From the NCBI GenBank assembly GCA_001464795.1, contig LNEB01000014.1, forward strand, positions 310,001 to 374,000: a stretch of DNA of 64,000 nucleotides. The letters are read 5' to 3'. A program made the translations under genes and the position numbers. The stretch is from Bdellovibrionales bacterium Ga0074139 (lineage in GTDB: Bacteria; Bdellovibrionota; Bdellovibrionia; Bdellovibrionales; Bdellovibrionaceae). This document shows positions 1 through 64,000 of the stretch, piece by piece (the stretch's first letter is position 1; each line of letters opens with the position of its first letter). The notes under the pieces were generated by a model. The model was not told the origin of the DNA and did not search any database. It was given only the letters and a program-made list of their open reading frames with translations.

Positions 1-190
1 CCAAGTTGCAATCGAAAACGATATGGCTCGTGGTCAAGGTGAAACAGTACAAGCTTTGTCACAAATCTTAGACTGCCAAAATAACAATTTTGCGCAAACT
101 ATGAAGTCCAATTACAAAAATGCTTTCCCCCAAGGAAATGCATCTGCAAAACAAATCGAAGCTGTTGCCTACAAATCTTGCCAAATTTAA
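1..190 (+). CDS. DUF3015-family exported protein, 3' part only
   Basis: The window opens inside this gene. The reading frame starts at base 2 and ends at a TAA at 188-190. The visible 62 residues closely resemble the C-terminal half of the next gene's product: both have an R-G-x-G-E-T motif, a Leu-x-x-C pair, and end in an 'Ala/Ser...Cys' tail. It is therefore a tandem paralogue of that protein. The family is small and secreted and has no known function that I can name. The start, signal peptide and promoter are outside the window. Confidence 0.85.
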   Translation, partial: QVAIENDMARGQGETVQALSQILDCQNNNFAQTMKSNYKNAFPQGNASAKQIEAVAYKSCQI

Positions 191-207
191 TTATTTAAAC
201 GGAGTAA

Positions 208-645
208 ATGAAAATGAAATTAACTATTATTGCACTATTGACTGTATTTTCTAATTTAGTTTTTGCTAAGCCTTACGGTGATGCAGGTTGTGGTCTTGGA
301 AATCAAATCTTTGGAAAAGATGAAAACCAAGTTCTAGCAGCGACTACAAATGGTTCATCTTACACACAGCTTTTCGGAATTTTATCTGGAACATCTGGTT
401 GCGTTGATGACGGAGCGATGGCTCAAAACAAGCAAGTTCCTGCATTTATCGAAGTGAATAAAGTGGCTTTGGCAACAGATTCTGCTCGTGGTGAAGGCGA
501 AACATTGGCTGGTTTAGCTCAATTAATGGGCTGCTCTATGAACCAATTCGCACCTGCTATGAAAAAGAATTATAATAAGATTTTCGTTCAAACTGAAATG
601 AACCCTGCTTCTATCGAAGCTGGCGCTCGTTCTGTTTGTTTGTAA
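208..645 (+). CDS. DUF3015-family small exported protein
   Basis: A protein of about 145 residues with a cleavable signal peptide (hydrophobic stretch then F-A-K at about residue 20), followed by a mature part with paired cysteines (GCGLG, SGC, GCS, SVCL) that could form disulfides in the periplasm. It matches the DUF3015 family, whose role is unknown. The ATG at 208 lies only 3 bases after a GGAG (201-204). The ATG two codons later, at 214, has better spacing and may be the true start. It follows its paralogue by 17 bases and is closed by an intrinsic terminator, so the two probably form one transcript. Confidence 0.85.
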   Translation: MKMKLTIIALLTVFSNLVFAKPYGDAGCGLGNQIFGKDENQVLAATTNGSSYTQLFGILSGTSGCVDDGAMAQNKQVPAFIEVNKVALATDSARGEGETLAGLAQLMGCSMNQFAPAMKKNYNKIFVQTEMNPASIEAGARSVCL

Positions 646-677
646 TTTTGTAAGTTAAAAATATCAAATTTTATGAA

Positions 678-709
678 GACACTGCAGTGCAACTGTAGTG
701 TCTTTTTTT
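678..709 (+). terminator. Rho-independent terminator after the DUF3015 pair
   Basis: A 10-base stem (GACACTGCAG pairing with CTGTAGTGTC, one G-U pair) with a 5-base loop is followed directly by seven T residues. It sits 33 bases after the stop codon at 645 and before the next gene, so it ends the DUF3015 transcript. Confidence 0.9.
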
Positions 710-734
710 ATTTTTGCGATTAGAAGTAAGTCCC

Positions 735-2633
735 ATGCGGTATCTATTCATTTTATTCTTTTTTTTAAACTTTTCTTCCTTTGTTTTGGCCGAGGCTACC
801 AAGCCTGATCTGGTACAAGCTCTACAAATGGCCAAACAAAAAAAATTAAGTGGCCAACGTCAATGGCAAAAGCTTCTCCACTTTGAACCTCAATTACTGG
901 GACTTAAAACCTACTCACAAATTGATTCTCAACGATTTTTTTTATCTCCCAACGGATCCACAGATTTAGACGCGGAACTAGAAGCCAACATAAAAGCGAT
1001 GTGGCAAGCTCCCGACAGTCCAGAAGAACTAATCCCGCAGTGCAATTACCCAGCTCGTTACCAGTTTATTAAAAAGCACTTAGCTCCTGAAATTTCTTCG
1101 TTTCCCGACCGAAAATGTCCTCGTTTTGAAAAGTACAAAAACGCGCTTCAGGGTGATTCTGTCTCTCTTGTGTTCTCGAGTTTTTATTTAAATAATCCCT
1201 CATCGGCCTTTGGCCACACTTTAATTCGCATCAATAAAGCTCCCTCAGCTGATGGAAAAAGATACGAGCTACTTGATTATGGATTGAATTATGCAGCTGA
1301 GGCTGACACTGGAAATGCTTTGTTTTACGCACTCAAGGGCTTGTTTGGGTTTTTTCCTGGAAAATTCACCAGTGTCCCCTATTACTACAAAGTCCGAGAG
1401 TACAGCCACGCAGAAGCCCGAGATCTTTGGGAGTATGAACTCAATGTCAATTCTGAAGCTGTCGCCATGATGATTGCCCATGTATGGGAATTGGGACCTG
1501 CCTATATTGATTATTGGTATCTCACTGAAAATTGTTCCTATCATATGTTTTCATTACTCGAGGCCGCCGATCCCAATATTGATATTATCTCTCGAGTTAA
1601 AAAATGGGTGATTCCATCTGACACAGTCAAAGATGCCTGGAATACTGATGGTCTTGTTAAAAATTTTCATTACCGCCCCTCAATCAGGACTGAATTTTTT
1701 CACAGGCTTAAGGCACTGGCAGATGAGGATCAAAAGGAATTAAAGAAATTAATTGAAGATAAAAAAATTCCAGCCAGCTTCACACAAAAAAGTGAACTTC
1801 AACAGCGAGACATCCTAGATGCCAGTATTGATTTCATGGATTTCAAATATGCCAAAGAAGTTCAAATGGAAGGTTGGCAAAAAGATTTCAAAACAAGTTT
1901 GTTAGTTTCAAGAAGTCAGATTTCGTTGCCAACTGCACCTTTGAAGATTTCACCTGAACAAAAAGACATGCCTCACTTAGGTCATGGCTCTAGAAGGCTG
2001 GGGCTTGGTTACTTGGGCTCTGAAATGGGTGATGATGCTTATTTATTTGGAATCAAACATGCCCTTCATGACCGCGTTGATCTTATTACTGGATACCCTG
2101 AATACGCCGCCATTACTTTTGGTGATTTTCAATTTTCTTATTCAAGATTACGAGAACGAATGGAATTGGAAGACTTTGCACTTTTTGAGGTGATTTCCTT
2201 TTCGCCTCTTTCCACTTTTAATAAAAGCCTATCATGGAGAATCAAACTGGGAGTTGAAAAAATTGAAGATGAAAATTGCCTGAATTGTCACGGAGCTGTT
2301 CTAAGCGGAGGAGCAGGATACACATTTTCATTGTACGATGAATCACGAGTAACACTTTTTACAGGCCTTAGAGGTGCTGCCTATTATATTCACGATCAAG
2401 ATAGGATCACAGGCCTTGGACCTTCTGCTGAATTTCGCTTTCGTTGGAAAGACCAACTCATTACCACTTTAGAAAGCTGGCATCGATTCAACTTTGAAGG
2501 TCAACACAGAAGCTTTATGGAAACCAATTTGAAAACCCAATATTCATTTAATAAAAGCTGGGCTCTACAAGTTTTAGGAACGGATGTCAGATATGATCAA
2601 AAAGCCATGCTACAACTTTTTTATTTTTACTAA
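735..2633 (+). CDS. DUF4105 / Lnb N-terminal domain protein with C-terminal barrel-like region
   Basis: An exported protein of about 632 residues. I chose the ATG at 735, which begins directly with a signal peptide ending in V-L-A, over a TTG 21 bases upstream. The N-terminal half shows DUF4105 features: a conserved F-G-H-T histidine and an E-N-C-S-Y cysteine, which would fit a papain/NlpC-like active site (inference only). The C-terminal third has alternating amphipathic strands and ends F-Y-F-Y, like an outer-membrane barrel. A CxxCH motif (bases 2277-2291) lies in that part, the signature for covalent haem c attachment, though it may be chance. The next gene starts inside its last 50 bases. 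Confidence 0.8.
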   Translation: MRYLFILFFFLNFSSFVLAEATKPDLVQALQMAKQKKLSGQRQWQKLLHFEPQLLGLKTYSQIDSQRFFLSPNGSTDLDAELEANIKAMWQAPDSPEELIPQCNYPARYQFIKKHLAPEISSFPDRKCPRFEKYKNALQGDSVSLVFSSFYLNNPSSAFGHTLIRINKAPSADGKRYELLDYGLNYAAEADTGNALFYALKGLFGFFPGKFTSVPYYYKVREYSHAEARDLWEYELNVNSEAVAMMIAHVWELGPAYIDYWYLTENCSYHMFSLLEAADPNIDIISRVKKWVIPSDTVKDAWNTDGLVKNFHYRPSIRTEFFHRLKALADEDQKELKKLIEDKKIPASFTQKSELQQRDILDASIDFMDFKYAKEVQMEGWQKDFKTSLLVSRSQISLPTAPLKISPEQKDMPHLGHGSRRLGLGYLGSEMGDDAYLFGIKHALHDRVDLITGYPEYAAITFGDFQFSYSRLRERMELEDFALFEVISFSPLSTFNKSLSWRIKLGVEKIEDENCLNCHGAVLSGGAGYTFSLYDESRVTLFTGLRGAAYYIHDQDRITGLGPSAEFRFRWKDQLITTLESWHRFNFEGQHRSFMETNLKTQYSFNKSWALQVLGTDVRYDQKAMLQLFYFY

Positions 2634-3441
2634 GCTTATTTTATTGGGTCTTTTTCTGACATCTTGCTCATCGTTGATGTATTACCCACAACCACAACAA
2701 TTTTTTGATCCTGCAAAGTTTAATTTAAAACCCGAAGAAATCTTTTTTAAAAATAAAGAAGGACAAACACTTCATGGTTGGTGGTTTCAGGCCAATACTT
2801 CAAAACCAAAAGGCACTTGGATCTTTTTTCACGGCAATGCCGAAAACTTGACCTCACACTTTCTATCTCTTTCGTGGTTACCAGCTGAAGGATATAACTA
2901 TTTTATTTTTGATTATCCAGGTTACGGAAAATCAGAAGGAAAACCTAGTCCTTATCATAATGTGATTTCAGGAAATGCGGCGATCGAATGGGTTCATCAA
3001 AATAAAGATCCCAATCCTTTAATCGTTTACGGACAAAGCATGGGCGGTATCGTAGCTATGAGATCTGTTATCGAAGTCAAAAATCATTTTCCTATCCAAG
3101 TTGTGATAGCCGATGGAAGTTTTTCTTCATTTCAAAGAATCGCAAGAAAAAAACTTTCCCAGCATGCTTTAACTTGGCTGATACAACCTTTTGTTTATGT
3201 ACTGCTCAGTGATCGTTGGGCTCCCGATGTAAATAAAATTTCACCCATTCCATTGATTGTCATGCATGGTGAAAATGACTTTGTTGTGGAATTCGAACAT
3301 GGCAAAAAAGTTTTTAAAGAAGCAAAAGAGCCCAAAATTTTATTAAGCTTCCCTAAGGGCAGCCATGGGGACCTGTTTTGGGTCGAAGGCAAGGCTTACA
3401 GAAAAACTGTGCTTGATCAGATTAATCAGATGAAAAAATAA
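2584..3441 (+). CDS. Alpha/beta-hydrolase lipoprotein
   Basis: A 285-residue serine hydrolase of the alpha/beta fold, similar to the BEM46/YfhR group. A lipobox L-T-S-C follows the hydrophobic segment, so it is probably lipid-anchored. Visible motifs are F-F-H-G-N-A (oxyanion loop), G-Q-S-M-G-G (nucleophile Ser), an Asp in the H-G-E-N-D segment, and a late His (G-S-H-G-D). The start at 2584 has an AGGA four bases upstream and overlaps the preceding gene by 50 bases, which suggests translational coupling. The substrate cannot be read from sequence. Confidence 0.85.
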   Translation: MSDMIKKPCYNFFIFTKLILLGLFLTSCSSLMYYPQPQQFFDPAKFNLKPEEIFFKNKEGQTLHGWWFQANTSKPKGTWIFFHGNAENLTSHFLSLSWLPAEGYNYFIFDYPGYGKSEGKPSPYHNVISGNAAIEWVHQNKDPNPLIVYGQSMGGIVAMRSVIEVKNHFPIQVVIADGSFSSFQRIARKKLSQHALTWLIQPFVYVLLSDRWAPDVNKISPIPLIVMHGENDFVVEFEHGKKVFKEAKEPKILLSFPKGSHGDLFWVEGKAYRKTVLDQINQMKK

Positions 3442-3535
3442 GAATATTTTTCAAAATCCCCTAAAAAAGTGACATTTAGCGGTCCTGCGTCTTGTTCCTC
3501 CCAGTTCCCAGCAGTACAGGTTACGAACTTTGAAT

Positions 3536-4834
3536 ATGTTTATGAATTTGTTAAGAGCTTCAAAAGCTCCTACGTGGCTACTTAGCTTTCTTTTATTAGG
3601 AATCATAACAGCCACGGCTCAATTTGAACCCCTCCCCTTTCAACAGGCAGAGGCATTGAAATCCGCTCAAAAACTTGAGCCGATTCAAGTTCTTGTTCTA
3701 GAAAACCCCCTGACCTTTTATAAAGATAAAACCGGCGCCACATGGGGAATTGATTACGAAAGACTGCAAGACTTCTCTAAATTCACTGGCCTAAAATTAG
3801 ATATAAAAAGATTTAAAAACAAGTTCTCGTTGATGAAGTATTTTAATTCAGGCAAAGGCCACATCGTCATTTCACGCGACAGTTCTGTGCAATTGAAAAA
3901 TGTCAGCGACGGCCCACTTCTAGAAGAAATAGAATTGGGTTTATTTTGTCACAGAAAATATTTAAAAAAGCCATTGCAAGATTCCGCTCGTGTCGAAGAG
4001 ATTCAAAATCTTCAATTTAAAAAGTCCATCGACAAAATTCAATCTGGTCAACTGGATTGCTTTCGCTCTGAAATTCGCACAGGCCTGTGGGCCACCCAAC
4101 CCTATATCAACGTTCAGCTCATCAAAATTATAAAATCAAACGATCACTACACTTGGAAAATTCGTCACGATCTGGATGATATAAAAGTATTACTTCACTC
4201 TTGGTACAGAAAGTCCATGCGCATAGGTTCCTTTGAAACAATCAATCATCGCTTTGATTTGACTCTTTATACACTGAAGGATTCTGACATCCGCCGATTT
4301 TTAGCTCGTTCAGAATATATTTTGCCGAACTATAAACCTGCCTTTAAAGATGTTGCAAAAGAAGTGAAACTTCCCTGGGCTTTGCTTGCTGCCGTGGCCT
4401 ATCAGGAATCACAGTGGGATCCCACAGCTGTTAGCTACACAGGTGTTAAAGGCCTCATGCAGCTGACACTGCAAACAGCTGAACACATGGGTGTCTCTGA
4501 CCGCGAAGATCCCTTCGAAAGCATCTGGGGCGGTTCCAGGTATTTAAAACACCTTTGGCAGGAATGGTCCGAAGTTAGTAATTACAATGATCGCCTGATG
4601 ATGACTTTAGCTTCTTATAATATCGGAATTGCTCATATGTTTGATGTGGTCGATTTATTAAAGAAGCGTGGCCAAAATCCTTACAAATGGGTCAACATTG
4701 AAAAGGTATTGCCTGAATTAGAAAATGAAGAAGTCCATTCAGAACTTAGATATGGATTTGCCCGCGGCCGCGAAACAGTTGATTTCGTGAACCGCAGTTA
4801 TTCTTTTTATCAGTTACTAAGCCTTCAGCGTTAA
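3536..4834 (+). CDS. Membrane-bound lytic murein transglycosylase, MltF type
   Basis: About 432 residues. After an N-terminal export segment comes a region like a solute-binding protein family 3 domain (about residues 45-255), then a C-terminal SLT transglycosylase domain. The latter shows the catalytic Glu in A-Y-Q-E-S-Q-W-D, then G-V-K-G-L-M-Q-L-T and A-S-Y-N-I-G. This two-domain order is that of MltF, which cleaves peptidoglycan glycan strands to 1,6-anhydro-muropeptides. The start is uncertain: ATGs at 3536 and 3542 and a TTG at 3530 are all possible, and no clear ribosome binding site is visible. It converges on glmS. Confidence 0.88.
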   Translation: MFMNLLRASKAPTWLLSFLLLGIITATAQFEPLPFQQAEALKSAQKLEPIQVLVLENPLTFYKDKTGATWGIDYERLQDFSKFTGLKLDIKRFKNKFSLMKYFNSGKGHIVISRDSSVQLKNVSDGPLLEEIELGLFCHRKYLKKPLQDSARVEEIQNLQFKKSIDKIQSGQLDCFRSEIRTGLWATQPYINVQLIKIIKSNDHYTWKIRHDLDDIKVLLHSWYRKSMRIGSFETINHRFDLTLYTLKDSDIRRFLARSEYILPNYKPAFKDVAKEVKLPWALLAAVAYQESQWDPTAVSYTGVKGLMQLTLQTAEHMGVSDREDPFESIWGGSRYLKHLWQEWSEVSNYNDRLMMTLASYNIGIAHMFDVVDLLKKRGQNPYKWVNIEKVLPELENEEVHSELRYGFARGRETVDFVNRSYSFYQLLSLQR

Positions 4835-4854
4835 TAACCCATCCTGATAATCAT

Positions 4855-6696
4855 CTATTCAACAGTCACAGACTTCGCTAAGTTTCTGGGTTGATCCACG
4901 TCATATCCTAAGTGGGAAGCCAGATGATAAGACATCAATTGTAACGGGATAGTTGAAATGATGGGATTGACCATCCAATGGGCTTTTGGCAGTGGCAAAT
5001 AAAAATGACTTCGAGATTTAAGTCTCTCGTCCTCTCCGGTGCCTAAAGCAATGATTTGTCCGCCACGGGCTTTAGCTTCTTCTAAATTAGAAACTGTTTT
5101 TTCATACCATTGATCCTGCGGACAAAGCATCACAATAGCCATGCGCTCGTCGATTAATGCTAGAGGTCCGTGTTTCATTTCACCAGCAGCGTAGCCTTCA
5201 GCGTGCAAGTAAGCGAGCTCTTTCATTTTCAATGCACCTTCCATGGCAATAGGAAAAGAACTTCCCCGACCCATGTACAAAAATCCTCTGTAGCTTTTTA
5301 ATTTTTGTGAAGCTTCATTAAAATACTTATCATAATTCAAAACACCTTCAATCTGTGAAGGAGCTGCCAGCAAAGCTTTTACAATTTTAATTTCATCTTC
5401 TGATTTTAGTTGATCTTTTGCCTTGGCCCAATCCAATGCAAGGCAGGCCAGTAGGGTTAAAGTTGAGGTAAAAGCTTTTGTACTTGCCACTCCAATCTCA
5501 GGGCCGCTTTGCATATAAAGTTTAACAAAGGCTTCTCTGTCGATGGAAGAGCCTCTGACATTGCAAAGGCTCATTGTCTTAAGACCTTTTTCTTTTGCTA
5601 ACCGAATGGCTGCCAAAGTATCAGCTGTTTCTCCGCTTTGCGAAATTGTCATGAACAAAGTATTCGTATCTAAAATCGGAGAGCGGTAGCGAAACTCACT
5701 GGCAATATCAACATCCACTGGAATTTTAACAAGACTTTCAATGTAGTACTTAGCCACTTGAGCGGCGTAATAGCTTGTTCCACAGGCCACAATCATAAAG
5801 CGGTTGGTGGTTTTTAAAAGATTTGTAAATTCACTGGCCGTCGGACCTTCAACTTTCAATTGGATTCGGTGAGTGTCAGCATTAATATGAGATTCCAAAG
5901 CTGCTGCAACGGCACGTGGTTGTTCGTAAATTTCTTTCAGCATATAATGAGCAAAGCCCTGCTTTTCAACGAGATCAGGGCTCCAATTGATTTCCACAGA
6001 TTTTTTATTAATGGGCTGACCCGCTGAAGTCATGACCTCGACTTTTTGTCCGTGAATTCTAACAATTTCTCGGTCATCCAAATAAATAAATTTCTTTGTG
6101 TACTTCAGTAAGGCCTGCACGTCACTTGCAAAAAAATTTTCTTTATCACCCAAACCTACCACTAAAGGGGGACCATCTTTAAAAGCAATCATTTCATCCG
6201 GTGATTGATTCCAAATCACCACGATGGAAAATGCTCCACGCAATTTGGGTAAAATATTTTCCACAGCCTGCTGCAAGGAATTTGTTTTCTTCACTTCCCG
6301 GGCCACCAAATGAGCAACAAGTTCAGAATCTGTATCAGATAAAATTTTAGCGCCATCTTTTATTAATTCATCACGTAGATCTTGATCATTTTCTATGATT
6401 CCGTTGTGAACAAGACTGATTCCATCCACCTGGTGAGGATGAGCATTTCTTTCTGTGGGAGCACCATGGGTGGCCCAACGGGTGTGACCAATTCCCAGTC
6501 GACCATTAAAATTTTCAGATTTTAATTTATCTTCTAAAGCTTGTAGTTTTCCTGAGGCCCTGACTTGCTTGGCTACACCATTATGAAGAATGGCAACTCC
6601 TGCACTGTCGTAGCCACGGTATTCTAATTTTTTTAAGCCCTGCAAAATAACATCTTTAGGATCTAAAGGTCCAAGGTAGCCCACTATTCCACACAT
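4855..6696 (-). CDS. glmS: Glutamine--fructose-6-phosphate aminotransferase
   Basis: Converts fructose-6-phosphate and glutamine to glucosamine-6-phosphate, the first step towards UDP-GlcNAc for peptidoglycan and lipopolysaccharide. At 613 residues it has the normal length. The N-terminal M-C-G-I-V-G gives the Cys nucleophile of the class II glutaminase domain, followed by R-G-Y-D-S-A-G and G-H-T-R-W-A-T-H-G. Two SIS domains follow (C-G-T-S-Y-Y-A, S-Q-S-G-E-T-A-D-T, and later G-R-G-S-S-F). It ends with the family tail L-A-K-S-V-T-V-E. It starts 5 bases after glmU, with an AGGA site covering the glmU stop, so the two form an operon. No glmS ribozyme is visible. Confidence 0.97.
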   Translation of the reverse strand: MCGIVGYLGPLDPKDVILQGLKKLEYRGYDSAGVAILHNGVAKQVRASGKLQALEDKLKSENFNGRLGIGHTRWATHGAPTERNAHPHQVDGISLVHNGIIENDQDLRDELIKDGAKILSDTDSELVAHLVAREVKKTNSLQQAVENILPKLRGAFSIVVIWNQSPDEMIAFKDGPPLVVGLGDKENFFASDVQALLKYTKKFIYLDDREIVRIHGQKVEVMTSAGQPINKKSVEINWSPDLVEKQGFAHYMLKEIYEQPRAVAAALESHINADTHRIQLKVEGPTASEFTNLLKTTNRFMIVACGTSYYAAQVAKYYIESLVKIPVDVDIASEFRYRSPILDTNTLFMTISQSGETADTLAAIRLAKEKGLKTMSLCNVRGSSIDREAFVKLYMQSGPEIGVASTKAFTSTLTLLACLALDWAKAKDQLKSEDEIKIVKALLAAPSQIEGVLNYDKYFNEASQKLKSYRGFLYMGRGSSFPIAMEGALKMKELAYLHAEGYAAGEMKHGPLALIDERMAIVMLCPQDQWYEKTVSNLEEAKARGGQIIALGTGEDERLKSRSHFYLPLPKAHWMVNPIISTIPLQLMSYHLASHLGYDVDQPRNLAKSVTVE

Positions 6697-6701
6697 AAAA
6701 A

Positions 6702-8105
6702 TTATTCCTCAATCTTTTTAACTGATTTTTTTGCTCGGTAATCAGGAATGTTTGTTTGCTTCGCACGGGAAACAGCTAAGGCAAAATCTGGAACTGATTT
6801 TGTAATGACAGATCCTGCACCTAAAATGGCATCATTTCCGATTTCAATGGGAGCAATCAGTTGAACATCACTGCCCACGAATGTGCGATCTCCCACTTTT
6901 GTTTTATGTTTTAATTTATCAGCAGAGTAATTCACAGTGATCGCTCCACAGCCGATATTACACTCTTGCCCGATTTCAGCATCACCTAAGTAAGCCAAGT
7001 GAGAAGCTTTTGATTTTTTTCCCATTTTGGTTTTTTTCAACTCGACAAAGTTACCAATGTGAACTTCATCTTCAAGCACAGTTTCAGGGCGAAGTCTGGC
7101 GTAAGGGCCCACCTGACAATTGTTTTTAACCTCTGATTTTTCGATATGAGTTCCCATTTTAATTTGTACACTTTGACCAATAATAGAATCAGAAATAAAA
7201 ACCTGGGGCTCGAGCACAGAAAAAGCTCCGATGGCCGTTTTGCCACGCAAAAAAACGTTGGGGTAAATGACACTGCCAGGTCCCACCACAACAGGGTCTT
7301 CAATGTAAACAGATTTTGGATCTAGGATCAAAACTCCTTCTTCCATTAACTTTTTAGCTTTTAGGCGGTAAAGATACTGACTGGCCTGAGCCAGTTCTGA
7401 CTGCTGATTCACACCGTGGGCCACACGCGGACTAGTACGCAAGGCTTGCACAGAATAATTTTCTTCCTGAGCTAGCAAAATAAGATCCGTTAAGTAAAAT
7501 TCTTTTTTTGAATTTTCATTTTTAATTTTAGGAAGAAGTTCTTTTAATAGATCAGCTTTAACAACATAAAGACCGGTGTTGATCTCGCGAATTTTTAAAG
7601 TGTCAGACGAGGCATCACGGGCCTCAACGATGGCTTTAAGTTCGTTTTTCTGCCGTATGATACGCCCCAGATCACCTGGTTTTTTTACAATAGCTGTTAC
7701 AACAGCTAGATCGGCTTTCAGTTCTCTGAAACTTTGGATCAAATTGCGAATATCGTCAGCAAAAATCAAAGGATGATCACCATTCATGATTAAAACTTCG
7801 CCCTCAAGATTTTCTACCTGAGCAGAGCGCACCGCATTGGCAGTTCCCAATTGTTCCTTTTGCTCGAAGCAAAGGACCCCTGTGCTTTCAACGACTTGTC
7901 GAACGAGGCCTTGCCCGTGGCCCACAACTAGGCGAATTTCACTGGCTCCCGCCTTCTGCAAACCTTGAATGGCTCTGAGGACCATGGGCACACCTGCAAC
8001 AGGATGCAAAACTTTTGGAAGCGGAGATTTCATCCGCGTTCCCTTACCTGCAGCAAGCACGATGGCAGTAAAGTTTGTTTTTTGAGCTTTAGAATCTTGA
8101 GTCAT
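6702..8105 (-). CDS. glmU: Bifunctional GlcNAc-1-phosphate uridyltransferase / glucosamine-1-phosphate acetyltransferase
   Basis: Catalyses the last two steps of UDP-N-acetylglucosamine synthesis in the cytoplasm. The N-terminal nucleotidyltransferase shows V-L-A-A-G-K-G-T-R-M and P-K-V-L-H-P. The C-terminal left-handed beta-helix has hexapeptide repeats and the acetyltransferase motifs R-L-R-P, N-F-V-E-L-K and Y-L-G-D-A. At 467 residues it is full length for the family. It is the first gene of the glmU-glmS operon and diverges from an M14 peptidase gene whose start is about 40 bases away, so the promoter region is very short. Confidence 0.97.
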   Translation of the reverse strand: MTQDSKAQKTNFTAIVLAAGKGTRMKSPLPKVLHPVAGVPMVLRAIQGLQKAGASEIRLVVGHGQGLVRQVVESTGVLCFEQKEQLGTANAVRSAQVENLEGEVLIMNGDHPLIFADDIRNLIQSFRELKADLAVVTAIVKKPGDLGRIIRQKNELKAIVEARDASSDTLKIREINTGLYVVKADLLKELLPKIKNENSKKEFYLTDLILLAQEENYSVQALRTSPRVAHGVNQQSELAQASQYLYRLKAKKLMEEGVLILDPKSVYIEDPVVVGPGSVIYPNVFLRGKTAIGAFSVLEPQVFISDSIIGQSVQIKMGTHIEKSEVKNNCQVGPYARLRPETVLEDEVHIGNFVELKKTKMGKKSKASHLAYLGDAEIGQECNIGCGAITVNYSADKLKHKTKVGDRTFVGSDVQLIAPIEIGNDAILGAGSVITKSVPDFALAVSRAKQTNIPDYRAKKSVKKIEE

Positions 8106-8152
8106 CCGAGTCCTCGCTTCTCTTTCTTGAAAAAATCAGTTTGAATAAGAGG

Positions 8153-8863
8153 ATGCAAGGAAAAACTCTAGCATCAACCAACAAGACAATCGAGTCCTTT
8201 CCTGAGTGGGTGAAAACGTCCACAGGTCGGCACCTCTCACTGTATCAAAATCTCCACAGGCATGACGTAAAACCCTTTCTTTTTATTGGTGGTGTTCATG
8301 GTGACGAACCCGAAGGCGTCCGCTTAGCTGAAGAATTTTTAATATGGCTGAACAAACACTCTGAGGAATCAGACCACCCCTGGATTTTGATTCCTTGTTT
8401 GAATCCCGACGGATATAGCCAGAATCAAAGAACAAATGCCAATGGCGTGGACCTGAATCGCAACTTCCCCGCTCTTGATTGGAAAAAGTCAGAAAACAAG
8501 GATCGCTACTTTAGTGGACTCGAACCTGCCAGTGAAATCGAAATTCAAGCCACAGTCCAGTTAGTAGAAAAATATAAACCCCGAGCTATTTTTCATTTTC
8601 ACTCTTGGAAGCCCTGTGTTGTCTACACCGGAAAATCCGGTGCTAAGTTAGCTAAGCTTCTAACTATCGGTAACGGTTATGAATCTCGTGAGGACATTGG
8701 CTATCCCACCCCCGGCAGCCTTGGCCAGTGGGGATGGCTGAATTGTCAGACGCCCGTTATTTGTATCGAAGAACAGGAAAATGCAGACCTCAATTCAGTT
8801 TGGCCACACTTTTCACAGGGCTTGCAAAAGCTTATTAAAGGAGACCTAACGGATGTCATTTAA
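8153..8863 (+). CDS. M14-family murein peptide peptidase, cytoplasmic (MpaA-like)
   Basis: A zinc carboxypeptidase-like protein of about 236 residues. H-G-D-E-P-E supplies two zinc ligands (His and Glu), and N-A-N-G-V-D-L-N-R-N-F-P is the substrate-binding signature of the MpaA/M14 group. A third ligand is probably H in F-H-F-H-S-W, and the catalytic Glu is in C-I-E-E-Q. MpaA removes gamma-D-Glu-diaminopimelate peptides during murein recycling. No signal peptide is seen, which fits that cytoplasmic role. The start is uncertain: ATG 8153 has AAGAGG directly against it, and TTG 8141 would add four residues. Its last 11 bases overlap the following HAD gene. Confidence 0.85.
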   Translation: MQGKTLASTNKTIESFPEWVKTSTGRHLSLYQNLHRHDVKPFLFIGGVHGDEPEGVRLAEEFLIWLNKHSEESDHPWILIPCLNPDGYSQNQRTNANGVDLNRNFPALDWKKSENKDRYFSGLEPASEIEIQATVQLVEKYKPRAIFHFHSWKPCVVYTGKSGAKLAKLLTIGNGYESREDIGYPTPGSLGQWGWLNCQTPVICIEEQENADLNSVWPHFSQGLQKLIKGDLTDVI

Positions 8864-9536
8864 AGCCATTGCCATAGATCTTGATGACACTTTAGTCGAT
8901 ACGTCAGGAACCATTGTTCCTATCGCCAGTCAAAATGCTTTTGTGGCCATGCGAAAATGGGGTTTGCAAGATAACTTTCTAGCCTTCGAGCAATTCAGAA
9001 AAATTGGCGCCTTATCCATGAGTCACCAAGTGATTTTTCAAAAAATTGCTGAAACTATGGGGCCCTTAGAAAATGTGCAAGCAGCAGCTCAGGCCGGGAT
9101 TCAAGCCTTTTATCACCCTCCATTACCAGATCCACTTCTTTTGATTCCTGGAGCGCTTGAGAATTTGCAAATCCTTAAAAAAAAATACTCTCTGTTTTTA
9201 GTCACTTCAGGTGCCCCTGATGCACAAAAAGAAAAAGTGAAAAAAGCAGGAATTGAAAAGTATTTTAATGAAATGTATTTTATGGACACCTTCAAAAAAG
9301 AGCGAAAAAAAATAGCTTTCATAAAAATCATGGAAAAATTAAAAATCCAACCCCAGCAACTTCTCTCTTTTGGCAATCGACTGTCCCAAGAGATTCGTGA
9401 TGCTAAGGAACTTTCAGCTAAAACTTGCTACTTCAAATACGGTGAACACCTAGGAGAGCAACCTCAAGATGCACTTGAAGTCCCTGATTATGCCATCGAT
9501 CATCACAATGAATTTATAAGTGCATGTCAGCTTTGA
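8853..9536 (+). CDS. HAD-superfamily hydrolase
   Basis: A 227-residue haloacid-dehalogenase-like phosphatase. Motif I is D-L-D-D-T-L-V-D, motif II is L-V-T-S-G, a Lys lies in the K-K-A-G segment, and motif III is replaced by S-F-G-N-R, where G-D/N-x normally follows. A helical cap lies between motifs I and II. An AAAGGAG site at 8837-8843 sets the start, and the gene overlaps both neighbours (11 and 13 bases), so peptidase, phosphatase and kinase are one operon. The substrate is unknown. Confidence 0.85.
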   Translation: MSFKAIAIDLDDTLVDTSGTIVPIASQNAFVAMRKWGLQDNFLAFEQFRKIGALSMSHQVIFQKIAETMGPLENVQAAAQAGIQAFYHPPLPDPLLLIPGALENLQILKKKYSLFLVTSGAPDAQKEKVKKAGIEKYFNEMYFMDTFKKERKKIAFIKIMEKLKIQPQQLLSFGNRLSQEIRDAKELSAKTCYFKYGEHLGEQPQDALEVPDYAIDHHNEFISACQL

Positions 9537-11335
9537 ACTCTCGCTTTCTTTTCATAGGTGAATGGCCTTCAGCCCTGATTGAAAAGTGGGGCGGGCTGCA
9601 TCTTGTTAACCTGAGCGGTAGCGAAGCCTCAAGACTCACATTTTTAGATGTGGTTATTTCTGATATGACCAATATCGAAAATTCAGACTTTAAAAAGCTT
9701 TATACGGATTGGAAGAAAAAAAATCCCTACATTCAGTTGATTGGTGTTTTAGATCAAAATCTTTCATTAAAGACCATCCACCAGTTTCATCAAAAATTTC
9801 ATTTTAAAAAAATCCTCAATCATCGTGAAGATCCACAATTGGAATCTTTTTTATTGCAATCTTTATCGATGTCTCAGGAGCTGAATCAGATCGAGCAGCT
9901 TTCTTTTCTACAAAATGAACAGTCTGAAAAATTAGAGGCCTTACAAAATGAACTTGAAAATCGAGTGGAAAAAAGAGCCAAATTTTTAAGCGAAACCCGG
10001 CGCAAACTATTTGTGTCCCATGAAAGGATGGAAGCTTTTCAAAGGCTGCTCGTGCAGTTGCCTTCAGCCCAAAGTTTAGAAGATCTTGAAAAGCTTTTGA
10101 ATGAAAACCTTTCACGAGTGTTATCCATTCAGTGGATACGAATTTTGTTTCAACCTGATGACGAAAAATTTTTAATCGATGTCAGAGAAAAATTTGATTA
10201 CGAAGTCCATCGATTGTTTCTTTATGATCAAAACGAAAAAAAGGGCTCACTTTTTTTGATGGGTTCTGAGGCCAAAATTTTTACTAAAGAAGAAACTGAG
10301 TTTTTACAGCAGGTCACCGAATCAGTATCACTCAGAATTGAAGCTTTGCTGGAACTGGATCAACTGAAGCTGATTAAAAAACAATGGCAAAAAACTTTTC
10401 AAGCCCTTTCAGACCCATTACTTCTTATTGATCAGAACTATCAGGTTCTACAATCGAATCGTTCACAGGACGGAGAGCCCACAACCTGTCATCGATTACT
10501 ATTCAATCAAGACTCACCATGTGTAGGGTGTCAGCTAGGTCAAGTTTTTCAGGTTCAGCAAAATAAGCACACATGGGAAGTTCGCGGACAAACCATCGAA
10601 GTTGGAAAAGTTTATGCTCACTTTTACCGAGACGTAACTAATGAAATCGAAATGCAAAAAAGAAGACTTGAGACTTCAAGGTTTGTGGAGTTAGGAACCA
10701 TTAGTAGTTCTCTGGCCCACGAACTCAATAACCCACTAGCTGGATTATTAACTTTTGCACAAATGCTAAGAATGGATCTGAAAGAAGAAGATCCCATTCG
10801 CTCGGATATTCTTGAAATTGAAAAGGCTGTTTTAAAATGCCGAGATATTATTCAAAACCTACTTCTTTACGCTCGTGACCCAAGCTTGGATCCTGTTCAA
10901 TCACTTGACCTCGTGGATCTCATGCAAAAATTTGTTAAGATTTTAGAAATCCCCAGCCGATCCAAAGGCCTCAAAGTAAAAGCACTTCTTAGTGATAAAC
11001 CGATTTTTTTTGAAACCCGACAAACATGGCTGTTAAGCGTATGGAAAAGTTTGGGTCTACTAGCATTACAAGTTGTTGAAGACTCTCGAAAGAAAGATCC
11101 TACAGTCAGAAATGAAATTATTGTTTCATTATCCGAAAGTGCCAGTGTTTTGCAGTGGAACTTAGAAGTGGATACGGATCTCACCGTAGAATCTGAAAGT
11201 GACCCTGTTTTAAACAGTTTCGAGAAAATATTAACCGAATTAGAATGTGAGCTTTCCTTCGAGCGCGTCCATGGTCGAGGGACTCGAGCAAAAATTACCT
11301 TCCGACGAGACTCCCGTCCGGCACGAAAGCCTTAA
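9524..11335 (+). CDS. NtrB-like sensor kinase homologue with degenerate ATP-binding domain
   Basis: 603 residues, no membrane segment. Visible order: an N-terminal receiver-like region (1-120), a coiled coil (about 120-165), a GAF-like region, a PAS-like segment with a Cys cluster (C-H-R-L-L-F then P-C-V-G-C, about residues 320-345), and a clear HisKA domain with phospho-acceptor His399 in L-A-H-E-L-N-N-P. The C-terminal ATPase region should hold N, G1 and G2 boxes. I find no Asn-rich N box and no D-x-G-x-G. Only a late H-G-R-G-T-R-A-K-I-x-F strand remains. It may therefore act as a phosphatase or scaffold, or be phosphorylated in trans. The sigma-54 regulator gene next to it is its likely partner. 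Confidence 0.8.
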   Translation: MSALNSRFLFIGEWPSALIEKWGGLHLVNLSGSEASRLTFLDVVISDMTNIENSDFKKLYTDWKKKNPYIQLIGVLDQNLSLKTIHQFHQKFHFKKILNHREDPQLESFLLQSLSMSQELNQIEQLSFLQNEQSEKLEALQNELENRVEKRAKFLSETRRKLFVSHERMEAFQRLLVQLPSAQSLEDLEKLLNENLSRVLSIQWIRILFQPDDEKFLIDVREKFDYEVHRLFLYDQNEKKGSLFLMGSEAKIFTKEETEFLQQVTESVSLRIEALLELDQLKLIKKQWQKTFQALSDPLLLIDQNYQVLQSNRSQDGEPTTCHRLLFNQDSPCVGCQLGQVFQVQQNKHTWEVRGQTIEVGKVYAHFYRDVTNEIEMQKRRLETSRFVELGTISSSLAHELNNPLAGLLTFAQMLRMDLKEEDPIRSDILEIEKAVLKCRDIIQNLLLYARDPSLDPVQSLDLVDLMQKFVKILEIPSRSKGLKVKALLSDKPIFFETRQTWLLSVWKSLGLLALQVVEDSRKKDPTVRNEIIVSLSESASVLQWNLEVDTDLTVESESDPVLNSFEKILTELECELSFERVHGRGTRAKITFRRDSRPARKP

Positions 11336-11349
11336 TCTGCGCGGTTTTT

Positions 11350-11379
11350 TTGACAGGTCCGTCAAAAGTTACGTATCAT
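11350..11379 (+). promoter_or_regulatory. Sigma-70-type promoter for the sigma-54 response regulator gene
   Basis: TTGACA at 11350-11355 and TATCAT at 11374-11379 are separated by 18 bases and lie 36 bases upstream of the chosen start. A six-base inverted repeat (TTTGAC with GTCAAA, 6-base spacer) overlaps the -35 box and could be an operator. The regulator may thus be expressed separately from the kinase. Confidence 0.55.
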
Positions 11380-11414
11380 TAGAGATGTAAGAACCCACCA
11401 TGGAAGGAAGGTTC

Positions 11415-12824
11415 ATGAAGTCTAACCGTATATTAATTGTTGAGGACGAATCCAGTTTAAGAACAGCTCTGTTCAGAATTTTGGATCGTAAAGGCTACAG
11501 TGTCATCACAGCGAACCGCATTGAAGAAGCCCAAGTGGTGATTCAAGGTGATAGCCAAATTGATATGGCCTTAGTGGATTTGAATTTACCTGACGGCGAC
11601 GGCATGGAATTCATGGACACTCTCAAAAAACAACATCCCAATTGTGAAATCATCATTTTGACTGGGCATGGAAGTATCGAGGCTGCGATCAAGGCCACTC
11701 AAAAAGGCGCTTTTCACTTTGTAACGAAGCCTTTTAATATTGATGAACTGATGAGCTTGGTTGAAAAAGCCATGACTCACAAAAAACTCACTCACGAAAA
11801 TCAACAATTAAAATCAGCTTTAAAGTCTAAACAAAAATTTGATCAAATCATTGGAAATTCCGATGCTATCAGGCATGTCATGGATTTAGTTGAAAGAGTG
11901 GCAGACTCTGATTCTACTGTGCTTGTCACCGGAGAATCAGGAACTGGTAAAGAGCTCATCGCACGTGCCATTCATTTTAGCTCTCCAAGATCCACTGGTC
12001 CCTTCATTCCCATTAACTGCGGCGCCATTCCATCCGAGCTTTTGGAAAGTGAACTTTTTGGACACATCAAAGGAGCATTCACAGGTGCCATATCAAACCG
12101 TGTGGGTCGCTTCGAAATGGCTGACGGTGGAACATTATTTTTAGATGAAATTGGCGATTTAGAACCTAATCTGCAAGTTAAAATTCTAAGAGCGCTTCAA
12201 GAACGATGTTTTGAACCTGTTGGCAGCACAAAAACAGTCCAAGTAAATGTTCGCGTGATCACAGCCACCAATGTGGATCTGGAAAAAGCTGTTTCCAACG
12301 GAACCTTTCGTGAAGATCTTTACTACCGACTCAATGTTATCCCTATACAAATTCCTGCACTCCGAGAGCGAAAGACAGATATTCCGCTTTTATTGAGTCA
12401 TTTCTTAGAATCCTATGGCCGCACAAAAGGCCGTCATTTGACAGGTTTTACAAATGAGGCTTTGGATTGCTTGATCCATTACGCGTGGCCCGGAAACATT
12501 CGAGAGCTTGAAAATTTAGTAGAAAGACTCACGATTCTTAAAGGACAAGGGACAGTCGATGTCCTCGATTTACCTCCTAAGTACCGAGCGCAAAGTGCCC
12601 ACGCCATCGTTCAATCCAGCCACCATGATATCCCCGAAGAGGGACTTGATTTCAATACAGCCGTTGATAACTACGAGAACAATTTGATTATGCGGGCTCT
12701 GGAAAAAACGGGTTGGAACCGAAATCAAGCGGCTGCATTACTCAGGTTGAATCGTACCACCTTGGTGGAAAAAATTAAGAAAAAGGGTCTTAAGCCTCCT
12801 ATGGGCCACGAAGAGAGTCTTTAG
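11415..12824 (+). CDS. Sigma-54-dependent response regulator (NtrC family)
   Basis: About 469 residues in the standard NtrC order. A receiver domain (acidic pair E10-D11, phospho-acceptor D55 in L-V-D-L-N-L-P-D, Lys in T-K-P-F) is followed by a AAA+ domain with Walker A G-E-S-G-T-G-K-E, the sigma-54 contact loop G-A-F-T-G-A and Walker B L-F-L-D-E-I-G. A Fis-type helix-turn-helix closes it ([14 protein letters not shown]). I chose the ATG at 11415 because a strong GGAAGGAAGG precedes it at 11402-11411. The upstream ATG at 11400 has no such site. Target promoters are unknown. Confidence 0.95.
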
Positions 12825-12832
12825 ACTTGCCA

Positions 12833-12859
12833 ACTCTGTATGAAAAAGTCATACAGAGT
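12833..12859 (+). promoter_or_regulatory. Perfect 11-bp hairpin directly before the phosphoesterase start codon
   Basis: ACTCTGTATGA (12833-12843) and TCATACAGAGT (12849-12859) are perfect inverted repeats around the loop AAAAG. The hairpin ends two bases before the ATG at 12862. No T run follows, so it is not a typical intrinsic terminator. It fills the place where a ribosome binding site should be, so it may block or tune translation, or mark the 3' end of the upstream message. Confidence 0.6.
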
Positions 12860-12861
12860 GC

Positions 12862-13671
12862 ATGAAATTTCGAATCCTCTTTTTGTTTAGTGCACTTGTT
12901 TTAACAAGTTGCCTCGAATTTAAAAATTCCGTTTTTGATACTAACACCTCTATTCAAGGACAATGGAATTCTAAATTCAGTGTCCCTTCTTATAACTTAG
13001 CCGGTGGAGACATCGCTCGCTTCGGAATTTTTTCTGATTCTCACCAGAACTACTCTGACTTAAGCAAAACTCTTCGCCACATGGACCAAATGCAAGTCGA
13101 CTTTGCCGTGTTTACCGGAGATGCCACTGACTTTGGCTCCCGTGATGAGTTTGAAATTTTTCATGCTTTTTTAAAAGATGCCCCCTATCCCACCTACATA
13201 GTTCCCGGTAACCACGACTTAACCACCACAGGTCGTGCACTTTTCAAAAAAATCTACGGGCCTGAAAACCGTGAAATCAACACATCTATTGGAAAAATGA
13301 TTTTTTTTAGCAATAACCCTCTTGAGGTTTTACCCGAGCGTTTAAATTATGATTTTTTGTCCAACGCTGTCACATCAGCCAATCCTGCTGAACCACTTTT
13401 TATTTTTCAGCATCAAGATCCACAAAATCAATTAGGATTTACGACAGCTGATCGCATGCTCTATGATAGTACACTGACCTCCTTTGCTGGCTCTGTGTAT
13501 GTATTCCACGGACATCTGCACAGCTTCAATAAAACTCAAATCGGAGCCAATACTGAAGTTTTTCAAGTCAGTCGGGTTGAAAAAGAACGATGGACAATGG
13601 TGGAAGTCGATAGCTCCGAAGTTCGGGTCTTCCAATGTCAGCGAAAAAATTGTTTGAAGGTTTTTCCATGA
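12862..13671 (+). CDS. Calcineurin-type metallophosphoesterase lipoprotein
   Basis: 269 residues with a lipobox (L-T-S-C) after a short signal peptide. Metallophosphoesterase motifs are in order: F-S-D-S-H (D-x-H), F-T-G-D-A-T-D (G-D-x-x-D), P-G-N-H-D (G-N-H-D), a His in F-Q-H-Q-D and the final G-H-L-H. These ligate two metals in phosphodiesterases and phosphatases. The substrate is unknown, but the location is periplasmic or outer membrane. The stop codon overlaps the next ATG (ATGA), so it is translationally coupled to a barrel-like protein. Confidence 0.88.
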   Translation: MKFRILFLFSALVLTSCLEFKNSVFDTNTSIQGQWNSKFSVPSYNLAGGDIARFGIFSDSHQNYSDLSKTLRHMDQMQVDFAVFTGDATDFGSRDEFEIFHAFLKDAPYPTYIVPGNHDLTTTGRALFKKIYGPENREINTSIGKMIFFSNNPLEVLPERLNYDFLSNAVTSANPAEPLFIFQHQDPQNQLGFTTADRMLYDSTLTSFAGSVYVFHGHLHSFNKTQIGANTEVFQVSRVEKERWTMVEVDSSEVRVFQCQRKNCLKVFP

Positions 13672-14213
13672 AGTTTCTGCTAGCTCTTTTGCTACTGCCC
13701 CTACCCGCTGTTGCTGATTACCAATGGGGCTTTGCAACTGGTTCTTACTTAGGACAAGCACAAATCATAGGAACCTTTGTCAGTGAAAATGAAAAACATG
13801 AATCCAGTTTTTCATTTGGTTACACTTATGATTCCCTCATTGGTGAGATCAAACAATACTCTGTTACTTACTTGTGGTCGGCCTTTGAAGCTCGCCAGCA
13901 AGAAGATAAAAATTATGCTTGGAACCCAATCTTACTTGGAGGTTTCATCACCTATACAGACAATACTTTGTTTTATGTCGATACTGAAGGCCCCTACCCT
14001 CAAGATCGGTACTATGATGTCACTAGTATTCGTTGGGGACTCAGGGTGAGTTCACAAATTCAAAACGTTAAGATTGCAGATCGATTTTATCATTTTTCAA
14101 TAGATGGTTCATTGCTGGAAAGAGCGCTCATTAATTATTTTAATAATCCCGAAGAGTTTGATCTATTTAAATATTATTTTAGCCTTGGCTTTTCTGCTAA
14201 AACTCATTTTTAA
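13668..14213 (+). CDS. Small outer-membrane beta-barrel-like protein
   Basis: About 181 residues from the ATG at 13668, which shares ATGA with the previous stop. An earlier start at 13635 would place residues before the signal peptide and is less likely. A clear signal peptide (P-A-V-A-D) is followed by alternating aromatic/polar strands, ending ...F-S-A-K-T-H-F with a C-terminal Phe as in outer-membrane barrels. No known family is recognised. It converges with the agmatinase-family gene with one base between them. Confidence 0.7.
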   Translation: MKFLLALLLLPLPAVADYQWGFATGSYLGQAQIIGTFVSENEKHESSFSFGYTYDSLIGEIKQYSVTYLWSAFEARQQEDKNYAWNPILLGGFITYTDNTLFYVDTEGPYPQDRYYDVTSIRWGLRVSSQIQNVKIADRFYHFSIDGSLLERALINYFNNPEEFDLFKYYFSLGFSAKTHF

Positions 14214-14214
14214 G

Positions 14215-15150
14215 TTATTTATTTTTTGCCATAATACTTAGCATTTCAAACATCACGTCTACACCCACTAGCGATGTAATCTGTGTGGGATCGTAGGCTG
14301 GACAAATTTCAACAACATCAGCTCCGACTAAATTCTTTACCTTAAGGCCCTGTAGAATTTTTTGAGCTTCATAGGATGTCATTCCTCCTGGAACGGGTGT
14401 GCCCGTACCAGGCGCCACCGAAGGATCTAAACAATCCACATCAAAGCTGATGTAGGTGGGACCGTCATCAAAAGCGGGAAGATCTAAAATAAACTGAGTC
14501 AGTGTTCTTTCACGAATATCATCAACTGTGTAAGTTCTAATTCCGTGGTCTTTTACAAATTTTAAATCTTCTCGGCCAGCAAGGGGACCGCGTAAACCAA
14601 TTTGCAGCATTTTTTTGGGGTCCACTAAACCTTCCACCACAGCATGCCTTGCAAAGGATCCATGATGATACTCACAGTCCCAAGCCGCCGGATAAGTGTC
14701 CAAGTGGGCATCAAAATGAATAAACTGAAGCGGCTTTTGATAATGTTTTTTCAAAGCTCTAAGAACAGGCAGAGTTGTCGAGTGATCCCCGCCGACAGAC
14801 ACAAACTTTTTTTTCTGTGTTAAAATTTCCGAAACAAAACTTTCAATTTTATTATAGGTTTGATTGATATCAATGGGAACCACAGAACAATCACCCACAT
14901 CAGCCACTTTGAGTTTTTCAAAAATAGAAATATCCCGTGACCAATGATAACCACGGCCTAATGAAGACAACTCACGAACTTGACTGGGTGCAAATCGAGC
15001 CCCCGGCCTGTAAGACACACCGCCATCAAAAGGAATTCCAAACAGGGCCACGTCGTAATCTGCATTTAGATCCACCCATGGCAAACGAAAGAAAGTTTTA
15101 ATTTGGGAAAACCTTGGAAATTCTCGACCACTCAAAGGCTTGTAATCCAT
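14215..15150 (-). CDS. Agmatinase / arginase-family ureohydrolase
   Basis: About 311 residues with the two-manganese ureohydrolase signatures: G-G-D-H-S-T, H-F-D-A-H-L-D-T-Y, and S-F-D-V-D-C-L-D-P. The N-terminal Y-R-P-G-A-R-F-A-P motif is the one typical of the SpeB (agmatinase) side of the family, so agmatine to putrescine plus urea is the best guess. Arginase, guanidinobutyrase or formimidoylglutamase activity cannot be excluded. The start is the ATG at 15150, which has GAGG six bases upstream. A longer reading back to 15192 would run into mutY. It is divergent from mutY with only 24 bases between the start codons. Confidence 0.88.
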   Translation of the reverse strand: MDYKPLSGREFPRFSQIKTFFRLPWVDLNADYDVALFGIPFDGGVSYRPGARFAPSQVRELSSLGRGYHWSRDISIFEKLKVADVGDCSVVPIDINQTYNKIESFVSEILTQKKKFVSVGGDHSTTLPVLRALKKHYQKPLQFIHFDAHLDTYPAAWDCEYHHGSFARHAVVEGLVDPKKMLQIGLRGPLAGREDLKFVKDHGIRTYTVDDIRERTLTQFILDLPAFDDGPTYISFDVDCLDPSVAPGTGTPVPGGMTSYEAQKILQGLKVKNLVGADVVEICPAYDPTQITSLVGVDVMFEMLSIMAKNK

Positions 15151-15174
15151 AAAGACCTCAATTAAAAATAAAGA

Positions 15175-16164
15175 GTGAAAAAAGTCGATCACTCAGTTTT
15201 ACAATTGTCTCTGATTTCTTGGTACAAAGACAACCACCGTGATCTACCGTGGCGTCGCACCAAAGATCCCTATGAAATTTGGATTTCTGAAGTGATGCTG
15301 CAACAAACCACTGTGACGGCCGTAAAGCCCTACTACGCTGCTTTTTTAAAAAAGTTTCCAACGGTAAAAGCCTTAGCAAAAGCTCCGCAGAGTCAGGTCC
15401 TCGAAGCATGGGCCGGTCTTGGCTACTACTCTCGTGCTAGAAACCTTCATAAAGCGGCCAAAGTCATTGTTGATCTTAAAGATTTTCCCTGTACCACTGA
15501 AGAATTGCTTGAGCTTCCCGGGTTTGGTCCTTACACCGCCCGGGCTGTGGCGGCTTTTGCCTTCAACGAAAAAGTAGGTGTTCTTGACGGAAATGTTATT
15601 CGTCTGCTCAGTCGGCTGACAGGTCAGGCAGTAGAACACTGGAAACCAGCGGGTCGCGGTGTGTTGCAACAGTTTTCTGATCAGTTAGCGCAAGTGGATG
15701 ATGCTCATACATTGAATCAAGCACTCATCGAACTCGGTGCCACTCTTTGCACTCCCAAAAATCCTCCCTGTATGATTTGCCCCTGGATTAAAAACTGCGA
15801 AGCCTATAAAAAAGATCTTATTGAAAAACTCCCACTTAAAAAACCAAAACAAGAGCAACAGATTTGGATTTGGAGACCACAAGTTTTTGAAAAATCAGGC
15901 GCCATTGGCTTTATTCAAAATGACTATCTTCCATTTTTAAAAGGGCAGTGGATTTTACCTGGAACATCAGAAAAAGTTTCACTTAAACCGAAAAAGTTTA
16001 ATATCGAGCATGGAATTACTAAATACTCGATTTATATCCAAATTCAAAAATCAAAATCAATAAAACCTCCTGTTGATGTTCGGTGGATTAAAATCAGCGA
16101 GATCAAAAAAGTAAACCCCACAAACCTGATCCAAAAAGTTCTTCAGGAAGGACTCAAGCCGTGA
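15175..16164 (+). CDS. mutY: A/G-specific adenine DNA glycosylase
   Basis: Removes adenine mispaired with 8-oxoguanine. It has a GTG start and 329 residues. E-V-M-L-Q-Q-T contains the catalytic Glu, a helix-hairpin-helix lies at L-P-G-F-G-P-Y-T-A, and the catalytic Asp is in V-L-D-G-N-V. The iron-sulphur cluster Cys pattern C-x6-C-x2-C-x5-C follows (C-T-P-K-N-P-P-C-M-I-C-P-W-I-K-N-C). The C-terminal NUDIX-like 8-oxoG reader is present but short. Its stop overlaps the next gene's GTG (GTGA). Confidence 0.95.
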   Translation: MKKVDHSVLQLSLISWYKDNHRDLPWRRTKDPYEIWISEVMLQQTTVTAVKPYYAAFLKKFPTVKALAKAPQSQVLEAWAGLGYYSRARNLHKAAKVIVDLKDFPCTTEELLELPGFGPYTARAVAAFAFNEKVGVLDGNVIRLLSRLTGQAVEHWKPAGRGVLQQFSDQLAQVDDAHTLNQALIELGATLCTPKNPPCMICPWIKNCEAYKKDLIEKLPLKKPKQEQQIWIWRPQVFEKSGAIGFIQNDYLPFLKGQWILPGTSEKVSLKPKKFNIEHGITKYSIYIQIQKSKSIKPPVDVRWIKISEIKKVNPTNLIQKVLQEGLKP

Positions 16165-17123
16165 AACTTATTATCTGTCTTTTTGTTTTTGTTGTTTTAG
16201 GCTGCCAGTCTTTTTCTGAAAAAAAGAATTCTTCTGGTACATCCACTCAGGCAAGTCATAACCCTTTTTTCGAGGGTTGCTCTATGATTGATACAAGTCT
16301 ATCAGAGATTTGGGTTCTACTTTGTAAAAAAGTACCCCACCTTTCCAGGCCTGAACTTTATGAGTACTCGCCGTTATTTAAAACTATCAAGCGACTGACC
16401 TTTCAAGATGGACTTATTTCCGATTATATTGTGGCTGGTGTTGACGATATTATTTACTCTTCGACCTATGATAAATCCAAAGAAAATTTTCTTGCGATTG
16501 CAAAGGGTGCCGTTGCAGGATCAGATCTTTATTTAAAAAAGCGCAGCCAAAATGACTTCATCCGAATATCAAGTGATACGGGATCCTACCAAAATTTATT
16601 TTGGTCAAAAGAAACTCAAAGCCTTTTTTTCACAAAAACCCAAGAAAAAACCAGCCAAGTTCTTCAACTACTACAATTCAAAAATCAAGTCATTCATGCC
16701 ACATCAAAGACTGAGACTTTTTATAGCCCCATGACTATGGACGGAAAAAATTTATTTTGGCTTTCTTGGAATGAATCTACAAAAAAAACATCACTTTTTA
16801 TGAAATCTCTTGGAAGGTCGTCGGCTAAGTCTTTATTTCAGTCGGCAACTCGGCTTTTATTGATTCGACCGTCACAAAAACCCAATGAAATTTGGGTGGC
16901 TTTTTCAACGGGCCTTGGGACTGAACTTTGGAGCTATGGACTTAATGATGCTTGCTGGAAACCTGTATTTCAAAATCAATCACCTTGGATTCGCTTTGCC
17001 AGTTTTGATGAAGATCATCTTTATATAACATCGGGCCAGCAAATCGAAAAAGTTGCAGTTAGCAAAAAAGATTCTAGCTGCTTTCCGCATCCCACAGGTC
17101 TTGGAGTCGAGACTCCACTGTGA
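16161..17123 (+). CDS. Lipoprotein with TolB/PD40-like beta-propeller repeats
   Basis: 320 residues from a GTG that overlaps the mutY stop. A signal peptide with lipobox V-L-G-C is followed by repeated segments of the kind 'x-x-L-F-W-S', 'F-F-T-K' and 'L-F-W-L-S-W', which look like blades of a TolB-type propeller. No catalytic motif is seen. It is probably an envelope lipoprotein with a binding role, with no closer function assignable. Its stop overlaps the following GTG start. Confidence 0.65.
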   Translation: MKLIICLFVFVVLGCQSFSEKKNSSGTSTQASHNPFFEGCSMIDTSLSEIWVLLCKKVPHLSRPELYEYSPLFKTIKRLTFQDGLISDYIVAGVDDIIYSSTYDKSKENFLAIAKGAVAGSDLYLKKRSQNDFIRISSDTGSYQNLFWSKETQSLFFTKTQEKTSQVLQLLQFKNQVIHATSKTETFYSPMTMDGKNLFWLSWNESTKKTSLFMKSLGRSSAKSLFQSATRLLLIRPSQKPNEIWVAFSTGLGTELWSYGLNDACWKPVFQNQSPWIRFASFDEDHLYITSGQQIEKVAVSKKDSSCFPHPTGLGVETPL

Positions 17124-17638
17124 AATCCCTGTTGCTTGTTGTATTCACTTTATCCTCTATTGGCTTATCGGCCCCTTACCCGATGACAGGCTCAAGTGTT
17201 TATCTTAACTCTAAGAAAAATTTATTCCTTCACCCCTTTGGATTTTCTTTTAATTTAGAAAAATCAAAGGCTCAGCTGTTACTCAATCAGAATGATCTCG
17301 AAAAGTGGTCCATTCGATTCTCTGATTCCGAGCAATTTTTCACGATGAGAGTACGGAACTTTTCAACCAGTCAAGACTATGAAAAATCCTTACGAAACTG
17401 GCTTCGTGAGTATCAAAAAAGTGGGCTTAAAATAATACAAGAAAATATCAAGTCTAAACGGCCATCCAAGGGATGGATTCATCTCGAAGACCCTTTGGGG
17501 CGACAAATTCTTCAGTATTTTACATTCGTTAATCTGACTTGGGTCTATTTTGGCTGCGTGGGTAATAAAAATGAAGTCCAAATACTTCATCAAAACTGCG
17601 ATTATTTGAATTCCCAAGTCATTAAACTGACCGAATAA
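17120..17638 (+). CDS. Hypothetical exported protein
   Basis: 172 residues from a GTG overlapping the previous stop (GTGA). An N-terminal signal peptide (L-S-S-I-G-L-S-A) is followed by a mixed alpha/beta mature domain with two late cysteines (F-G-C-V and Q-N-C-D-Y). I do not recognise the family. It is the third member of the mutY operon, and the coupling suggests co-expression with the lipoprotein before it. Confidence 0.65.
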   Translation: MKSLLLVVFTLSSIGLSAPYPMTGSSVYLNSKKNLFLHPFGFSFNLEKSKAQLLLNQNDLEKWSIRFSDSEQFFTMRVRNFSTSQDYEKSLRNWLREYQKSGLKIIQENIKSKRPSKGWIHLEDPLGRQILQYFTFVNLTWVYFGCVGNKNEVQILHQNCDYLNSQVIKLTE

Positions 17639-17639
17639 C

Positions 17640-17669
17640 TTTTGAACATTTCAAAATTGTAATTTTTTT
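17640..17669 (+). terminator. Weak AT-rich terminator candidate
   Basis: TTTTGAA and TTCAAAA form a seven-base stem with a three-base loop right after the stop codon, and a run of seven T follows six bases later. The stem is AT-rich, so its strength is doubtful. Confidence 0.3.
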
Positions 17670-17789
17670 CTGTCAATCAGCTTCAGGCTTGATTCTGAAC
17701 TAATTGCAAGAACAGCAGCCTCAAACCTAACAGGTTTTATTTCAGCTAGGTCTCAACCTTGTATTAGCCTCAACCAGGCGGAGGAAATT

Positions 17790-26493: not shown

Positions 26494-27513
26494 ATGACGC
26501 TTTCAACCGCACAATTACGCTCAATTCCAAAAGTGGAACTTCATCGCCATCTCGATTGCTCTATGCGATGGAGCACAGTGACTGAGATTGCTAAAACTCT
26601 AAAAATGGATTTATCTTCCCACCCGGTCCATCACAGAAAAGACTTTCTTGTCATGGACCCCATGGTGAACTTGGAAGCCGTCCTCAAAAAATTTCTGAAC
26701 ACCCAAAAAATTCTAAGCAGCGAAGAAATCCTGACAAGATTAGCCTATGAAGCCTCTGAAGATGCTTACAACGAAAACACTGTCATGGTCGAATTTCGCT
26801 ATGCCCCCTCATTTATATTAGATGGCCACTCGAACCTGAGTTTTGAAAAAATTCTTTCTGCCTTCCAAAAAGGCCTGGATATGGCGGAAGAAAAACTAGG
26901 AATTTCCACAGGCCTCATTGGGATTTTACAAAGAATCAAACCATTGAACGAAGCCACAAAAATCATGGATCAATTCTGTGAGCACAAAAGCAGTTTCGTC
27001 GGAGTCGACCTCGCTGACAACGAAGAAGGATTTGATCCTCTTCCTTTTGCTCCGCTATTTCAAAAAGCAAAAAAACAAGGACTTCATATAACCATTCACT
27101 CGGGCGAGTCCCCCAACGTTCAAGCGGGTCAGTGGATTTTAGATTCCATCAACCATCTCGGGGCTCAGCGCATCGGTCACGGAATTCAATCCATCCATCA
27201 CCCAAAAGTGATTCAAACCTTGATCGATCAAAACATTACCTTAGAAATATGTCCTTATAGCAATTGGTTGACGCAAGCATTTCCCACTTTTGAATCTCAT
27301 CCAATTAAAAACCTCTTCAATCAGAATGTTCCCATCACTTTAGGTGCTGATGATCCCGGAGTTTTCACTTCCTCATTGACGGATGATTACGAAATTGCTC
27401 ACCGCGTGCATGGTTTCACTGTAGATGATTTTAAAAAAGTAAATCAAACGGCCTTCAAAGCCAGCTTCTTACCCGAAGCAAAAAAGAAAAAATGGGAGTC
27501 ACTATTTTTATGA
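26494..27513 (+). CDS. Adenosine / adenine deaminase family protein
   Basis: About 339 residues from the ATG at 26494. The longer reading from 26413 overlaps the divergent neighbour. Zinc and catalytic motifs: V-E-L-H-R-H-L-D (H-x-H), H-S-G-E-S (His and catalytic Glu), R-I-G-H-G-I (His), and G-A-D-D-P-G-V (Asp pair). It hydrolyses the 6-amino group of a purine or related base. C-P-Y-S-N follows the pattern seen in the ADD family. Coupled to the next gene by ATGA. Confidence 0.9.
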   Translation: MTLSTAQLRSIPKVELHRHLDCSMRWSTVTEIAKTLKMDLSSHPVHHRKDFLVMDPMVNLEAVLKKFLNTQKILSSEEILTRLAYEASEDAYNENTVMVEFRYAPSFILDGHSNLSFEKILSAFQKGLDMAEEKLGISTGLIGILQRIKPLNEATKIMDQFCEHKSSFVGVDLADNEEGFDPLPFAPLFQKAKKQGLHITIHSGESPNVQAGQWILDSINHLGAQRIGHGIQSIHHPKVIQTLIDQNITLEICPYSNWLTQAFPTFESHPIKNLFNQNVPITLGADDPGVFTSSLTDDYEIAHRVHGFTVDDFKKVNQTAFKASFLPEAKKKKWESLFL

Positions 27514-28457
27514 GAGAATTTTATCCAGAAATCGAACCCTATCAAAAGGCTTTTCTAAAAGTTTCTGAAATTCATAATATGTACTTTGAGCAATCCGGAA
27601 ACCCCGAAGGCGAACCCGTCGTATTTTTGCACGGTGGCCCCGGTGGAGGCACGGATCCTTTTCACAGAAGATTTTTTAATCCTAAAAAATATCGTATCGT
27701 TTTACTTGATCAACGGGGTTGCGGACTTTCTACGCCTTATGCAGAGCTTAAAGAAAATACAACCTGGGATCTTGTCAGCGACATTGAAAAATTACGTGAA
27801 CACTTAAAAATTCAAAAATGGCATGTATTTGGAGGCAGCTGGGGATCCACACTGGCATTGGCTTACGGGGTGACTCATCCTGATCGCACAAAAAGCCTCA
27901 CGCTTCGTGGGATTTTCCTTTGCAGAGAATCAGAGCTCAAATGGTTCTATCAAGAAGGAGCTTCTTGGATTTTTCCAGATTCCTGGGAAAAGTACTTTAA
28001 TTATATTCCAGCTAACGAGCGCTCTGACTTTATGAAAGCCTATTACAAACGTCTGACCAGTGACAATGCCGACACTCGCCTTGAGGCTGCTAAGATCTGG
28101 AGCCAGTGGGAGGCTTCCGCTTCTAAACTTTATGTGGATCCCAACATGATTCAAGAGTTTGGCGAGCCCGAAAAGGCCATAGCCTTTGCTCGGATCGAGT
28201 GCCACTACTTTATGAACAAAGCGTTTTTCGAGTCGGACGACTATTTACTGAAGATGGCACATAAACTTAAAAATATTCCAGGCACTATCGTTCAGGGCCG
28301 CTATGACATCGTATGCCCCGCTAAAAGTGCGTGGGATCTGCACCGAGCCTGGCCTGAGGCGAAGCTTGTGGTGGTTGCGGACGCAGGTCATGCGGCTTCA
28401 GAGCCCGGCATCCGCTCAGCCTTGATAGAAGCCACTGACAGGATGATTGGAATTTGA
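27510..28457 (+). CDS. pip: Proline iminopeptidase
   Basis: About 315 residues, alpha/beta fold, S33 family: H-G-G-P-G-G-G (oxyanion), D-Q-R-G-C-G-L-S, nucleophile G-G-S-W-G-S, Asp in G-R-Y-D-I-V-C, His in D-A-G-H-A-A-S-E. It removes N-terminal proline from peptides. I place the start at the ATG overlapping the deaminase stop (ATGA) rather than six codons upstream. It may help scavenge peptides. The following 154 bases hold only weak hairpins (CACCA..TGGTG; GCCTA..TAGGC) before the protease start. Confidence 0.92.
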   Translation: MREFYPEIEPYQKAFLKVSEIHNMYFEQSGNPEGEPVVFLHGGPGGGTDPFHRRFFNPKKYRIVLLDQRGCGLSTPYAELKENTTWDLVSDIEKLREHLKIQKWHVFGGSWGSTLALAYGVTHPDRTKSLTLRGIFLCRESELKWFYQEGASWIFPDSWEKYFNYIPANERSDFMKAYYKRLTSDNADTRLEAAKIWSQWEASASKLYVDPNMIQEFGEPEKAIAFARIECHYFMNKAFFESDDYLLKMAHKLKNIPGTIVQGRYDIVCPAKSAWDLHRAWPEAKLVVVADAGHAASEPGIRSALIEATDRMIGI

Positions 28458-28611
28458 GAAATATTTTGATTTTTTTGAAAAAAATACTTGTCTAAACTAT
28501 AAACACATCTTATTGATCCCCAAATTAATATCTGGTTGTAACTTGGCACCACTTTGGTGTTTATTGTTTTTCTGCCTAAACGAATAGGCACTGACTACAC
28601 ACGGGGGATCG

Positions 28612-29427
28612 ATGAAAAAATTCACACTCAGTTCCATGATGGCACTCTCGGTTGCACTTTTAACAGCATGTGCTCCGCAAAGCCCCTCTAGCCTTGAAAA
28701 CCAAGACAATAGCGCAATTGTTGGCGGAAGAATGGTTGTTCCAGGTTCACAGTTATCTAAACAAGTTTTTATGATCTACGTGAAGACTTTTGATCGAGGC
28801 TCTCTTTGTACAGCTACGATGATTACTCCGACTGTAGGATTAACAGCTGCTCACTGTGTTGATTCTTTAACAGCCGCTTATGCACTCTATACAATTGATG
28901 CAGAAAAAATTCTACGCGGCACGGGTGGCGCTCGTGAAACGTTGTTAAAAAATCCATTGGTTCGACAAATCACAGCTGTACGCGTACACCCACGTTGGAA
29001 TGGTAGCATCAATGGCGAAAATAACGGTGATATAGCTGTTTTCAAAATCGGTGGTCGTTTACCCGATGGCTTTCAAGTGACGCGCCTCTTTGAAGGAAGC
29101 ATCAAAAAGGGATCTCGAATCATTGCATCCGGTTATGGAATTACTTCTAGCCTCATCGGCGGTGGTTCAGGTTTACTTCGTGAAACAATCGCAACAGTTG
29201 ATGATCCTGATCTTACAGAATCTGAATTCAGCATTGATCAAAAAAACTTCCAAGGTTCATGCTCTGGCGACTCCGGCGGTCCTTCATTCGTGACAAGTCC
29301 CTTTGGACGTCTTGAACAAGTGGGAATTGTCAGCTACGGCGACCGTGATTGTGAAATCCGTGGTGTTTACACTTACCCACTTGCTCACAAAAGCTGGATT
29401 TCTAACGCTATCGTTTCATTGAGATAA
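28612..29427 (+). CDS. Trypsin-like serine protease lipoprotein
   Basis: 271 residues with lipobox L-T-A-C. The classical chymotrypsin-fold signs are I-V-G-G-R (activation-like site), T-A-A-H-C (His), G-D-I-A-V-F (Asp) and C-S-G-D-S-G-G-P-S-F (Ser), with Cys pairs for disulfides. It is secreted and anchored, with probable activity on extracellular or prey protein. A GGGGGA ribosome binding site lies before the ATG. It converges with menH with no gap. Confidence 0.93.
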   Translation: MKKFTLSSMMALSVALLTACAPQSPSSLENQDNSAIVGGRMVVPGSQLSKQVFMIYVKTFDRGSLCTATMITPTVGLTAAHCVDSLTAAYALYTIDAEKILRGTGGARETLLKNPLVRQITAVRVHPRWNGSINGENNGDIAVFKIGGRLPDGFQVTRLFEGSIKKGSRIIASGYGITSSLIGGGSGLLRETIATVDDPDLTESEFSIDQKNFQGSCSGDSGGPSFVTSPFGRLEQVGIVSYGDRDCEIRGVYTYPLAHKSWISNAIVSLR

Positions 29428-30111
29428 TTATAAAATTGAATTTAAAGTTTCAGCTAAATGGATTGGCTGATCGGAGGGGACGCGATGAGCGGCCCCTTTT
29501 GTTATTAAAAGCCTTGATCCCAAATGGCTATAAAGATCTCTATACTTTTGATCTCTTTCGCCTACGATAACAAAAATATTTTCATTCTCATGAATCATCT
29601 GGCTGTAGTCAGGCTGGTGAGCCAGTGACCAATTCTCTAAACAAAGTGCTAACGCCTCTCTGTTAAAATTTTGTTCTGAACGAAGAACTGGATTTCCTCC
29701 CTGAAAAACGGATTGCGAGCTCCACTCTGACATTAAGGAATCCCACTTTTGAGTGCGAAACCTTTGTGCCCACTGACGATCACTACTTAGCCTGGCCTCT
29801 TTTTCAGTATTAGATTTCAGTCCACTGTGGCTAGAGATTAAAACGAGGCTCTTGAACAACTGAGGAGCCATTGCAAACGCACCCAGCAGCATTCGTCCAC
29901 CTTGAGAGTAACCGACCGCTGTTAGCGGTCCTAAGCGGGAATAAGCATTGATAAAATTCTGTCCCCAGTCTGATATAAAGACCTCGGGGGAAAGTTCGGG
30001 CCTTTCAGTGTAGGGAATAGAAAGCCGGGAGTTTATTTTCAAATTTTTAAAACAGGGATCAAAATCTTTAGCAAGGCCCAAAAAACCATGCAGAAATAAA
30101 ACTTCGCTCAC
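29428..30111 (-). CDS. menH: MenH-type alpha/beta hydrolase (SHCHC synthase)
   Basis: About 228 residues from the GTG that overlaps the menD stop (GTGA). F-L-H-G-F-L-G, G-Y-S-Q-G-G-R-M (nucleophile) and the G-A-A-H-R-V-P histidine are the usual signs of MenH, which eliminates pyruvate from SEPHCHC to give SHCHC in menaquinone synthesis. The position directly behind menD supports that role over other hydrolases. Confidence 0.88.
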   Translation of the reverse strand: MSEVLFLHGFLGLAKDFDPCFKNLKINSRLSIPYTERPELSPEVFISDWGQNFINAYSRLGPLTAVGYSQGGRMLLGAFAMAPQLFKSLVLISSHSGLKSNTEKEARLSSDRQWAQRFRTQKWDSLMSEWSSQSVFQGGNPVLRSEQNFNREALALCLENWSLAHQPDYSQMIHENENIFVIVGERDQKYRDLYSHLGSRLLITKGAAHRVPSDQPIHLAETLNSIL

Positions 30112-31691
30112 GAGAGCTGGTCCCACTCTTGCCAAAACAAATCAGACTGATTTTCATCGGGGCACAGTTCAATCATATGATGCTGACTTAAATCCATTTT
30201 TTCTGGAATGTCTTTCCAGCACGAGTAACTCCAATTCCAAAGCTTTGCGAAATTTTCAAAATTCACATCGTGACGATTTAAAAAGATTTCTTTGCCAAAC
30301 ATTTTCTTAAAAATCATTCCACCTTTGTTATTTACAACCACAATTCTTAACGGGGCTGGTTCCAATTGTTTTGTAATCCAAGGAGCTGATAAGTCATAAA
30401 GCGCTGTTAAATCACCAATCAAACACCAGTTTTCCTGGCCCGCTTTCGTCCAACCCAAGAAAGTGGAAATTTGCCCATCGATCCCGTTAGCTCCTCTGTT
30501 GGCCACCATCCGGCTGGGTTGAGACTTCAGATCAGCAGCCAAATCCCACTCACGTACAGGTAAGCTGTTGCCTAAATAAACGCTGGTGTCTTTTAGTCTC
30601 AAAGATAATTTTTGAAATAAAGCAGGTTCACTGAGTGGATATTTTTTAAATAATTCCTGGGTTTTCAAAAAGTAGTCTTGATCCATCTTCCAATGCTCTT
30701 CGTCTAGCATGCGAGGAAATTTAACATCAATGCGACTTAAATCATCCAAATCAAGGAAGTGAGTGATTTCTCTGCTTAGACCTGAAAAGTGATTATAACC
30801 CAGTGATAAAACTGGAACATCTTTTCTTTTATCCTCAAGATCTCGCCAAAACCTTAAAGTGGGGACACCACCCACCCGAATAACGGCATTACAGGCATTT
30901 TGATCAAACAATTTGGAAAGAATTTTTTCACCCGATTTAAGAGTGAAATCGATGAGCCTTGGATCACCCCTTAAATTGGAAATGCCTTCAGCATAAATAG
31001 GAGCCTTCAGTTTAGATAAAAAATCAGAAACAGGACCTTTTACTTTTTCTGGCAAAGTCGTAAGAATAACAAGAGGCTTATGTTGCTCGATAAATGTTTG
31101 AATATGACCTTTCATATTCATAGGAAAGGCTTCGGGAAATTTTGTTCTTGGACTTTTTTCAGGAACTAGAAGCTCTGGTACGATATCATCAATCAAGGGT
31201 TCTTGAAAACAGACGTTGATATGGATGGGTTTTTTCCAACTTAAGCCTTTTAAAGAAATATGATGATTTTCTTGATCTAAATCAAAGCAAACTTCTATGT
31301 AATAGGAAAAAAGTCCCACTTGTTCGATGGACTGTGGAGCCCCTGAGCCGCGAAATTTTTTAGGTCTATCTGAGGTCACCATAATCAGCGGCAAAGAAGA
31401 ATAGGTACCTTCAACTGCTGCCGGTAACATTTCTGCTGCCGCAGTTCCAGAAGTTGTCAAAACAGCTACGGGTTTACGAGTGCTCCCGATGCGGCCGAGG
31501 GCAAAAAAAGCCGCCGCTCTTTCATCAAAAAAATGATAGGCTTTCAAGTGAGGATTTTTTTCAAAAATTTGTACAAAGGGTGAATTTCTGGCACCTGCAC
31601 AAATACAAAACTCATGCACACCAGAGCTTAAAAGTTCTTGCAGCACGACTTCTGCCACTTCCATATTTGTCATGACTTGATTTTCTCTCAA
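30108..31691 (-). CDS. menD: SEPHCHC synthase
   Basis: About 527 residues. Joins 2-oxoglutarate and isochorismate with thiamine diphosphate. G-A-R-N-S-P-F (substrate arginine region), the glutamate in F-D-E-R-A-A-A-F, T-S-G-T-A-A-A-E and N-R-G-A-N-G-I-D-G-Q-I-S are typical. G-D-L-T-A-L-Y-D-L ... N-N-K-G-G-M-I-F gives the cofactor and metal motif. The TTG at 31691 overlaps the menF stop (TTGA). An ATG at 31673 is an alternative. Confidence 0.94.
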   Translation of the reverse strand: MRENQVMTNMEVAEVVLQELLSSGVHEFCICAGARNSPFVQIFEKNPHLKAYHFFDERAAAFFALGRIGSTRKPVAVLTTSGTAAAEMLPAAVEGTYSSLPLIMVTSDRPKKFRGSGAPQSIEQVGLFSYYIEVCFDLDQENHHISLKGLSWKKPIHINVCFQEPLIDDIVPELLVPEKSPRTKFPEAFPMNMKGHIQTFIEQHKPLVILTTLPEKVKGPVSDFLSKLKAPIYAEGISNLRGDPRLIDFTLKSGEKILSKLFDQNACNAVIRVGGVPTLRFWRDLEDKRKDVPVLSLGYNHFSGLSREITHFLDLDDLSRIDVKFPRMLDEEHWKMDQDYFLKTQELFKKYPLSEPALFQKLSLRLKDTSVYLGNSLPVREWDLAADLKSQPSRMVANRGANGIDGQISTFLGWTKAGQENWCLIGDLTALYDLSAPWITKQLEPAPLRIVVVNNKGGMIFKKMFGKEIFLNRHDVNFENFAKLWNWSYSCWKDIPEKMDLSQHHMIELCPDENQSDLFWQEWDQLS

Positions 31692-32728
31692 ATTTTTAAC
31701 AACCCCTTAACAGATTCAATTTTAGCTAAAATTTCTTGCCATTCCGTTTCTTCATGGCTTTCTAGAACAATACCACCGCCTGCACCTAAACGCACACAAG
31801 TCTTGTCCCACTGAACTTGACGTAAGGCTACGATGGCTAATTCTTCAGTCTCACTGAGCTTAAAAAGCATCGGAGCTCCATAAAAATTTCTTTCCTTTTG
31901 TCCAGGAAGTGTTTCGAGTTCACGCCATTTTTTAAAGGGGCTAACCCCCACAGCAGAGGTGGGATGAAGGGATTGAATGAGTTCGGCAGAGCTAACTTCC
32001 AAATGGGAACTGATGCGTATTTTTGTAAGTAGATGGTAAAGAATAGGAAGTTCCATAACCTGTGTTCTGTCCACAATGACTTTTCCCCACTTGGACCATT
32101 TTTCAATCATTTCATCGACTACAAACTGATGCTCGTTCAGAATTTTTTTGTCTTTTTGAAGCGTGGGTCTGTTGTTATGACTTTTCTTTTCCGTTCCAGC
32201 GAGGGCCATGGAAGAGATTTCATTTCTTTTTTTATGAAAAAGAACCTCGGGCGTGACACCCAAAACCCCTCCCGATTCATTCCAATAACCATAGGGTATA
32301 AGGTGGGGGTAATTCATATCAGAAATAGATTGAATCATATGCAGTATAAGCTGTGGACTTACATTGATTTCTGCCTGATCAAAAACAAAAGGAACAGCTT
32401 TCTGAAGTTCGCCGGAAACAAGCTTGTCATGAAAAATCTTGAATTGATTTTTATACTCATCTCGGTGAGGTCCTTGCCACTGAAGTGAGGGCAAAGGTTC
32501 CGTAGCCTGACCTATAAAATCCTGAAACTTTATCTTATCTACGACCTTTGTTTGCGTAGCTGATAAGCGACATAATTGAGCATCAAAAAAGTGCTGTATA
32601 CCAAAATGATAAGAATGCTGTTTAACATCTGAAATTGTCTGGAAAGGGCCCTGAAACAGGTACCAAGAATTGGACCAGCCTATAAAGGCCCCAGCTTTTA
32701 AAAAATTTGAGATCTTAAAGGTTTGCAT
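31688..32728 (-). CDS. menF: Isochorismate synthase
   Basis: About 346 residues, chorismate-using enzyme family. The ATG at 32728 is preferred over the TTG at 32758. The C-terminal chorismate-binding half shows G-V-T-P-E-V-L-F, M-A-L-A-G-T, L-H-P-T-S-A-V-G-V and R-N-F-Y-G-A-P. Its place before menD in the menFDH operon selects isochorismate synthase over salicylate or anthranilate-type synthases. Confidence 0.9.
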   Translation of the reverse strand: MQTFKISNFLKAGAFIGWSNSWYLFQGPFQTISDVKQHSYHFGIQHFFDAQLCRLSATQTKVVDKIKFQDFIGQATEPLPSLQWQGPHRDEYKNQFKIFHDKLVSGELQKAVPFVFDQAEINVSPQLILHMIQSISDMNYPHLIPYGYWNESGGVLGVTPEVLFHKKRNEISSMALAGTEKKSHNNRPTLQKDKKILNEHQFVVDEMIEKWSKWGKVIVDRTQVMELPILYHLLTKIRISSHLEVSSAELIQSLHPTSAVGVSPFKKWRELETLPGQKERNFYGAPMLFKLSETEELAIVALRQVQWDKTCVRLGAGGGIVLESHEETEWQEILAKIESVKGLLKI

Positions 32729-32793
32729 GATAATCTGATAGTGGTAAGAGATAGACAATTTTATTAAACATCTATCCTATCTTTAACCAGAAT

Positions 32794-33621
32794 ATGATTA
32801 TGAAGCAAACTGAGAACGAGACTCTAACACAAAAGACAAAACCAGTTAAAGTTGGTAATCACCTGATTGGTGGCGATCACTTCACTCTTATTGCCGGCCC
32901 CTGTTCCATAGAAAATAAAGAACATTTTGAGCTGACCTCTAAGACAGTCAGGTCTTTAGGTGCTAATTTGATTCGTGGAGGAATTTGGAAGCTCCGTACT
33001 TCAGCAGATTCCTTTCAAGGTTTGGGAAAAGATTCATTTAATTTTATTCGCCAAACATTAAAAGAAAATAATCTAAGCTTAGTCAGCGAAATAACAGACC
33101 CACGGCAGATCGAAGAAATCCATGATTTTGTCGATATGTTTCAAATTGGCTCTCGTAATATGCATAATTATGCCCTTTTAAAAGAAGTGGGACTTACCCA
33201 AAAACCGGTGCTCATCAAGCGTGGCTTTGCAGCACTTATTGATGAATGGATTAAGTCCACCGAATATGTTCGTAAAGGTGGAAACGAAAATGTGATCCTT
33301 TGTGAACGTGGCATACGAACTTTTGAAACGGCGACTCGAAATACACTGGATTTAAATGCAGTCGTATACGTGAAAAATAGAACTCACTTGCCAGTTATCG
33401 TTGATCCCTCCCATGGCATTGGCATTCGTTCTTTAGTCCCTCAGATGGCCTATGCTGCTGCCGCTTCCGGCTGTGATGGTTTGATCATCGAAGTCCATCC
33501 CAACCCCGAAAAAGCCCTTTCCGACGGACAACAAACACTTAATTTTTCAGAGTTTGAAGTGCTCGTAAAACAACTGGAAAAAATATTAGATGCCATTGGC
33601 AGACCTTTGAGTAAAAATTAA
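32794..33621 (+). CDS. 3-deoxy-D-arabino-heptulosonate-7-phosphate synthase, type I-beta
   Basis: 275 residues: I-A-G-P-C-S-I-E-N, R-G-G-I-W-K-L-R-T, I-K-R-G-F, C-E-R-G-I-R-T-F, and D-P-S-H-G-I-G. These are the signs of the KDO8P-synthase-like class. It makes DAHP, the first metabolite of the shikimate pathway. It lacks an N-terminal ferredoxin-like or chorismate mutase domain, so feedback regulation by those domains is absent. It starts 65 bases from menF in the opposite direction, and heads an operon with menG, a PP-loop protein and a GNAT-like protein. Confidence 0.95.
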   Translation: MIMKQTENETLTQKTKPVKVGNHLIGGDHFTLIAGPCSIENKEHFELTSKTVRSLGANLIRGGIWKLRTSADSFQGLGKDSFNFIRQTLKENNLSLVSEITDPRQIEEIHDFVDMFQIGSRNMHNYALLKEVGLTQKPVLIKRGFAALIDEWIKSTEYVRKGGNENVILCERGIRTFETATRNTLDLNAVVYVKNRTHLPVIVDPSHGIGIRSLVPQMAYAAAASGCDGLIIEVHPNPEKALSDGQQTLNFSEFEVLVKQLEKILDAIGRPLSKN

Positions 33622-33623
33622 TC

Positions 33624-34331
33624 ATGAGTTACCAAGGGCCCAATCCTGATACCATCCGCAATATGTTTAAAAAAGTAGCCCCAGGCTACGACCGTGCTAA
33701 TAATATTTTGTCTGCTGGCATTCATCATCTTTGGCGAAAAAAAGTGGTTCAATTGGCTGAGGTACAAACAGGACAAAAAATTCTGGACTGTGCCACTGGC
33801 ACAGGTGATCTGGCCATTGAATTCAAAAAGTCTGTGGGACCCACCGGAGTTGTGATCGGCACTGATTTTTGCAAAGAAATGTTGGAAACAGCACCCACTA
33901 AATCAGAACAACAAAATCTTGATATTCAGTACAGCGTGGCGGATGTCATGAATCTTCCTTTCTCTGATTCTGAATTTGACCGCTCCAGTATTTCATTTGG
34001 CATTCGAAACGTGCAAGACCCATCAAAGGCAGTTCAAGAATTAGCACGAGTCGTAAAGCCCGGTGGAAGAATTCTTATTCTGGAATTCGGCCAAATGAAA
34101 ACACCCGTCATCAAAGATCTTTACAAGTTTTATTCTGACAAAATTCTGCCTTGGATGGGCGGGGTCGTTACAGGGCAAGGTGAAGCTTACGATTACTTAC
34201 AAAAATCTTCTGCTCAATTTCCCTGTCGCGAAGATTTTGTTGAGTTAATGAAAAAGGCTTACTCTTTTAAAAAAGTAGAGTTCTTTCCCGTTAGTTTCGG
34301 AATTGCCTATGTTTATATAGGGTATAAGTGA
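33624..34331 (+). CDS. ubiE: Demethylmenaquinone / ubiquinone C-methyltransferase
   Basis: 235 residues, class I SAM methyltransferase. Visible family motifs: N-M-F-K-K-V-A, Y-D-R-A-N, the SAM loop D-C-A-T-G-T-G-D-L, and the S-I-S-F-G-I-R-N-V motif. It adds the C-2 methyl of menaquinone (MenG/UbiE). The surrounding men genes indicate menaquinone. Only 2 bases separate it from the DAHP synthase gene, and its stop overlaps the next GTG (GTGA). Confidence 0.94.
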   Translation: MSYQGPNPDTIRNMFKKVAPGYDRANNILSAGIHHLWRKKVVQLAEVQTGQKILDCATGTGDLAIEFKKSVGPTGVVIGTDFCKEMLETAPTKSEQQNLDIQYSVADVMNLPFSDSEFDRSSISFGIRNVQDPSKAVQELARVVKPGGRILILEFGQMKTPVIKDLYKFYSDKILPWMGGVVTGQGEAYDYLQKSSAQFPCREDFVELMKKAYSFKKVEFFPVSFGIAYVYIGYK

Positions 34332-35260
34332 CTATCCCTGAATTGACTCATAAGAATCATTTTCAATTTGGCTATAACAATATTCCATTTAATTTTAGAA
34401 AAACTCCAGATGATAAATGGTTCGTCAGGTACGGTTCATGTGAACGACCACCACTGAATTTTCATGATGAGTGTTTGGCAACAGCCAAGTTAATAAGAAG
34501 CAAAACAAATCAATCTTTGCATGTCATGTTTTCAGGCGGAGTTGATTCTGAAGTTGCTTTAAGATCCTTTTATGAAAGTGAAATTCCTGTTGAAGCGGCT
34601 ATTTTAAGATACAAAAGTGACCTCAATATTCATGATGTCAGTTGGGCTATTGTCATTTGCGATAAGTTCAATATTCCTTATCGCATTTATGAACTGGATT
34701 TACTTGATTTCTGGAATCATAACGCCAATCAATTCGCAGAACTCACCTACTGCCCTTCACCACAATTACTTCCCACTATGTGGCTTATTGATCAGATTCC
34801 AGGCTATCCAATCATGGGAAGTGGAGAGTGTTTTTTAGTCAAAGAGAGACCCGATGATTATGTTCCAGGCGTAAGCCCCTATCTAAAATCAGATTGGATG
34901 CTTTGGGAAAAAGAAAAAATTGCTGCCTGGTACCGACACTTTATAATAAGAAACAGAGAAGGCTGCCCAGGTTTTTTTCAGTACACACCTGAAATAATGC
35001 TTTCATTTCTTCAGGATCCGTTTGTGCAAAATCTAATTCAAGATAAGATTGTAGGAAAATTAACCACAGAGTCTTCAAAATTTAAAATTTATCAGCAGCA
35101 TTTTGATTTAATTGAAAGGCCTAAATATACAGGCTTTGAAAAAGTTAAAACAGAAGATGCTAACTACCGTGAACAACTACTTAAAAAATTTGCTTACGCC
35201 AATGAAATATTTAAAACATCAACTGATGCTCTTCAAAAAATGTTAACTAATGAACACTGA
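34328..35260 (+). CDS. PP-loop (N-type ATP pyrophosphatase) protein of unknown function
   Basis: 310 residues from a GTG overlapping the ubiE stop. The clear motif is M-F-S-G-G-V-D-S-E at about residues 67-75, a PP-loop that adenylates a substrate with ATP, as in asparagine synthase, GuaA, QueC and tRNA thiolases. The rest has no known second domain and few cysteines, so thiolation is not obvious. It is followed by a GNAT-like gene with 11 bases overlap. The pair suggests a two-step amide or acyl modification of a small metabolite or tRNA (inference). I do not recognise a closer family. Confidence 0.75.
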   Translation: MTIPELTHKNHFQFGYNNIPFNFRKTPDDKWFVRYGSCERPPLNFHDECLATAKLIRSKTNQSLHVMFSGGVDSEVALRSFYESEIPVEAAILRYKSDLNIHDVSWAIVICDKFNIPYRIYELDLLDFWNHNANQFAELTYCPSPQLLPTMWLIDQIPGYPIMGSGECFLVKERPDDYVPGVSPYLKSDWMLWEKEKIAAWYRHFIIRNREGCPGFFQYTPEIMLSFLQDPFVQNLIQDKIVGKLTTESSKFKIYQQHFDLIERPKYTGFEKVKTEDANYREQLLKKFAYANEIFKTSTDALQKMLTNEH

Positions 35261-35873
35261 CCTCGAATTCCAATTTTTATCCCAAGATCATAAAGATGAA
35301 ATTGTTCAATTACGTCATAATGAATATAGAAAATACTACCAAGAAAAAGTGGATGTGGCTGGGCTTAACTGGAACAATGCTGATCGCACTTCTATTCACT
35401 TAGGAATTCGGAATATTAAAACTCAAAATCTGATCGCTTACTTGAGGCTGACTGGATTTCAATCAAAAGAAAAATTAGAGCTCACCACTCTTTTTGAAAC
35501 TCCGGCAAAGATTCAGCTGCCTGTGGCTCTGCTCACTCGAGCAGCTACGAATAGTGGCTATGAATCGAGAGGACTTCATAACATTCTTCGGTGCCGTGCA
35601 CTCGAAATCTGCCTGGAAAGAAAAATGATGACTTTGCTAGGCACCTTAGAGACTTCATCAAAGCGTTTTGATTCCCTTATGAAAATGGGCTACGAGGCTT
35701 TAGCCAGCAAAGAAAATTGGGGAAATCAGAGCTATATTCAAAGTAATCAAGGTGTAACCTTAATAGCATTAGTGGGTGAGGCTCGATTTAGGAATGCCAT
35801 TGATTACTACCAAGCTAAATACGCTCTACTACCGCTAGATAAAAAAACAATTCCTGATCTTGAATTTATTTAA
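35250..35873 (+). CDS. GNAT-fold protein resembling N-acyl amino acid / autoinducer synthases
   Basis: 207 residues. The region L-R-H-N-E-Y-R-K-Y-Y near the N-terminus, L-I-A-Y-L-R-L and T-R-A-A-T-N ... C-R-A-L-E-I-C, followed by a basic C-terminal strand-helix end, look like the fold of FeeM-like or LuxI-like acyltransferases. I cannot name a family. It converges with aroKDE and overlaps it by 8 bases. Overlap with the PP-loop gene suggests the two act together. Confidence 0.6.
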   Translation: MNTDLEFQFLSQDHKDEIVQLRHNEYRKYYQEKVDVAGLNWNNADRTSIHLGIRNIKTQNLIAYLRLTGFQSKEKLELTTLFETPAKIQLPVALLTRAATNSGYESRGLHNILRCRALEICLERKMMTLLGTLETSSKRFDSLMKMGYEALASKENWGNQSYIQSNQGVTLIALVGEARFRNAIDYYQAKYALLPLDKKTIPDLEFI

Positions 35874-37551
35874 TAAATTTTTGCCAGAACTTTTGCTGTG
35901 ACTTGGCCTGTACGTAAAACATCTCGAGCCCCGATTTATATTTTGCTTTAAAATGGATCGCAACTTCGCGTGCAACTGAGTTTTCAATGTAACTGAGATC
36001 TAATATCAGCTGGGGCTGCCAACGAGGGGGAATCAACTGCATGTCGGTCTGCCCGGCGGCCCAAATGATAACATCAGGATTTTCAATGTGAGCATAGCCC
36101 TGACGAGGCTTACCCGAACGAGCTGAATAAAAACTAGCATCTGGCAATTGGCCTTTTAGCATTTCTAAAAGACCACCGCCGCCCCAAACCACCACAGATT
36201 GATTAGCTAAATTTTTAGAAAAAGTAGCAAAGCCATCGATGTCTGTATTTTCTGATTTCCATGTTTGATTATCTCGGACCAGCGTATTTAATGCAGAATG
36301 TCCGACCCAATGCCCTGCTAAAGTTTTTAGTGGTGAAGTCACAGCTGCGAATCTTAGACCCCATTTTTCCAAAAGTGGTAGCGCTAGCTCCCACTCTTCT
36401 TCCGCTAGGTGGATCTTAAAAAAGGGAACTTCCGCATCGAGAAAAAACTTTTTATGAAAACTGGGTGAAAAGCTATGGTTAACTGGAGCACCCAAAACGG
36501 CTGCCATTCCATTTCTATTTTTATTTGGCATGGACAGCCACTGCCACAGAGTCGGCTGATCTAAATGCGAGTTGTCTCCGGTTCTTATGAAGTTGAGTGA
36601 CTGATGGCTTTTCATCATCAAGCGAAACCAATCCCATTTTCCGTCTAAAGATCTAGGTAAGAAATTTCTTTTACTAGGATCCACCTGTTGCCATTGAAAT
36701 CCCAATTCTAAATCAGTCCAAGACTCAACAAGGGGACAAAGCTTTAAATGATAATGACTTTTTTCAAAAGGTTTCAAAATTTGAATGGCTTGATGAATAG
36801 AGTCTTGATGAGTCGACAAGTAAAAAATTTGATTGAGTGCTGGCAAAGGCCTATTCAAATCCCAATCGATTGGATACTGATTAGCTTTTACAATCTCTGG
36901 AACATGGCCGTTTGTTCGAACCGAATAGAGGATTTTTTTATTTTTAAGATCAAATCTTTTGAACTCAGTTTCACTCAGCAAATCATCTCGCCATTCAAAG
37001 ACTGCATCTAAATTCACGATCGGAACTTGGGGCTTCAAAGTGAAGTAGGCTTGAACTGAAGTCTTACCAGTTAAAATTGCTTTTTCCTCTGGATCCACTT
37101 CATTCAAACCCTCTGGCATTGTGTAAATAAAATGGCAGTGTTTAGCATACATCATTTCACGCGGTTGAAATCTTTCATGATATTCATCCAAAGCAGACAG
37201 CTGAGAATTGAGCCTAGGACGATCTGTGAATATTCGCCCCGTTGAATCTGAGTCTCTACGAAGCCAAAGGACAAAAACATGATTTGGCATTTTTGATAAA
37301 TCAAAACCTGCTCCGCAGCTGATTACAGTATTTGCATTAGAATTTTTAATGAGTTCTAAAAATACTTGAATTTCGATTTCACGGAATTTTAATTCACCAA
37401 ATTTTTCAAAGTAGTCTGATATTTTATGACTCGTATGTTTTTCAATTTCTGAATCAAGATCAAAAAAATGAAGCTCTGGTTGATAAATTTTCCATCTTTG
37501 AAGAAGTGACGTTTTGCCGACACCTCGGTGACCGACTATGACTTTAATCAT
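35866..37551 (-). CDS. Trifunctional shikimate kinase / 3-dehydroquinase / shikimate dehydrogenase
   Basis: About 561 residues in three modules. AroK module (1-165): P-loop G-H-R-G-V-G-K-T, D-L-D-S-E, S-C-G-A-G, lid R-P-R-L. AroD type I module (about 180-340): E-W-R-D-D (E186, R188, D190), S-V-R-T, T-H (H248) and a candidate Schiff-base Lys (K270 in H-L-K-L-C). The last two are my alignment by eye. AroE module (about 348-561): G-A-P-V-N-H-S-F-S-P, V-T-S-P-L-K, N-T-D-I-D-G, G-G-G-G-L and Q near the end. The start is the ATG at 37551, which shares TAATG with the aroA stop and has AGGTGGGG just upstream. A start at 37581 would overlap aroA by 30 bases. Confidence 0.85.
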   Translation of the reverse strand: MIKVIVGHRGVGKTSLLQRWKIYQPELHFFDLDSEIEKHTSHKISDYFEKFGELKFREIEIQVFLELIKNSNANTVISCGAGFDLSKMPNHVFVLWLRRDSDSTGRIFTDRPRLNSQLSALDEYHERFQPREMMYAKHCHFIYTMPEGLNEVDPEEKAILTGKTSVQAYFTLKPQVPIVNLDAVFEWRDDLLSETEFKRFDLKNKKILYSVRTNGHVPEIVKANQYPIDWDLNRPLPALNQIFYLSTHQDSIHQAIQILKPFEKSHYHLKLCPLVESWTDLELGFQWQQVDPSKRNFLPRSLDGKWDWFRLMMKSHQSLNFIRTGDNSHLDQPTLWQWLSMPNKNRNGMAAVLGAPVNHSFSPSFHKKFFLDAEVPFFKIHLAEEEWELALPLLEKWGLRFAAVTSPLKTLAGHWVGHSALNTLVRDNQTWKSENTDIDGFATFSKNLANQSVVVWGGGGLLEMLKGQLPDASFYSARSGKPRQGYAHIENPDVIIWAAGQTDMQLIPPRWQPQLILDLSYIENSVAREVAIHFKAKYKSGLEMFYVQAKSQQKFWQKFIK

Positions 37552-38717
37552 TAACCTGCCCCACCTGAAATGAGATTCCAAAAACCAGGAAAACTTTTAT
37601 TAACAACTTCTGGGTTTGTAATTCGCAAGCGATAACCCATGGATTTTGCCACAGCTGCTGCAAATGCTAAGCGATGATCATGATCAGGCTGATAAAGAAA
37701 AAATTGATGATGATGATACTTCTTACCAGTGATACGAATTCCACCTTCCAAGACTTGATGTTTAACTTGCATCAAGGAAAGTAATTCACTGATTTTGGCC
37801 AACCGATTGGATTCCTTATAAACAAGCTGAGGAGTATCAAAAATTTCACTGACCCCGTCACACTTAGAAAGGAGTACACATAACACAGGAAATAAATCTG
37901 GACAGTTATTAAGGCTAACCTTTACAGGATTCCATTGGCTCGATCTGCTTATTTTTAAGTGTCCATTGACGAGATCTGTTGGAATACCAATTTTTTTAAA
38001 AATTTCAACGAAAGCGACATCAGGCTGCAAGCTTTTCAAGTCAAAAGGATAAAGATCACAGGATCCACGAATAGCCGCTAAAGCCGCCACTGCGAAGGCC
38101 GAGCTAATATCTTGCTCAACTGTCACTTTGCTAGCTTTTAATTTTTGCAATTTTGAAACAGATATTCCTGATTCTGTTTTTTTATACTCAAATCCTACAG
38201 AACTTAATAATTGAAGGGTCATTTCTAAATATCCGTCAGAGACTCTGTTTTCAGAAAACTGAATTTGAATTGGCTTTTCCATATCCCAGCAACACAATAA
38301 AAATCCAGACGCAAATTGACTGCTTTTTGATAAATCGATTGTGATTTGATCAGGCAGCTTCCATCCACTGGAATGAAGATTTAATGAGTTTTGATCAAAA
38401 GTGGCAGACACATTGAGTTGACGAAATAAATCCAGCAAGGGATCAAGTGGCCGAGAAAAAAGTCTTTCACTTCCACGAAGTTTCCAGATTCCAGGCCTTT
38501 TTGACAACATGATGGCCAAAAACCGAAAAGTGGTTCCACCCTCACCAACAAAAAACTCTGATCCCGTCGTTTGCAGAGCTTTTTGTAAATGAAGAACATC
38601 ATCGCTTGAAGATTGTCCTTCTATTTCCAGTTGTGGATACTGGGCTTGCAAAATCAGGGCTCTGTTCATCAGTGATTTGGAAGCTTCGACTGAACCCTTG
38701 AAACTAAAGCTCTTCAT
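37551..38717 (-). CDS. aroA: 3-phosphoshikimate 1-carboxyvinyltransferase (EPSP synthase)
   Basis: About 388 residues. Adds enolpyruvyl to shikimate-3-phosphate. V-E-A-S-K-S-L-M-N-R-A-L-I (the P-E-K-S-x-T-N-R site), G-E-G-G-T-T-F-R-F-L, S-S-Q-F-A-S-G, and D-H-R-L-A-F-A-A-A are present. It is somewhat shorter than usual (about 420). I chose the ATG at 38717, with GGAG four bases ahead, over the start at 38756. It overlaps the aroB stop by 14 bases and touches aroKDE by TAATG. Confidence 0.93.
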   Translation of the reverse strand: MKSFSFKGSVEASKSLMNRALILQAQYPQLEIEGQSSSDDVLHLQKALQTTGSEFFVGEGGTTFRFLAIMLSKRPGIWKLRGSERLFSRPLDPLLDLFRQLNVSATFDQNSLNLHSSGWKLPDQITIDLSKSSQFASGFLLCCWDMEKPIQIQFSENRVSDGYLEMTLQLLSSVGFEYKKTESGISVSKLQKLKASKVTVEQDISSAFAVAALAAIRGSCDLYPFDLKSLQPDVAFVEIFKKIGIPTDLVNGHLKISRSSQWNPVKVSLNNCPDLFPVLCVLLSKCDGVSEIFDTPQLVYKESNRLAKISELLSLMQVKHQVLEGGIRITGKKYHHHQFFLYQPDHDHRLAFAAAVAKSMGYRLRITNPEVVNKSFPGFWNLISGGAG

Positions 38718-39750
38718 AGAGCTCCTGCAAAGTTCTTTGTTGCCTTCTGTATTCACGAAGAATGTCTTCCATTGGAACTTTTTTAATCAAAACTTTTCCG
38801 GGCTTTTCTACTAAAGTGAAACTGATCAATCCCTGCTTGTTTTTTTTATCTTTGATTAAGTAAGAACGAATTTTAGCCTCTGTTAGGCTATAAATCTTTA
38901 AATCTGTTTTCTTTTTAAACTCTTCATCCCAAACGTAAGACCACGGCATTTCATCCATTAAATCAAAGGCTCTTTGGGGACTAAGAAGTTTAAGTTGTAC
39001 ACTCCAGGCTATATCAAATAAGAGACCGTGAAAAATGGCAAGACCATGAGGGATTCCAAAATGGGCTTCCCAAACATGTCCCAAAGTATGTCCCAGATTC
39101 AGTTGATAACGGAATCCTTTTTTCTCGAAAGGGTCTTGCTTCACAATTTTATATTTTAATTCGATAAAGCTTTTTAAATCAGACCAGCGAATTTTTCCAG
39201 CTTTCCAATTCCAAGATTGAAGCTTTTTAAGCAAAGATTCTCCGCCGATAATAGCAGTTTTCATAAACTCACCACTGGCTTCAAAAAGTCGAATGGCTGG
39301 CTGAGTTTCTAGCACGGCTTGAATCACCCACACTTCTTCTGAAAAGTGATAGGTTCCAATTTGATTTTTAAAACCACCCACATTCATGGCTGTTTTTCCA
39401 CCATGGGCTGAATCCAAAGCTGAAAGCCAAGTTGTAGGAATTTGTACGACGGGTATTCCCCTTTTAAATATAGAGGCCACAAATCCACCGAAATCACCCA
39501 CACTTCCTCCACCTAAAATATAAATTTTCTGTGCAAAAGAAAAATTTTTAATAAGGTGTTCAAGATGGGATGGAAGTTGATCGATACTTTTTAACTTTTC
39601 TCCTGATTTAACCGCATATCGAGAAGGAAATGTTTCAATCCATTTTTTAATCAACGGGATCTTCATTAAATATTGATCATAAATTAATAGTTCCGAATGA
39701 TGATTTTTCATGACTGGAAGTTTTTTTAAAATTTTAATTTTTGTTTTCAA
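38704..39750 (-). CDS. aroB: 3-dehydroquinate synthase
   Basis: 348 residues. Converts DAHP to dehydroquinate. Motifs: G-G-G-S-V-G-D-F-G-G-F-V-A, R-G-I-P-V-V-Q-I-P-T-T, D-S-A-H-G-G-K-T-A, and a zinc-type segment N-L-G-H-T-L-G-H. The N-terminal part is slightly short. The start overlaps the ung stop by 4 bases. It is the first of the three aro genes and is followed with overlap by aroA. Confidence 0.93.
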   Translation of the reverse strand: MKTKIKILKKLPVMKNHHSELLIYDQYLMKIPLIKKWIETFPSRYAVKSGEKLKSIDQLPSHLEHLIKNFSFAQKIYILGGGSVGDFGGFVASIFKRGIPVVQIPTTWLSALDSAHGGKTAMNVGGFKNQIGTYHFSEEVWVIQAVLETQPAIRLFEASGEFMKTAIIGGESLLKKLQSWNWKAGKIRWSDLKSFIELKYKIVKQDPFEKKGFRYQLNLGHTLGHVWEAHFGIPHGLAIFHGLLFDIAWSVQLKLLSPQRAFDLMDEMPWSYVWDEEFKKKTDLKIYSLTEAKIRSYLIKDKKNKQGLISFTLVEKPGKVLIKKVPMEDILREYRRQQRTLQELYEEL

Positions 39751-40415
39751 GAAAGTCTCCAGTCGATGGGGGCTTGATGGGTTTTAACTAAATATTCATT
39801 AATTTTAGAAAATGGTCGGCTACCAAAAAAACCACGGTAAGAAGAAAGTGGGGAAGGATGGGAACTTTGTAAAATGAAATGACGATTAGAATCGATATAA
39901 GCTCCCTTTTTCTGAGCGTAGGCTCCCCAGAGAACAAAAACAAGATTTTGCCTTTCTTGATTCAAGACTGTGATGATTTTATCAGTGAATTTTTCCCAGC
40001 CCTGATTTTGATGTGAACCAGGTAAACTCTGTCTAACGGTAAGAACTGAATTTAAAAGAAGCACTCCCTGCTGGGCCCAAGGGCTTAGGTTTCCTGTTTT
40101 TGGCATGGGCAAACTTAAATCACTTTGGAGCTCTTTGAAAATATTTAAAAGTGAGGGTGGTTTTGCAACCTGATCGGGCACTGAAAAAGATAAGCCATGG
40201 GCTTGACCTGGACCATGGTAGGGGTCTTGACCTAGAATAACAACTTTCACTTTTTCAAATGGCGTTTCATTGAGGGCTTGAAATATTTTTTGTGATTCAG
40301 GATAGATGATTGATTTTTCGCTTAAAAGAAACTGATTCAGTTGGATCATATAGTCCAGGTCGAATTCAGAGCCAATCCTTTGCAGCCAAGAGTTTTCAAG
40401 TTGTTTTTTAATCAT
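39747..40415 (-). CDS. ung: Uracil-DNA glycosylase, family 1
   Basis: 222 residues with the catalytic G-Q-D-P-Y-H-G (water-activating Asp), S-F-S-V, L-L-N-S-V-L-T-V-R and the H-P-S-P-L-S-S-Y-R leucine-loop region. It removes uracil from DNA. It is the first gene of the aro operon and overlaps aroB by 4 bases. A functional link to the shikimate pathway is unlikely; the overlap points to shared transcription only. Confidence 0.96.
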   Translation of the reverse strand: MIKKQLENSWLQRIGSEFDLDYMIQLNQFLLSEKSIIYPESQKIFQALNETPFEKVKVVILGQDPYHGPGQAHGLSFSVPDQVAKPPSLLNIFKELQSDLSLPMPKTGNLSPWAQQGVLLLNSVLTVRQSLPGSHQNQGWEKFTDKIITVLNQERQNLVFVLWGAYAQKKGAYIDSNRHFILQSSHPSPLSSYRGFFGSRPFSKINEYLVKTHQAPIDWRLS

Positions 40416-40593
40416 GTCTCAAAATTATCCATCTCATTTTATGACGTTGGTCCCATTAGCAGGTCCACTTTCTCGACGTTCGGGAAGTATTCAAATTTCT
40501 TTTCTCAGCCAAAAGGTATCTTGCCAAGCACTTTTGATGACTCATTGTTATACTAAACTAGTCATACAATTGGTCTTTCAAGAAGGAGGCGTT

Positions 40594-40998
40594 ATGTCTG
40601 ATCTCAATACAACAGAACTGACTCTTGAGCTTGATGAGAACCCTGAAATAAGATCCTTCGTTTATCAACAAATTCTTGAGTTTGAGCCCTATGTAACACC
40701 ACAAACCATTGTGGCTGTGATTGCCAAAGATCCGATCAAGCTTTTACCTAAGTTGCAAGCGGACGGAGAGGAAATCTCAAAAAAAGATTTATCTAAGATG
40801 TTTCGTATTTCCATTACACTTAAAGAAGATGGAACACAAATTCAAGAGGAAGCTCTTCATAATGATGTTTTCGAAGCCATCAAGTTAGCTAAAGAAAAAT
40901 TGATCCAAAAATTAGATGCCATTCAAAATCATGTTGTCAGTCAATCCGACCGCATTGAACAGATCAATCAGGCTCTTAATAATCAGCAGGTTCACTAA
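40594..40998 (+). CDS. Short ribosome-hibernation (HPF)-like protein, weakly supported
   Basis: About 134 residues. A strong AAGGAGG at about 40583-40589, four bases before the ATG at 40594, fixes the start. An upstream extension to 40414 has no such site. The second half (H-N-D-V-F-E-A-I-K-L-A ... K-L-I-Q-K-L) has the shape of the HPF/YfiA C-terminal helix segment, and the first half is strand-helix-like. The match is faint, and a role at the ribosome is inference. A TATACT at about 40550 could be a -10 box. It converges on the M14 gene with 6 bases between. Confidence 0.65.
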   Translation: MSDLNTTELTLELDENPEIRSFVYQQILEFEPYVTPQTIVAVIAKDPIKLLPKLQADGEEISKKDLSKMFRISITLKEDGTQIQEEALHNDVFEAIKLAKEKLIQKLDAIQNHVVSQSDRIEQINQALNNQQVH

Positions 40999-41004
40999 AA
41001 GGAT

Positions 41005-41865
41005 TTAGTGATCCGTTTCTATAGAGTTCGGTGACAAAGGAATGATGGGCTTTGGTAGCTGGTGTTTTGCCAAATAACCCAGGATATCTTGAAGCTCATC
41101 AAATGTTTTATAGTTAGATGGCAGACCTGCTCTTAATTCTGTCGTCAGAGTTGGAATGTTTCTTTCGGCCCACAAAAAACGACCCATACTTCCAGTAAAA
41201 TGCCCCAGTGACTTCCATGGTAAATATCCAAATTGAGGAGGTTTTACTTTGGGACCATCAAAATCAAGCACCCCCAATGGAGTGTGAATTGAGACAACAA
41301 ATTCGGGTTTGTAATCGATGATGTGTTTCATCGCACACTGAACCTCAGGCTCTCCACCGGCGATAGAGCCTGGAAATCGACGGGGGTTAGAAGAAGTTCT
41401 TTCCTTCCAATACTTAGTCGCTTCACGACTCCAGTCTTCTGTAGGAAAATTACGATTCAAATCGACACGATTCGCATTCGTTCGAGTGTTGGCCTCTACT
41501 CCGTCAGGATTAAGAACAGGAACGATGCGCCAATCATTACGTGGCTCGATTTCAGAGAGTCTTTGCATCCAATATCGAACCATAGTGCCCGCTTCTTTTT
41601 CATCGCCGTGAATCAGACTAAAAACGAGTATCTTCTTTTTCTCTTTGTCATTGCCAGGTCGATCATAGTGAAAAATAGGTGTTCCATTTACACTTAAGCA
41701 GCCATCAAGAATCTGCGCCGATACACATACCTTTTCGATGGCTTTCTTATCTGCAGGTCCCTTTAACTTTTCTAACATTTGGACACATGACTTCTGTGTA
41801 TCAGCCCCAGAAAAGGCAGGCATTAAGGTCATACCGATGAAAATTTTTGAGAGTAACGTCTTCAT
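41005..41865 (-). CDS. Exported M14-family murein peptide carboxypeptidase
   Basis: 286 residues with a signal peptide (M-P-A-F-S-G-A). Zinc site H-G-D-E-K-E-A and substrate site N-A-N-R-V-D-L-N-R-N-F-P, with the third ligand probably in V-S-I-H-T-P and the catalytic Glu in T-T-E-L-R-A-G. It is an exported relative of the cytoplasmic peptidase at 8153 and could trim peptide stems in the periplasm or in the prey wall. There is no operon partner. Confidence 0.85.
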   Translation of the reverse strand: MKTLLSKIFIGMTLMPAFSGADTQKSCVQMLEKLKGPADKKAIEKVCVSAQILDGCLSVNGTPIFHYDRPGNDKEKKKILVFSLIHGDEKEAGTMVRYWMQRLSEIEPRNDWRIVPVLNPDGVEANTRTNANRVDLNRNFPTEDWSREATKYWKERTSSNPRRFPGSIAGGEPEVQCAMKHIIDYKPEFVVSIHTPLGVLDFDGPKVKPPQFGYLPWKSLGHFTGSMGRFLWAERNIPTLTTELRAGLPSNYKTFDELQDILGYLAKHQLPKPIIPLSPNSIETDH

Positions 41866-41982
41866 GTAAGACAGCTTGGCACGAAGTGATTAAACTCTCT
41901 ATACCATTTTGAGAAAAAAAAACTTTCACCTCTCTGAAACAGACAAGAGTCCTGTAAAGTATTTAGATAACAGGAGTATAGA

Positions 41983-42201
41983 ATGATTAAACGTGGTGGG
42001 GCTAGTTTCGCGATTTTGTTTATAGTAAACCCGATCGTCATTTTATTTTATCAAAATTGCTCTGTTATACCCGTTCATTCCAAAGCGAAGATCATGGCGA
42101 GTACGACAACGACCCCCTCACGACAAATCGCATCGGTGGAGGCGTCAGATTCTGCTAATAGCTGTCGCTACCTGTCATCTTCTCAGCCCTGTGCTGAATA
42201 A
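41983..42201 (+). CDS. Small exported Ser/Thr-rich peptide or lipoprotein
   Basis: 72 residues, not recognised. The N-terminus is a signal-like stretch (A-I-L-F-I-V-N-P-I-V-I-L-F) ending in F-Y-Q-N-C-S, which is close to, but not, a standard lipobox. The rest is Ser/Thr-rich with a C-x9-C pair. A clean AGGAG (41972-41976) is six bases before the ATG, inside an inverted repeat (TCCTGT..ACAGGA) that may hide it. It is probably a real gene because of that site. Confidence 0.6.
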   Translation: MIKRGGASFAILFIVNPIVILFYQNCSVIPVHSKAKIMASTTTTPSRQIASVEASDSANSCRYLSSSQPCAE

Positions 42202-42225
42202 TTTAATATTTTACTGGACCTTCTA

Positions 42226-42254
42226 TTGACCTACATAGAGTTGTAAATTATATG
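42226..42254 (+). promoter_or_regulatory. lexA promoter with candidate operator
   Basis: TTGACC (42226-42231), 17 bases and TATATG (42249-42254). The ATG at 42261 follows six bases later, so the message would be leaderless or nearly so. Between the boxes lies TACA-N6-TGTA (42232-42245), a plausible self-regulatory operator. I did not find a TTAC-N3-GTAA box here. Confidence 0.45.
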
Positions 42255-42260
42255 TAAGTT

Positions 42261-43019
42261 ATGAAGAAGTCGCTCCTCCCTAAAAAAACCATGAAAAACA
42301 CAGCTAGCCCCGACGGGGCCATTACCTCGTTAACTGCTAACGAAAGAAATATTCTTAACTTCATTGAATCAGAAATCCTAACTTCAGGACTTTCACCCAG
42401 CTATCAAGAAATTTGTCAGCACTTTGGCTTTGCTTCATTTAATTCAGTGCAAAATTATGTGAAACAACTCACAAAAAAAGGTTACTTGCGTGCTCAACCT
42501 CACCAAAAACGGGGACTTGAAGTCCTTCGTAGCGCGACTGCCTTTGCCTCTCAACTTCATCATCAATTTCAAGATCGGACGACGACCGAATCCCTGCAGG
42601 ATGGACTCCTCCAGGGCCCTGTGGGGATTCGGCCCATTCCCTTGCTTGGCTCAGTGGCAGCTGGCTCACCCATAGAAAGAATCACTTCAGGTGAAACACT
42701 CACTGTGCCTTCCGCACTGATGAAAAATCCTGAACAGACCTTTGCGCTTTCGGTTGCGGGAGACTCCATGGCCGAAGAAGGAATCCACGACAAAGATTGG
42801 ATTATAGTTCTCAAGCAAGATCATGCAAAAAACGGTGACCTAGTTGTTGCTTCCATTCAATCAGAAGCGACAGTGAAACGAATTTATTATCACCCGAAAC
42901 ATCAACCGGACAAACGTTTAGAATTACGACCTTCGAATTCAGAATATCAATCCCAATGGTACAAGGAATCGGATGTACAAATTAAAGGTCTTGTCACTGG
43001 ACTTCTTAGGAAATTTTAA
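42261..43019 (+). CDS. lexA: LexA repressor
   Basis: 252 residues, longer than the usual about 200 because of a polar linker. N-terminal winged helix (L-T-A-N-E-R-N-I-L-N-F-I, S-Y-Q-E-I-C, S-F-N-S-V-Q-N-Y-V-K-Q-L). The self-cleavage site is A-G in V-A-A-G-S-P, followed by the catalytic Ser in G-D-S-M and Lys in A-T-V-K-R. It represses SOS genes and cleaves itself when RecA is active. The start is the ATG at 42261; an internal ATG is possible. Confidence 0.95.
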   Translation: MKKSLLPKKTMKNTASPDGAITSLTANERNILNFIESEILTSGLSPSYQEICQHFGFASFNSVQNYVKQLTKKGYLRAQPHQKRGLEVLRSATAFASQLHHQFQDRTTTESLQDGLLQGPVGIRPIPLLGSVAAGSPIERITSGETLTVPSALMKNPEQTFALSVAGDSMAEEGIHDKDWIIVLKQDHAKNGDLVVASIQSEATVKRIYYHPKHQPDKRLELRPSNSEYQSQWYKESDVQIKGLVTGLLRKF

Positions 43020-43064
43020 GACGATTTCCCTTCACTGATTTCTTAAACTGTCGATACATAAGCT

Positions 43065-44642
43065 ATGCCAATTTTTACATTTTTTATATTATCAATCCTT
43101 GTTAATTTTTCTGCTTGTCAAAATAAGCCAAAATCAACAGTTCACCATACAAAAACATTTCATTTCGAAGAATTCAGAAATTCTTGGTCCAATTATATTT
43201 TACAAGTTAAACAGCGAATCCCAGAGGATCAAAAAGTTTTATGGCAATCCCGCTTTGCTGATCTTTGCCTTCAGGATCCTCAACTTTGTGAGTATGGAAA
43301 TCGTGGATCAAAAAATGGAATGCCCTATTCACGCGCGGCCGGCAAAGCTTTGATCAATCTCATCGAAAATAAAAAATTCTCAGAAATGGGTGAATATCCT
43401 GTTTCTTTTTCCCTCAAAGCTTTCGAACGATTAACAGAAACGAAATTGATGTCTTTAGCGAATGTCATGATCGAAGATAAATCATGTATCAATGTGGATA
43501 CTAAACACGCACTTGCTGCCCAGTTGGAAAATTTTCTACCTGACTCAGCAGTTGTTTCTAATATTTTAGAACTTTATGAAGCGAATTCTAAATGTGAAAT
43601 GTCTAAAACCGTGGCCATGTCATCTTACCGAGCCGCTATCATCCGAGTTGTCGATAATCGATGTGACGCTGCCGTTCCCCTTTTTGATAAAGTCAATGCC
43701 TCGGCTGAAGACTATCTGAAGGCAAGATCTTACTATTGGAAATGGAATTGTTTAGGACAAAGTGCAGAGGTTAAAGCAGAGGCACAGAAAGTCATGCCCT
43801 ATTTTTCTTATCACAGACTTATTTTAAATCAGTACTCGGTGGAATCCATAAAAGAACTGGATTCATTGAAAGATCAAACCCCTTTTCAAACTCAATCTAA
43901 AGATGAAAACCTAACAAAAATGGTGCAAATCATCGAAGAATTGATCGCAGAAAATCAGACCGATACTGCAAGACATTTATTCGAAAGAGTCAGCATGGCT
44001 CGATTACAAAACTCTGAGCCCGAGTTCCAACTTTATTGGGCTTATCTGATGCATCTTAGCCAAAGTGGTGTAAGAAAGTTTCAAATTTTATCAAGACTCA
44101 TCAATGAAAAGCCTCAGTTCAGAACTCAGACTGTTAAAAGTATGCTTTTCCCCACTTGGTATTTCGAAAGTGTTTCAAGTTACACCTCACAGGTAGACCC
44201 CTGGTTGATTCAATCTCTTATTCGCCAAGAAAGCGCTTTTGACCCTAGGGCTAGAAGCCGTGTAGGTGCCACAGGCCTAATGCAGCTCATGCCAGCAACA
44301 GCCCGAAGAGTGGCACGTATGTCAAAACCTCAGCTGAAAGATCCTGATGAAAATGTCAGATTGGGAGTAAAATTTTTTGAAAATTTATTGGAACGCTATG
44401 ATGGCGAAACTCATCTGGCTTTAGCAGCTTACAATGCGGGTCCCTTAAAAGTTGATCAATGGATCAAACGATATCCCACTCAAGATCCCCTGCTTTTTGT
44501 AGATGCCATACCCTACAGAGAAACCCGTGAGTATGTTGCTTTCATTATGCGAAACTACTACTGGTATAAGTTTTTAAACCAAAATGAAAAGCCTGGACCT
44601 TTGCTTTCTAATGAAAAAACAAATCCTAATTCATTTTTTTAG
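43065..44642 (+). CDS. Soluble lytic transglycosylase, Slt type, lipoprotein
   Basis: 525 residues. Signal with F-S-A-C lipobox, a long helical repeat region (about 60-370) like the ring of Slt70, then an SLT domain: L-I-R-Q-E-S-A-F-D-P (catalytic Glu), G-A-T-G-L-M-Q-L-M-P-A-T-A, A-A-Y-N-A-G. It cleaves glycan strands of peptidoglycan. Its last 17 bases overlap the end of the following convergent gene. Confidence 0.9.
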   Translation: MPIFTFFILSILVNFSACQNKPKSTVHHTKTFHFEEFRNSWSNYILQVKQRIPEDQKVLWQSRFADLCLQDPQLCEYGNRGSKNGMPYSRAAGKALINLIENKKFSEMGEYPVSFSLKAFERLTETKLMSLANVMIEDKSCINVDTKHALAAQLENFLPDSAVVSNILELYEANSKCEMSKTVAMSSYRAAIIRVVDNRCDAAVPLFDKVNASAEDYLKARSYYWKWNCLGQSAEVKAEAQKVMPYFSYHRLILNQYSVESIKELDSLKDQTPFQTQSKDENLTKMVQIIEELIAENQTDTARHLFERVSMARLQNSEPEFQLYWAYLMHLSQSGVRKFQILSRLINEKPQFRTQTVKSMLFPTWYFESVSSYTSQVDPWLIQSLIRQESAFDPRARSRVGATGLMQLMPATARRVARMSKPQLKDPDENVRLGVKFFENLLERYDGETHLALAAYNAGPLKVDQWIKRYPTQDPLLFVDAIPYRETREYVAFIMRNYYWYKFLNQNEKPGPLLSNEKTNPNSFF

Positions 44643-46653
44643 GGACAAACAGTAAACTTGGACTTGATGCGATTTTTCGAATGACAGCTTGATAAATTCT
44701 ATTTCTTTCAGGAGCTTGAATTTTTCGAGCTCGAACAGCGACTGTGAATGCTAGGAAAAATGAAACTGATAGATTTAAAATTGCCATCGATAAAATACCT
44801 AAAGCTGCCGTTATCAGATAATAATTAGAAGCGGCTCCCTTTAAAGACACAATTGCAGCCGTCATGGCACCCGATGATAAAGTCACATGTCTGACATCTA
44901 AATAAAGTCCCAAAAATTGAAATATGGATGGTGTAAGTCCTAGTAAAAATCCTAAGGATACACTTCCTGCTATTGCTGCTAAATTTTTTCTTAAAAATTG
45001 TGCAAAAGCCCTGGCTTTAACATCACCTAAAATAAATCTTAGTCTTCTGTTTTGACCAATAGCTAAGGATAAACGGTGGTAAGCAAACCAATTGTCCATC
45101 CAGCCTGCAATTAAACTAGAGAGCCAAAGAAGAACTCCAGTGAAAGCAGCAAAAATAGGAGTAAAACCCAAAATTGAAAAATCATCTAAAGTATCTAAAG
45201 CTTTAGATTCCGACATTAATGGAGTATCAAACACAGCAGCGTATGTGAATGCAATGATAAATACGAATGGTACAACACCAAGAATATTACCAAGAACAGC
45301 AGTCACCTGAGTTCTTAGTAAATTAAGGATTTCATCAATAATTTTATCAAATGATTCTGGAGAATCTAAATTTTGCATTTTGGATGCTAAAGCCGGTGCT
45401 GTCATTGATGATTGCTTAGTGGCCAATGTGAAGTTGAAAAAATGAATAAGCAAAAAACTAAAAGCATAATTGAGACTTGCAGCAAGGCCTGCAAAAAAAG
45501 TATTCAATCCAATAGCCGTGATAGCAATTTTAAGAATACAAGTTAATGCTGTCATGACACCGCCACCAAAGGCGTGATTGAACATCATTTTTTGCTGTAA
45601 AGTTGACCTAGCAATGTAGTGCTCTCCCGTTTCACTCGAACGTTCGACAATTTTTCGTGATAATAAAGAAAAACTTTCACCCAGCAGTGGTCTCAACCGA
45701 GTTTTATCAACTGATTCAGAAACTAAGGTTTCTAGAAAATTGGAAAGTACGATGGGTTCTATTTCTTGCTGTTCTGTAATATAAAATAGATTCTGAATTC
45801 TTCGTAGCAAACTTTCAAGTTTATCAATTTGAAATACGATTTGAACACTTACGCCAAATTCGTTGAGATGCTGTTTGATATCAGCTAGATCACGACGACA
45901 AGCTTCAATTTTTTTATTGAGCTGCGAAGCAAGCACTGCTTTTAGATCTTGATCATTTTCAGCATAATATTTTTGCAAATATTGAGCGAATAAATAAAAT
46001 GAGTTTTTTGTAAAATCTGGATCTGAAAGACGAAGCCTAATGGCACTGCTTAATCCCAGTGCTTGAACTTGGACAGACAATAACAAAATAGCCTTCTTAG
46101 CATCCTTTTGAAATCCACCAATCGGTTGATTCTTGTCATCTAAGCCAAATTTGAAAAGCTCTTGAATTCTTTGAAGGGTTAAATGATCGATTTGCTGCAC
46201 CCACTGTAGATCCGTATCACTTCTAAAATTTTGTTGAAACAAGTAAGCCAAATCTGTTTCATCAGGGGGTAAAGGAAGAAACTTTTTCTGTATTCGATCG
46301 ATAAATTCAGCGGCAACTGAATCTTGAAGTGTAAGACCTGTTTGCTCAAAAAGATTAAGCGCACTGGTTTGATTGAAAATAGAACGAATTGTGGATGCTA
46401 CCTGCAATTTCCAATTTTCATTGCGATCTAGAATATTTAATATGTGCCTTACTCGTACTGACTGTGGTGTCCCCGTTTTAAATTCAGCAACATGCTGGAT
46501 TTCTCCGCGATGTCTGATCCAGTCAAGTAGATCGAAAAACCAGTTCGTTCGTTCTTTTAGAGATTTATCAGATCCTGGAGCATGAGATAAAATATGATCG
46601 AGTTCTTTTCTTACGTTTCTTGATAATTTTAAGCGTTTCCAAAAATCACTCAT
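44626..46653 (-). CDS. Gcr-type 'site-specific recombinase' family membrane protein
   Basis: About 675 residues. The N-terminal half is soluble and helical. The C-terminal half has about six hydrophobic segments. It matches the family named site-specific recombinase Gcr (PF10136), but recombinase motifs are not visible. The membrane character makes that name doubtful, and the true function is unknown. The ATG at 46653, with AGAAAG ahead, is preferred over the TTG at 46677. Confidence 0.75.
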   Translation of the reverse strand: MSDFWKRLKLSRNVRKELDHILSHAPGSDKSLKERTNWFFDLLDWIRHRGEIQHVAEFKTGTPQSVRVRHILNILDRNENWKLQVASTIRSIFNQTSALNLFEQTGLTLQDSVAAEFIDRIQKKFLPLPPDETDLAYLFQQNFRSDTDLQWVQQIDHLTLQRIQELFKFGLDDKNQPIGGFQKDAKKAILLLSVQVQALGLSSAIRLRLSDPDFTKNSFYLFAQYLQKYYAENDQDLKAVLASQLNKKIEACRRDLADIKQHLNEFGVSVQIVFQIDKLESLLRRIQNLFYITEQQEIEPIVLSNFLETLVSESVDKTRLRPLLGESFSLLSRKIVERSSETGEHYIARSTLQQKMMFNHAFGGGVMTALTCILKIAITAIGLNTFFAGLAASLNYAFSFLLIHFFNFTLATKQSSMTAPALASKMQNLDSPESFDKIIDEILNLLRTQVTAVLGNILGVVPFVFIIAFTYAAVFDTPLMSESKALDTLDDFSILGFTPIFAAFTGVLLWLSSLIAGWMDNWFAYHRLSLAIGQNRRLRFILGDVKARAFAQFLRKNLAAIAGSVSLGFLLGLTPSIFQFLGLYLDVRHVTLSSGAMTAAIVSLKGAASNYYLITAALGILSMAILNLSVSFFLAFTVAVRARKIQAPERNRIYQAVIRKIASSPSLLFVPKKMN

Positions 46654-46724
46654 CTTTCTAATGTCCAGAAAAACCAAATACAGGTCAATAAAATTGGCTA
46701 CTTATAAAATTAAATAACAAAAAA

Positions 46725-47345
46725 TTATAAATGAATCGAAACAATGTGGCGCTCGACATCAAGAACAGGTGACTTCAATGGAACTATGTCGCATTTGAAG
46801 TTTTTCTCTTTTTTTAATGTGTCTTGGATTTCTTCTTGAATTTTCTCGAGTCTTGCTTTCATTAAAAAATATTTTCCACCATTTTTATAGTAGGCTGATG
46901 TCATATCAATAATAACATCGATTGGCTTAAAGGCTCTTGCTGTTATTAAATCATAACCCTTCATCGAAGTAGAAATTTCAGACTGTAGATATAAGTTGGG
47001 AATCCATTTTTTTAAAGCTTCTAAAAATTCTCTTTTTCTAGGACTTTTTTCAAATAAATGAAATTGAGTTTCTGGAAAATGAATGGCAAGGATCACAGCT
47101 GGCAGACCTCCACCTGAACCCAGATCAGCCACTTTCTTTAAGCCTAATGGAAACTTCGATAGGATCATCAAAGAATCGATAATATGATTATCAATAAGTT
47201 CTTCTATGGTCATTTTTCGACTGACTAGATTAAGTTCCTCGTTTGAAGTCCAAAGAAACTCAATATATTTTTTTAATACTGGCAAATTGCTATCTTTGAA
47301 TCCCAATGAAACAAGAATAGATCTTTGCTGTTCGAAATACGACAT
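46725..47345 (-). CDS. rsmG: 16S rRNA (guanine527-N7)-methyltransferase
   Basis: 206 residues. D-L-G-S-G-G-G-L-P-A-V-I-L-A is the SAM loop, F-E-K-S-P-R-K-R-E-F-L matches motif II, and T-A-R-A-F-K-P is the family motif. It methylates G527 of 16S rRNA. The lipase gene is 3 bases upstream, an unusual partner. Confidence 0.95.
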   Translation of the reverse strand: MSYFEQQRSILVSLGFKDSNLPVLKKYIEFLWTSNEELNLVSRKMTIEELIDNHIIDSLMILSKFPLGLKKVADLGSGGGLPAVILAIHFPETQFHLFEKSPRKREFLEALKKWIPNLYLQSEISTSMKGYDLITARAFKPIDVIIDMTSAYYKNGGKYFLMKARLEKIQEEIQDTLKKEKNFKCDIVPLKSPVLDVERHIVSIHL

Positions 47346-47348
47346 TGC

Positions 47349-48566
47349 TTATAAACCTTTTTTGAGCGCTTTGTAGACTACACCAGGGTGAGTACGAGTC
47401 AATAAGTGACCCGCATTTTTGATAATGGTGAATCTCACTTTATAGCCCATCTCTTTAAGGACTAGATTGGACTGTTTCATCATGGCCAATGGGACGATTT
47501 CATCTTCTTGGCCTGCGATGATCTCGAATGGTATTTCAATTCTAGGAAGCTCTTGTCTTGGATGAAATAAATTGAAAAGTCGAGCACCACGAGTCACTGA
47601 TATAGCACTGCGAATTTGCTGATCGATTTCTTTTTTTAATTCTGGATCATTCATATCAAGTCCATTGGCTTTTGCATATTCCTCAAAATAAGTGGAATAG
47701 CTGCTGTAAAGAAATTTTTCAACATTAGGATCAGTGATAGAATTTTTTAAAGTTGTAAATCCAAGAAACCTATACATTGAATCGGCAGTGGAAAAAAACT
47801 GATTGAGTAAAAAGTTGCTTTGATCGATCTGATTCGTAACATTCTCAGATACTAATTTCGGTGCAAAAAACTGAACACCCTTGGCCAATGTTTCAGACAC
47901 CTGGGCACCGATTAGGGCTTGTGAGGCAATCCACTCTGATAAATCTTGAGCATAAAAAGCAATAAGCCTAATTCCACTGATTTTTATTTCTAATTTTTTA
48001 TCTAAAATATTTTTCGAATAGGCACCGGTTAATAATGCGACTGCACCACCTAAAGAATGACCCACGATTTCAACATTTTTCACATTGAGATGCTCTAGAA
48101 CTTTCAAAATTGAAAGGGCATGGGCCCTGATATCTACAGTTTCATCCACATTGGCATCATTTTTTAAAGATTTCCACAACGAGCGACCATGACCTAGTAA
48201 ATCAACACGGATAACTTTAAAGCCGTCCTTTAAATAATTCTCGGCTTGTTGATTCAGTCGACCAGAATGATCGCCTAGGCCATGAATCAGTAGCTTAGTT
48301 CCTTTAGGCTTGGATTTTTGGGGATAATCAACACGGTAATACATTTCATGCAAAACTTTAATTCCGGCTCTTGGAATTCCTTTTACAAAACCATTTTGAC
48401 TAGCAGATGCATTAGACACTTCATTCGACCAAGAGGACTGGCGAATTTCACGAAATTCACCATTTCTTTCACCTTCGATCACGTCCACACAAAAAATTTC
48501 AGCCCGTAATTGGAAACTGAAAAAAAGTACGAAGGAAATAGAATAAATTAAAATTTTCACAAGCAT
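47349..48566 (-). CDS. Exported alpha/beta-hydrolase, monoacylglycerol-lipase-like
   Basis: 405 residues with a signal peptide (F-S-F-Q-L-R-A). I-H-G-L-G-D-H-S-G-R, D-L-L-G-H-G-R-S, G-H-S-L-G-G-A-V (nucleophile) and D-E-I-V plus A-G-H-L-L (triad). A long alpha-helical insertion lies between the two halves. It probably hydrolyses lipids outside the inner membrane. It overlaps no neighbour but lies 3 bases from rsmG. Confidence 0.85.
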   Translation of the reverse strand: MLVKILIYSISFVLFFSFQLRAEIFCVDVIEGERNGEFREIRQSSWSNEVSNASASQNGFVKGIPRAGIKVLHEMYYRVDYPQKSKPKGTKLLIHGLGDHSGRLNQQAENYLKDGFKVIRVDLLGHGRSLWKSLKNDANVDETVDIRAHALSILKVLEHLNVKNVEIVGHSLGGAVALLTGAYSKNILDKKLEIKISGIRLIAFYAQDLSEWIASQALIGAQVSETLAKGVQFFAPKLVSENVTNQIDQSNFLLNQFFSTADSMYRFLGFTTLKNSITDPNVEKFLYSSYSTYFEEYAKANGLDMNDPELKKEIDQQIRSAISVTRGARLFNLFHPRQELPRIEIPFEIIAGQEDEIVPLAMMKQSNLVLKEMGYKVRFTIIKNAGHLLTRTHPGVVYKALKKGL

Positions 48567-48771
48567 TCTACTATCAAATTAGAGGCCACATCATAACTCA
48601 CACAAACAATTACGAGGTCTTAATGCCATTTCACGCAAAGACAGTGTCAATAAATTAAACATTTCAACCAGTTCGATCCTGAGGGCTTTGGCAAAGTAGG
48701 CCTATCTATTGCCAACCATGTATGTGTAAATGAACCATCTTTACCTCATAAACATCTACAGATTGGAATTC

Positions 48772-49242
48772 ATGAATATTCAAGTGATCTCGTTTAATTG
48801 CCTTTTAAAAAGTAAAGCAGGGCAAGTTATCAGTTCAACTTTTAATCGTGACGTTTTAAACTCAACTGAAAATCAGACTTCCGCATTGAATGGTCTCGCT
48901 AAGGGCTTACAAAATTTAAAAAAGGGCGAGAAGCGAACAATCCCTTTATCCGCAGAAGAAGCTTATGGTCTATATGATCCCAAAAAAATTATTCTTTTTC
49001 CCCGCAGTCGCTTAGCTAAAAATATAAAAGTCGGTGAATACATTTCGGTTGTGACTAAAAGTGGCTATCAACACGATTACAAAGTGATTCAGCTTCACAA
49101 AGACATGGTCAGTTTGGATGGAAATCATCCTTTAGCTGGTCAAGATCTAATTTTTGAAATTGAAACCCTAGATGCTCGTGATGCAACCCATGACGAAATT
49201 TCTGCTTCAAGTAACGTTTTTTCTACTCAGCTATTGCACTAG
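48772..49242 (+). CDS. FKBP-type peptidyl-prolyl isomerase, SlyD-like
   Basis: About 156 residues from the ATG at 48772, with TTGGAA ahead. A longer reading from 48730 lacks such a site. Signs of the SlyD group: A-E-E-A-Y-G-L-Y-D, and D-G-N-H-P-L-A-G-Q-D-L-I-F-E-I. It folds proline-limited proteins in the cytoplasm. No metal-binding His-rich tail is present. It is followed by a zinc-ribbon gene after 4 bases. Confidence 0.9.
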   Translation: MNIQVISFNCLLKSKAGQVISSTFNRDVLNSTENQTSALNGLAKGLQNLKKGEKRTIPLSAEEAYGLYDPKKIILFPRSRLAKNIKVGEYISVVTKSGYQHDYKVIQLHKDMVSLDGNHPLAGQDLIFEIETLDARDATHDEISASSNVFSTQLLH

Positions 49243-49246
49243 TTGA

Positions 49247-49441
49247 ATGTCAAAAACATCTTGCCCCAATATGAATCATTCGAAATCAAACCCACAAGTC
49301 GTCTATTGTCCGAATTGTGGTGAAAAATTTACTGGTCAAACTCCCCAGAAAAAGACCTGTAACCAAGAAATTCATAAATTAAGGCGTAAAGATCGTAGTC
49401 TCTATTGTCATGACTGTGGAGTTGACCTAAAACTCTCTTAA
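49247..49441 (+). CDS. Small double zinc-ribbon protein, YfgJ-like
   Basis: 64 residues. Two cysteine pairs, C-P-N-C and C-H-D-C, plus C-N and C-P-N-M near the N-terminus, form one or two zinc ribbons. Family function is unknown, though small zinc ribbons often bind nucleic acid. It sits between the FKBP and RhlE-type helicase genes with gaps of 4 and 2 bases, so the three form one operon. Confidence 0.8.
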   Translation: MSKTSCPNMNHSKSNPQVVYCPNCGEKFTGQTPQKKTCNQEIHKLRRKDRSLYCHDCGVDLKLS

Positions 49442-49443
49442 AT

Positions 49444-50724
49444 ATGACAACTCAAAAATTTTCTGACCTTAAATTAATCGAACCACTTCAACTTGCTATA
49501 ACTGAAACAGGGTACACTCATCCTACCCCCATTCAGTTAGCTGCCATTCCAAAACTTCTTGAAGGTCGAGACCTTCTTGGTGTTGCTCAAACAGGAACAG
49601 GTAAAACTGCTGCTTTTGCATTACCAATTTTGCAAAGATTAGTTCTCAATCCAAAAAAAGTAGAATCCAGGCACGCAAGAGTTCTGATCTTAACACCTAC
49701 CCGCGAACTTGCTGTTCAGATCCATGAAAGTTTTCAAACTTATGGTAAAAATTTAAATCTAAAATCCACTGTCGTCTTTGGTGGTGTGTCTCAATTTCAT
49801 CAAGTTAAAAGCATGACTGCAGGGGTAGACGTATTGGTTGCAACTCCTGGTCGATTAATGGATCTTATCCAACAAAGAATGATTAATCTTAGAAGTCTTG
49901 AGGTCTTTGTTTTGGATGAAGCTGACCGAATGCTGGACATGGGTTTCATCAACGACATTAAAAAAATTATTAAATTGCTACCTGTAAAAAGACACAGTCT
50001 TTTCTTCTCAGCAACTATGCCACCTGATATTCAAAAATTAGCTTCAGGTTTGTTAACAGACCCCGTTCGCGTTGAAGTAACTCCAGTATCTTCTACGGCA
50101 GAAAAAATTCAGCAATCAGTGCTATTCGTAGAGAAAAAGAACAAAAAAGATTTACTCAGACACGTATTAAAAGATAACAGCCTCAAGCGTGTTATTGTGT
50201 TTACACGAACAAAACACGGTGCCAATCAAGTCAGTGAAGTTTTAGAAAAAAATGGCATCTTCAGTGCTGCGATTCACGGAAATAAATCACAGGGTGCAAG
50301 ACAAAGAGCTCTCGATAGTTTTAAAAAAGGAACTATCAGGGTTCTTGTCGCTACTGACATTGCTGCTCGAGGAATTGATGTGGATGGGATAACTCATGTT
50401 ATTAATTTCGAGCTTCCCAATATTGCAGAAAGCTATGTCCACAGAATTGGGCGTACAGCTCGTGCAGGCGCTGAAGGCATCGCCATTTCGTTTTGTGATC
50501 AAGAAGAAAAGGCCTACCTTAAAGATATTCAAAAACTCACTGGCCAATTAATCCCCGTCGAAACCTCTCACCCCTACCACTCAGAAAATGTTGTGAATGC
50601 TCAAACCCTATCAAAAGGGAAAGCAAAGGCATTAATAGATTCCAGATTGGGTGGCAATAAAGGTGGCCAAAGAAATAACCGAAGACGCAGATTTAACAAG
50701 CCCAAGTCAAAAACTCTAGGCTAA
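49444..50724 (+). CDS. DEAD-box RNA helicase, RhlE type
   Basis: 426 residues, all motifs present: T-P-I-Q, A-Q-T-G-T-G-K-T, P-T-R-E-L-A, D-E-A-D, S-A-T, A-R-G-I-D and H-R-I-G-R-T-A-R. A short basic tail (N-N-R-R-R-R) follows. It unwinds RNA during degradation or ribosome assembly. It starts 2 bases after the zinc-ribbon gene. Its end overlaps the kinase gene end by 9 bases. Confidence 0.95.
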   Translation: MTTQKFSDLKLIEPLQLAITETGYTHPTPIQLAAIPKLLEGRDLLGVAQTGTGKTAAFALPILQRLVLNPKKVESRHARVLILTPTRELAVQIHESFQTYGKNLNLKSTVVFGGVSQFHQVKSMTAGVDVLVATPGRLMDLIQQRMINLRSLEVFVLDEADRMLDMGFINDIKKIIKLLPVKRHSLFFSATMPPDIQKLASGLLTDPVRVEVTPVSSTAEKIQQSVLFVEKKNKKDLLRHVLKDNSLKRVIVFTRTKHGANQVSEVLEKNGIFSAAIHGNKSQGARQRALDSFKKGTIRVLVATDIAARGIDVDGITHVINFELPNIAESYVHRIGRTARAGAEGIAISFCDQEEKAYLKDIQKLTGQLIPVETSHPYHSENVVNAQTLSKGKAKALIDSRLGGNKGGQRNNRRRRFNKPKSKTLG

Positions 50725-51960
50725 TTTTTTCCCTTGGTTCGAATTTTCAATAGGAAGATAAACTTGAAAAATAGCTCCCGTTTCAGACGGGATATGCACT
50801 AACTTTCCACCTTGAGATTCGATAATACTTTTTGTGATACTTAGACCTAAACCGAAACCTTGACCCACTTCTTTTGTTGTAAAAAAAGGATCCATAATTC
50901 GGTTTCTGATTTTTTCAGGAATTCCTTTACCAGTATCGCGAAATGAAATTTTTAAAAATTCAGGATCCACAACAAACCCAATTATAATACTTTTCTTAGG
51001 TGATTGGCTTAGGGCTTCCATGCAATTTTCAATAATATTATTCAACGCTTTTGTAAGATCTGTCTTTCGAACTTTAATATTAACTTTTGGAATATTAGCA
51101 ACATTGATGGAAATGGATTTTTCCATCAGGCTTGAATGCTGCATTTGAAGAAACTCACTCATAAAGGTTTCTAAACTTAGGATTTGAGGAGCTTCTAATT
51201 CTGCGCTGGATTTAATTAATTGCAAACTACTTACTATCCTGGCCACACGGTCCACACCGACAAGTATTCTTTCTATCTCTTCTTTATTTTCACTGAGTAA
51301 ACTGTCCTGCTCTTTTTTATTAGCTTTTAACTTTAAAAGTTCTACAGTAAAGCGAATGATTGAAAGTGGATTATTCACTTCATGGGCCACGCCACCAGCC
51401 ATAGTACCCAATGCGACCATCTTAGAGTCTTCAGCCGCCTTTGCACTTAAAAGTTGAATCTCTTCACGGCTTTTAAAATTAGCTCTGACAATAATACCAA
51501 TAATTATAAATTGTAATGACCATAACCCAAATTCAAAAACTTCAAATTTTATGTCTTCGGTGTGATTAAGAACAAGAATCATTTTGAATGACATGGCCAT
51601 GGCCACTAAAAGTAAAAATGAACCGAAAGAGTGAACAAGGGCACCGGTCATAACCGTTACCAGAAAGAACGTGTAGCGATAGATAATTTCGTCTTGATTG
51701 AAATAGGCCATGACAAAATGGTGTATGACAATAAGATAAAAAATAGCATCAAACAATAGGTTAGAAGTGCTACGTTTTTCTGGATACTTCCATATAAATA
51801 TCCCTGTGATCCACATCACTACACAAATCAAAAATCTTGGTAGAAAAGGATTCCAAGTGCCGGGATAAAGTATTGGCATAATCCAATACCAGGGCAAATA
51901 AAGAAATGGACCGATCCAAGCTGATAATTTTATCTTGGTGAGGTCAGAGCTTAAATTCAT
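50716..51960 (-). CDS. Membrane sensor histidine kinase
   Basis: 414 residues. About six membrane segments (residues 10-165) followed by HisKA with G-G-V-A-H-E-V-N-N-P-L-S, N box N-I-I-E-N-C, D-T-G-K-G-I, F-T-T-K-E and G-L-G-L-S. The ATP-binding domain is intact, unlike the kinase at 9524. There is no response regulator nearby. It follows a matrixin gene after 21 bases and may respond to envelope or prey signals. Confidence 0.9.
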   Translation of the reverse strand: MNLSSDLTKIKLSAWIGPFLYLPWYWIMPILYPGTWNPFLPRFLICVVMWITGIFIWKYPEKRSTSNLLFDAIFYLIVIHHFVMAYFNQDEIIYRYTFFLVTVMTGALVHSFGSFLLLVAMAMSFKMILVLNHTEDIKFEVFEFGLWSLQFIIIGIIVRANFKSREEIQLLSAKAAEDSKMVALGTMAGGVAHEVNNPLSIIRFTVELLKLKANKKEQDSLLSENKEEIERILVGVDRVARIVSSLQLIKSSAELEAPQILSLETFMSEFLQMQHSSLMEKSISINVANIPKVNIKVRKTDLTKALNNIIENCMEALSQSPKKSIIIGFVVDPEFLKISFRDTGKGIPEKIRNRIMDPFFTTKEVGQGFGLGLSITKSIIESQGGKLVHIPSETGAIFQVYLPIENSNQGKKLA

Positions 51961-51981
51961 ATACGATAAATTATTATATAC

Positions 51982-52719
51982 TTAGTATTGAGGCAGTATC
52001 TTTAATTTTGATTTTAATTTTAAATAGACTAAAAGCGGTAGAAGCAAAATTAAGGACAAAAACAAAAAGTACATTGGTCCAGTCGGTGGCAACTGACTAC
52101 TCACCAACCCACAGCCAGCAAACATATTATCATCAAACTCGTCCTTGGGGTAAAGGTAACTAATACCGTCTATATCATCTTGAGTTAAGTTAAGATCCGT
52201 TTTGAATGAATAAGTGTAATACATCACTGCACTAGTAGACTGCGAGTGACCTAAGCCAAGTGCATGACCCATTTCGTGGGTCACTACAATGTCCAATGCT
52301 TTCTTTGATACGTTAGCAATATTAGCATCACCCGTTGAAGCATTAAGAATCATCTGACCTGAAGCCAAACGATCTGTTCCATTCGCTCTTGCAACACCGA
52401 CAGTACCATCTTCATCCGCTCCACCAGTGTCACCAGAAAAATTCACAGAACACCTGACAACAATTGGGTCACCATCTGTCGTAGCGGTCGTTGTACCGCC
52501 ATATTTAACTTTTAATGAACTTGTTGGAACTTGATTCCAAATTTCAGCTGCATCCTTGATTGCTTTTATTACATCGACACCTGCTGGACAGTTGGCTGTA
52601 TTCACAACAAACGTAACTTCGCCATCTTTCCATCCCTTTACACTAGAGTTATTACTTAGCGTGAAGGAGTGAGCCGTCACTACAAAAATAAATGTGGATA
52701 TTATTGATAGTATTTTCAT
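51982..52719 (-). CDS. Matrixin-type zinc metalloprotease with LPPTG-like C-terminal signal
   Basis: 245 residues. Signal peptide, then the zinc site H-E-M-G-H-A-L-G-L-G-H-S and a Met-turn (A-V-M-Y-Y). The C-terminal end has L-P-P-T-G, a hydrophobic helix (about residues 215-235) and a basic tail (K-L-K-S-K-L-K), which is the layout of a sortase sorting signal. This may equally be just a membrane anchor. It overlaps the previous gene by 4 bases (ATGA), and the kinase follows. Confidence 0.88.
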   Translation of the reverse strand: MKILSIISTFIFVVTAHSFTLSNNSSVKGWKDGEVTFVVNTANCPAGVDVIKAIKDAAEIWNQVPTSSLKVKYGGTTTATTDGDPIVVRCSVNFSGDTGGADEDGTVGVARANGTDRLASGQMILNASTGDANIANVSKKALDIVVTHEMGHALGLGHSQSTSAVMYYTYSFKTDLNLTQDDIDGISYLYPKDEFDDNMFAGCGLVSSQLPPTGPMYFLFLSLILLLPLLVYLKLKSKLKILPQY

Positions 52720-53384
52720 CGAGTTATTCTCCCACGAGGCCTTGAACTACGACCTCCACCACCACCTGATGATCCATCACCAAACGAATAGCCATAACTT
52801 AACATTAAACTTTGAGACCTTTTTTCACTTGAAAAGAAATTTTCGAAAATCAGATCAAGTGCAAACCTTGAACTCCACACATTGTAAGCCGTACCAATGG
52901 AGGTGGAAATTTGTCTTGTGGTTGATGTACGGCTGGGTTTATAAAAAGTCGTTGGAGTTGTACCGTTCAATAATTGAACAGTTCCCCCCTTACCATCGAT
53001 CACCTGCTGAAGAATGCCTGGACCAAAGTACCAGTCCCAACTAGAACCGTGACCTTCAAAATTTTTGCCGAACAAAAATGACAAGTGAGTGATAGTAATG
53101 TCAGTCGATTTTCCTGCCGACTGACGAGGAACCAGGGTGTGACTTAGTTGAGGAGCCAAAAACCAATCCTGGAAGATCGAAAAATCATATTTGAAAGTAA
53201 TGGGGGTTGAGGTTTCCCCCAAAAGTCCTGTCTCACCTTTTTCATTTTGTCCTGTTTTATTTAAAACGTTCTGTGAGTAATAACCTAGACCCAGTTGATA
53301 GCTATTTGCTTTAAAGGCGAAAGTCGTCATTGGCAGGCCACTAATAAAAAGAAAGGCTAAGAATAGTTTAATAGTCATAAACAA
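52716..53384 (-). CDS. Outer-membrane barrel-like protein with Gly/Arg tail
   Basis: 222 residues with a signal peptide (T-T-F-A-F). Alternating strands such as Y-Q-L-G-L-G-Y and F-K-Y-D-F-S-I look like a small barrel. The last 20 residues form a Gly/Ser/Arg-rich tail (five Gly in a row) that no barrel needs. It may act in export or display of the matrixin that overlaps it. Confidence 0.7.
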   Translation of the reverse strand: MFMTIKLFLAFLFISGLPMTTFAFKANSYQLGLGYYSQNVLNKTGQNEKGETGLLGETSTPITFKYDFSIFQDWFLAPQLSHTLVPRQSAGKSTDITITHLSFLFGKNFEGHGSSWDWYFGPGILQQVIDGKGGTVQLLNGTTPTTFYKPSRTSTTRQISTSIGTAYNVWSSRFALDLIFENFFSSEKRSQSLMLSYGYSFGDGSSGGGGGRSSRPRGRITR

Positions 53385-53456
53385 AAGTTGAACTAACTGT
53401 AAACATTGGTCAAAACCAAAAAGGCTGGGTCGAGTTTGCTGTTTGACACTGGCCCC

Positions 53457-53759
53457 TTAAAAGAAGATCGCGATGATCCTTTCAAAATTCAAGATCAAAT
53501 AAACAAGGCAAACTATATTTCCAAGCAATAAGCTGGGCAAAAGCCAAAAAACTGTTTTTAAAATCGATCCCTCAATAAAGTAAACAAAGATATGAAATAT
53601 AAAAAGTCCTATATATAAATCAAAAATGAATTGCTTGCCCCAGTGAAATTTAAAAATATCAGCAGCTGATTTAAAAAATGATTCATTACGCAAACAATAA
53701 AAAGTAAAACCAACAAAACTCAAAAATACAGCCACAAGAACAATCAAAATGAAACTCAT
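53457..53759 (-). CDS. Small membrane protein, three helices
   Basis: 100 residues, not recognised. Three hydrophobic segments (1-20, 46-68, 68-95) and a basic loop. It follows the next gene on the same strand by 13 bases and probably belongs to the same membrane cluster. Confidence 0.6.
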   Translation of the reverse strand: MSFILIVLVAVFLSFVGFTFYCLRNESFFKSAADIFKFHWGKQFIFDLYIGLFIFHIFVYFIEGSILKTVFWLLPSLLLGNIVCLVYLILNFERIIAIFF

Positions 53760-53772
53760 AATTTACATTAAG

Positions 53773-54489
53773 TTACTTGAGCTTAGTTGCCAATGAAAAC
53801 ATTGAAAATTTGAAATGATCATACGAGGAGGTCAAAATATGAAATATGGTAATTAACCAAAAGAAACGAAGTGAAAAGAAGTTTTGTAAAATAGAGTTTT
53901 GTGAAAAAAGACTAAGAAGATGAAGACTTAAAATAATACCATTAACAAGTATCAAATTCTTGAAGTAAGAATTTACTAAACCCTTATCACTGGATTTTGT
54001 ATACGCATGAATATACCATCTAAAATAGTGATACAGTATGAGTAAAGCGAACTCAGTTCTTATATGCATAGGCAATAGAAATGGACCTATTAAATTTGAA
54101 AAGAGGCCAAAAACTTTTACATACAGAGACACAGTAAGATATAATAAAATTGTGAACAGTCCTAAGTTAAATAAAAGGCTATTCTTTGAATTTAGTGTCT
54201 TTGTTTCATCTAAAAACACATGGAAAACAAAAAGTTGGGCAGCGGCAGCTGCAAAGTAGTTAGAATTCAAAGGCAAAAAATAAAGGGACACCAATAACAG
54301 CAAAATACCAAAATGATACGAAATAGTAATAGAGTTATAATTGATTTTTCGTAGATGACTGTGTTCAGACAAAATAAAATGTGGATATCCCAGAATGATA
54401 AACAAACTTGTTAATGAAAAACTAGACATTACGGTAATAGAGGCCACTGAAATAGTGACAATCAAACTTAAAAAGATGCTAAGATTCAT
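53773..54489 (-). CDS. Polytopic membrane protein with conserved-looking histidines
   Basis: 238 residues with about seven hydrophobic segments. Histidines sit near helix ends: G-Y-P-H-F ... S-E-H-S-H, F-H-V-F-L-D-E, Y-H-Y-F-R-W-Y-I-H-A, and F-H-I-L-x-S-S-Y-D-H. This pattern suggests a metal-binding integral membrane enzyme, as in Brp/Blh-like or diiron desaturases, but I cannot assign it. Its start codon is only 12 bases from that of the divergent hydroxylase. Confidence 0.65.
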   Translation of the reverse strand: MNLSIFLSLIVTISVASITVMSSFSLTSLFIILGYPHFILSEHSHLRKINYNSITISYHFGILLLLVSLYFLPLNSNYFAAAAAQLFVFHVFLDETKTLNSKNSLLFNLGLFTILLYLTVSLYVKVFGLFSNLIGPFLLPMHIRTEFALLILYHYFRWYIHAYTKSSDKGLVNSYFKNLILVNGIILSLHLLSLFSQNSILQNFFSLRFFWLITIFHILTSSYDHFKFSMFSLATKLK

Positions 54490-54501
54490 ATTATATATAT
54501 T

Positions 54502-55176
54502 ATGACCGATAAAATTCTAAGCAACGTATTTTTTTTTCATCCGCTAATATCTCTATTAGTCTTATTCTTTTTTTCTCTATTTTACCTCTTTACGAAAAGA
54601 AAATCTCCAATATGGGCCTCTGGATCTGATTATGCTTATTACTGGATATTCAGGCCGGCCGTGATGTTTACATTCGGAAGTTTTTTATATGCCTTATTAT
54701 ATATTTCACGTGAAAAGCCATTGCTTCTGATGTTTAAACAAAACATTCTTGTTCAAATAGTTGTTCTTTATGCTCTTTTTGATCTTGTTGTTTATTTAGT
54801 TCATTTTGCATGTCACAAAAATAAGTACCTTTTTAAAATGCATCGTCCCCACCATGAAAACTATACCCTCAGTTGGGAAAATGGAAAAAAGGACGGATGG
54901 GGGTTTGAAATAGCCAGCACTGCACTGCATGTACCGCTACTTTACTATTTTGCTTTTTCAAAAGAAGCCATTTTTATTGTTTTGTTACTTTGGAAAATCG
55001 CACTTAGCCTTAGTCATCACAATATTAATTTTAAGTTTCCATTTCTTGAAGCTGTTTTTGTTTCACCAGCCAGACATGGTAGCCATCATATCATTTTGAA
55101 CGAGAAGAAATTCAATTATGCAATTACTCTAGTTATCTGGGATAGAATATTTGAAAAACTATTTCCTAAAAAGTAG
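54502..55176 (+). CDS. Fatty-acid hydroxylase / sterol desaturase-family membrane enzyme
   Basis: 224 residues, polytopic. Histidine boxes: H-F-A-C-H, H-R-P-H-H, S-H-H-N and R-H-G-S-H-H, which together supply eight His for a diiron site that hydroxylates lipids or sterol-like compounds. It overlaps the UbiA gene by 26 bases, so both act in one pathway (inference). No ribosome binding site is visible. Confidence 0.85.
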   Translation: MTDKILSNVFFFHPLISLLVLFFFSLFYLFTKRKSPIWASGSDYAYYWIFRPAVMFTFGSFLYALLYISREKPLLLMFKQNILVQIVVLYALFDLVVYLVHFACHKNKYLFKMHRPHHENYTLSWENGKKDGWGFEIASTALHVPLLYYFAFSKEAIFIVLLLWKIALSLSHHNINFKFPFLEAVFVSPARHGSHHIILNEKKFNYAITLVIWDRIFEKLFPKK

Positions 55177-55969
55177 CCAGTTATTCGATTCTATTAATAA
55201 GTATCGATTGCATATTGCTGCACTTTACTTTTTTCTTATCTATTCTTATATTTATACTAAAAACACAGTCTATTCACCACTCTTCACATGTCTGGCATTT
55301 ACACTCTGTTTAATAGGCTGCTACATTTTTAATCGGGGAATGGATTACGAAGCAGACACAATTAATAATAGCAGCGAAGCACTGAAATCAAAATATTTTT
55401 TAGCCATTAGTGGCATAGCTTTTACCCTACCAATTTTCTATTTTATATATTCTGGTCAACCTATTATCCCCTATTTATTTTTTGTTTTTTCATCAATTTT
55501 ATACAGTTACAAATTTAAGTCATTTCGAATTAAGGATTTATTTTTATTTAAAAATTTGTGGGCGGCTTTAAGTTGGACATTGTCTATTTATATTATTAAT
55601 CAAATCTATTTACGAAACCAACCCATGACCATGGAAAGCTTTTTAGGGTTTATCAAATATTTTTATCCACTATTCATTACCATACTTACTTTTGAAATCT
55701 TTTATGATTTAAAGGACATTGTTGGTGATAGAAAAGTGGGGACAAAGACAATTCCAACTTTTTTTGGTTTTAATAAATCCAAATACATAATATCTAGCCT
55801 CTTCGCTTTACAAGCTGCTTTTTTATTTACGAAACACCAATCCATATTCCGGATTTGGATTTATGCTCTGATCATTATCTTGCTAATTTTCATCAAACAG
55901 CATTCGTCGCAAAGACTTTACCACTTACCGGTTTACGGTTTTATTTTGCATCTATTGTTGTTTTATTAA
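55151..55969 (+). CDS. UbiA-family prenyltransferase
   Basis: 272 residues from a TTG, about eight membrane helices. The two Asp motifs are N-R-G-M-D-Y-E-A-D and D-L-K-D-I-V-G-D-R, which bind magnesium-prenyl diphosphate. It transfers a prenyl or phytyl chain to an acceptor. The substrate is unknown; MenA itself is not certain because this member lies far from the men genes. Its end overlaps the next gene's end by 4 bases. Confidence 0.85.
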   Translation: MKNYFLKSSQLFDSINKYRLHIAALYFFLIYSYIYTKNTVYSPLFTCLAFTLCLIGCYIFNRGMDYEADTINNSSEALKSKYFLAISGIAFTLPIFYFIYSGQPIIPYLFFVFSSILYSYKFKSFRIKDLFLFKNLWAALSWTLSIYIINQIYLRNQPMTMESFLGFIKYFYPLFITILTFEIFYDLKDIVGDRKVGTKTIPTFFGFNKSKYIISSLFALQAAFLFTKHQSIFRIWIYALIIILLIFIKQHSSQRLYHLPVYGFILHLLLFY

Positions 55970-56937
55970 TTTCGTGTGACTTTATAGATTTTAAATTTTC
56001 CAGAAACTGCATCAAAGAGATGATAAAACAATGTTTTCGAAAGATCATCATAAGTAGGTGTCGGGCCTTCGACCAATAAGCCAGTAATTGACTGAATTAT
56101 TTGTGGATTAGTAAAGGCCTCTGTCGTTGATGTTCGTTTAGCCACAACAATCCGAAAATCATTACCGGTAAAAGTTGAGCCTGTTGGAAATACAGTGAAG
56201 AAAACTTCCAACTTATCTCTTGATAGGCTGCCAGCATAAGTACGACAATTTGAAAAGTTCACATTTTGAAAAACGGAATCTGTATCGGATCTCGCAGAAA
56301 GTACTCTTGAGGAAACATCATAATACTTAAGCGAGCTTGTTTCGGGGTAAGGATTTCCAGCGAATGTCGCCCGAGAAATGACCATTTGTAGTCCATCCCA
56401 AGTGACATCAATGTCCATATCTAAAGTTCCAGGAACTCCTGCTGTAACAGCTGAATCAGAGGCAGTGACACCATTGATCTGAATTGCAGAAGGGCCTGTC
56501 ACTTGTACTGTGCCCCCGAAAACTGTTTGCGAGTTTGTTGCGTAAGTGCGAGTTGAAACAAAATAAAAATTTCCACTTAAATCGATTGAAGGTACACCAT
56601 CCAAATCATCGGAATCCACTGTTCCTGTCAATACTCCTACGTATTGATAAACCCCCAAACCATCTTTCACTGCATAGTGAAGGCTCATTTGATCATCACT
56701 GGAAGGTTTATCATTCCAAAAAAGAACCACCTGATCAGAGGAAACCTTTGGCTCCATCGCATTTTGTGAATATCCATTAATGACAACTTCAGTGGGGCTA
56801 GACCACTCAGAATTAGTCCCAAAATTTTGCAAGCATGTGGTCGTATTGCCTTTAGAATCACCAGAACTACTGCTGGTGCAACTGACACTGACGAACAGAT
56901 ACATCAACAAAAAAGTGTTCAGGATCATTTTGTTCAT
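55966..56937 (-). CDS. Hypothetical lipoprotein with propeller-like repeats
   Basis: 323 residues with lipobox V-S-V-S-C. Repeating segments of the kind D-L-S-G-N-F-Y-F-V-S, and L-S-K-T-L-F-Y-H, are like TolB/PD40 blades. An ATG at 56928 is an alternative start. No enzyme motif is found. Confidence 0.65.
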   Translation of the reverse strand: MNKMILNTFLLMYLFVSVSCTSSSSGDSKGNTTTCLQNFGTNSEWSSPTEVVINGYSQNAMEPKVSSDQVVLFWNDKPSSDDQMSLHYAVKDGLGVYQYVGVLTGTVDSDDLDGVPSIDLSGNFYFVSTRTYATNSQTVFGGTVQVTGPSAIQINGVTASDSAVTAGVPGTLDMDIDVTWDGLQMVISRATFAGNPYPETSSLKYYDVSSRVLSARSDTDSVFQNVNFSNCRTYAGSLSRDKLEVFFTVFPTGSTFTGNDFRIVVAKRTSTTEAFTNPQIIQSITGLLVEGPTPTYDDLSKTLFYHLFDAVSGKFKIYKVTRN

Positions 56938-57080
56938 TTATATATATTCAACAATACTAAGTTGTCCTGTAAAGCTTAGATTGAATCTAATCGTTAAATC
57001 AGCACATACGTAGGGTCGAAGAATCAAAAAGCTCTAAACCTACACATTTTTTGGCAGTTTGATTGCAATATGAATTAGTG

Positions 57081-58001
57081 ATGTTTATTAAATTGAATAA
57101 GCTCTTGATTATGACCTTCCTTTCTTTGTGGTGTTTACCCATTTTTGGCAATGAAGCCCACTTTCCCCTTACAAAGGTAGACAAATTAAGTGCGAAAAAA
57201 AAACAAGAACTCCAAAAGATTCTCGATGTCTCATTTTGGGCCGAGTTTGATGGTTTCTCTTGTTCAGGAACATTTATAAATAATCGAGGAATGTTCCTAA
57301 CTGCTGATCATTGTATTAAGTCTTGTTTTATTGATGAAAGAGACGAACAATACACAGTTACAAAAAGCTTTCATAGGCGTGACTTGGGCCCTGCTCAGTG
57401 GCTCAATTTTCGTCGGTTATACCCGCAACTAATGCCAGACAATATAACCTGTGAAACAGTTATTAATGGTGAGATTAAAAGATCAAGACTCGTAGTCGCT
57501 AGTAAAGGAAGACTCAATCCCTATTTCCCTAAGCAGCTTGAGGCTCCAGAACTTATTACTAAATATAAAAAATTTGTTGATTCAGGTGCTGGATGGCCCA
57601 CTGGAGATTTCGCAATCTTAGAGCTCACGGATAAACCTAAAACAAATTGTCTACAATTAGGAGATCGACTTCCACAAAAAGGCGAGCTCATGCAATCTAT
57701 TTCATTTCCTTTAATGAACCTAGATAAACGGATTCCCTTTTATTCAGCAGGCGTTTTGCTTGAAAATGAGCCCAGCGAACCCAATTCATTTGTTACATCT
57801 GTTGAAGCAGAAACAGGATCCAGTGGTGCAAGTATAATTGGAAAAGATGGGGATATAATAGGAGTAGCAAGTATTGTGCTCGATATTGGAGATCCAGAGG
57901 CAAAAATAAAACAAATGCTCAAAGTCACAAGTACTCTTGGCATATTGGAATCTGCTCGCGAAACTTTAGGGTATGATATCGTTTGTGAAATTGAGCAATA
58001 G
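57081..58001 (+). CDS. Trypsin-like serine protease, exported
   Basis: About 306 residues. The ATG at 57081, which begins a signal peptide, is preferred over the TTG at 57063. Catalytic triad: T-A-D-H-C (His), G-D-F-A-I-L-E-L (Asp) and T-G-S-S-G-A-S (Ser; the usual G-D-S-G-G is altered). Two Cys pairs are likely. It is the last gene before the tRNA-Ser-bounded segment. Confidence 0.85.
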   Translation: MFIKLNKLLIMTFLSLWCLPIFGNEAHFPLTKVDKLSAKKKQELQKILDVSFWAEFDGFSCSGTFINNRGMFLTADHCIKSCFIDERDEQYTVTKSFHRRDLGPAQWLNFRRLYPQLMPDNITCETVINGEIKRSRLVVASKGRLNPYFPKQLEAPELITKYKKFVDSGAGWPTGDFAILELTDKPKTNCLQLGDRLPQKGELMQSISFPLMNLDKRIPFYSAGVLLENEPSEPNSFVTSVEAETGSSGASIIGKDGDIIGVASIVLDIGDPEAKIKQMLKVTSTLGILESARETLGYDIVCEIEQ

Positions 58002-58017
58002 TCGAGCATTGCAATCT

Positions 58018-58049
58018 TAAAAAAACCGAGTGGGGACCTGGCACCAAAA
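58018..58049 (-). terminator. Terminator-like element next to the tRNA-end copy
   Basis: Read on the minus strand it is CCGA, TTTTG, GTG, CCAGGTCCC, CAC, TCGG and T7: an imperfect stem with a bulge, closed by a T run. It directly follows the copy of the tRNA-Ser 3' end at 58051, as the terminator of the original tRNA gene would. Confidence 0.5.
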
Positions 58050-58050
58050 T

Positions 58051-58061
58051 CGGCGGAGAGA
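58051..58061. repeat. Distal copy of the tRNA-Ser 3' end (candidate att site)
   Basis: GGCGGAGAGAG is identical to the start of the tRNA-Ser gene's plus-strand reading at 61717-61727. The match ends on each side of these 11 bases. Together they bracket 3.66 kb and are the expected footprint of an element inserted into the tRNA 3' end. Confidence 0.55.
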
Positions 58062-58258
58062 GAGAATATTGCACTTTGTGTTTGAAATTACTGATGTGAA
58101 AACACAGGTTGTAGTTAATTGTAGTAAGCTATTAGTAAGATCAAAATTTATTTAGGCTATGTTATTTTCTGATTATTGAACAAAAGGCTCATCAGATTAA
58201 ATTGGACACGGTTTCAAATTGATTTCCATTTGGCACAACAAGTGCTTCGAATGAATTT

Positions 58259-59284
58259 ATGATATCCCGATTCCACATGACTGATTTGACCTGTCAAACT
58301 TTTAAACGATTGTCAGGCCAGCTAGCCGTATTTTGTTTTATAGTTCTATTTTCACAGGTTGTGCAGGCTAATGGTGCTTTATTGTTCGTAACAACTGATG
58401 GCAAACAAAACCAAATCCATAAATCAGACTTAACCACCTACAAGTCTTTTCAGAACTCATTAACTGGCTTTTTCACTAAACAGACCCATCAAAGTCCAAA
58501 AATTATAGAGGCCAGACTTTCTAATATTAGAGATCTTCCTTCATTTATTGAAACCACAGTCAACAACGAAGACAAAATTGATTTGATTGTATTTCAGGGG
58601 CATGGAAATCACAAAGAGATGATATTCGATCTGGCAAATAGATTTAGCGGAAGCGAGCTAAGTGATATCATCTCTGATGACCGAGTTCTCAATCGAATGA
58701 CCAAAGAACAAATGTCTATTTATTTTCCAGCGTGTCAGTGTGGCTTGAAACCGAATGACGAAACTCTTAGCTTTCAGGAAGCATTCTCTGAAGCTTTTGT
58801 TCGCTCTGCTGCGATGAGGGGAAAGAAGTTTGTGACATTTCAGACTATAGCCCATCCAAATTTGTTCAATGGCTTTGCTACCATGCCTGGGCTTGGCTAT
58901 ATGTCGTGGATTATTCAGAAAAGTGGCATTTATCCAATCTACCAAAAAATCTTGCTCGCAGGCCAAAGGGTGCCAGGAAAATGGGGAGAAGCCTTAGTGG
59001 CGTTGAACTCAGGTCAAATTCGCTCGCAGCTCGCTGTTCTTGCTACTGTTGGCTTGAGCTATTTGATGCCATCAAATTCTTTTGAAATGCGTCTACTAGC
59101 TTTTGCACCGGCGATATCAGCATTTGCCCTGACTTATCTAGAGCTCGTGCAGGTTGGCGTTGTGAAAAATTTAATTTATAAAAATGGCGAAATCATAAAA
59201 GGTGATCGACCTCTTCGACCTGTGATGCGCTCGTTGGCAAAAAGAAACTCAAGATTGTTGTGCAAAGAAGTTATCTCAAAATGA
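58259..59284 (+). CDS. Exported, membrane-anchored clan-CD (caspase-like) peptidase candidate
   Basis: 341 residues, not a known family to me. A signal segment (20-37) is followed by a soluble part in which a hydrophobic strand ends in Q-G-H-G (His115), and another ends P-A-C-Q-C-G (Cys159). The 44-residue gap and strand-His-Gly ... strand-Ala-Cys pattern match the dyad of caspase-like peptidases (caspase-3 has His121 and Cys163). Two hydrophobic segments (about 251-290) then form a membrane anchor. Sequence similarity is otherwise low. First gene of the putative island, preceded by 257 bases with no other gene. Confidence 0.65.
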   Translation: MISRFHMTDLTCQTFKRLSGQLAVFCFIVLFSQVVQANGALLFVTTDGKQNQIHKSDLTTYKSFQNSLTGFFTKQTHQSPKIIEARLSNIRDLPSFIETTVNNEDKIDLIVFQGHGNHKEMIFDLANRFSGSELSDIISDDRVLNRMTKEQMSIYFPACQCGLKPNDETLSFQEAFSEAFVRSAAMRGKKFVTFQTIAHPNLFNGFATMPGLGYMSWIIQKSGIYPIYQKILLAGQRVPGKWGEALVALNSGQIRSQLAVLATVGLSYLMPSNSFEMRLLAFAPAISAFALTYLELVQVGVVKNLIYKNGEIIKGDRPLRPVMRSLAKRNSRLLCKEVISK

Positions 59285-59361
59285 GTTGATTCCTGAGTCC
59301 AGCTTGGTGCTTAAGGACTTTCAATGGACACATTTGTCTAAGCTGGGTAAAGTTAAATGAG

Positions 59362-60339
59362 ATGAGCGTAGTTACAGCGATATTTATATTATTCCATTCA
59401 GCCAATATTTGGGCTCATGAATGTCGGCTGGGAACAAATTCTGATCTCATTGATCTTCAAAAATTTTCTTCGTCTCTTAAAAAAGTGAGCCTCGGTAAGA
59501 AAATTGAGCTCGATTCAAACCTGATTCAGCCCTGGCGCTCTAATGCCGCTTTACCGTGCGGAGGAGAGTTTCTTGCCACTTATCAGCAAGGCGATAAGGA
59601 GCTTTACTTTTTAGCTGTGAACCACCTCTCAGAAGAAACGAAAGTGAGTTCATCCGAACTTTCATTCATCGAAAAGGTCATTCTTCAAGCGAAGCCTCGA
59701 AGCGTCTTAGTTGAGATTGCAAGCAGCAGCAATCCTCAAATGAGTGGTGATGATATCGAGAACATGGCGGCCTCATGCACAAAGGGCGATAAGTTTACTT
59801 GCTCCGAGGGAGTCTTTGCAGCAATTTCTGCAAACAGGGCCGGAGCTAAGATCGTTGCTGGTGAGCCGTCTCCGAGCGCACTTTTCCCCGCACTACTAAA
59901 GACATATACTCTCAGTGACCTTTACGCATTCTCTTCAGTGCGAGCTCTTGTGACTCTGCAGAGATCCGGAGTGCCAGCCGATAAGTGGCCCGATGCAATG
60001 ATGAATGAGGTTCGAAAGGAAATCACGGAGGCAAACGGCCCGTGGTCATATGAAGATTTTCGAAGCTGGTGGAAGAACAGTGTTAGTCAAGAAATGAACT
60101 TATCAAGAATAACACCAAGTCTACTAGAACCGAGAAATGATTCTGGCTCCAATAAGGTTCAAAAAATAGCGGCTTCTGCCGACTTTGCTCGAGAGTCAAT
60201 TCTGCTCAAACAAACCCAAGATCTGCTGAATTCGAACTCACCAACGATGGTTGTATATGGAACGAGCCATTTTTATAAACAGCAAAAAGCACTCGAAAGT
60301 AGTTTGGGTCCGCCGAAGATCACTTGCCTTAAACAGTAA
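59362..60339 (+). CDS. Exported TIKI / EreA-ChaN-superfamily protein
   Basis: 325 residues with a short signal peptide (N-I-W-A-H). The fold's motifs are seen as F-L-A-V-N-H (His88), V-L-V-E-I (Glu118), V-A-G-E-P (Glu168) and a late V-V-Y-G-T-S-H-F (His303), which correspond to the H, E and G-x-x-H sites of TIKI/TraB and erythromycin-esterase-like proteins, thought to be metal hydrolases. It appears richer in G and C than its neighbours. Second gene of the island, probably coupled to the first by transcription. Confidence 0.65.
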   Translation: MSVVTAIFILFHSANIWAHECRLGTNSDLIDLQKFSSSLKKVSLGKKIELDSNLIQPWRSNAALPCGGEFLATYQQGDKELYFLAVNHLSEETKVSSSELSFIEKVILQAKPRSVLVEIASSSNPQMSGDDIENMAASCTKGDKFTCSEGVFAAISANRAGAKIVAGEPSPSALFPALLKTYTLSDLYAFSSVRALVTLQRSGVPADKWPDAMMNEVRKEITEANGPWSYEDFRSWWKNSVSQEMNLSRITPSLLEPRNDSGSNKVQKIAASADFARESILLKQTQDLLNSNSPTMVVYGTSHFYKQQKALESSLGPPKITCLKQ

Positions 60340-60542
60340 ATGTGGTGACCCTCGATCAATAGCTTGTGAAATTATTTAGCAACTCAAAACGCCCAGTAAA
60401 GTTCGCCTTCAAAAAATTATTTCGAGCTCTTTGAAATGGGTTGCCTCGTGAATTTCCAATAAGAAATATTTCTTTGCTCTGACTTCAGTGCTGTAAGTCC
60501 ATTATCAAAATGATAGATACGATAATGAGTCATAGTTTAAGT

Positions 60543-60578
60543 AATTTCAATATGTTATGAGCGTAAACTGATAAAAAT
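60543..60578. repeat. AT-rich direct repeat, copy 1
   Basis: AATTTCAATATGTTATGAGC and then GTAAACTGATAAAAAT. 29 of 36 bases agree with copy 2, 87 bases downstream. Possible regulator site for the synthetase gene. Confidence 0.7.
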
Positions 60579-60629
60579 AAGCTTTTTTAAGAGACTCGTA
60601 TTTTTTTAAAATTAAAATAACTTTTCAAT

Positions 60630-60665
60630 AATATCAATATGTTATAAAGTTAAACTCGTAAAAAT
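60630..60665. repeat. AT-rich direct repeat, copy 2
   Basis: AATATCAATATGTTATAAAG and then TTAAACTCGTAAAAAT. It ends nine bases before the start codon at 60675, so anything bound here would lie on or near the promoter. It contains a TATAAA. Confidence 0.7.
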
Positions 60666-60674
60666 TGGAGTTTT

Positions 60675-61712
60675 ATGAAGTCTGTTCATCTCAGCTACAG
60701 TAAATCGAAAATAGACAAAGCTGGTGAACTTTTAAAGGGAGGACTCAGCTCTAACGATGAAACAATTCAAGCCTTAGAGATACTGTCGAATTGGCGCGCA
60801 GTTCATGCTATGCCGCTTGATACTTTTGCTAAAGTATTGAAAACGAGAGCTGAAAAAATCAGCGCCGATGCGATTATTGCGCAAAGATTAAAAAGAACAC
60901 CATCAATTTTACTTAAACTTTCAAACCACAAAACAATGCGATTATCTACAATGCAAGATATTGGTGGATTAAGAGCTATCTTAGCTACAACAGAAGAAGT
61001 TTATGAATTATTAGCCTTGTATAAAAATTCAAGATCTAAACACTCCATGTTTTCGCTGGATGATTACATTAATCAACCAAAAATGGATGGATATCGCAGT
61101 GTTCACCTTATTTATAAATTAGCGAAAACTCCGAGTTTATTTTTAGAAATACAACTGAGATCGCAGCTTCAGCATATCTGGGCTACTGGCGTTGAAGTTT
61201 TTGGAACCTTGAAAAACAGTTCTTTTAAATCAGGTCAAGGCAGCCGAAAGTGGCTAGAGTTTTTTGCACTCTTAAGTTCAGTATTCGCAATAAAAGAAAA
61301 TAAACCAATTTTAGAACAACATCGATCTTTATCAAAAAGTGAGCTTATTGAAAAATTAAAAATGATAATTACAGAGTTGCAAGCAATAGATAATCTTAAT
61401 GTTTATACTGCAGTATACAAAACTTTCTCGAAAACAACTGCCAAAGGCAGAAAAGGACACTACAGCTTAATTTTGCTAAACTCTCGTGAAAACACAATTT
61501 CATTAAAGACATATAGTGCCAATCAATTCGAAATCGCTGCACAAGCCTACCTAGATTTAGAGACAAAGCATTTTGATGATAAACAAATAAACATTGTTCT
61601 AGTTAATACGGGAGATATTAAAAAACTTGAAGAAAGTTATCCGAACTACTTCATGGATACGAAAACTCTTGTAAGAAATTTATCTTTAATAATGCTTGGG
61701 AAGTTTTTATGA
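60675..61712 (+). CDS. RelA/SpoT-domain nucleotide synthetase with C-terminal extension
   Basis: 345 residues. Synthetase motifs: R-L-K-R-T-P-S-I-L-L-K (71-81), D95 in D-I-G-G-L-R, M-D-G-Y-R-S-V-H (Y140, H144) and E-I-Q-L-R (E158, Q160, R162), all of which carry the core (p)ppGpp-synthetase residues. No HD hydrolase domain is present. A C-terminal region of about 130 residues has no Cys and is not recognised. Relatives are common in mobile regions. ToxSAS and CapRel show that such enzymes can be phage defence toxins (known in other bacteria). Its stop is 4 bases from the tRNA. Confidence 0.88.
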   Translation: MKSVHLSYSKSKIDKAGELLKGGLSSNDETIQALEILSNWRAVHAMPLDTFAKVLKTRAEKISADAIIAQRLKRTPSILLKLSNHKTMRLSTMQDIGGLRAILATTEEVYELLALYKNSRSKHSMFSLDDYINQPKMDGYRSVHLIYKLAKTPSLFLEIQLRSQLQHIWATGVEVFGTLKNSSFKSGQGSRKWLEFFALLSSVFAIKENKPILEQHRSLSKSELIEKLKMIITELQAIDNLNVYTAVYKTFSKTTAKGRKGHYSLILLNSRENTISLKTYSANQFEIAAQAYLDLETKHFDDKQINIVLVNTGDIKKLEESYPNYFMDTKTLVRNLSLIMLGKFL

Positions 61713-61715
61713 ATT

Positions 61716-61805
61716 TGGCGGAGAGAGTGGGATTCGAACCCACGTTAGGTTTGACCCTAAACACGCTTTCCAAGCGTGCGCCTTCAGCCACTCGGCCATC
61801 TCTCC
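61716..61805 (-). tRNA. tRNA-Ser (anticodon GGA)
   Basis: A 90-base gene read on the minus strand: acceptor GGAGAGA pairs with TCTCTCC, anticodon loop T-T-GGA-A-A within stem CACGC/GCGTG, long variable arm (TTTAGGGTCAAACCTAA), T-loop GTTCGAATC and an encoded GCCA end. Its 3' end is the site of the putative island. Its encoded CCA differs by one base from the distal copy. Confidence 0.97.
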
Positions 61806-61878
61806 GTATTTTAGAATAGGCAGTGATAACATTGCGAGCCCCAGAGCTCAATGATGACTCAGGGCAAAATTTGATATT

Positions 61879-62673
61879 TTAGAAAGTCATCGAGGATAAG
61901 CCACGGTCCAAAATCATGATCAGTACAAAACCGATCAAAATTCCAAAAGTGGCTTGTTTTTCTCGGTCGACCCCATGGGATTCAGGTATGACTTCGTGAC
62001 TGATCACAAACAGCATGGCACCTGCACACAAAGCAAACGCAATGGGTAGGATATCTTGAACCAAATGCACTCCCCAAAATCCGATGGGAACACCGACGGC
62101 TTCCACCACACCGGTCAGGGCGGTGATCAGTAAAATCTTTTTGAAATTCACTCCGATGGTTTTAAGTCCCAGCGCCACAATCAGGCCCTCGGGGAAGTCT
62201 TGAAGCGCAATCGCTATGGAAAGGGACAATCCCAGTTGAGCCTGCCCGCTTCCTAGTCCCACACCTACCGCTAAGCCTTCAGGAAGATTGTGAAGTGCCA
62301 CTGCCATGATAACAAGGGCTTGGCGGTTCCAGTTTTTCCGGTCGGTGAGATTTTCTACTTTATCAAAATGTTCGTGAGGGATCAGATGATGGAACCAGTA
62401 AAGTAAAAAAGCCCCCAGCAAAGTATAGAGTCCGACTTTTAGCGAAGCAAAGAACGGCGACATCCCTTGGCCCTCGAGCAAATCCAATGCAGGCATCAGC
62501 AATGAAAAAAAGGTGGCACCTAACATCACACCACCACTGAGCCCTAAAAAAAGACTTTTTGTTTCATCTTTAAGCGAATTCATTAATAAAGCAGGCAAAG
62601 CCCCAGCTGTTGTTGCAAAAAAAACAAGCAAGGTTCCAAACAGCAGAGCTTCAGTGACCGACCAATTAAGCAT
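61879..62673 (-). CDS. ZIP-family metal transporter
   Basis: About 264 residues from the ATG at 62673 (a TTG at 62694 is less likely). Eight or so membrane helices, with the metal motifs A-L-H-N-L-P-E-G-L-A-V and L-Q-D-F-P-E-G-L-I-V in helices 4 and 5, and a His-rich loop (H-H-L-I-P-H-E-H). It resembles GufA-type importers of zinc or iron. It lies beside the tRNA but outside the island. Confidence 0.93.
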   Translation of the reverse strand: MLNWSVTEALLFGTLLVFFATTAGALPALLMNSLKDETKSLFLGLSGGVMLGATFFSLLMPALDLLEGQGMSPFFASLKVGLYTLLGAFLLYWFHHLIPHEHFDKVENLTDRKNWNRQALVIMAVALHNLPEGLAVGVGLGSGQAQLGLSLSIAIALQDFPEGLIVALGLKTIGVNFKKILLITALTGVVEAVGVPIGFWGVHLVQDILPIAFALCAGAMLFVISHEVIPESHGVDREKQATFGILIGFVLIMILDRGLSSMTF

Positions 62674-62718
62674 ACTAAAAGTGTGACAGAACAAGAGCTT
62701 TTATGCCATTTATATTCC

Positions 62719-63780
62719 ATGAACATTGATCAAGTTTTTAATCAAAGCCAAAGCTGGATTTATTTTTTTGCTTTTTTGTTTGTTAGCTTCATTTTGTTTT
62801 TTATATTACAAAAATTTGTTTTTCAGACTCAAAAACACTTTCAGAACCGCCAATCACACTTTTTTCTTCAATCTTTTTTAAAGCTTCGATTGGATCGCCC
62901 AGTTGCAGGAATTCTTCTGACTTTTCTTTGGCTTTCATTTTATAAACTCTTAGGCCTTCCCGAACAGTTTGGAAAGCCTTTTGCAACCACTCTACAGATT
63001 GTTCAATCTTTACTACTGATTCAAATTGGTTATTTGGTCTGTGAAGCCATTGGTTTGTGGCTTCAACAGGCAGCAAGCCAAACTAACAATTTAGCCCAAC
63101 AACAACTAGTTCCATTGATCAGCAAAACTCTAAAAGTTTTGGTGGTTTTAATTGGAATTCTGCTTTTGATACAAAGCCTTGGCTTTAATGTTATCTCTTT
63201 ACTGGCTGGTCTTGGTCTGGGCGGCCTAGCTTTAGCTTTAGCGGCTCAAGACACAGCTGCTAATTTTTTTGGATCATTAATGATTTTAGTCGACCAACCA
63301 TTTAAAATTGGTGACCTGATTAAAATTGGCGATACAGAAGGTACTGTGGAAAATATCGGCTTTAGATCCACTCGAATTCGCACTTATGATCGATCTTTGG
63401 TCACTCTTCCCAATTCTTTTGTAGCGAAAGAAAAAATCGACAACTTAACACTTAGGGATTCATTTAGAATTCGCCACGTTTTAGGCTTTATTTACTCAAC
63501 GCCAACAACTTTGTTACAATCCTACTGCGAAGAACTGCGTAAAGATTTTTCCTTGAATCCAATCATTGTTAAAGAAGACATTCGTGTTTACTTACAAGAA
63601 TTAGGAGACTTCAACTTACAAGTTTTAGTTCAAGTCTATGTCACACCAATGACACCCATCGAATTTGCAGCCTTTCGTCAAGACGTACTGATTCAAGTTA
63701 TGAATTTGGCTGAAAAGCGTGGCCTTGAATTCGCCTTTCCTACACAAACTCATCATATTTCAGAACACACTAAAGTCTAG
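62719..63780 (+). CDS. MscS-family mechanosensitive channel
   Basis: About 353 residues from the ATG at 62719. An N-terminal set of three or four helices leads to the pore helix G-L-G-L-G-G-L-A-L-A-L-A-A-Q-D-T, then the beta-domain (F-K-I-G-D-L-I-K, G-T-V-E-N-I-G-F-R-S-T, L-P-N-S-F). It opens on membrane stretch to release solutes. Divergent from the ZIP gene with 45 bases between. Confidence 0.93.
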   Translation: MNIDQVFNQSQSWIYFFAFLFVSFILFFILQKFVFQTQKHFQNRQSHFFLQSFLKLRLDRPVAGILLTFLWLSFYKLLGLPEQFGKPFATTLQIVQSLLLIQIGYLVCEAIGLWLQQAASQTNNLAQQQLVPLISKTLKVLVVLIGILLLIQSLGFNVISLLAGLGLGGLALALAAQDTAANFFGSLMILVDQPFKIGDLIKIGDTEGTVENIGFRSTRIRTYDRSLVTLPNSFVAKEKIDNLTLRDSFRIRHVLGFIYSTPTTLLQSYCEELRKDFSLNPIIVKEDIRVYLQELGDFNLQVLVQVYVTPMTPIEFAAFRQDVLIQVMNLAEKRGLEFAFPTQTHHISEHTKV

Positions 63781-63896
63781 AGGCCGAATTTTACTGACTC
63801 GGCTAATATCTAGAATAGTGACGCAAAAAAAAGAGATCAATAATATTTGCCCAATTCCCGATTAGACTGTTAGAACGCCTTTAAAGAAAGTGGTTC

Positions 63897-64000
63897 ATGG
63901 GATTCAAGCTTATTTTATTATTGTTTTCTGTTATTTTTATTGGATGCCAATCATCCATTCCCCGACAGCCCAGCAGCCTCAACTCTACATTTGATCCTAA
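63897..64000 (+). CDS. Lipoprotein, 5' part only
   Basis: 34 codons are seen. M-G-F-K-L-I-L-L-L-F-S-V-I-F-I-G-C gives a lipobox I-G-C, followed by Q-S-S-I-P-R-Q-P-S-S. An AAAGAAAG lies upstream of the ATG. The rest runs out of the window. Confidence 0.75.
   Translation, partial: MGFKLILLLFSVIFIGCQSSIPRQPSSLNSTFDP

Follow-up and report, generated by a model that had tools for sequence, protein, structure and literature searches.

Three overlapping genes on the minus strand of a 64,000-nucleotide stretch of DNA from a Bdellovibrionales bacterium (the window) are predicted to encode shikimate pathway steps 2 to 6, and their order, AroB-AroA-AroK-AroD-AroE, is that of the domains in the AROM protein (as stated in PMC6851490), with the domains spread over three chains here and AROM's five on one chain. 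The best reading of the data is that the bacterial cluster was assembled independently in AROM order. The original prediction had placed aroB, aroA, and a fused aroK-aroD-aroE gene (KDE) in this order on the minus strand, and open reading frames, sequence, and domain searches bear it out, coordinates included.

The aroB gene (38704..39750, minus strand; 3-dehydroquinate synthase) is matched by TIGR01357 (8.8e-65) and by the Pfam profiles DHQ_synthase (1.5e-28) and DHQS_C (3.3e-17); its TTG start at 39750 is uncertain, and an ATG is present downstream. It is followed by aroA (37551..38717, minus strand; EPSP synthase), which starts with the ATG at 38717 and is matched by TIGR01356 (1.8e-62) and PF00275 (9.7e-45). 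Both NCBIfam matches are clear, yet both lie below the NCBI equivalog cut-offs. The third gene, aroKDE (35866..37551, minus strand), specifies 561 residues in which a shikimate kinase, a type I-like dehydroquinase, and a shikimate dehydrogenase are fused. The two overlaps that had been predicted are present in the sequence: aroB and aroA share 14 bases (38704..38717, i.e., aroA starts at 38717 and aroB ends at 38704), and aroA runs into aroKDE through TAATG (37549..37553), where the stop codon TAA (37553-37551) and the start codon ATG (37551-37549) have one base in common. At the aroA/aroKDE joint, an overlap of 1 or 4 bases is seen in 75 of 108 related loci, a count that, like the total of 120 loci used below, includes some genomes twice (e.g., L033 and L054, L050 and L106). 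The upstream gene, ung (39747..40415, minus strand; uracil-DNA glycosylase, TIGR00628, 1.5e-78), is outside the pathway; its stop codon is overlapped by the first codon of aroB, and ung and the aro genes probably share a transcript. A gene for DAHP synthase, pathway step 1 (32794..33621, plus strand; TIGR01361, 3.2e-101, above cut-off), is located near the aro cluster but on the opposite strand.

The first domain of the fused protein, AroK (residues 1-165; 37057..37551, minus strand), matches PF01202 at residues 9-143 (2.4e-15, 57.4 bits vs. a cut-off of 22.1), and its fold matches Mycobacterium tuberculosis shikimate kinase structures with Z about 17. Residues G7, G10, G12, K13, D33, R57, R111, and R131, which we take to belong to the Walker A, DxD, and arginine motifs of shikimate kinases, are invariant in a 43-row alignment. 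The last domain, AroE (about residues 342-561; 35869..36528, minus strand), is matched by NCBIfam only in its N-terminal half (TIGR00507 at residues 350-460, 9.2e-14, below cut-off), and its fold matches AroE structures with Z up to 20.7; residues S360, K409, N422, D437, and Q548 are invariant in the 43 rows and presumably correspond to the substrate-site residues Ser, Lys65, Asn86, Asp102, and Gln244. An AlphaFold model of the whole KDE chain, based on the 43-row alignment, has a pLDDT of 93.3 and a pTM of 0.91.

The middle domain (about residues 167-341; 36529..37053, minus strand) finds no match in Pfam or NCBIfam profile searches. The original prediction had held that failure of a sensitive HMM search to find AroD would count against it; such a failure is what Pfam and NCBIfam give, but these profiles are blind to a domain that profile-profile comparison, a D-only model, and fold comparison reveal, and we reject its absence. 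Against the type I dehydroquinase profile, hhalign returns a probability of 95.6 (E 1.1e-8), compared with 0.1 for two unrelated profiles. The D-only AlphaFold model retains the TIM-barrel fold of the family with high confidence: the top 36 structural rows are dehydroquinases or proteins containing one (Z 15.2 to 11.8), the first unrelated row appears at Z 10.3, and the best Foldseek match, 2ox1 (E 4.6e-4), is the sole one below 0.001. In 43 of 43 relatives, there is no variation at the positions aligned with Glu46, Arg48, Arg82, His143, Lys170, and Gln236 of E. coli AroD; among these are His248 and Lys270 of the window protein, which align with what we take to be the catalytic histidine (His143) and the Schiff-base lysine (Lys170). 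Glu86 of E. coli AroD, presumably also catalytic, is not kept and aligns with His216, which is why we call the domain divergent type I-like. Alignment and model together identify the middle domain as a divergent type I dehydroquinase, probably an active one, so that the third gene is AroK-AroD-AroE and its product a putative trifunctional enzyme with shikimate kinase, dehydroquinase, and shikimate dehydrogenase activities. The three-domain fusion that had been predicted is thereby recovered by a different route for each part: AroK by Pfam, AroE by NCBIfam, and AroD by profile-profile and structure comparison.

It could be argued that the middle domain has lost its function and persists as a remnant, leaving a protein that is only a kinase plus a dehydrogenase, with dehydroquinate dehydrated by another enzyme or supplied by the prey. 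The loss of Glu86, the missing Pfam and NCBIfam matches, and a genome in which aroC is not detectable all point that way; however, the six AroD-type positions are kept in every one of the 43 rows, the fold is retained, and no second dehydroquinase (type II or Pfam-level type I) was found in the 56 KDE genomes (the window's and 55 relatives), and we regard a dead remnant as improbable. Across the 191 Bdellovibrionota genomes, a type II dehydroquinase is found in 72 and a Pfam-level type I enzyme in 4. By hand count, 45 of the 56 KDE genomes carry aroC immediately downstream and on the same strand; in the window's genome, no match to chorismate synthase (aroC) was found, and the pathway there may be broken at its last step, or aroC may lie within the missing 3%.

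A survey of Bdellovibrionota for the same order, as the original prediction had proposed, finds it widely: the KDE fusion is present in 56 of the 191 sampled genomes, as well as in 18 of the 57 genomes from a single class of Myxococcota (relatives of Bradymonadales), and related loci show B, A, KDE more often than any other arrangement (61 of 120, with L092 tallied as B, KDE, A by frame-start sorting, its true order being B, A, KDE), which makes the window's arrangement more than chance. The scan of named genomes used a single pattern and its best 80 loci. AroA-AroK-AroD-AroE (AKDE) on one chain is seen in 7 loci, plus one ended by a contig edge, from 7 genomes, with Pfam support for the domains of L033 and L104; AroB-AroA on one chain is seen in 7 genomes (by Pfam), in 3 of which KDE is directly behind. 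Because KDE, AKDE, and B-A fusions all occur, every AROM joint is seen as a fusion in some bacterium. A five-domain fusion was not found when open frames were checked for length and the fetched loci scanned for domains, among 191 Bdellovibrionota genomes, 188 of Myxococcota, and 57 of the one Myxococcota class (the last two sets overlap). In a quick tree, the A-K fusion falls in three places; when the seven A-K fusions are constrained to group together, the likelihood rises by 4.72 (p-AU 0.565), and several independent A-K fusions are rejected for now. The AKDE genomes include members of two sampled families, f1 (G174) and f13 (G137, G081), and since both families also contain unfused members, this joint has undergone at least two events, each a gain, loss, or transfer of the fusion.

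How these proteins relate to AROM was addressed by domain trees in which AROM is represented by fungal sequences only, all of them PDB fragments (AroB 3, AroA 2, AroK 2, AroD 2, and AroE 3 rows, the AroE rows covering 49% of columns), and bacteria outside the two phyla by 1 to 5 sequences per tree. The row named AROM_Sp is entry 5swu, titled A. fumigatus, in the AroD set and 5swv, S. pombe, in the AroE set. The 24 listed loci were hand-picked for diversity, and loci were excluded when their domain covered <55% of the profile, so that just 14 Bdellovibrionota AroB rows remain. All five trees unite the Bdellovibrionota and Bradymonadales-type proteins in a single clade that leaves fungal AROM outside. 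A tree joining fungal AROM with the bacterial clade is rejected for AroB (p-AU 0.0143) and AroA (p-AU 0.0132) and not for AroK (p-AU 0.408) or AroE (p-AU 0.459); the placement of AroD comes from a quick tree. In 12 of 12 comparisons, the group giving a fungal AROM domain its lowest group-best score is either the KDE lineage or the Bradymonadales type; against this, one fungal AroK (Chaetomium) has its second-best score with a Bradymonadales-type AroK. As far as sequence comparison goes, AroB and AroA of the bacterial cluster are thus shown to belong to a clade separate from AROM; for the AroK and AroE parts, a link by descent appears disfavoured only, because a joint clade survives the AU tests there, and we infer a separate origin from AROM's for the K, D, and E parts. 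The proposed comparison with AROM domains therefore separates AroB and AroA and leaves a link disfavoured for AroK and AroE. Of the readings that the original prediction had offered, an intermediate or relic of AROM's source order finds no support in five trees with AROM outside and two rejected joint trees, and the same results favour independent convergence.

The opposite case, that AROM descended from a bacterial B-A-KDE operon transferred to an early eukaryote in which the remaining joints were then fused, draws on the identical order of five domains, on the occurrence of each joint as a fusion in some bacterium, on the AU results for AroK and AroE, and on a Foldseek search with the KDE model in which ranks 1-8 are all AROM chains. 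We have set these ranks aside as evidence of kinship, because the scores sum three same-order domains at an rmsd of 17.9 to 19.1 Å; taken singly, the KDE domains match AROM no better than they match free-standing enzymes. Moreover, the modelled AroD-AroE pair superposes as a single body on Arabidopsis DHQ-SDH (2o7s; 384 residues, 3.5 Å, Z 18.8), whereas its packing does not fit AROM as a rigid body. Together with the position of fungal AROM outside the clade in all five trees and the rejection of a joint tree for AroB and AroA, this makes descent of AROM from the operon very unlikely. A more even contest is with the view that the KDE gene and its neighbours are a commonplace operon in which some domains happen to be fused, and that their agreement with AROM arose by chance and carries no selective significance. 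In these two phyla, it is common to find the genes arranged otherwise (as B, DE, A, K; B, DE, A; B, DEK; D, EK, A; A, EK, B; or B, D, EK, A), and five same-strand domains allow 120 possible orders; yet the order is maintained across much of a phylum, and neighbours have fused at other joints without rearrangement. Coincidence strikes us as possible though doubtful.

We consider it quite probable that B-A-KDE is a co-made set of enzymes for shikimate steps 2 to 6, an ancestral cluster that underwent further fusions in its descendants, and that AROM reached its order separately. The overlapping stop and start codons would couple translation, so that the enzymes would be made together in like amounts, presumably to the benefit of the cell, and the fusion would fix the ratio of the consecutive steps 3 (AroD) and 4 (AroE). 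B-A-KDE would trace to an ancestor common to, or have been passed between, Bdellovibrionota and Bradymonadales-type bacteria; neighbours would have fused later, A to KDE in some Bdellovibrionota and B to A in Bradymonadales-type genomes; and eukaryotic AROM would have arrived at the same order on its own. A bolder, tentative suggestion is that AROM is being assembled anew in bacteria, one joint at a time, with B-A made in Bradymonadales-type genomes, A-K in some Bdellovibrionota, and K-D-E in both groups; if true, the order itself would be favoured by how the enzymes work or assemble together. Bolder still, though compatible with the AU tests, AROM's K-D-E block and the bacterial K-D-E fusion might be of one origin, with AroB and AroA from elsewhere.

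Compared with known systems, AROM of fungi and protists (6hqv, 7u5s, 7tbv, 5swv) has the same five enzymes in the same order, with a type I dehydroquinase, and the KDE model aligns along its K-D-E part. It is a single chain, whereas there are three here and the most-fused bacterial relatives have A-K-D-E, or two plus three domains; its AroB and AroA belong to another clade, and AroD-AroE here is modelled with plant-like packing. Arabidopsis DHQ-SDH (2o7s, 2gpt) shares the AroD-AroE order and relative placement of the KDE model but is without a kinase domain, and its AroD is of the standard type I and full length. The DE, EK, DEK, and KB fusions of Bdellovibrionota and Myxococcota join the same enzymes in orders other than KDE; any AroD that they contain is of the standard kind recognised by Pfam-like profiles, and their AroB, AroK, and AroE branch elsewhere than in the KDE clade. 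Bacterial shikimate fusions have also been described as DHQD-SK of Clostridia (bifunctional; PMC10792529) and AroL-AroB of Herbaspirillum (PMC7311316), but these have two domains in other orders. In the systematic search of PMC10792529, the exceptions among prokaryotes are bifunctional fusions, in contrast to the three and four domains in AROM order of KDE and AKDE. Our literature search, with most subscription papers outside its scope, turned up no published account in which KDE, AKDE, or BA fusions are described.

The origin of AROM is a “long-standing enigma” in the words of the group behind its structure (PMC10792529), and bacterial members predicted to be tri- and tetrafunctional, in AROM order, provide a natural partial-fusion series for testing channelling, co-folding, and order. 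The KDE case also shows how annotation can misjudge a genome: the AroD-like domain escapes Pfam and NCBIfam, and the pathway would therefore look incomplete. Bradymonabacteria have been described as being without complete Trp, Tyr, and Phe synthesis (PMC7460792). Among the Bdellovibrionota, Bdellovibrio bacteriovorus (strain kdesi, L053) belongs to the KDE lineage.

Three overlapping genes on the minus strand, aroB (38704-39750), aroA (37551-38717) and a gene for a 561-residue fused protein (35866-37551), follow the domain order of the eukaryotic polypeptide AROM, AroB-AroA-AroK-AroD-AroE, as given in PMC6851490. The first two genes overlap by 14 bases, and aroA and the single-copy fused gene (KDE, for AroK-AroD-AroE) overlap in TAATG. 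Both Pfam and NCBIfam recognize aroB and aroA, the family assignment being made at NCBIfam scores under NCBI's equivalog cut-offs, and they recognize the fused protein at its two ends: in Pfam, only shikimate kinase is above the cut-off and the AroE substrate domain is below it, and NCBIfam assigns residues 350-460 to AroE. Neither collection gave a family match for the middle of the protein. In the window, the operon ends 2.2 kb away from a DAHP synthase gene (step 1 of the pathway; 32794-33621, plus strand). Two adjacent, overlapping plus-strand genes, 34328-35260 and 35250-35873, gave no NCBIfam match; the former contains an SGGVDSE motif resembling those of PP-loop ATP pyrophosphatases.

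Profile and model comparisons show that the middle domain is a real, compact and divergent AroD-like domain, and we infer that it is catalytic. When 43 relatives taken from the sampled Bdellovibrionota genomes are aligned, Glu186, Arg188, Asp190, Arg212, Ser246, His248, Lys270, Arg310 and Gln332 are present in 43/43 rows. A profile of the region matches standard type I dehydroquinases with a probability of 95.6 (0.1 for the AroA and AroE control profiles; E = 1.1e-8), pairing Glu186, Arg188, Arg212, His248, Lys270 and Gln332 with Glu46, Arg48, Arg82, His143, Lys170 and Gln236 of E. coli AroD; Arg310 falls two columns off Arg213, and Glu86 is not conserved, with His216 in its place. For an AlphaFold model of this domain alone (pLDDT 91.5, pTM 0.87), the top 36 structural matches are all dehydroquinases or dehydroquinase-containing proteins (Z 15.2 to 11.8), followed by unrelated barrels at Z 10.3 and lower, and in Foldseek an archaeal dehydroquinase ranks first and is the only match with E < 0.001. 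With the full KDE model (pLDDT 93.3, pTM 0.91), Foldseek ranks 1 to 8 are AROM chains (E = 3.9e-21 to 4.5e-12), followed by the Arabidopsis dehydroquinase-shikimate dehydrogenase. Whereas the AROM chains match one domain at a time (rmsd 17.9 to 19.1 Å for these eight), the plant enzyme fits AroD and AroE, the domains of two consecutive pathway steps, as one body (384 residues, 3.5 Å, Z 18.8), and on this basis the packing of these two domains in KDE is predicted to be plant-like.

KDE, counted by hand wherever K and E parts lie within one open frame, occurs in 56/191 sampled Bdellovibrionota genomes (two of them, G081 and G087, with a TGA inside a matched piece), including 29/29 of the window's family. 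Type II dehydroquinase was found in 72/191 and a Pfam-level type I enzyme in 4/191 genomes, and neither in any of the 56 KDE carriers (KDE versus type II exclusion, Fisher p = 4e-15, relatedness ignored); both family searches were positive in 7/14 control genomes. Because aroC follows KDE immediately and in the same orientation in 45 of the 56 (gap <150 bases), the usual operon is aroB-aroA-aroKDE-aroC. In nine others aroC is elsewhere in the genome, and in two, including the window's own (97% complete), it was not found; in the window, the convergent gene at 35250-35873 occupies its usual site. In bacteria related to Bradymonadales, here called Bradymonadales-type, KDE is also present in 17/188 Myxococcota genomes and, in an overlapping sample, in 18/57 genomes of one class, to which Lujinxingia vulgaris (L129; Bradymonadales) belongs; 16 of these 18 span the whole model and 2 are cut, and 2 further genomes of the class have fragments only. 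It was also seen in metagenome-assembled genomes titled Myxococcales (L105) and Planctomycetota (L076); since AroK and AroE of L105 fall in the Bdellovibrionota group, its title may be wrong.

Domain trees were built from the sampled genomes, fungal AROM fragments from the PDB, E. coli and a few other bacteria, with one plant sequence in the AroA and AroD trees only. The KDE lineage and the Bradymonadales-type group form one clade for AroB (support 100/99), AroA (100/98), AroK and AroE (100/99 each). Fungal AROM groups with five Myxococcota AroB from other aro arrangements (99/95), and in the AroA tree it branches with sequences from the plant, from E. coli and from one Myxococcota genome (100/98); AU tests reject a joint clade of AROM and the KDE lineage for both (p = 0.0143 and 0.0132, respectively). 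For AroK and AroE, AROM again lies outside, with the joint clade not rejected (0.408 and 0.459), and a quick AroD tree agrees. As read from these trees, all five genes have a single history common to the Bdellovibrionota KDE lineage and the Bradymonadales-type group, so the cluster is old there or was transferred between them as a unit. The original prediction considered a possible intermediate, a relic of the order from which AROM arose or an independent convergence; the trees suggest that the order is present in two separate histories, bacterial and fungal. In pairwise comparison, each fungal AROM domain had its lowest group-best score either with the KDE lineage or with Bradymonadales-type proteins (12/12), although Chaetomium AroK had its second-highest score with a Bradymonadales-type AroK; because fast evolution could produce low pairwise scores, the argument rests on the trees. 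The Myxococcota loci whose AroB groups with that of AROM (L292-L298, from G195, G196, G202, G306 and G313; arranged B/DE/A/K, DEK, EK or DE, slashes dividing separate genes) are a possible, thinly sampled lead to the source of AROM's AroB.

PMC10792529 terms AROM a long-standing enigma and describes the prokaryotic exceptions found by systematic search as bifunctional; PMC3018139, which searched the pathway with HMM profiles including aroM among the templates, does not mention "Bdellovibrio". We found no published report of KDE, A-K-D-E or B-A fusions in literature that covered subscription journals only partly.

At 108 related loci with separate aroA and KDE genes (some genomes included twice), the two overlap by 1 or 4 bases in 75 and lie ≤30 bases apart in 101, a spacing compatible with translational coupling. 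Among 120 wide loci, 61 are arranged B/A/KDE, as are 4 more with little upstream DNA. Seven have A-K-D-E within a single frame, and one more has A-K-D running to the contig end, these eight coming from 7 genomes; Pfam finds EPSP synthase and shikimate kinase in L033 and L104, with the AroE substrate domain above the cut-off in the former and below it in the latter, and A is joined to K by a short stretch, with 2 to 9 residues separating the profile ends. At seven loci B stands beside KDE with no A between (L041, L047, L064, L082 and L128; also L084, where A comes behind, and L079, where it is farther upstream). A B-A fusion immediately precedes KDE at 3/120 loci, which amounts to 3/13 Bradymonadales-type KDE genomes with at least 2.6 kb of upstream sequence (gaps of 23, 26 and 100 bases); three B-A proteins, of 766-779 residues, match both DHQ synthase models and EPSP synthase in Pfam. 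Searches for the AroB and AroA families found such fusions in 5/5 Bradymonadales-type genomes, and another 2 genomes have one next to KDE. None of the Bdellovibrionota and Myxococcota loci examined showed all five domains fused. The same phyla also have the orders B/DE/A/K, B/DE/A, B/DEK, D/EK/A, A/EK/B and B/D/EK/A, so arrangements other than that of AROM are possible.

Further fusions have D adjoining E-K, A adjoining E-K adjoining B, or, in several Myxococcota, K-B in one frame (L300 from G026; L299 from G058; L189 and L200 from G007; L164, L165, L173-L175 and L178). In Bradymonadales-type genomes with a B-A fusion (L183, L185, L187 and L188), a second AroB-like domain ends an open frame of 624-648 residues.
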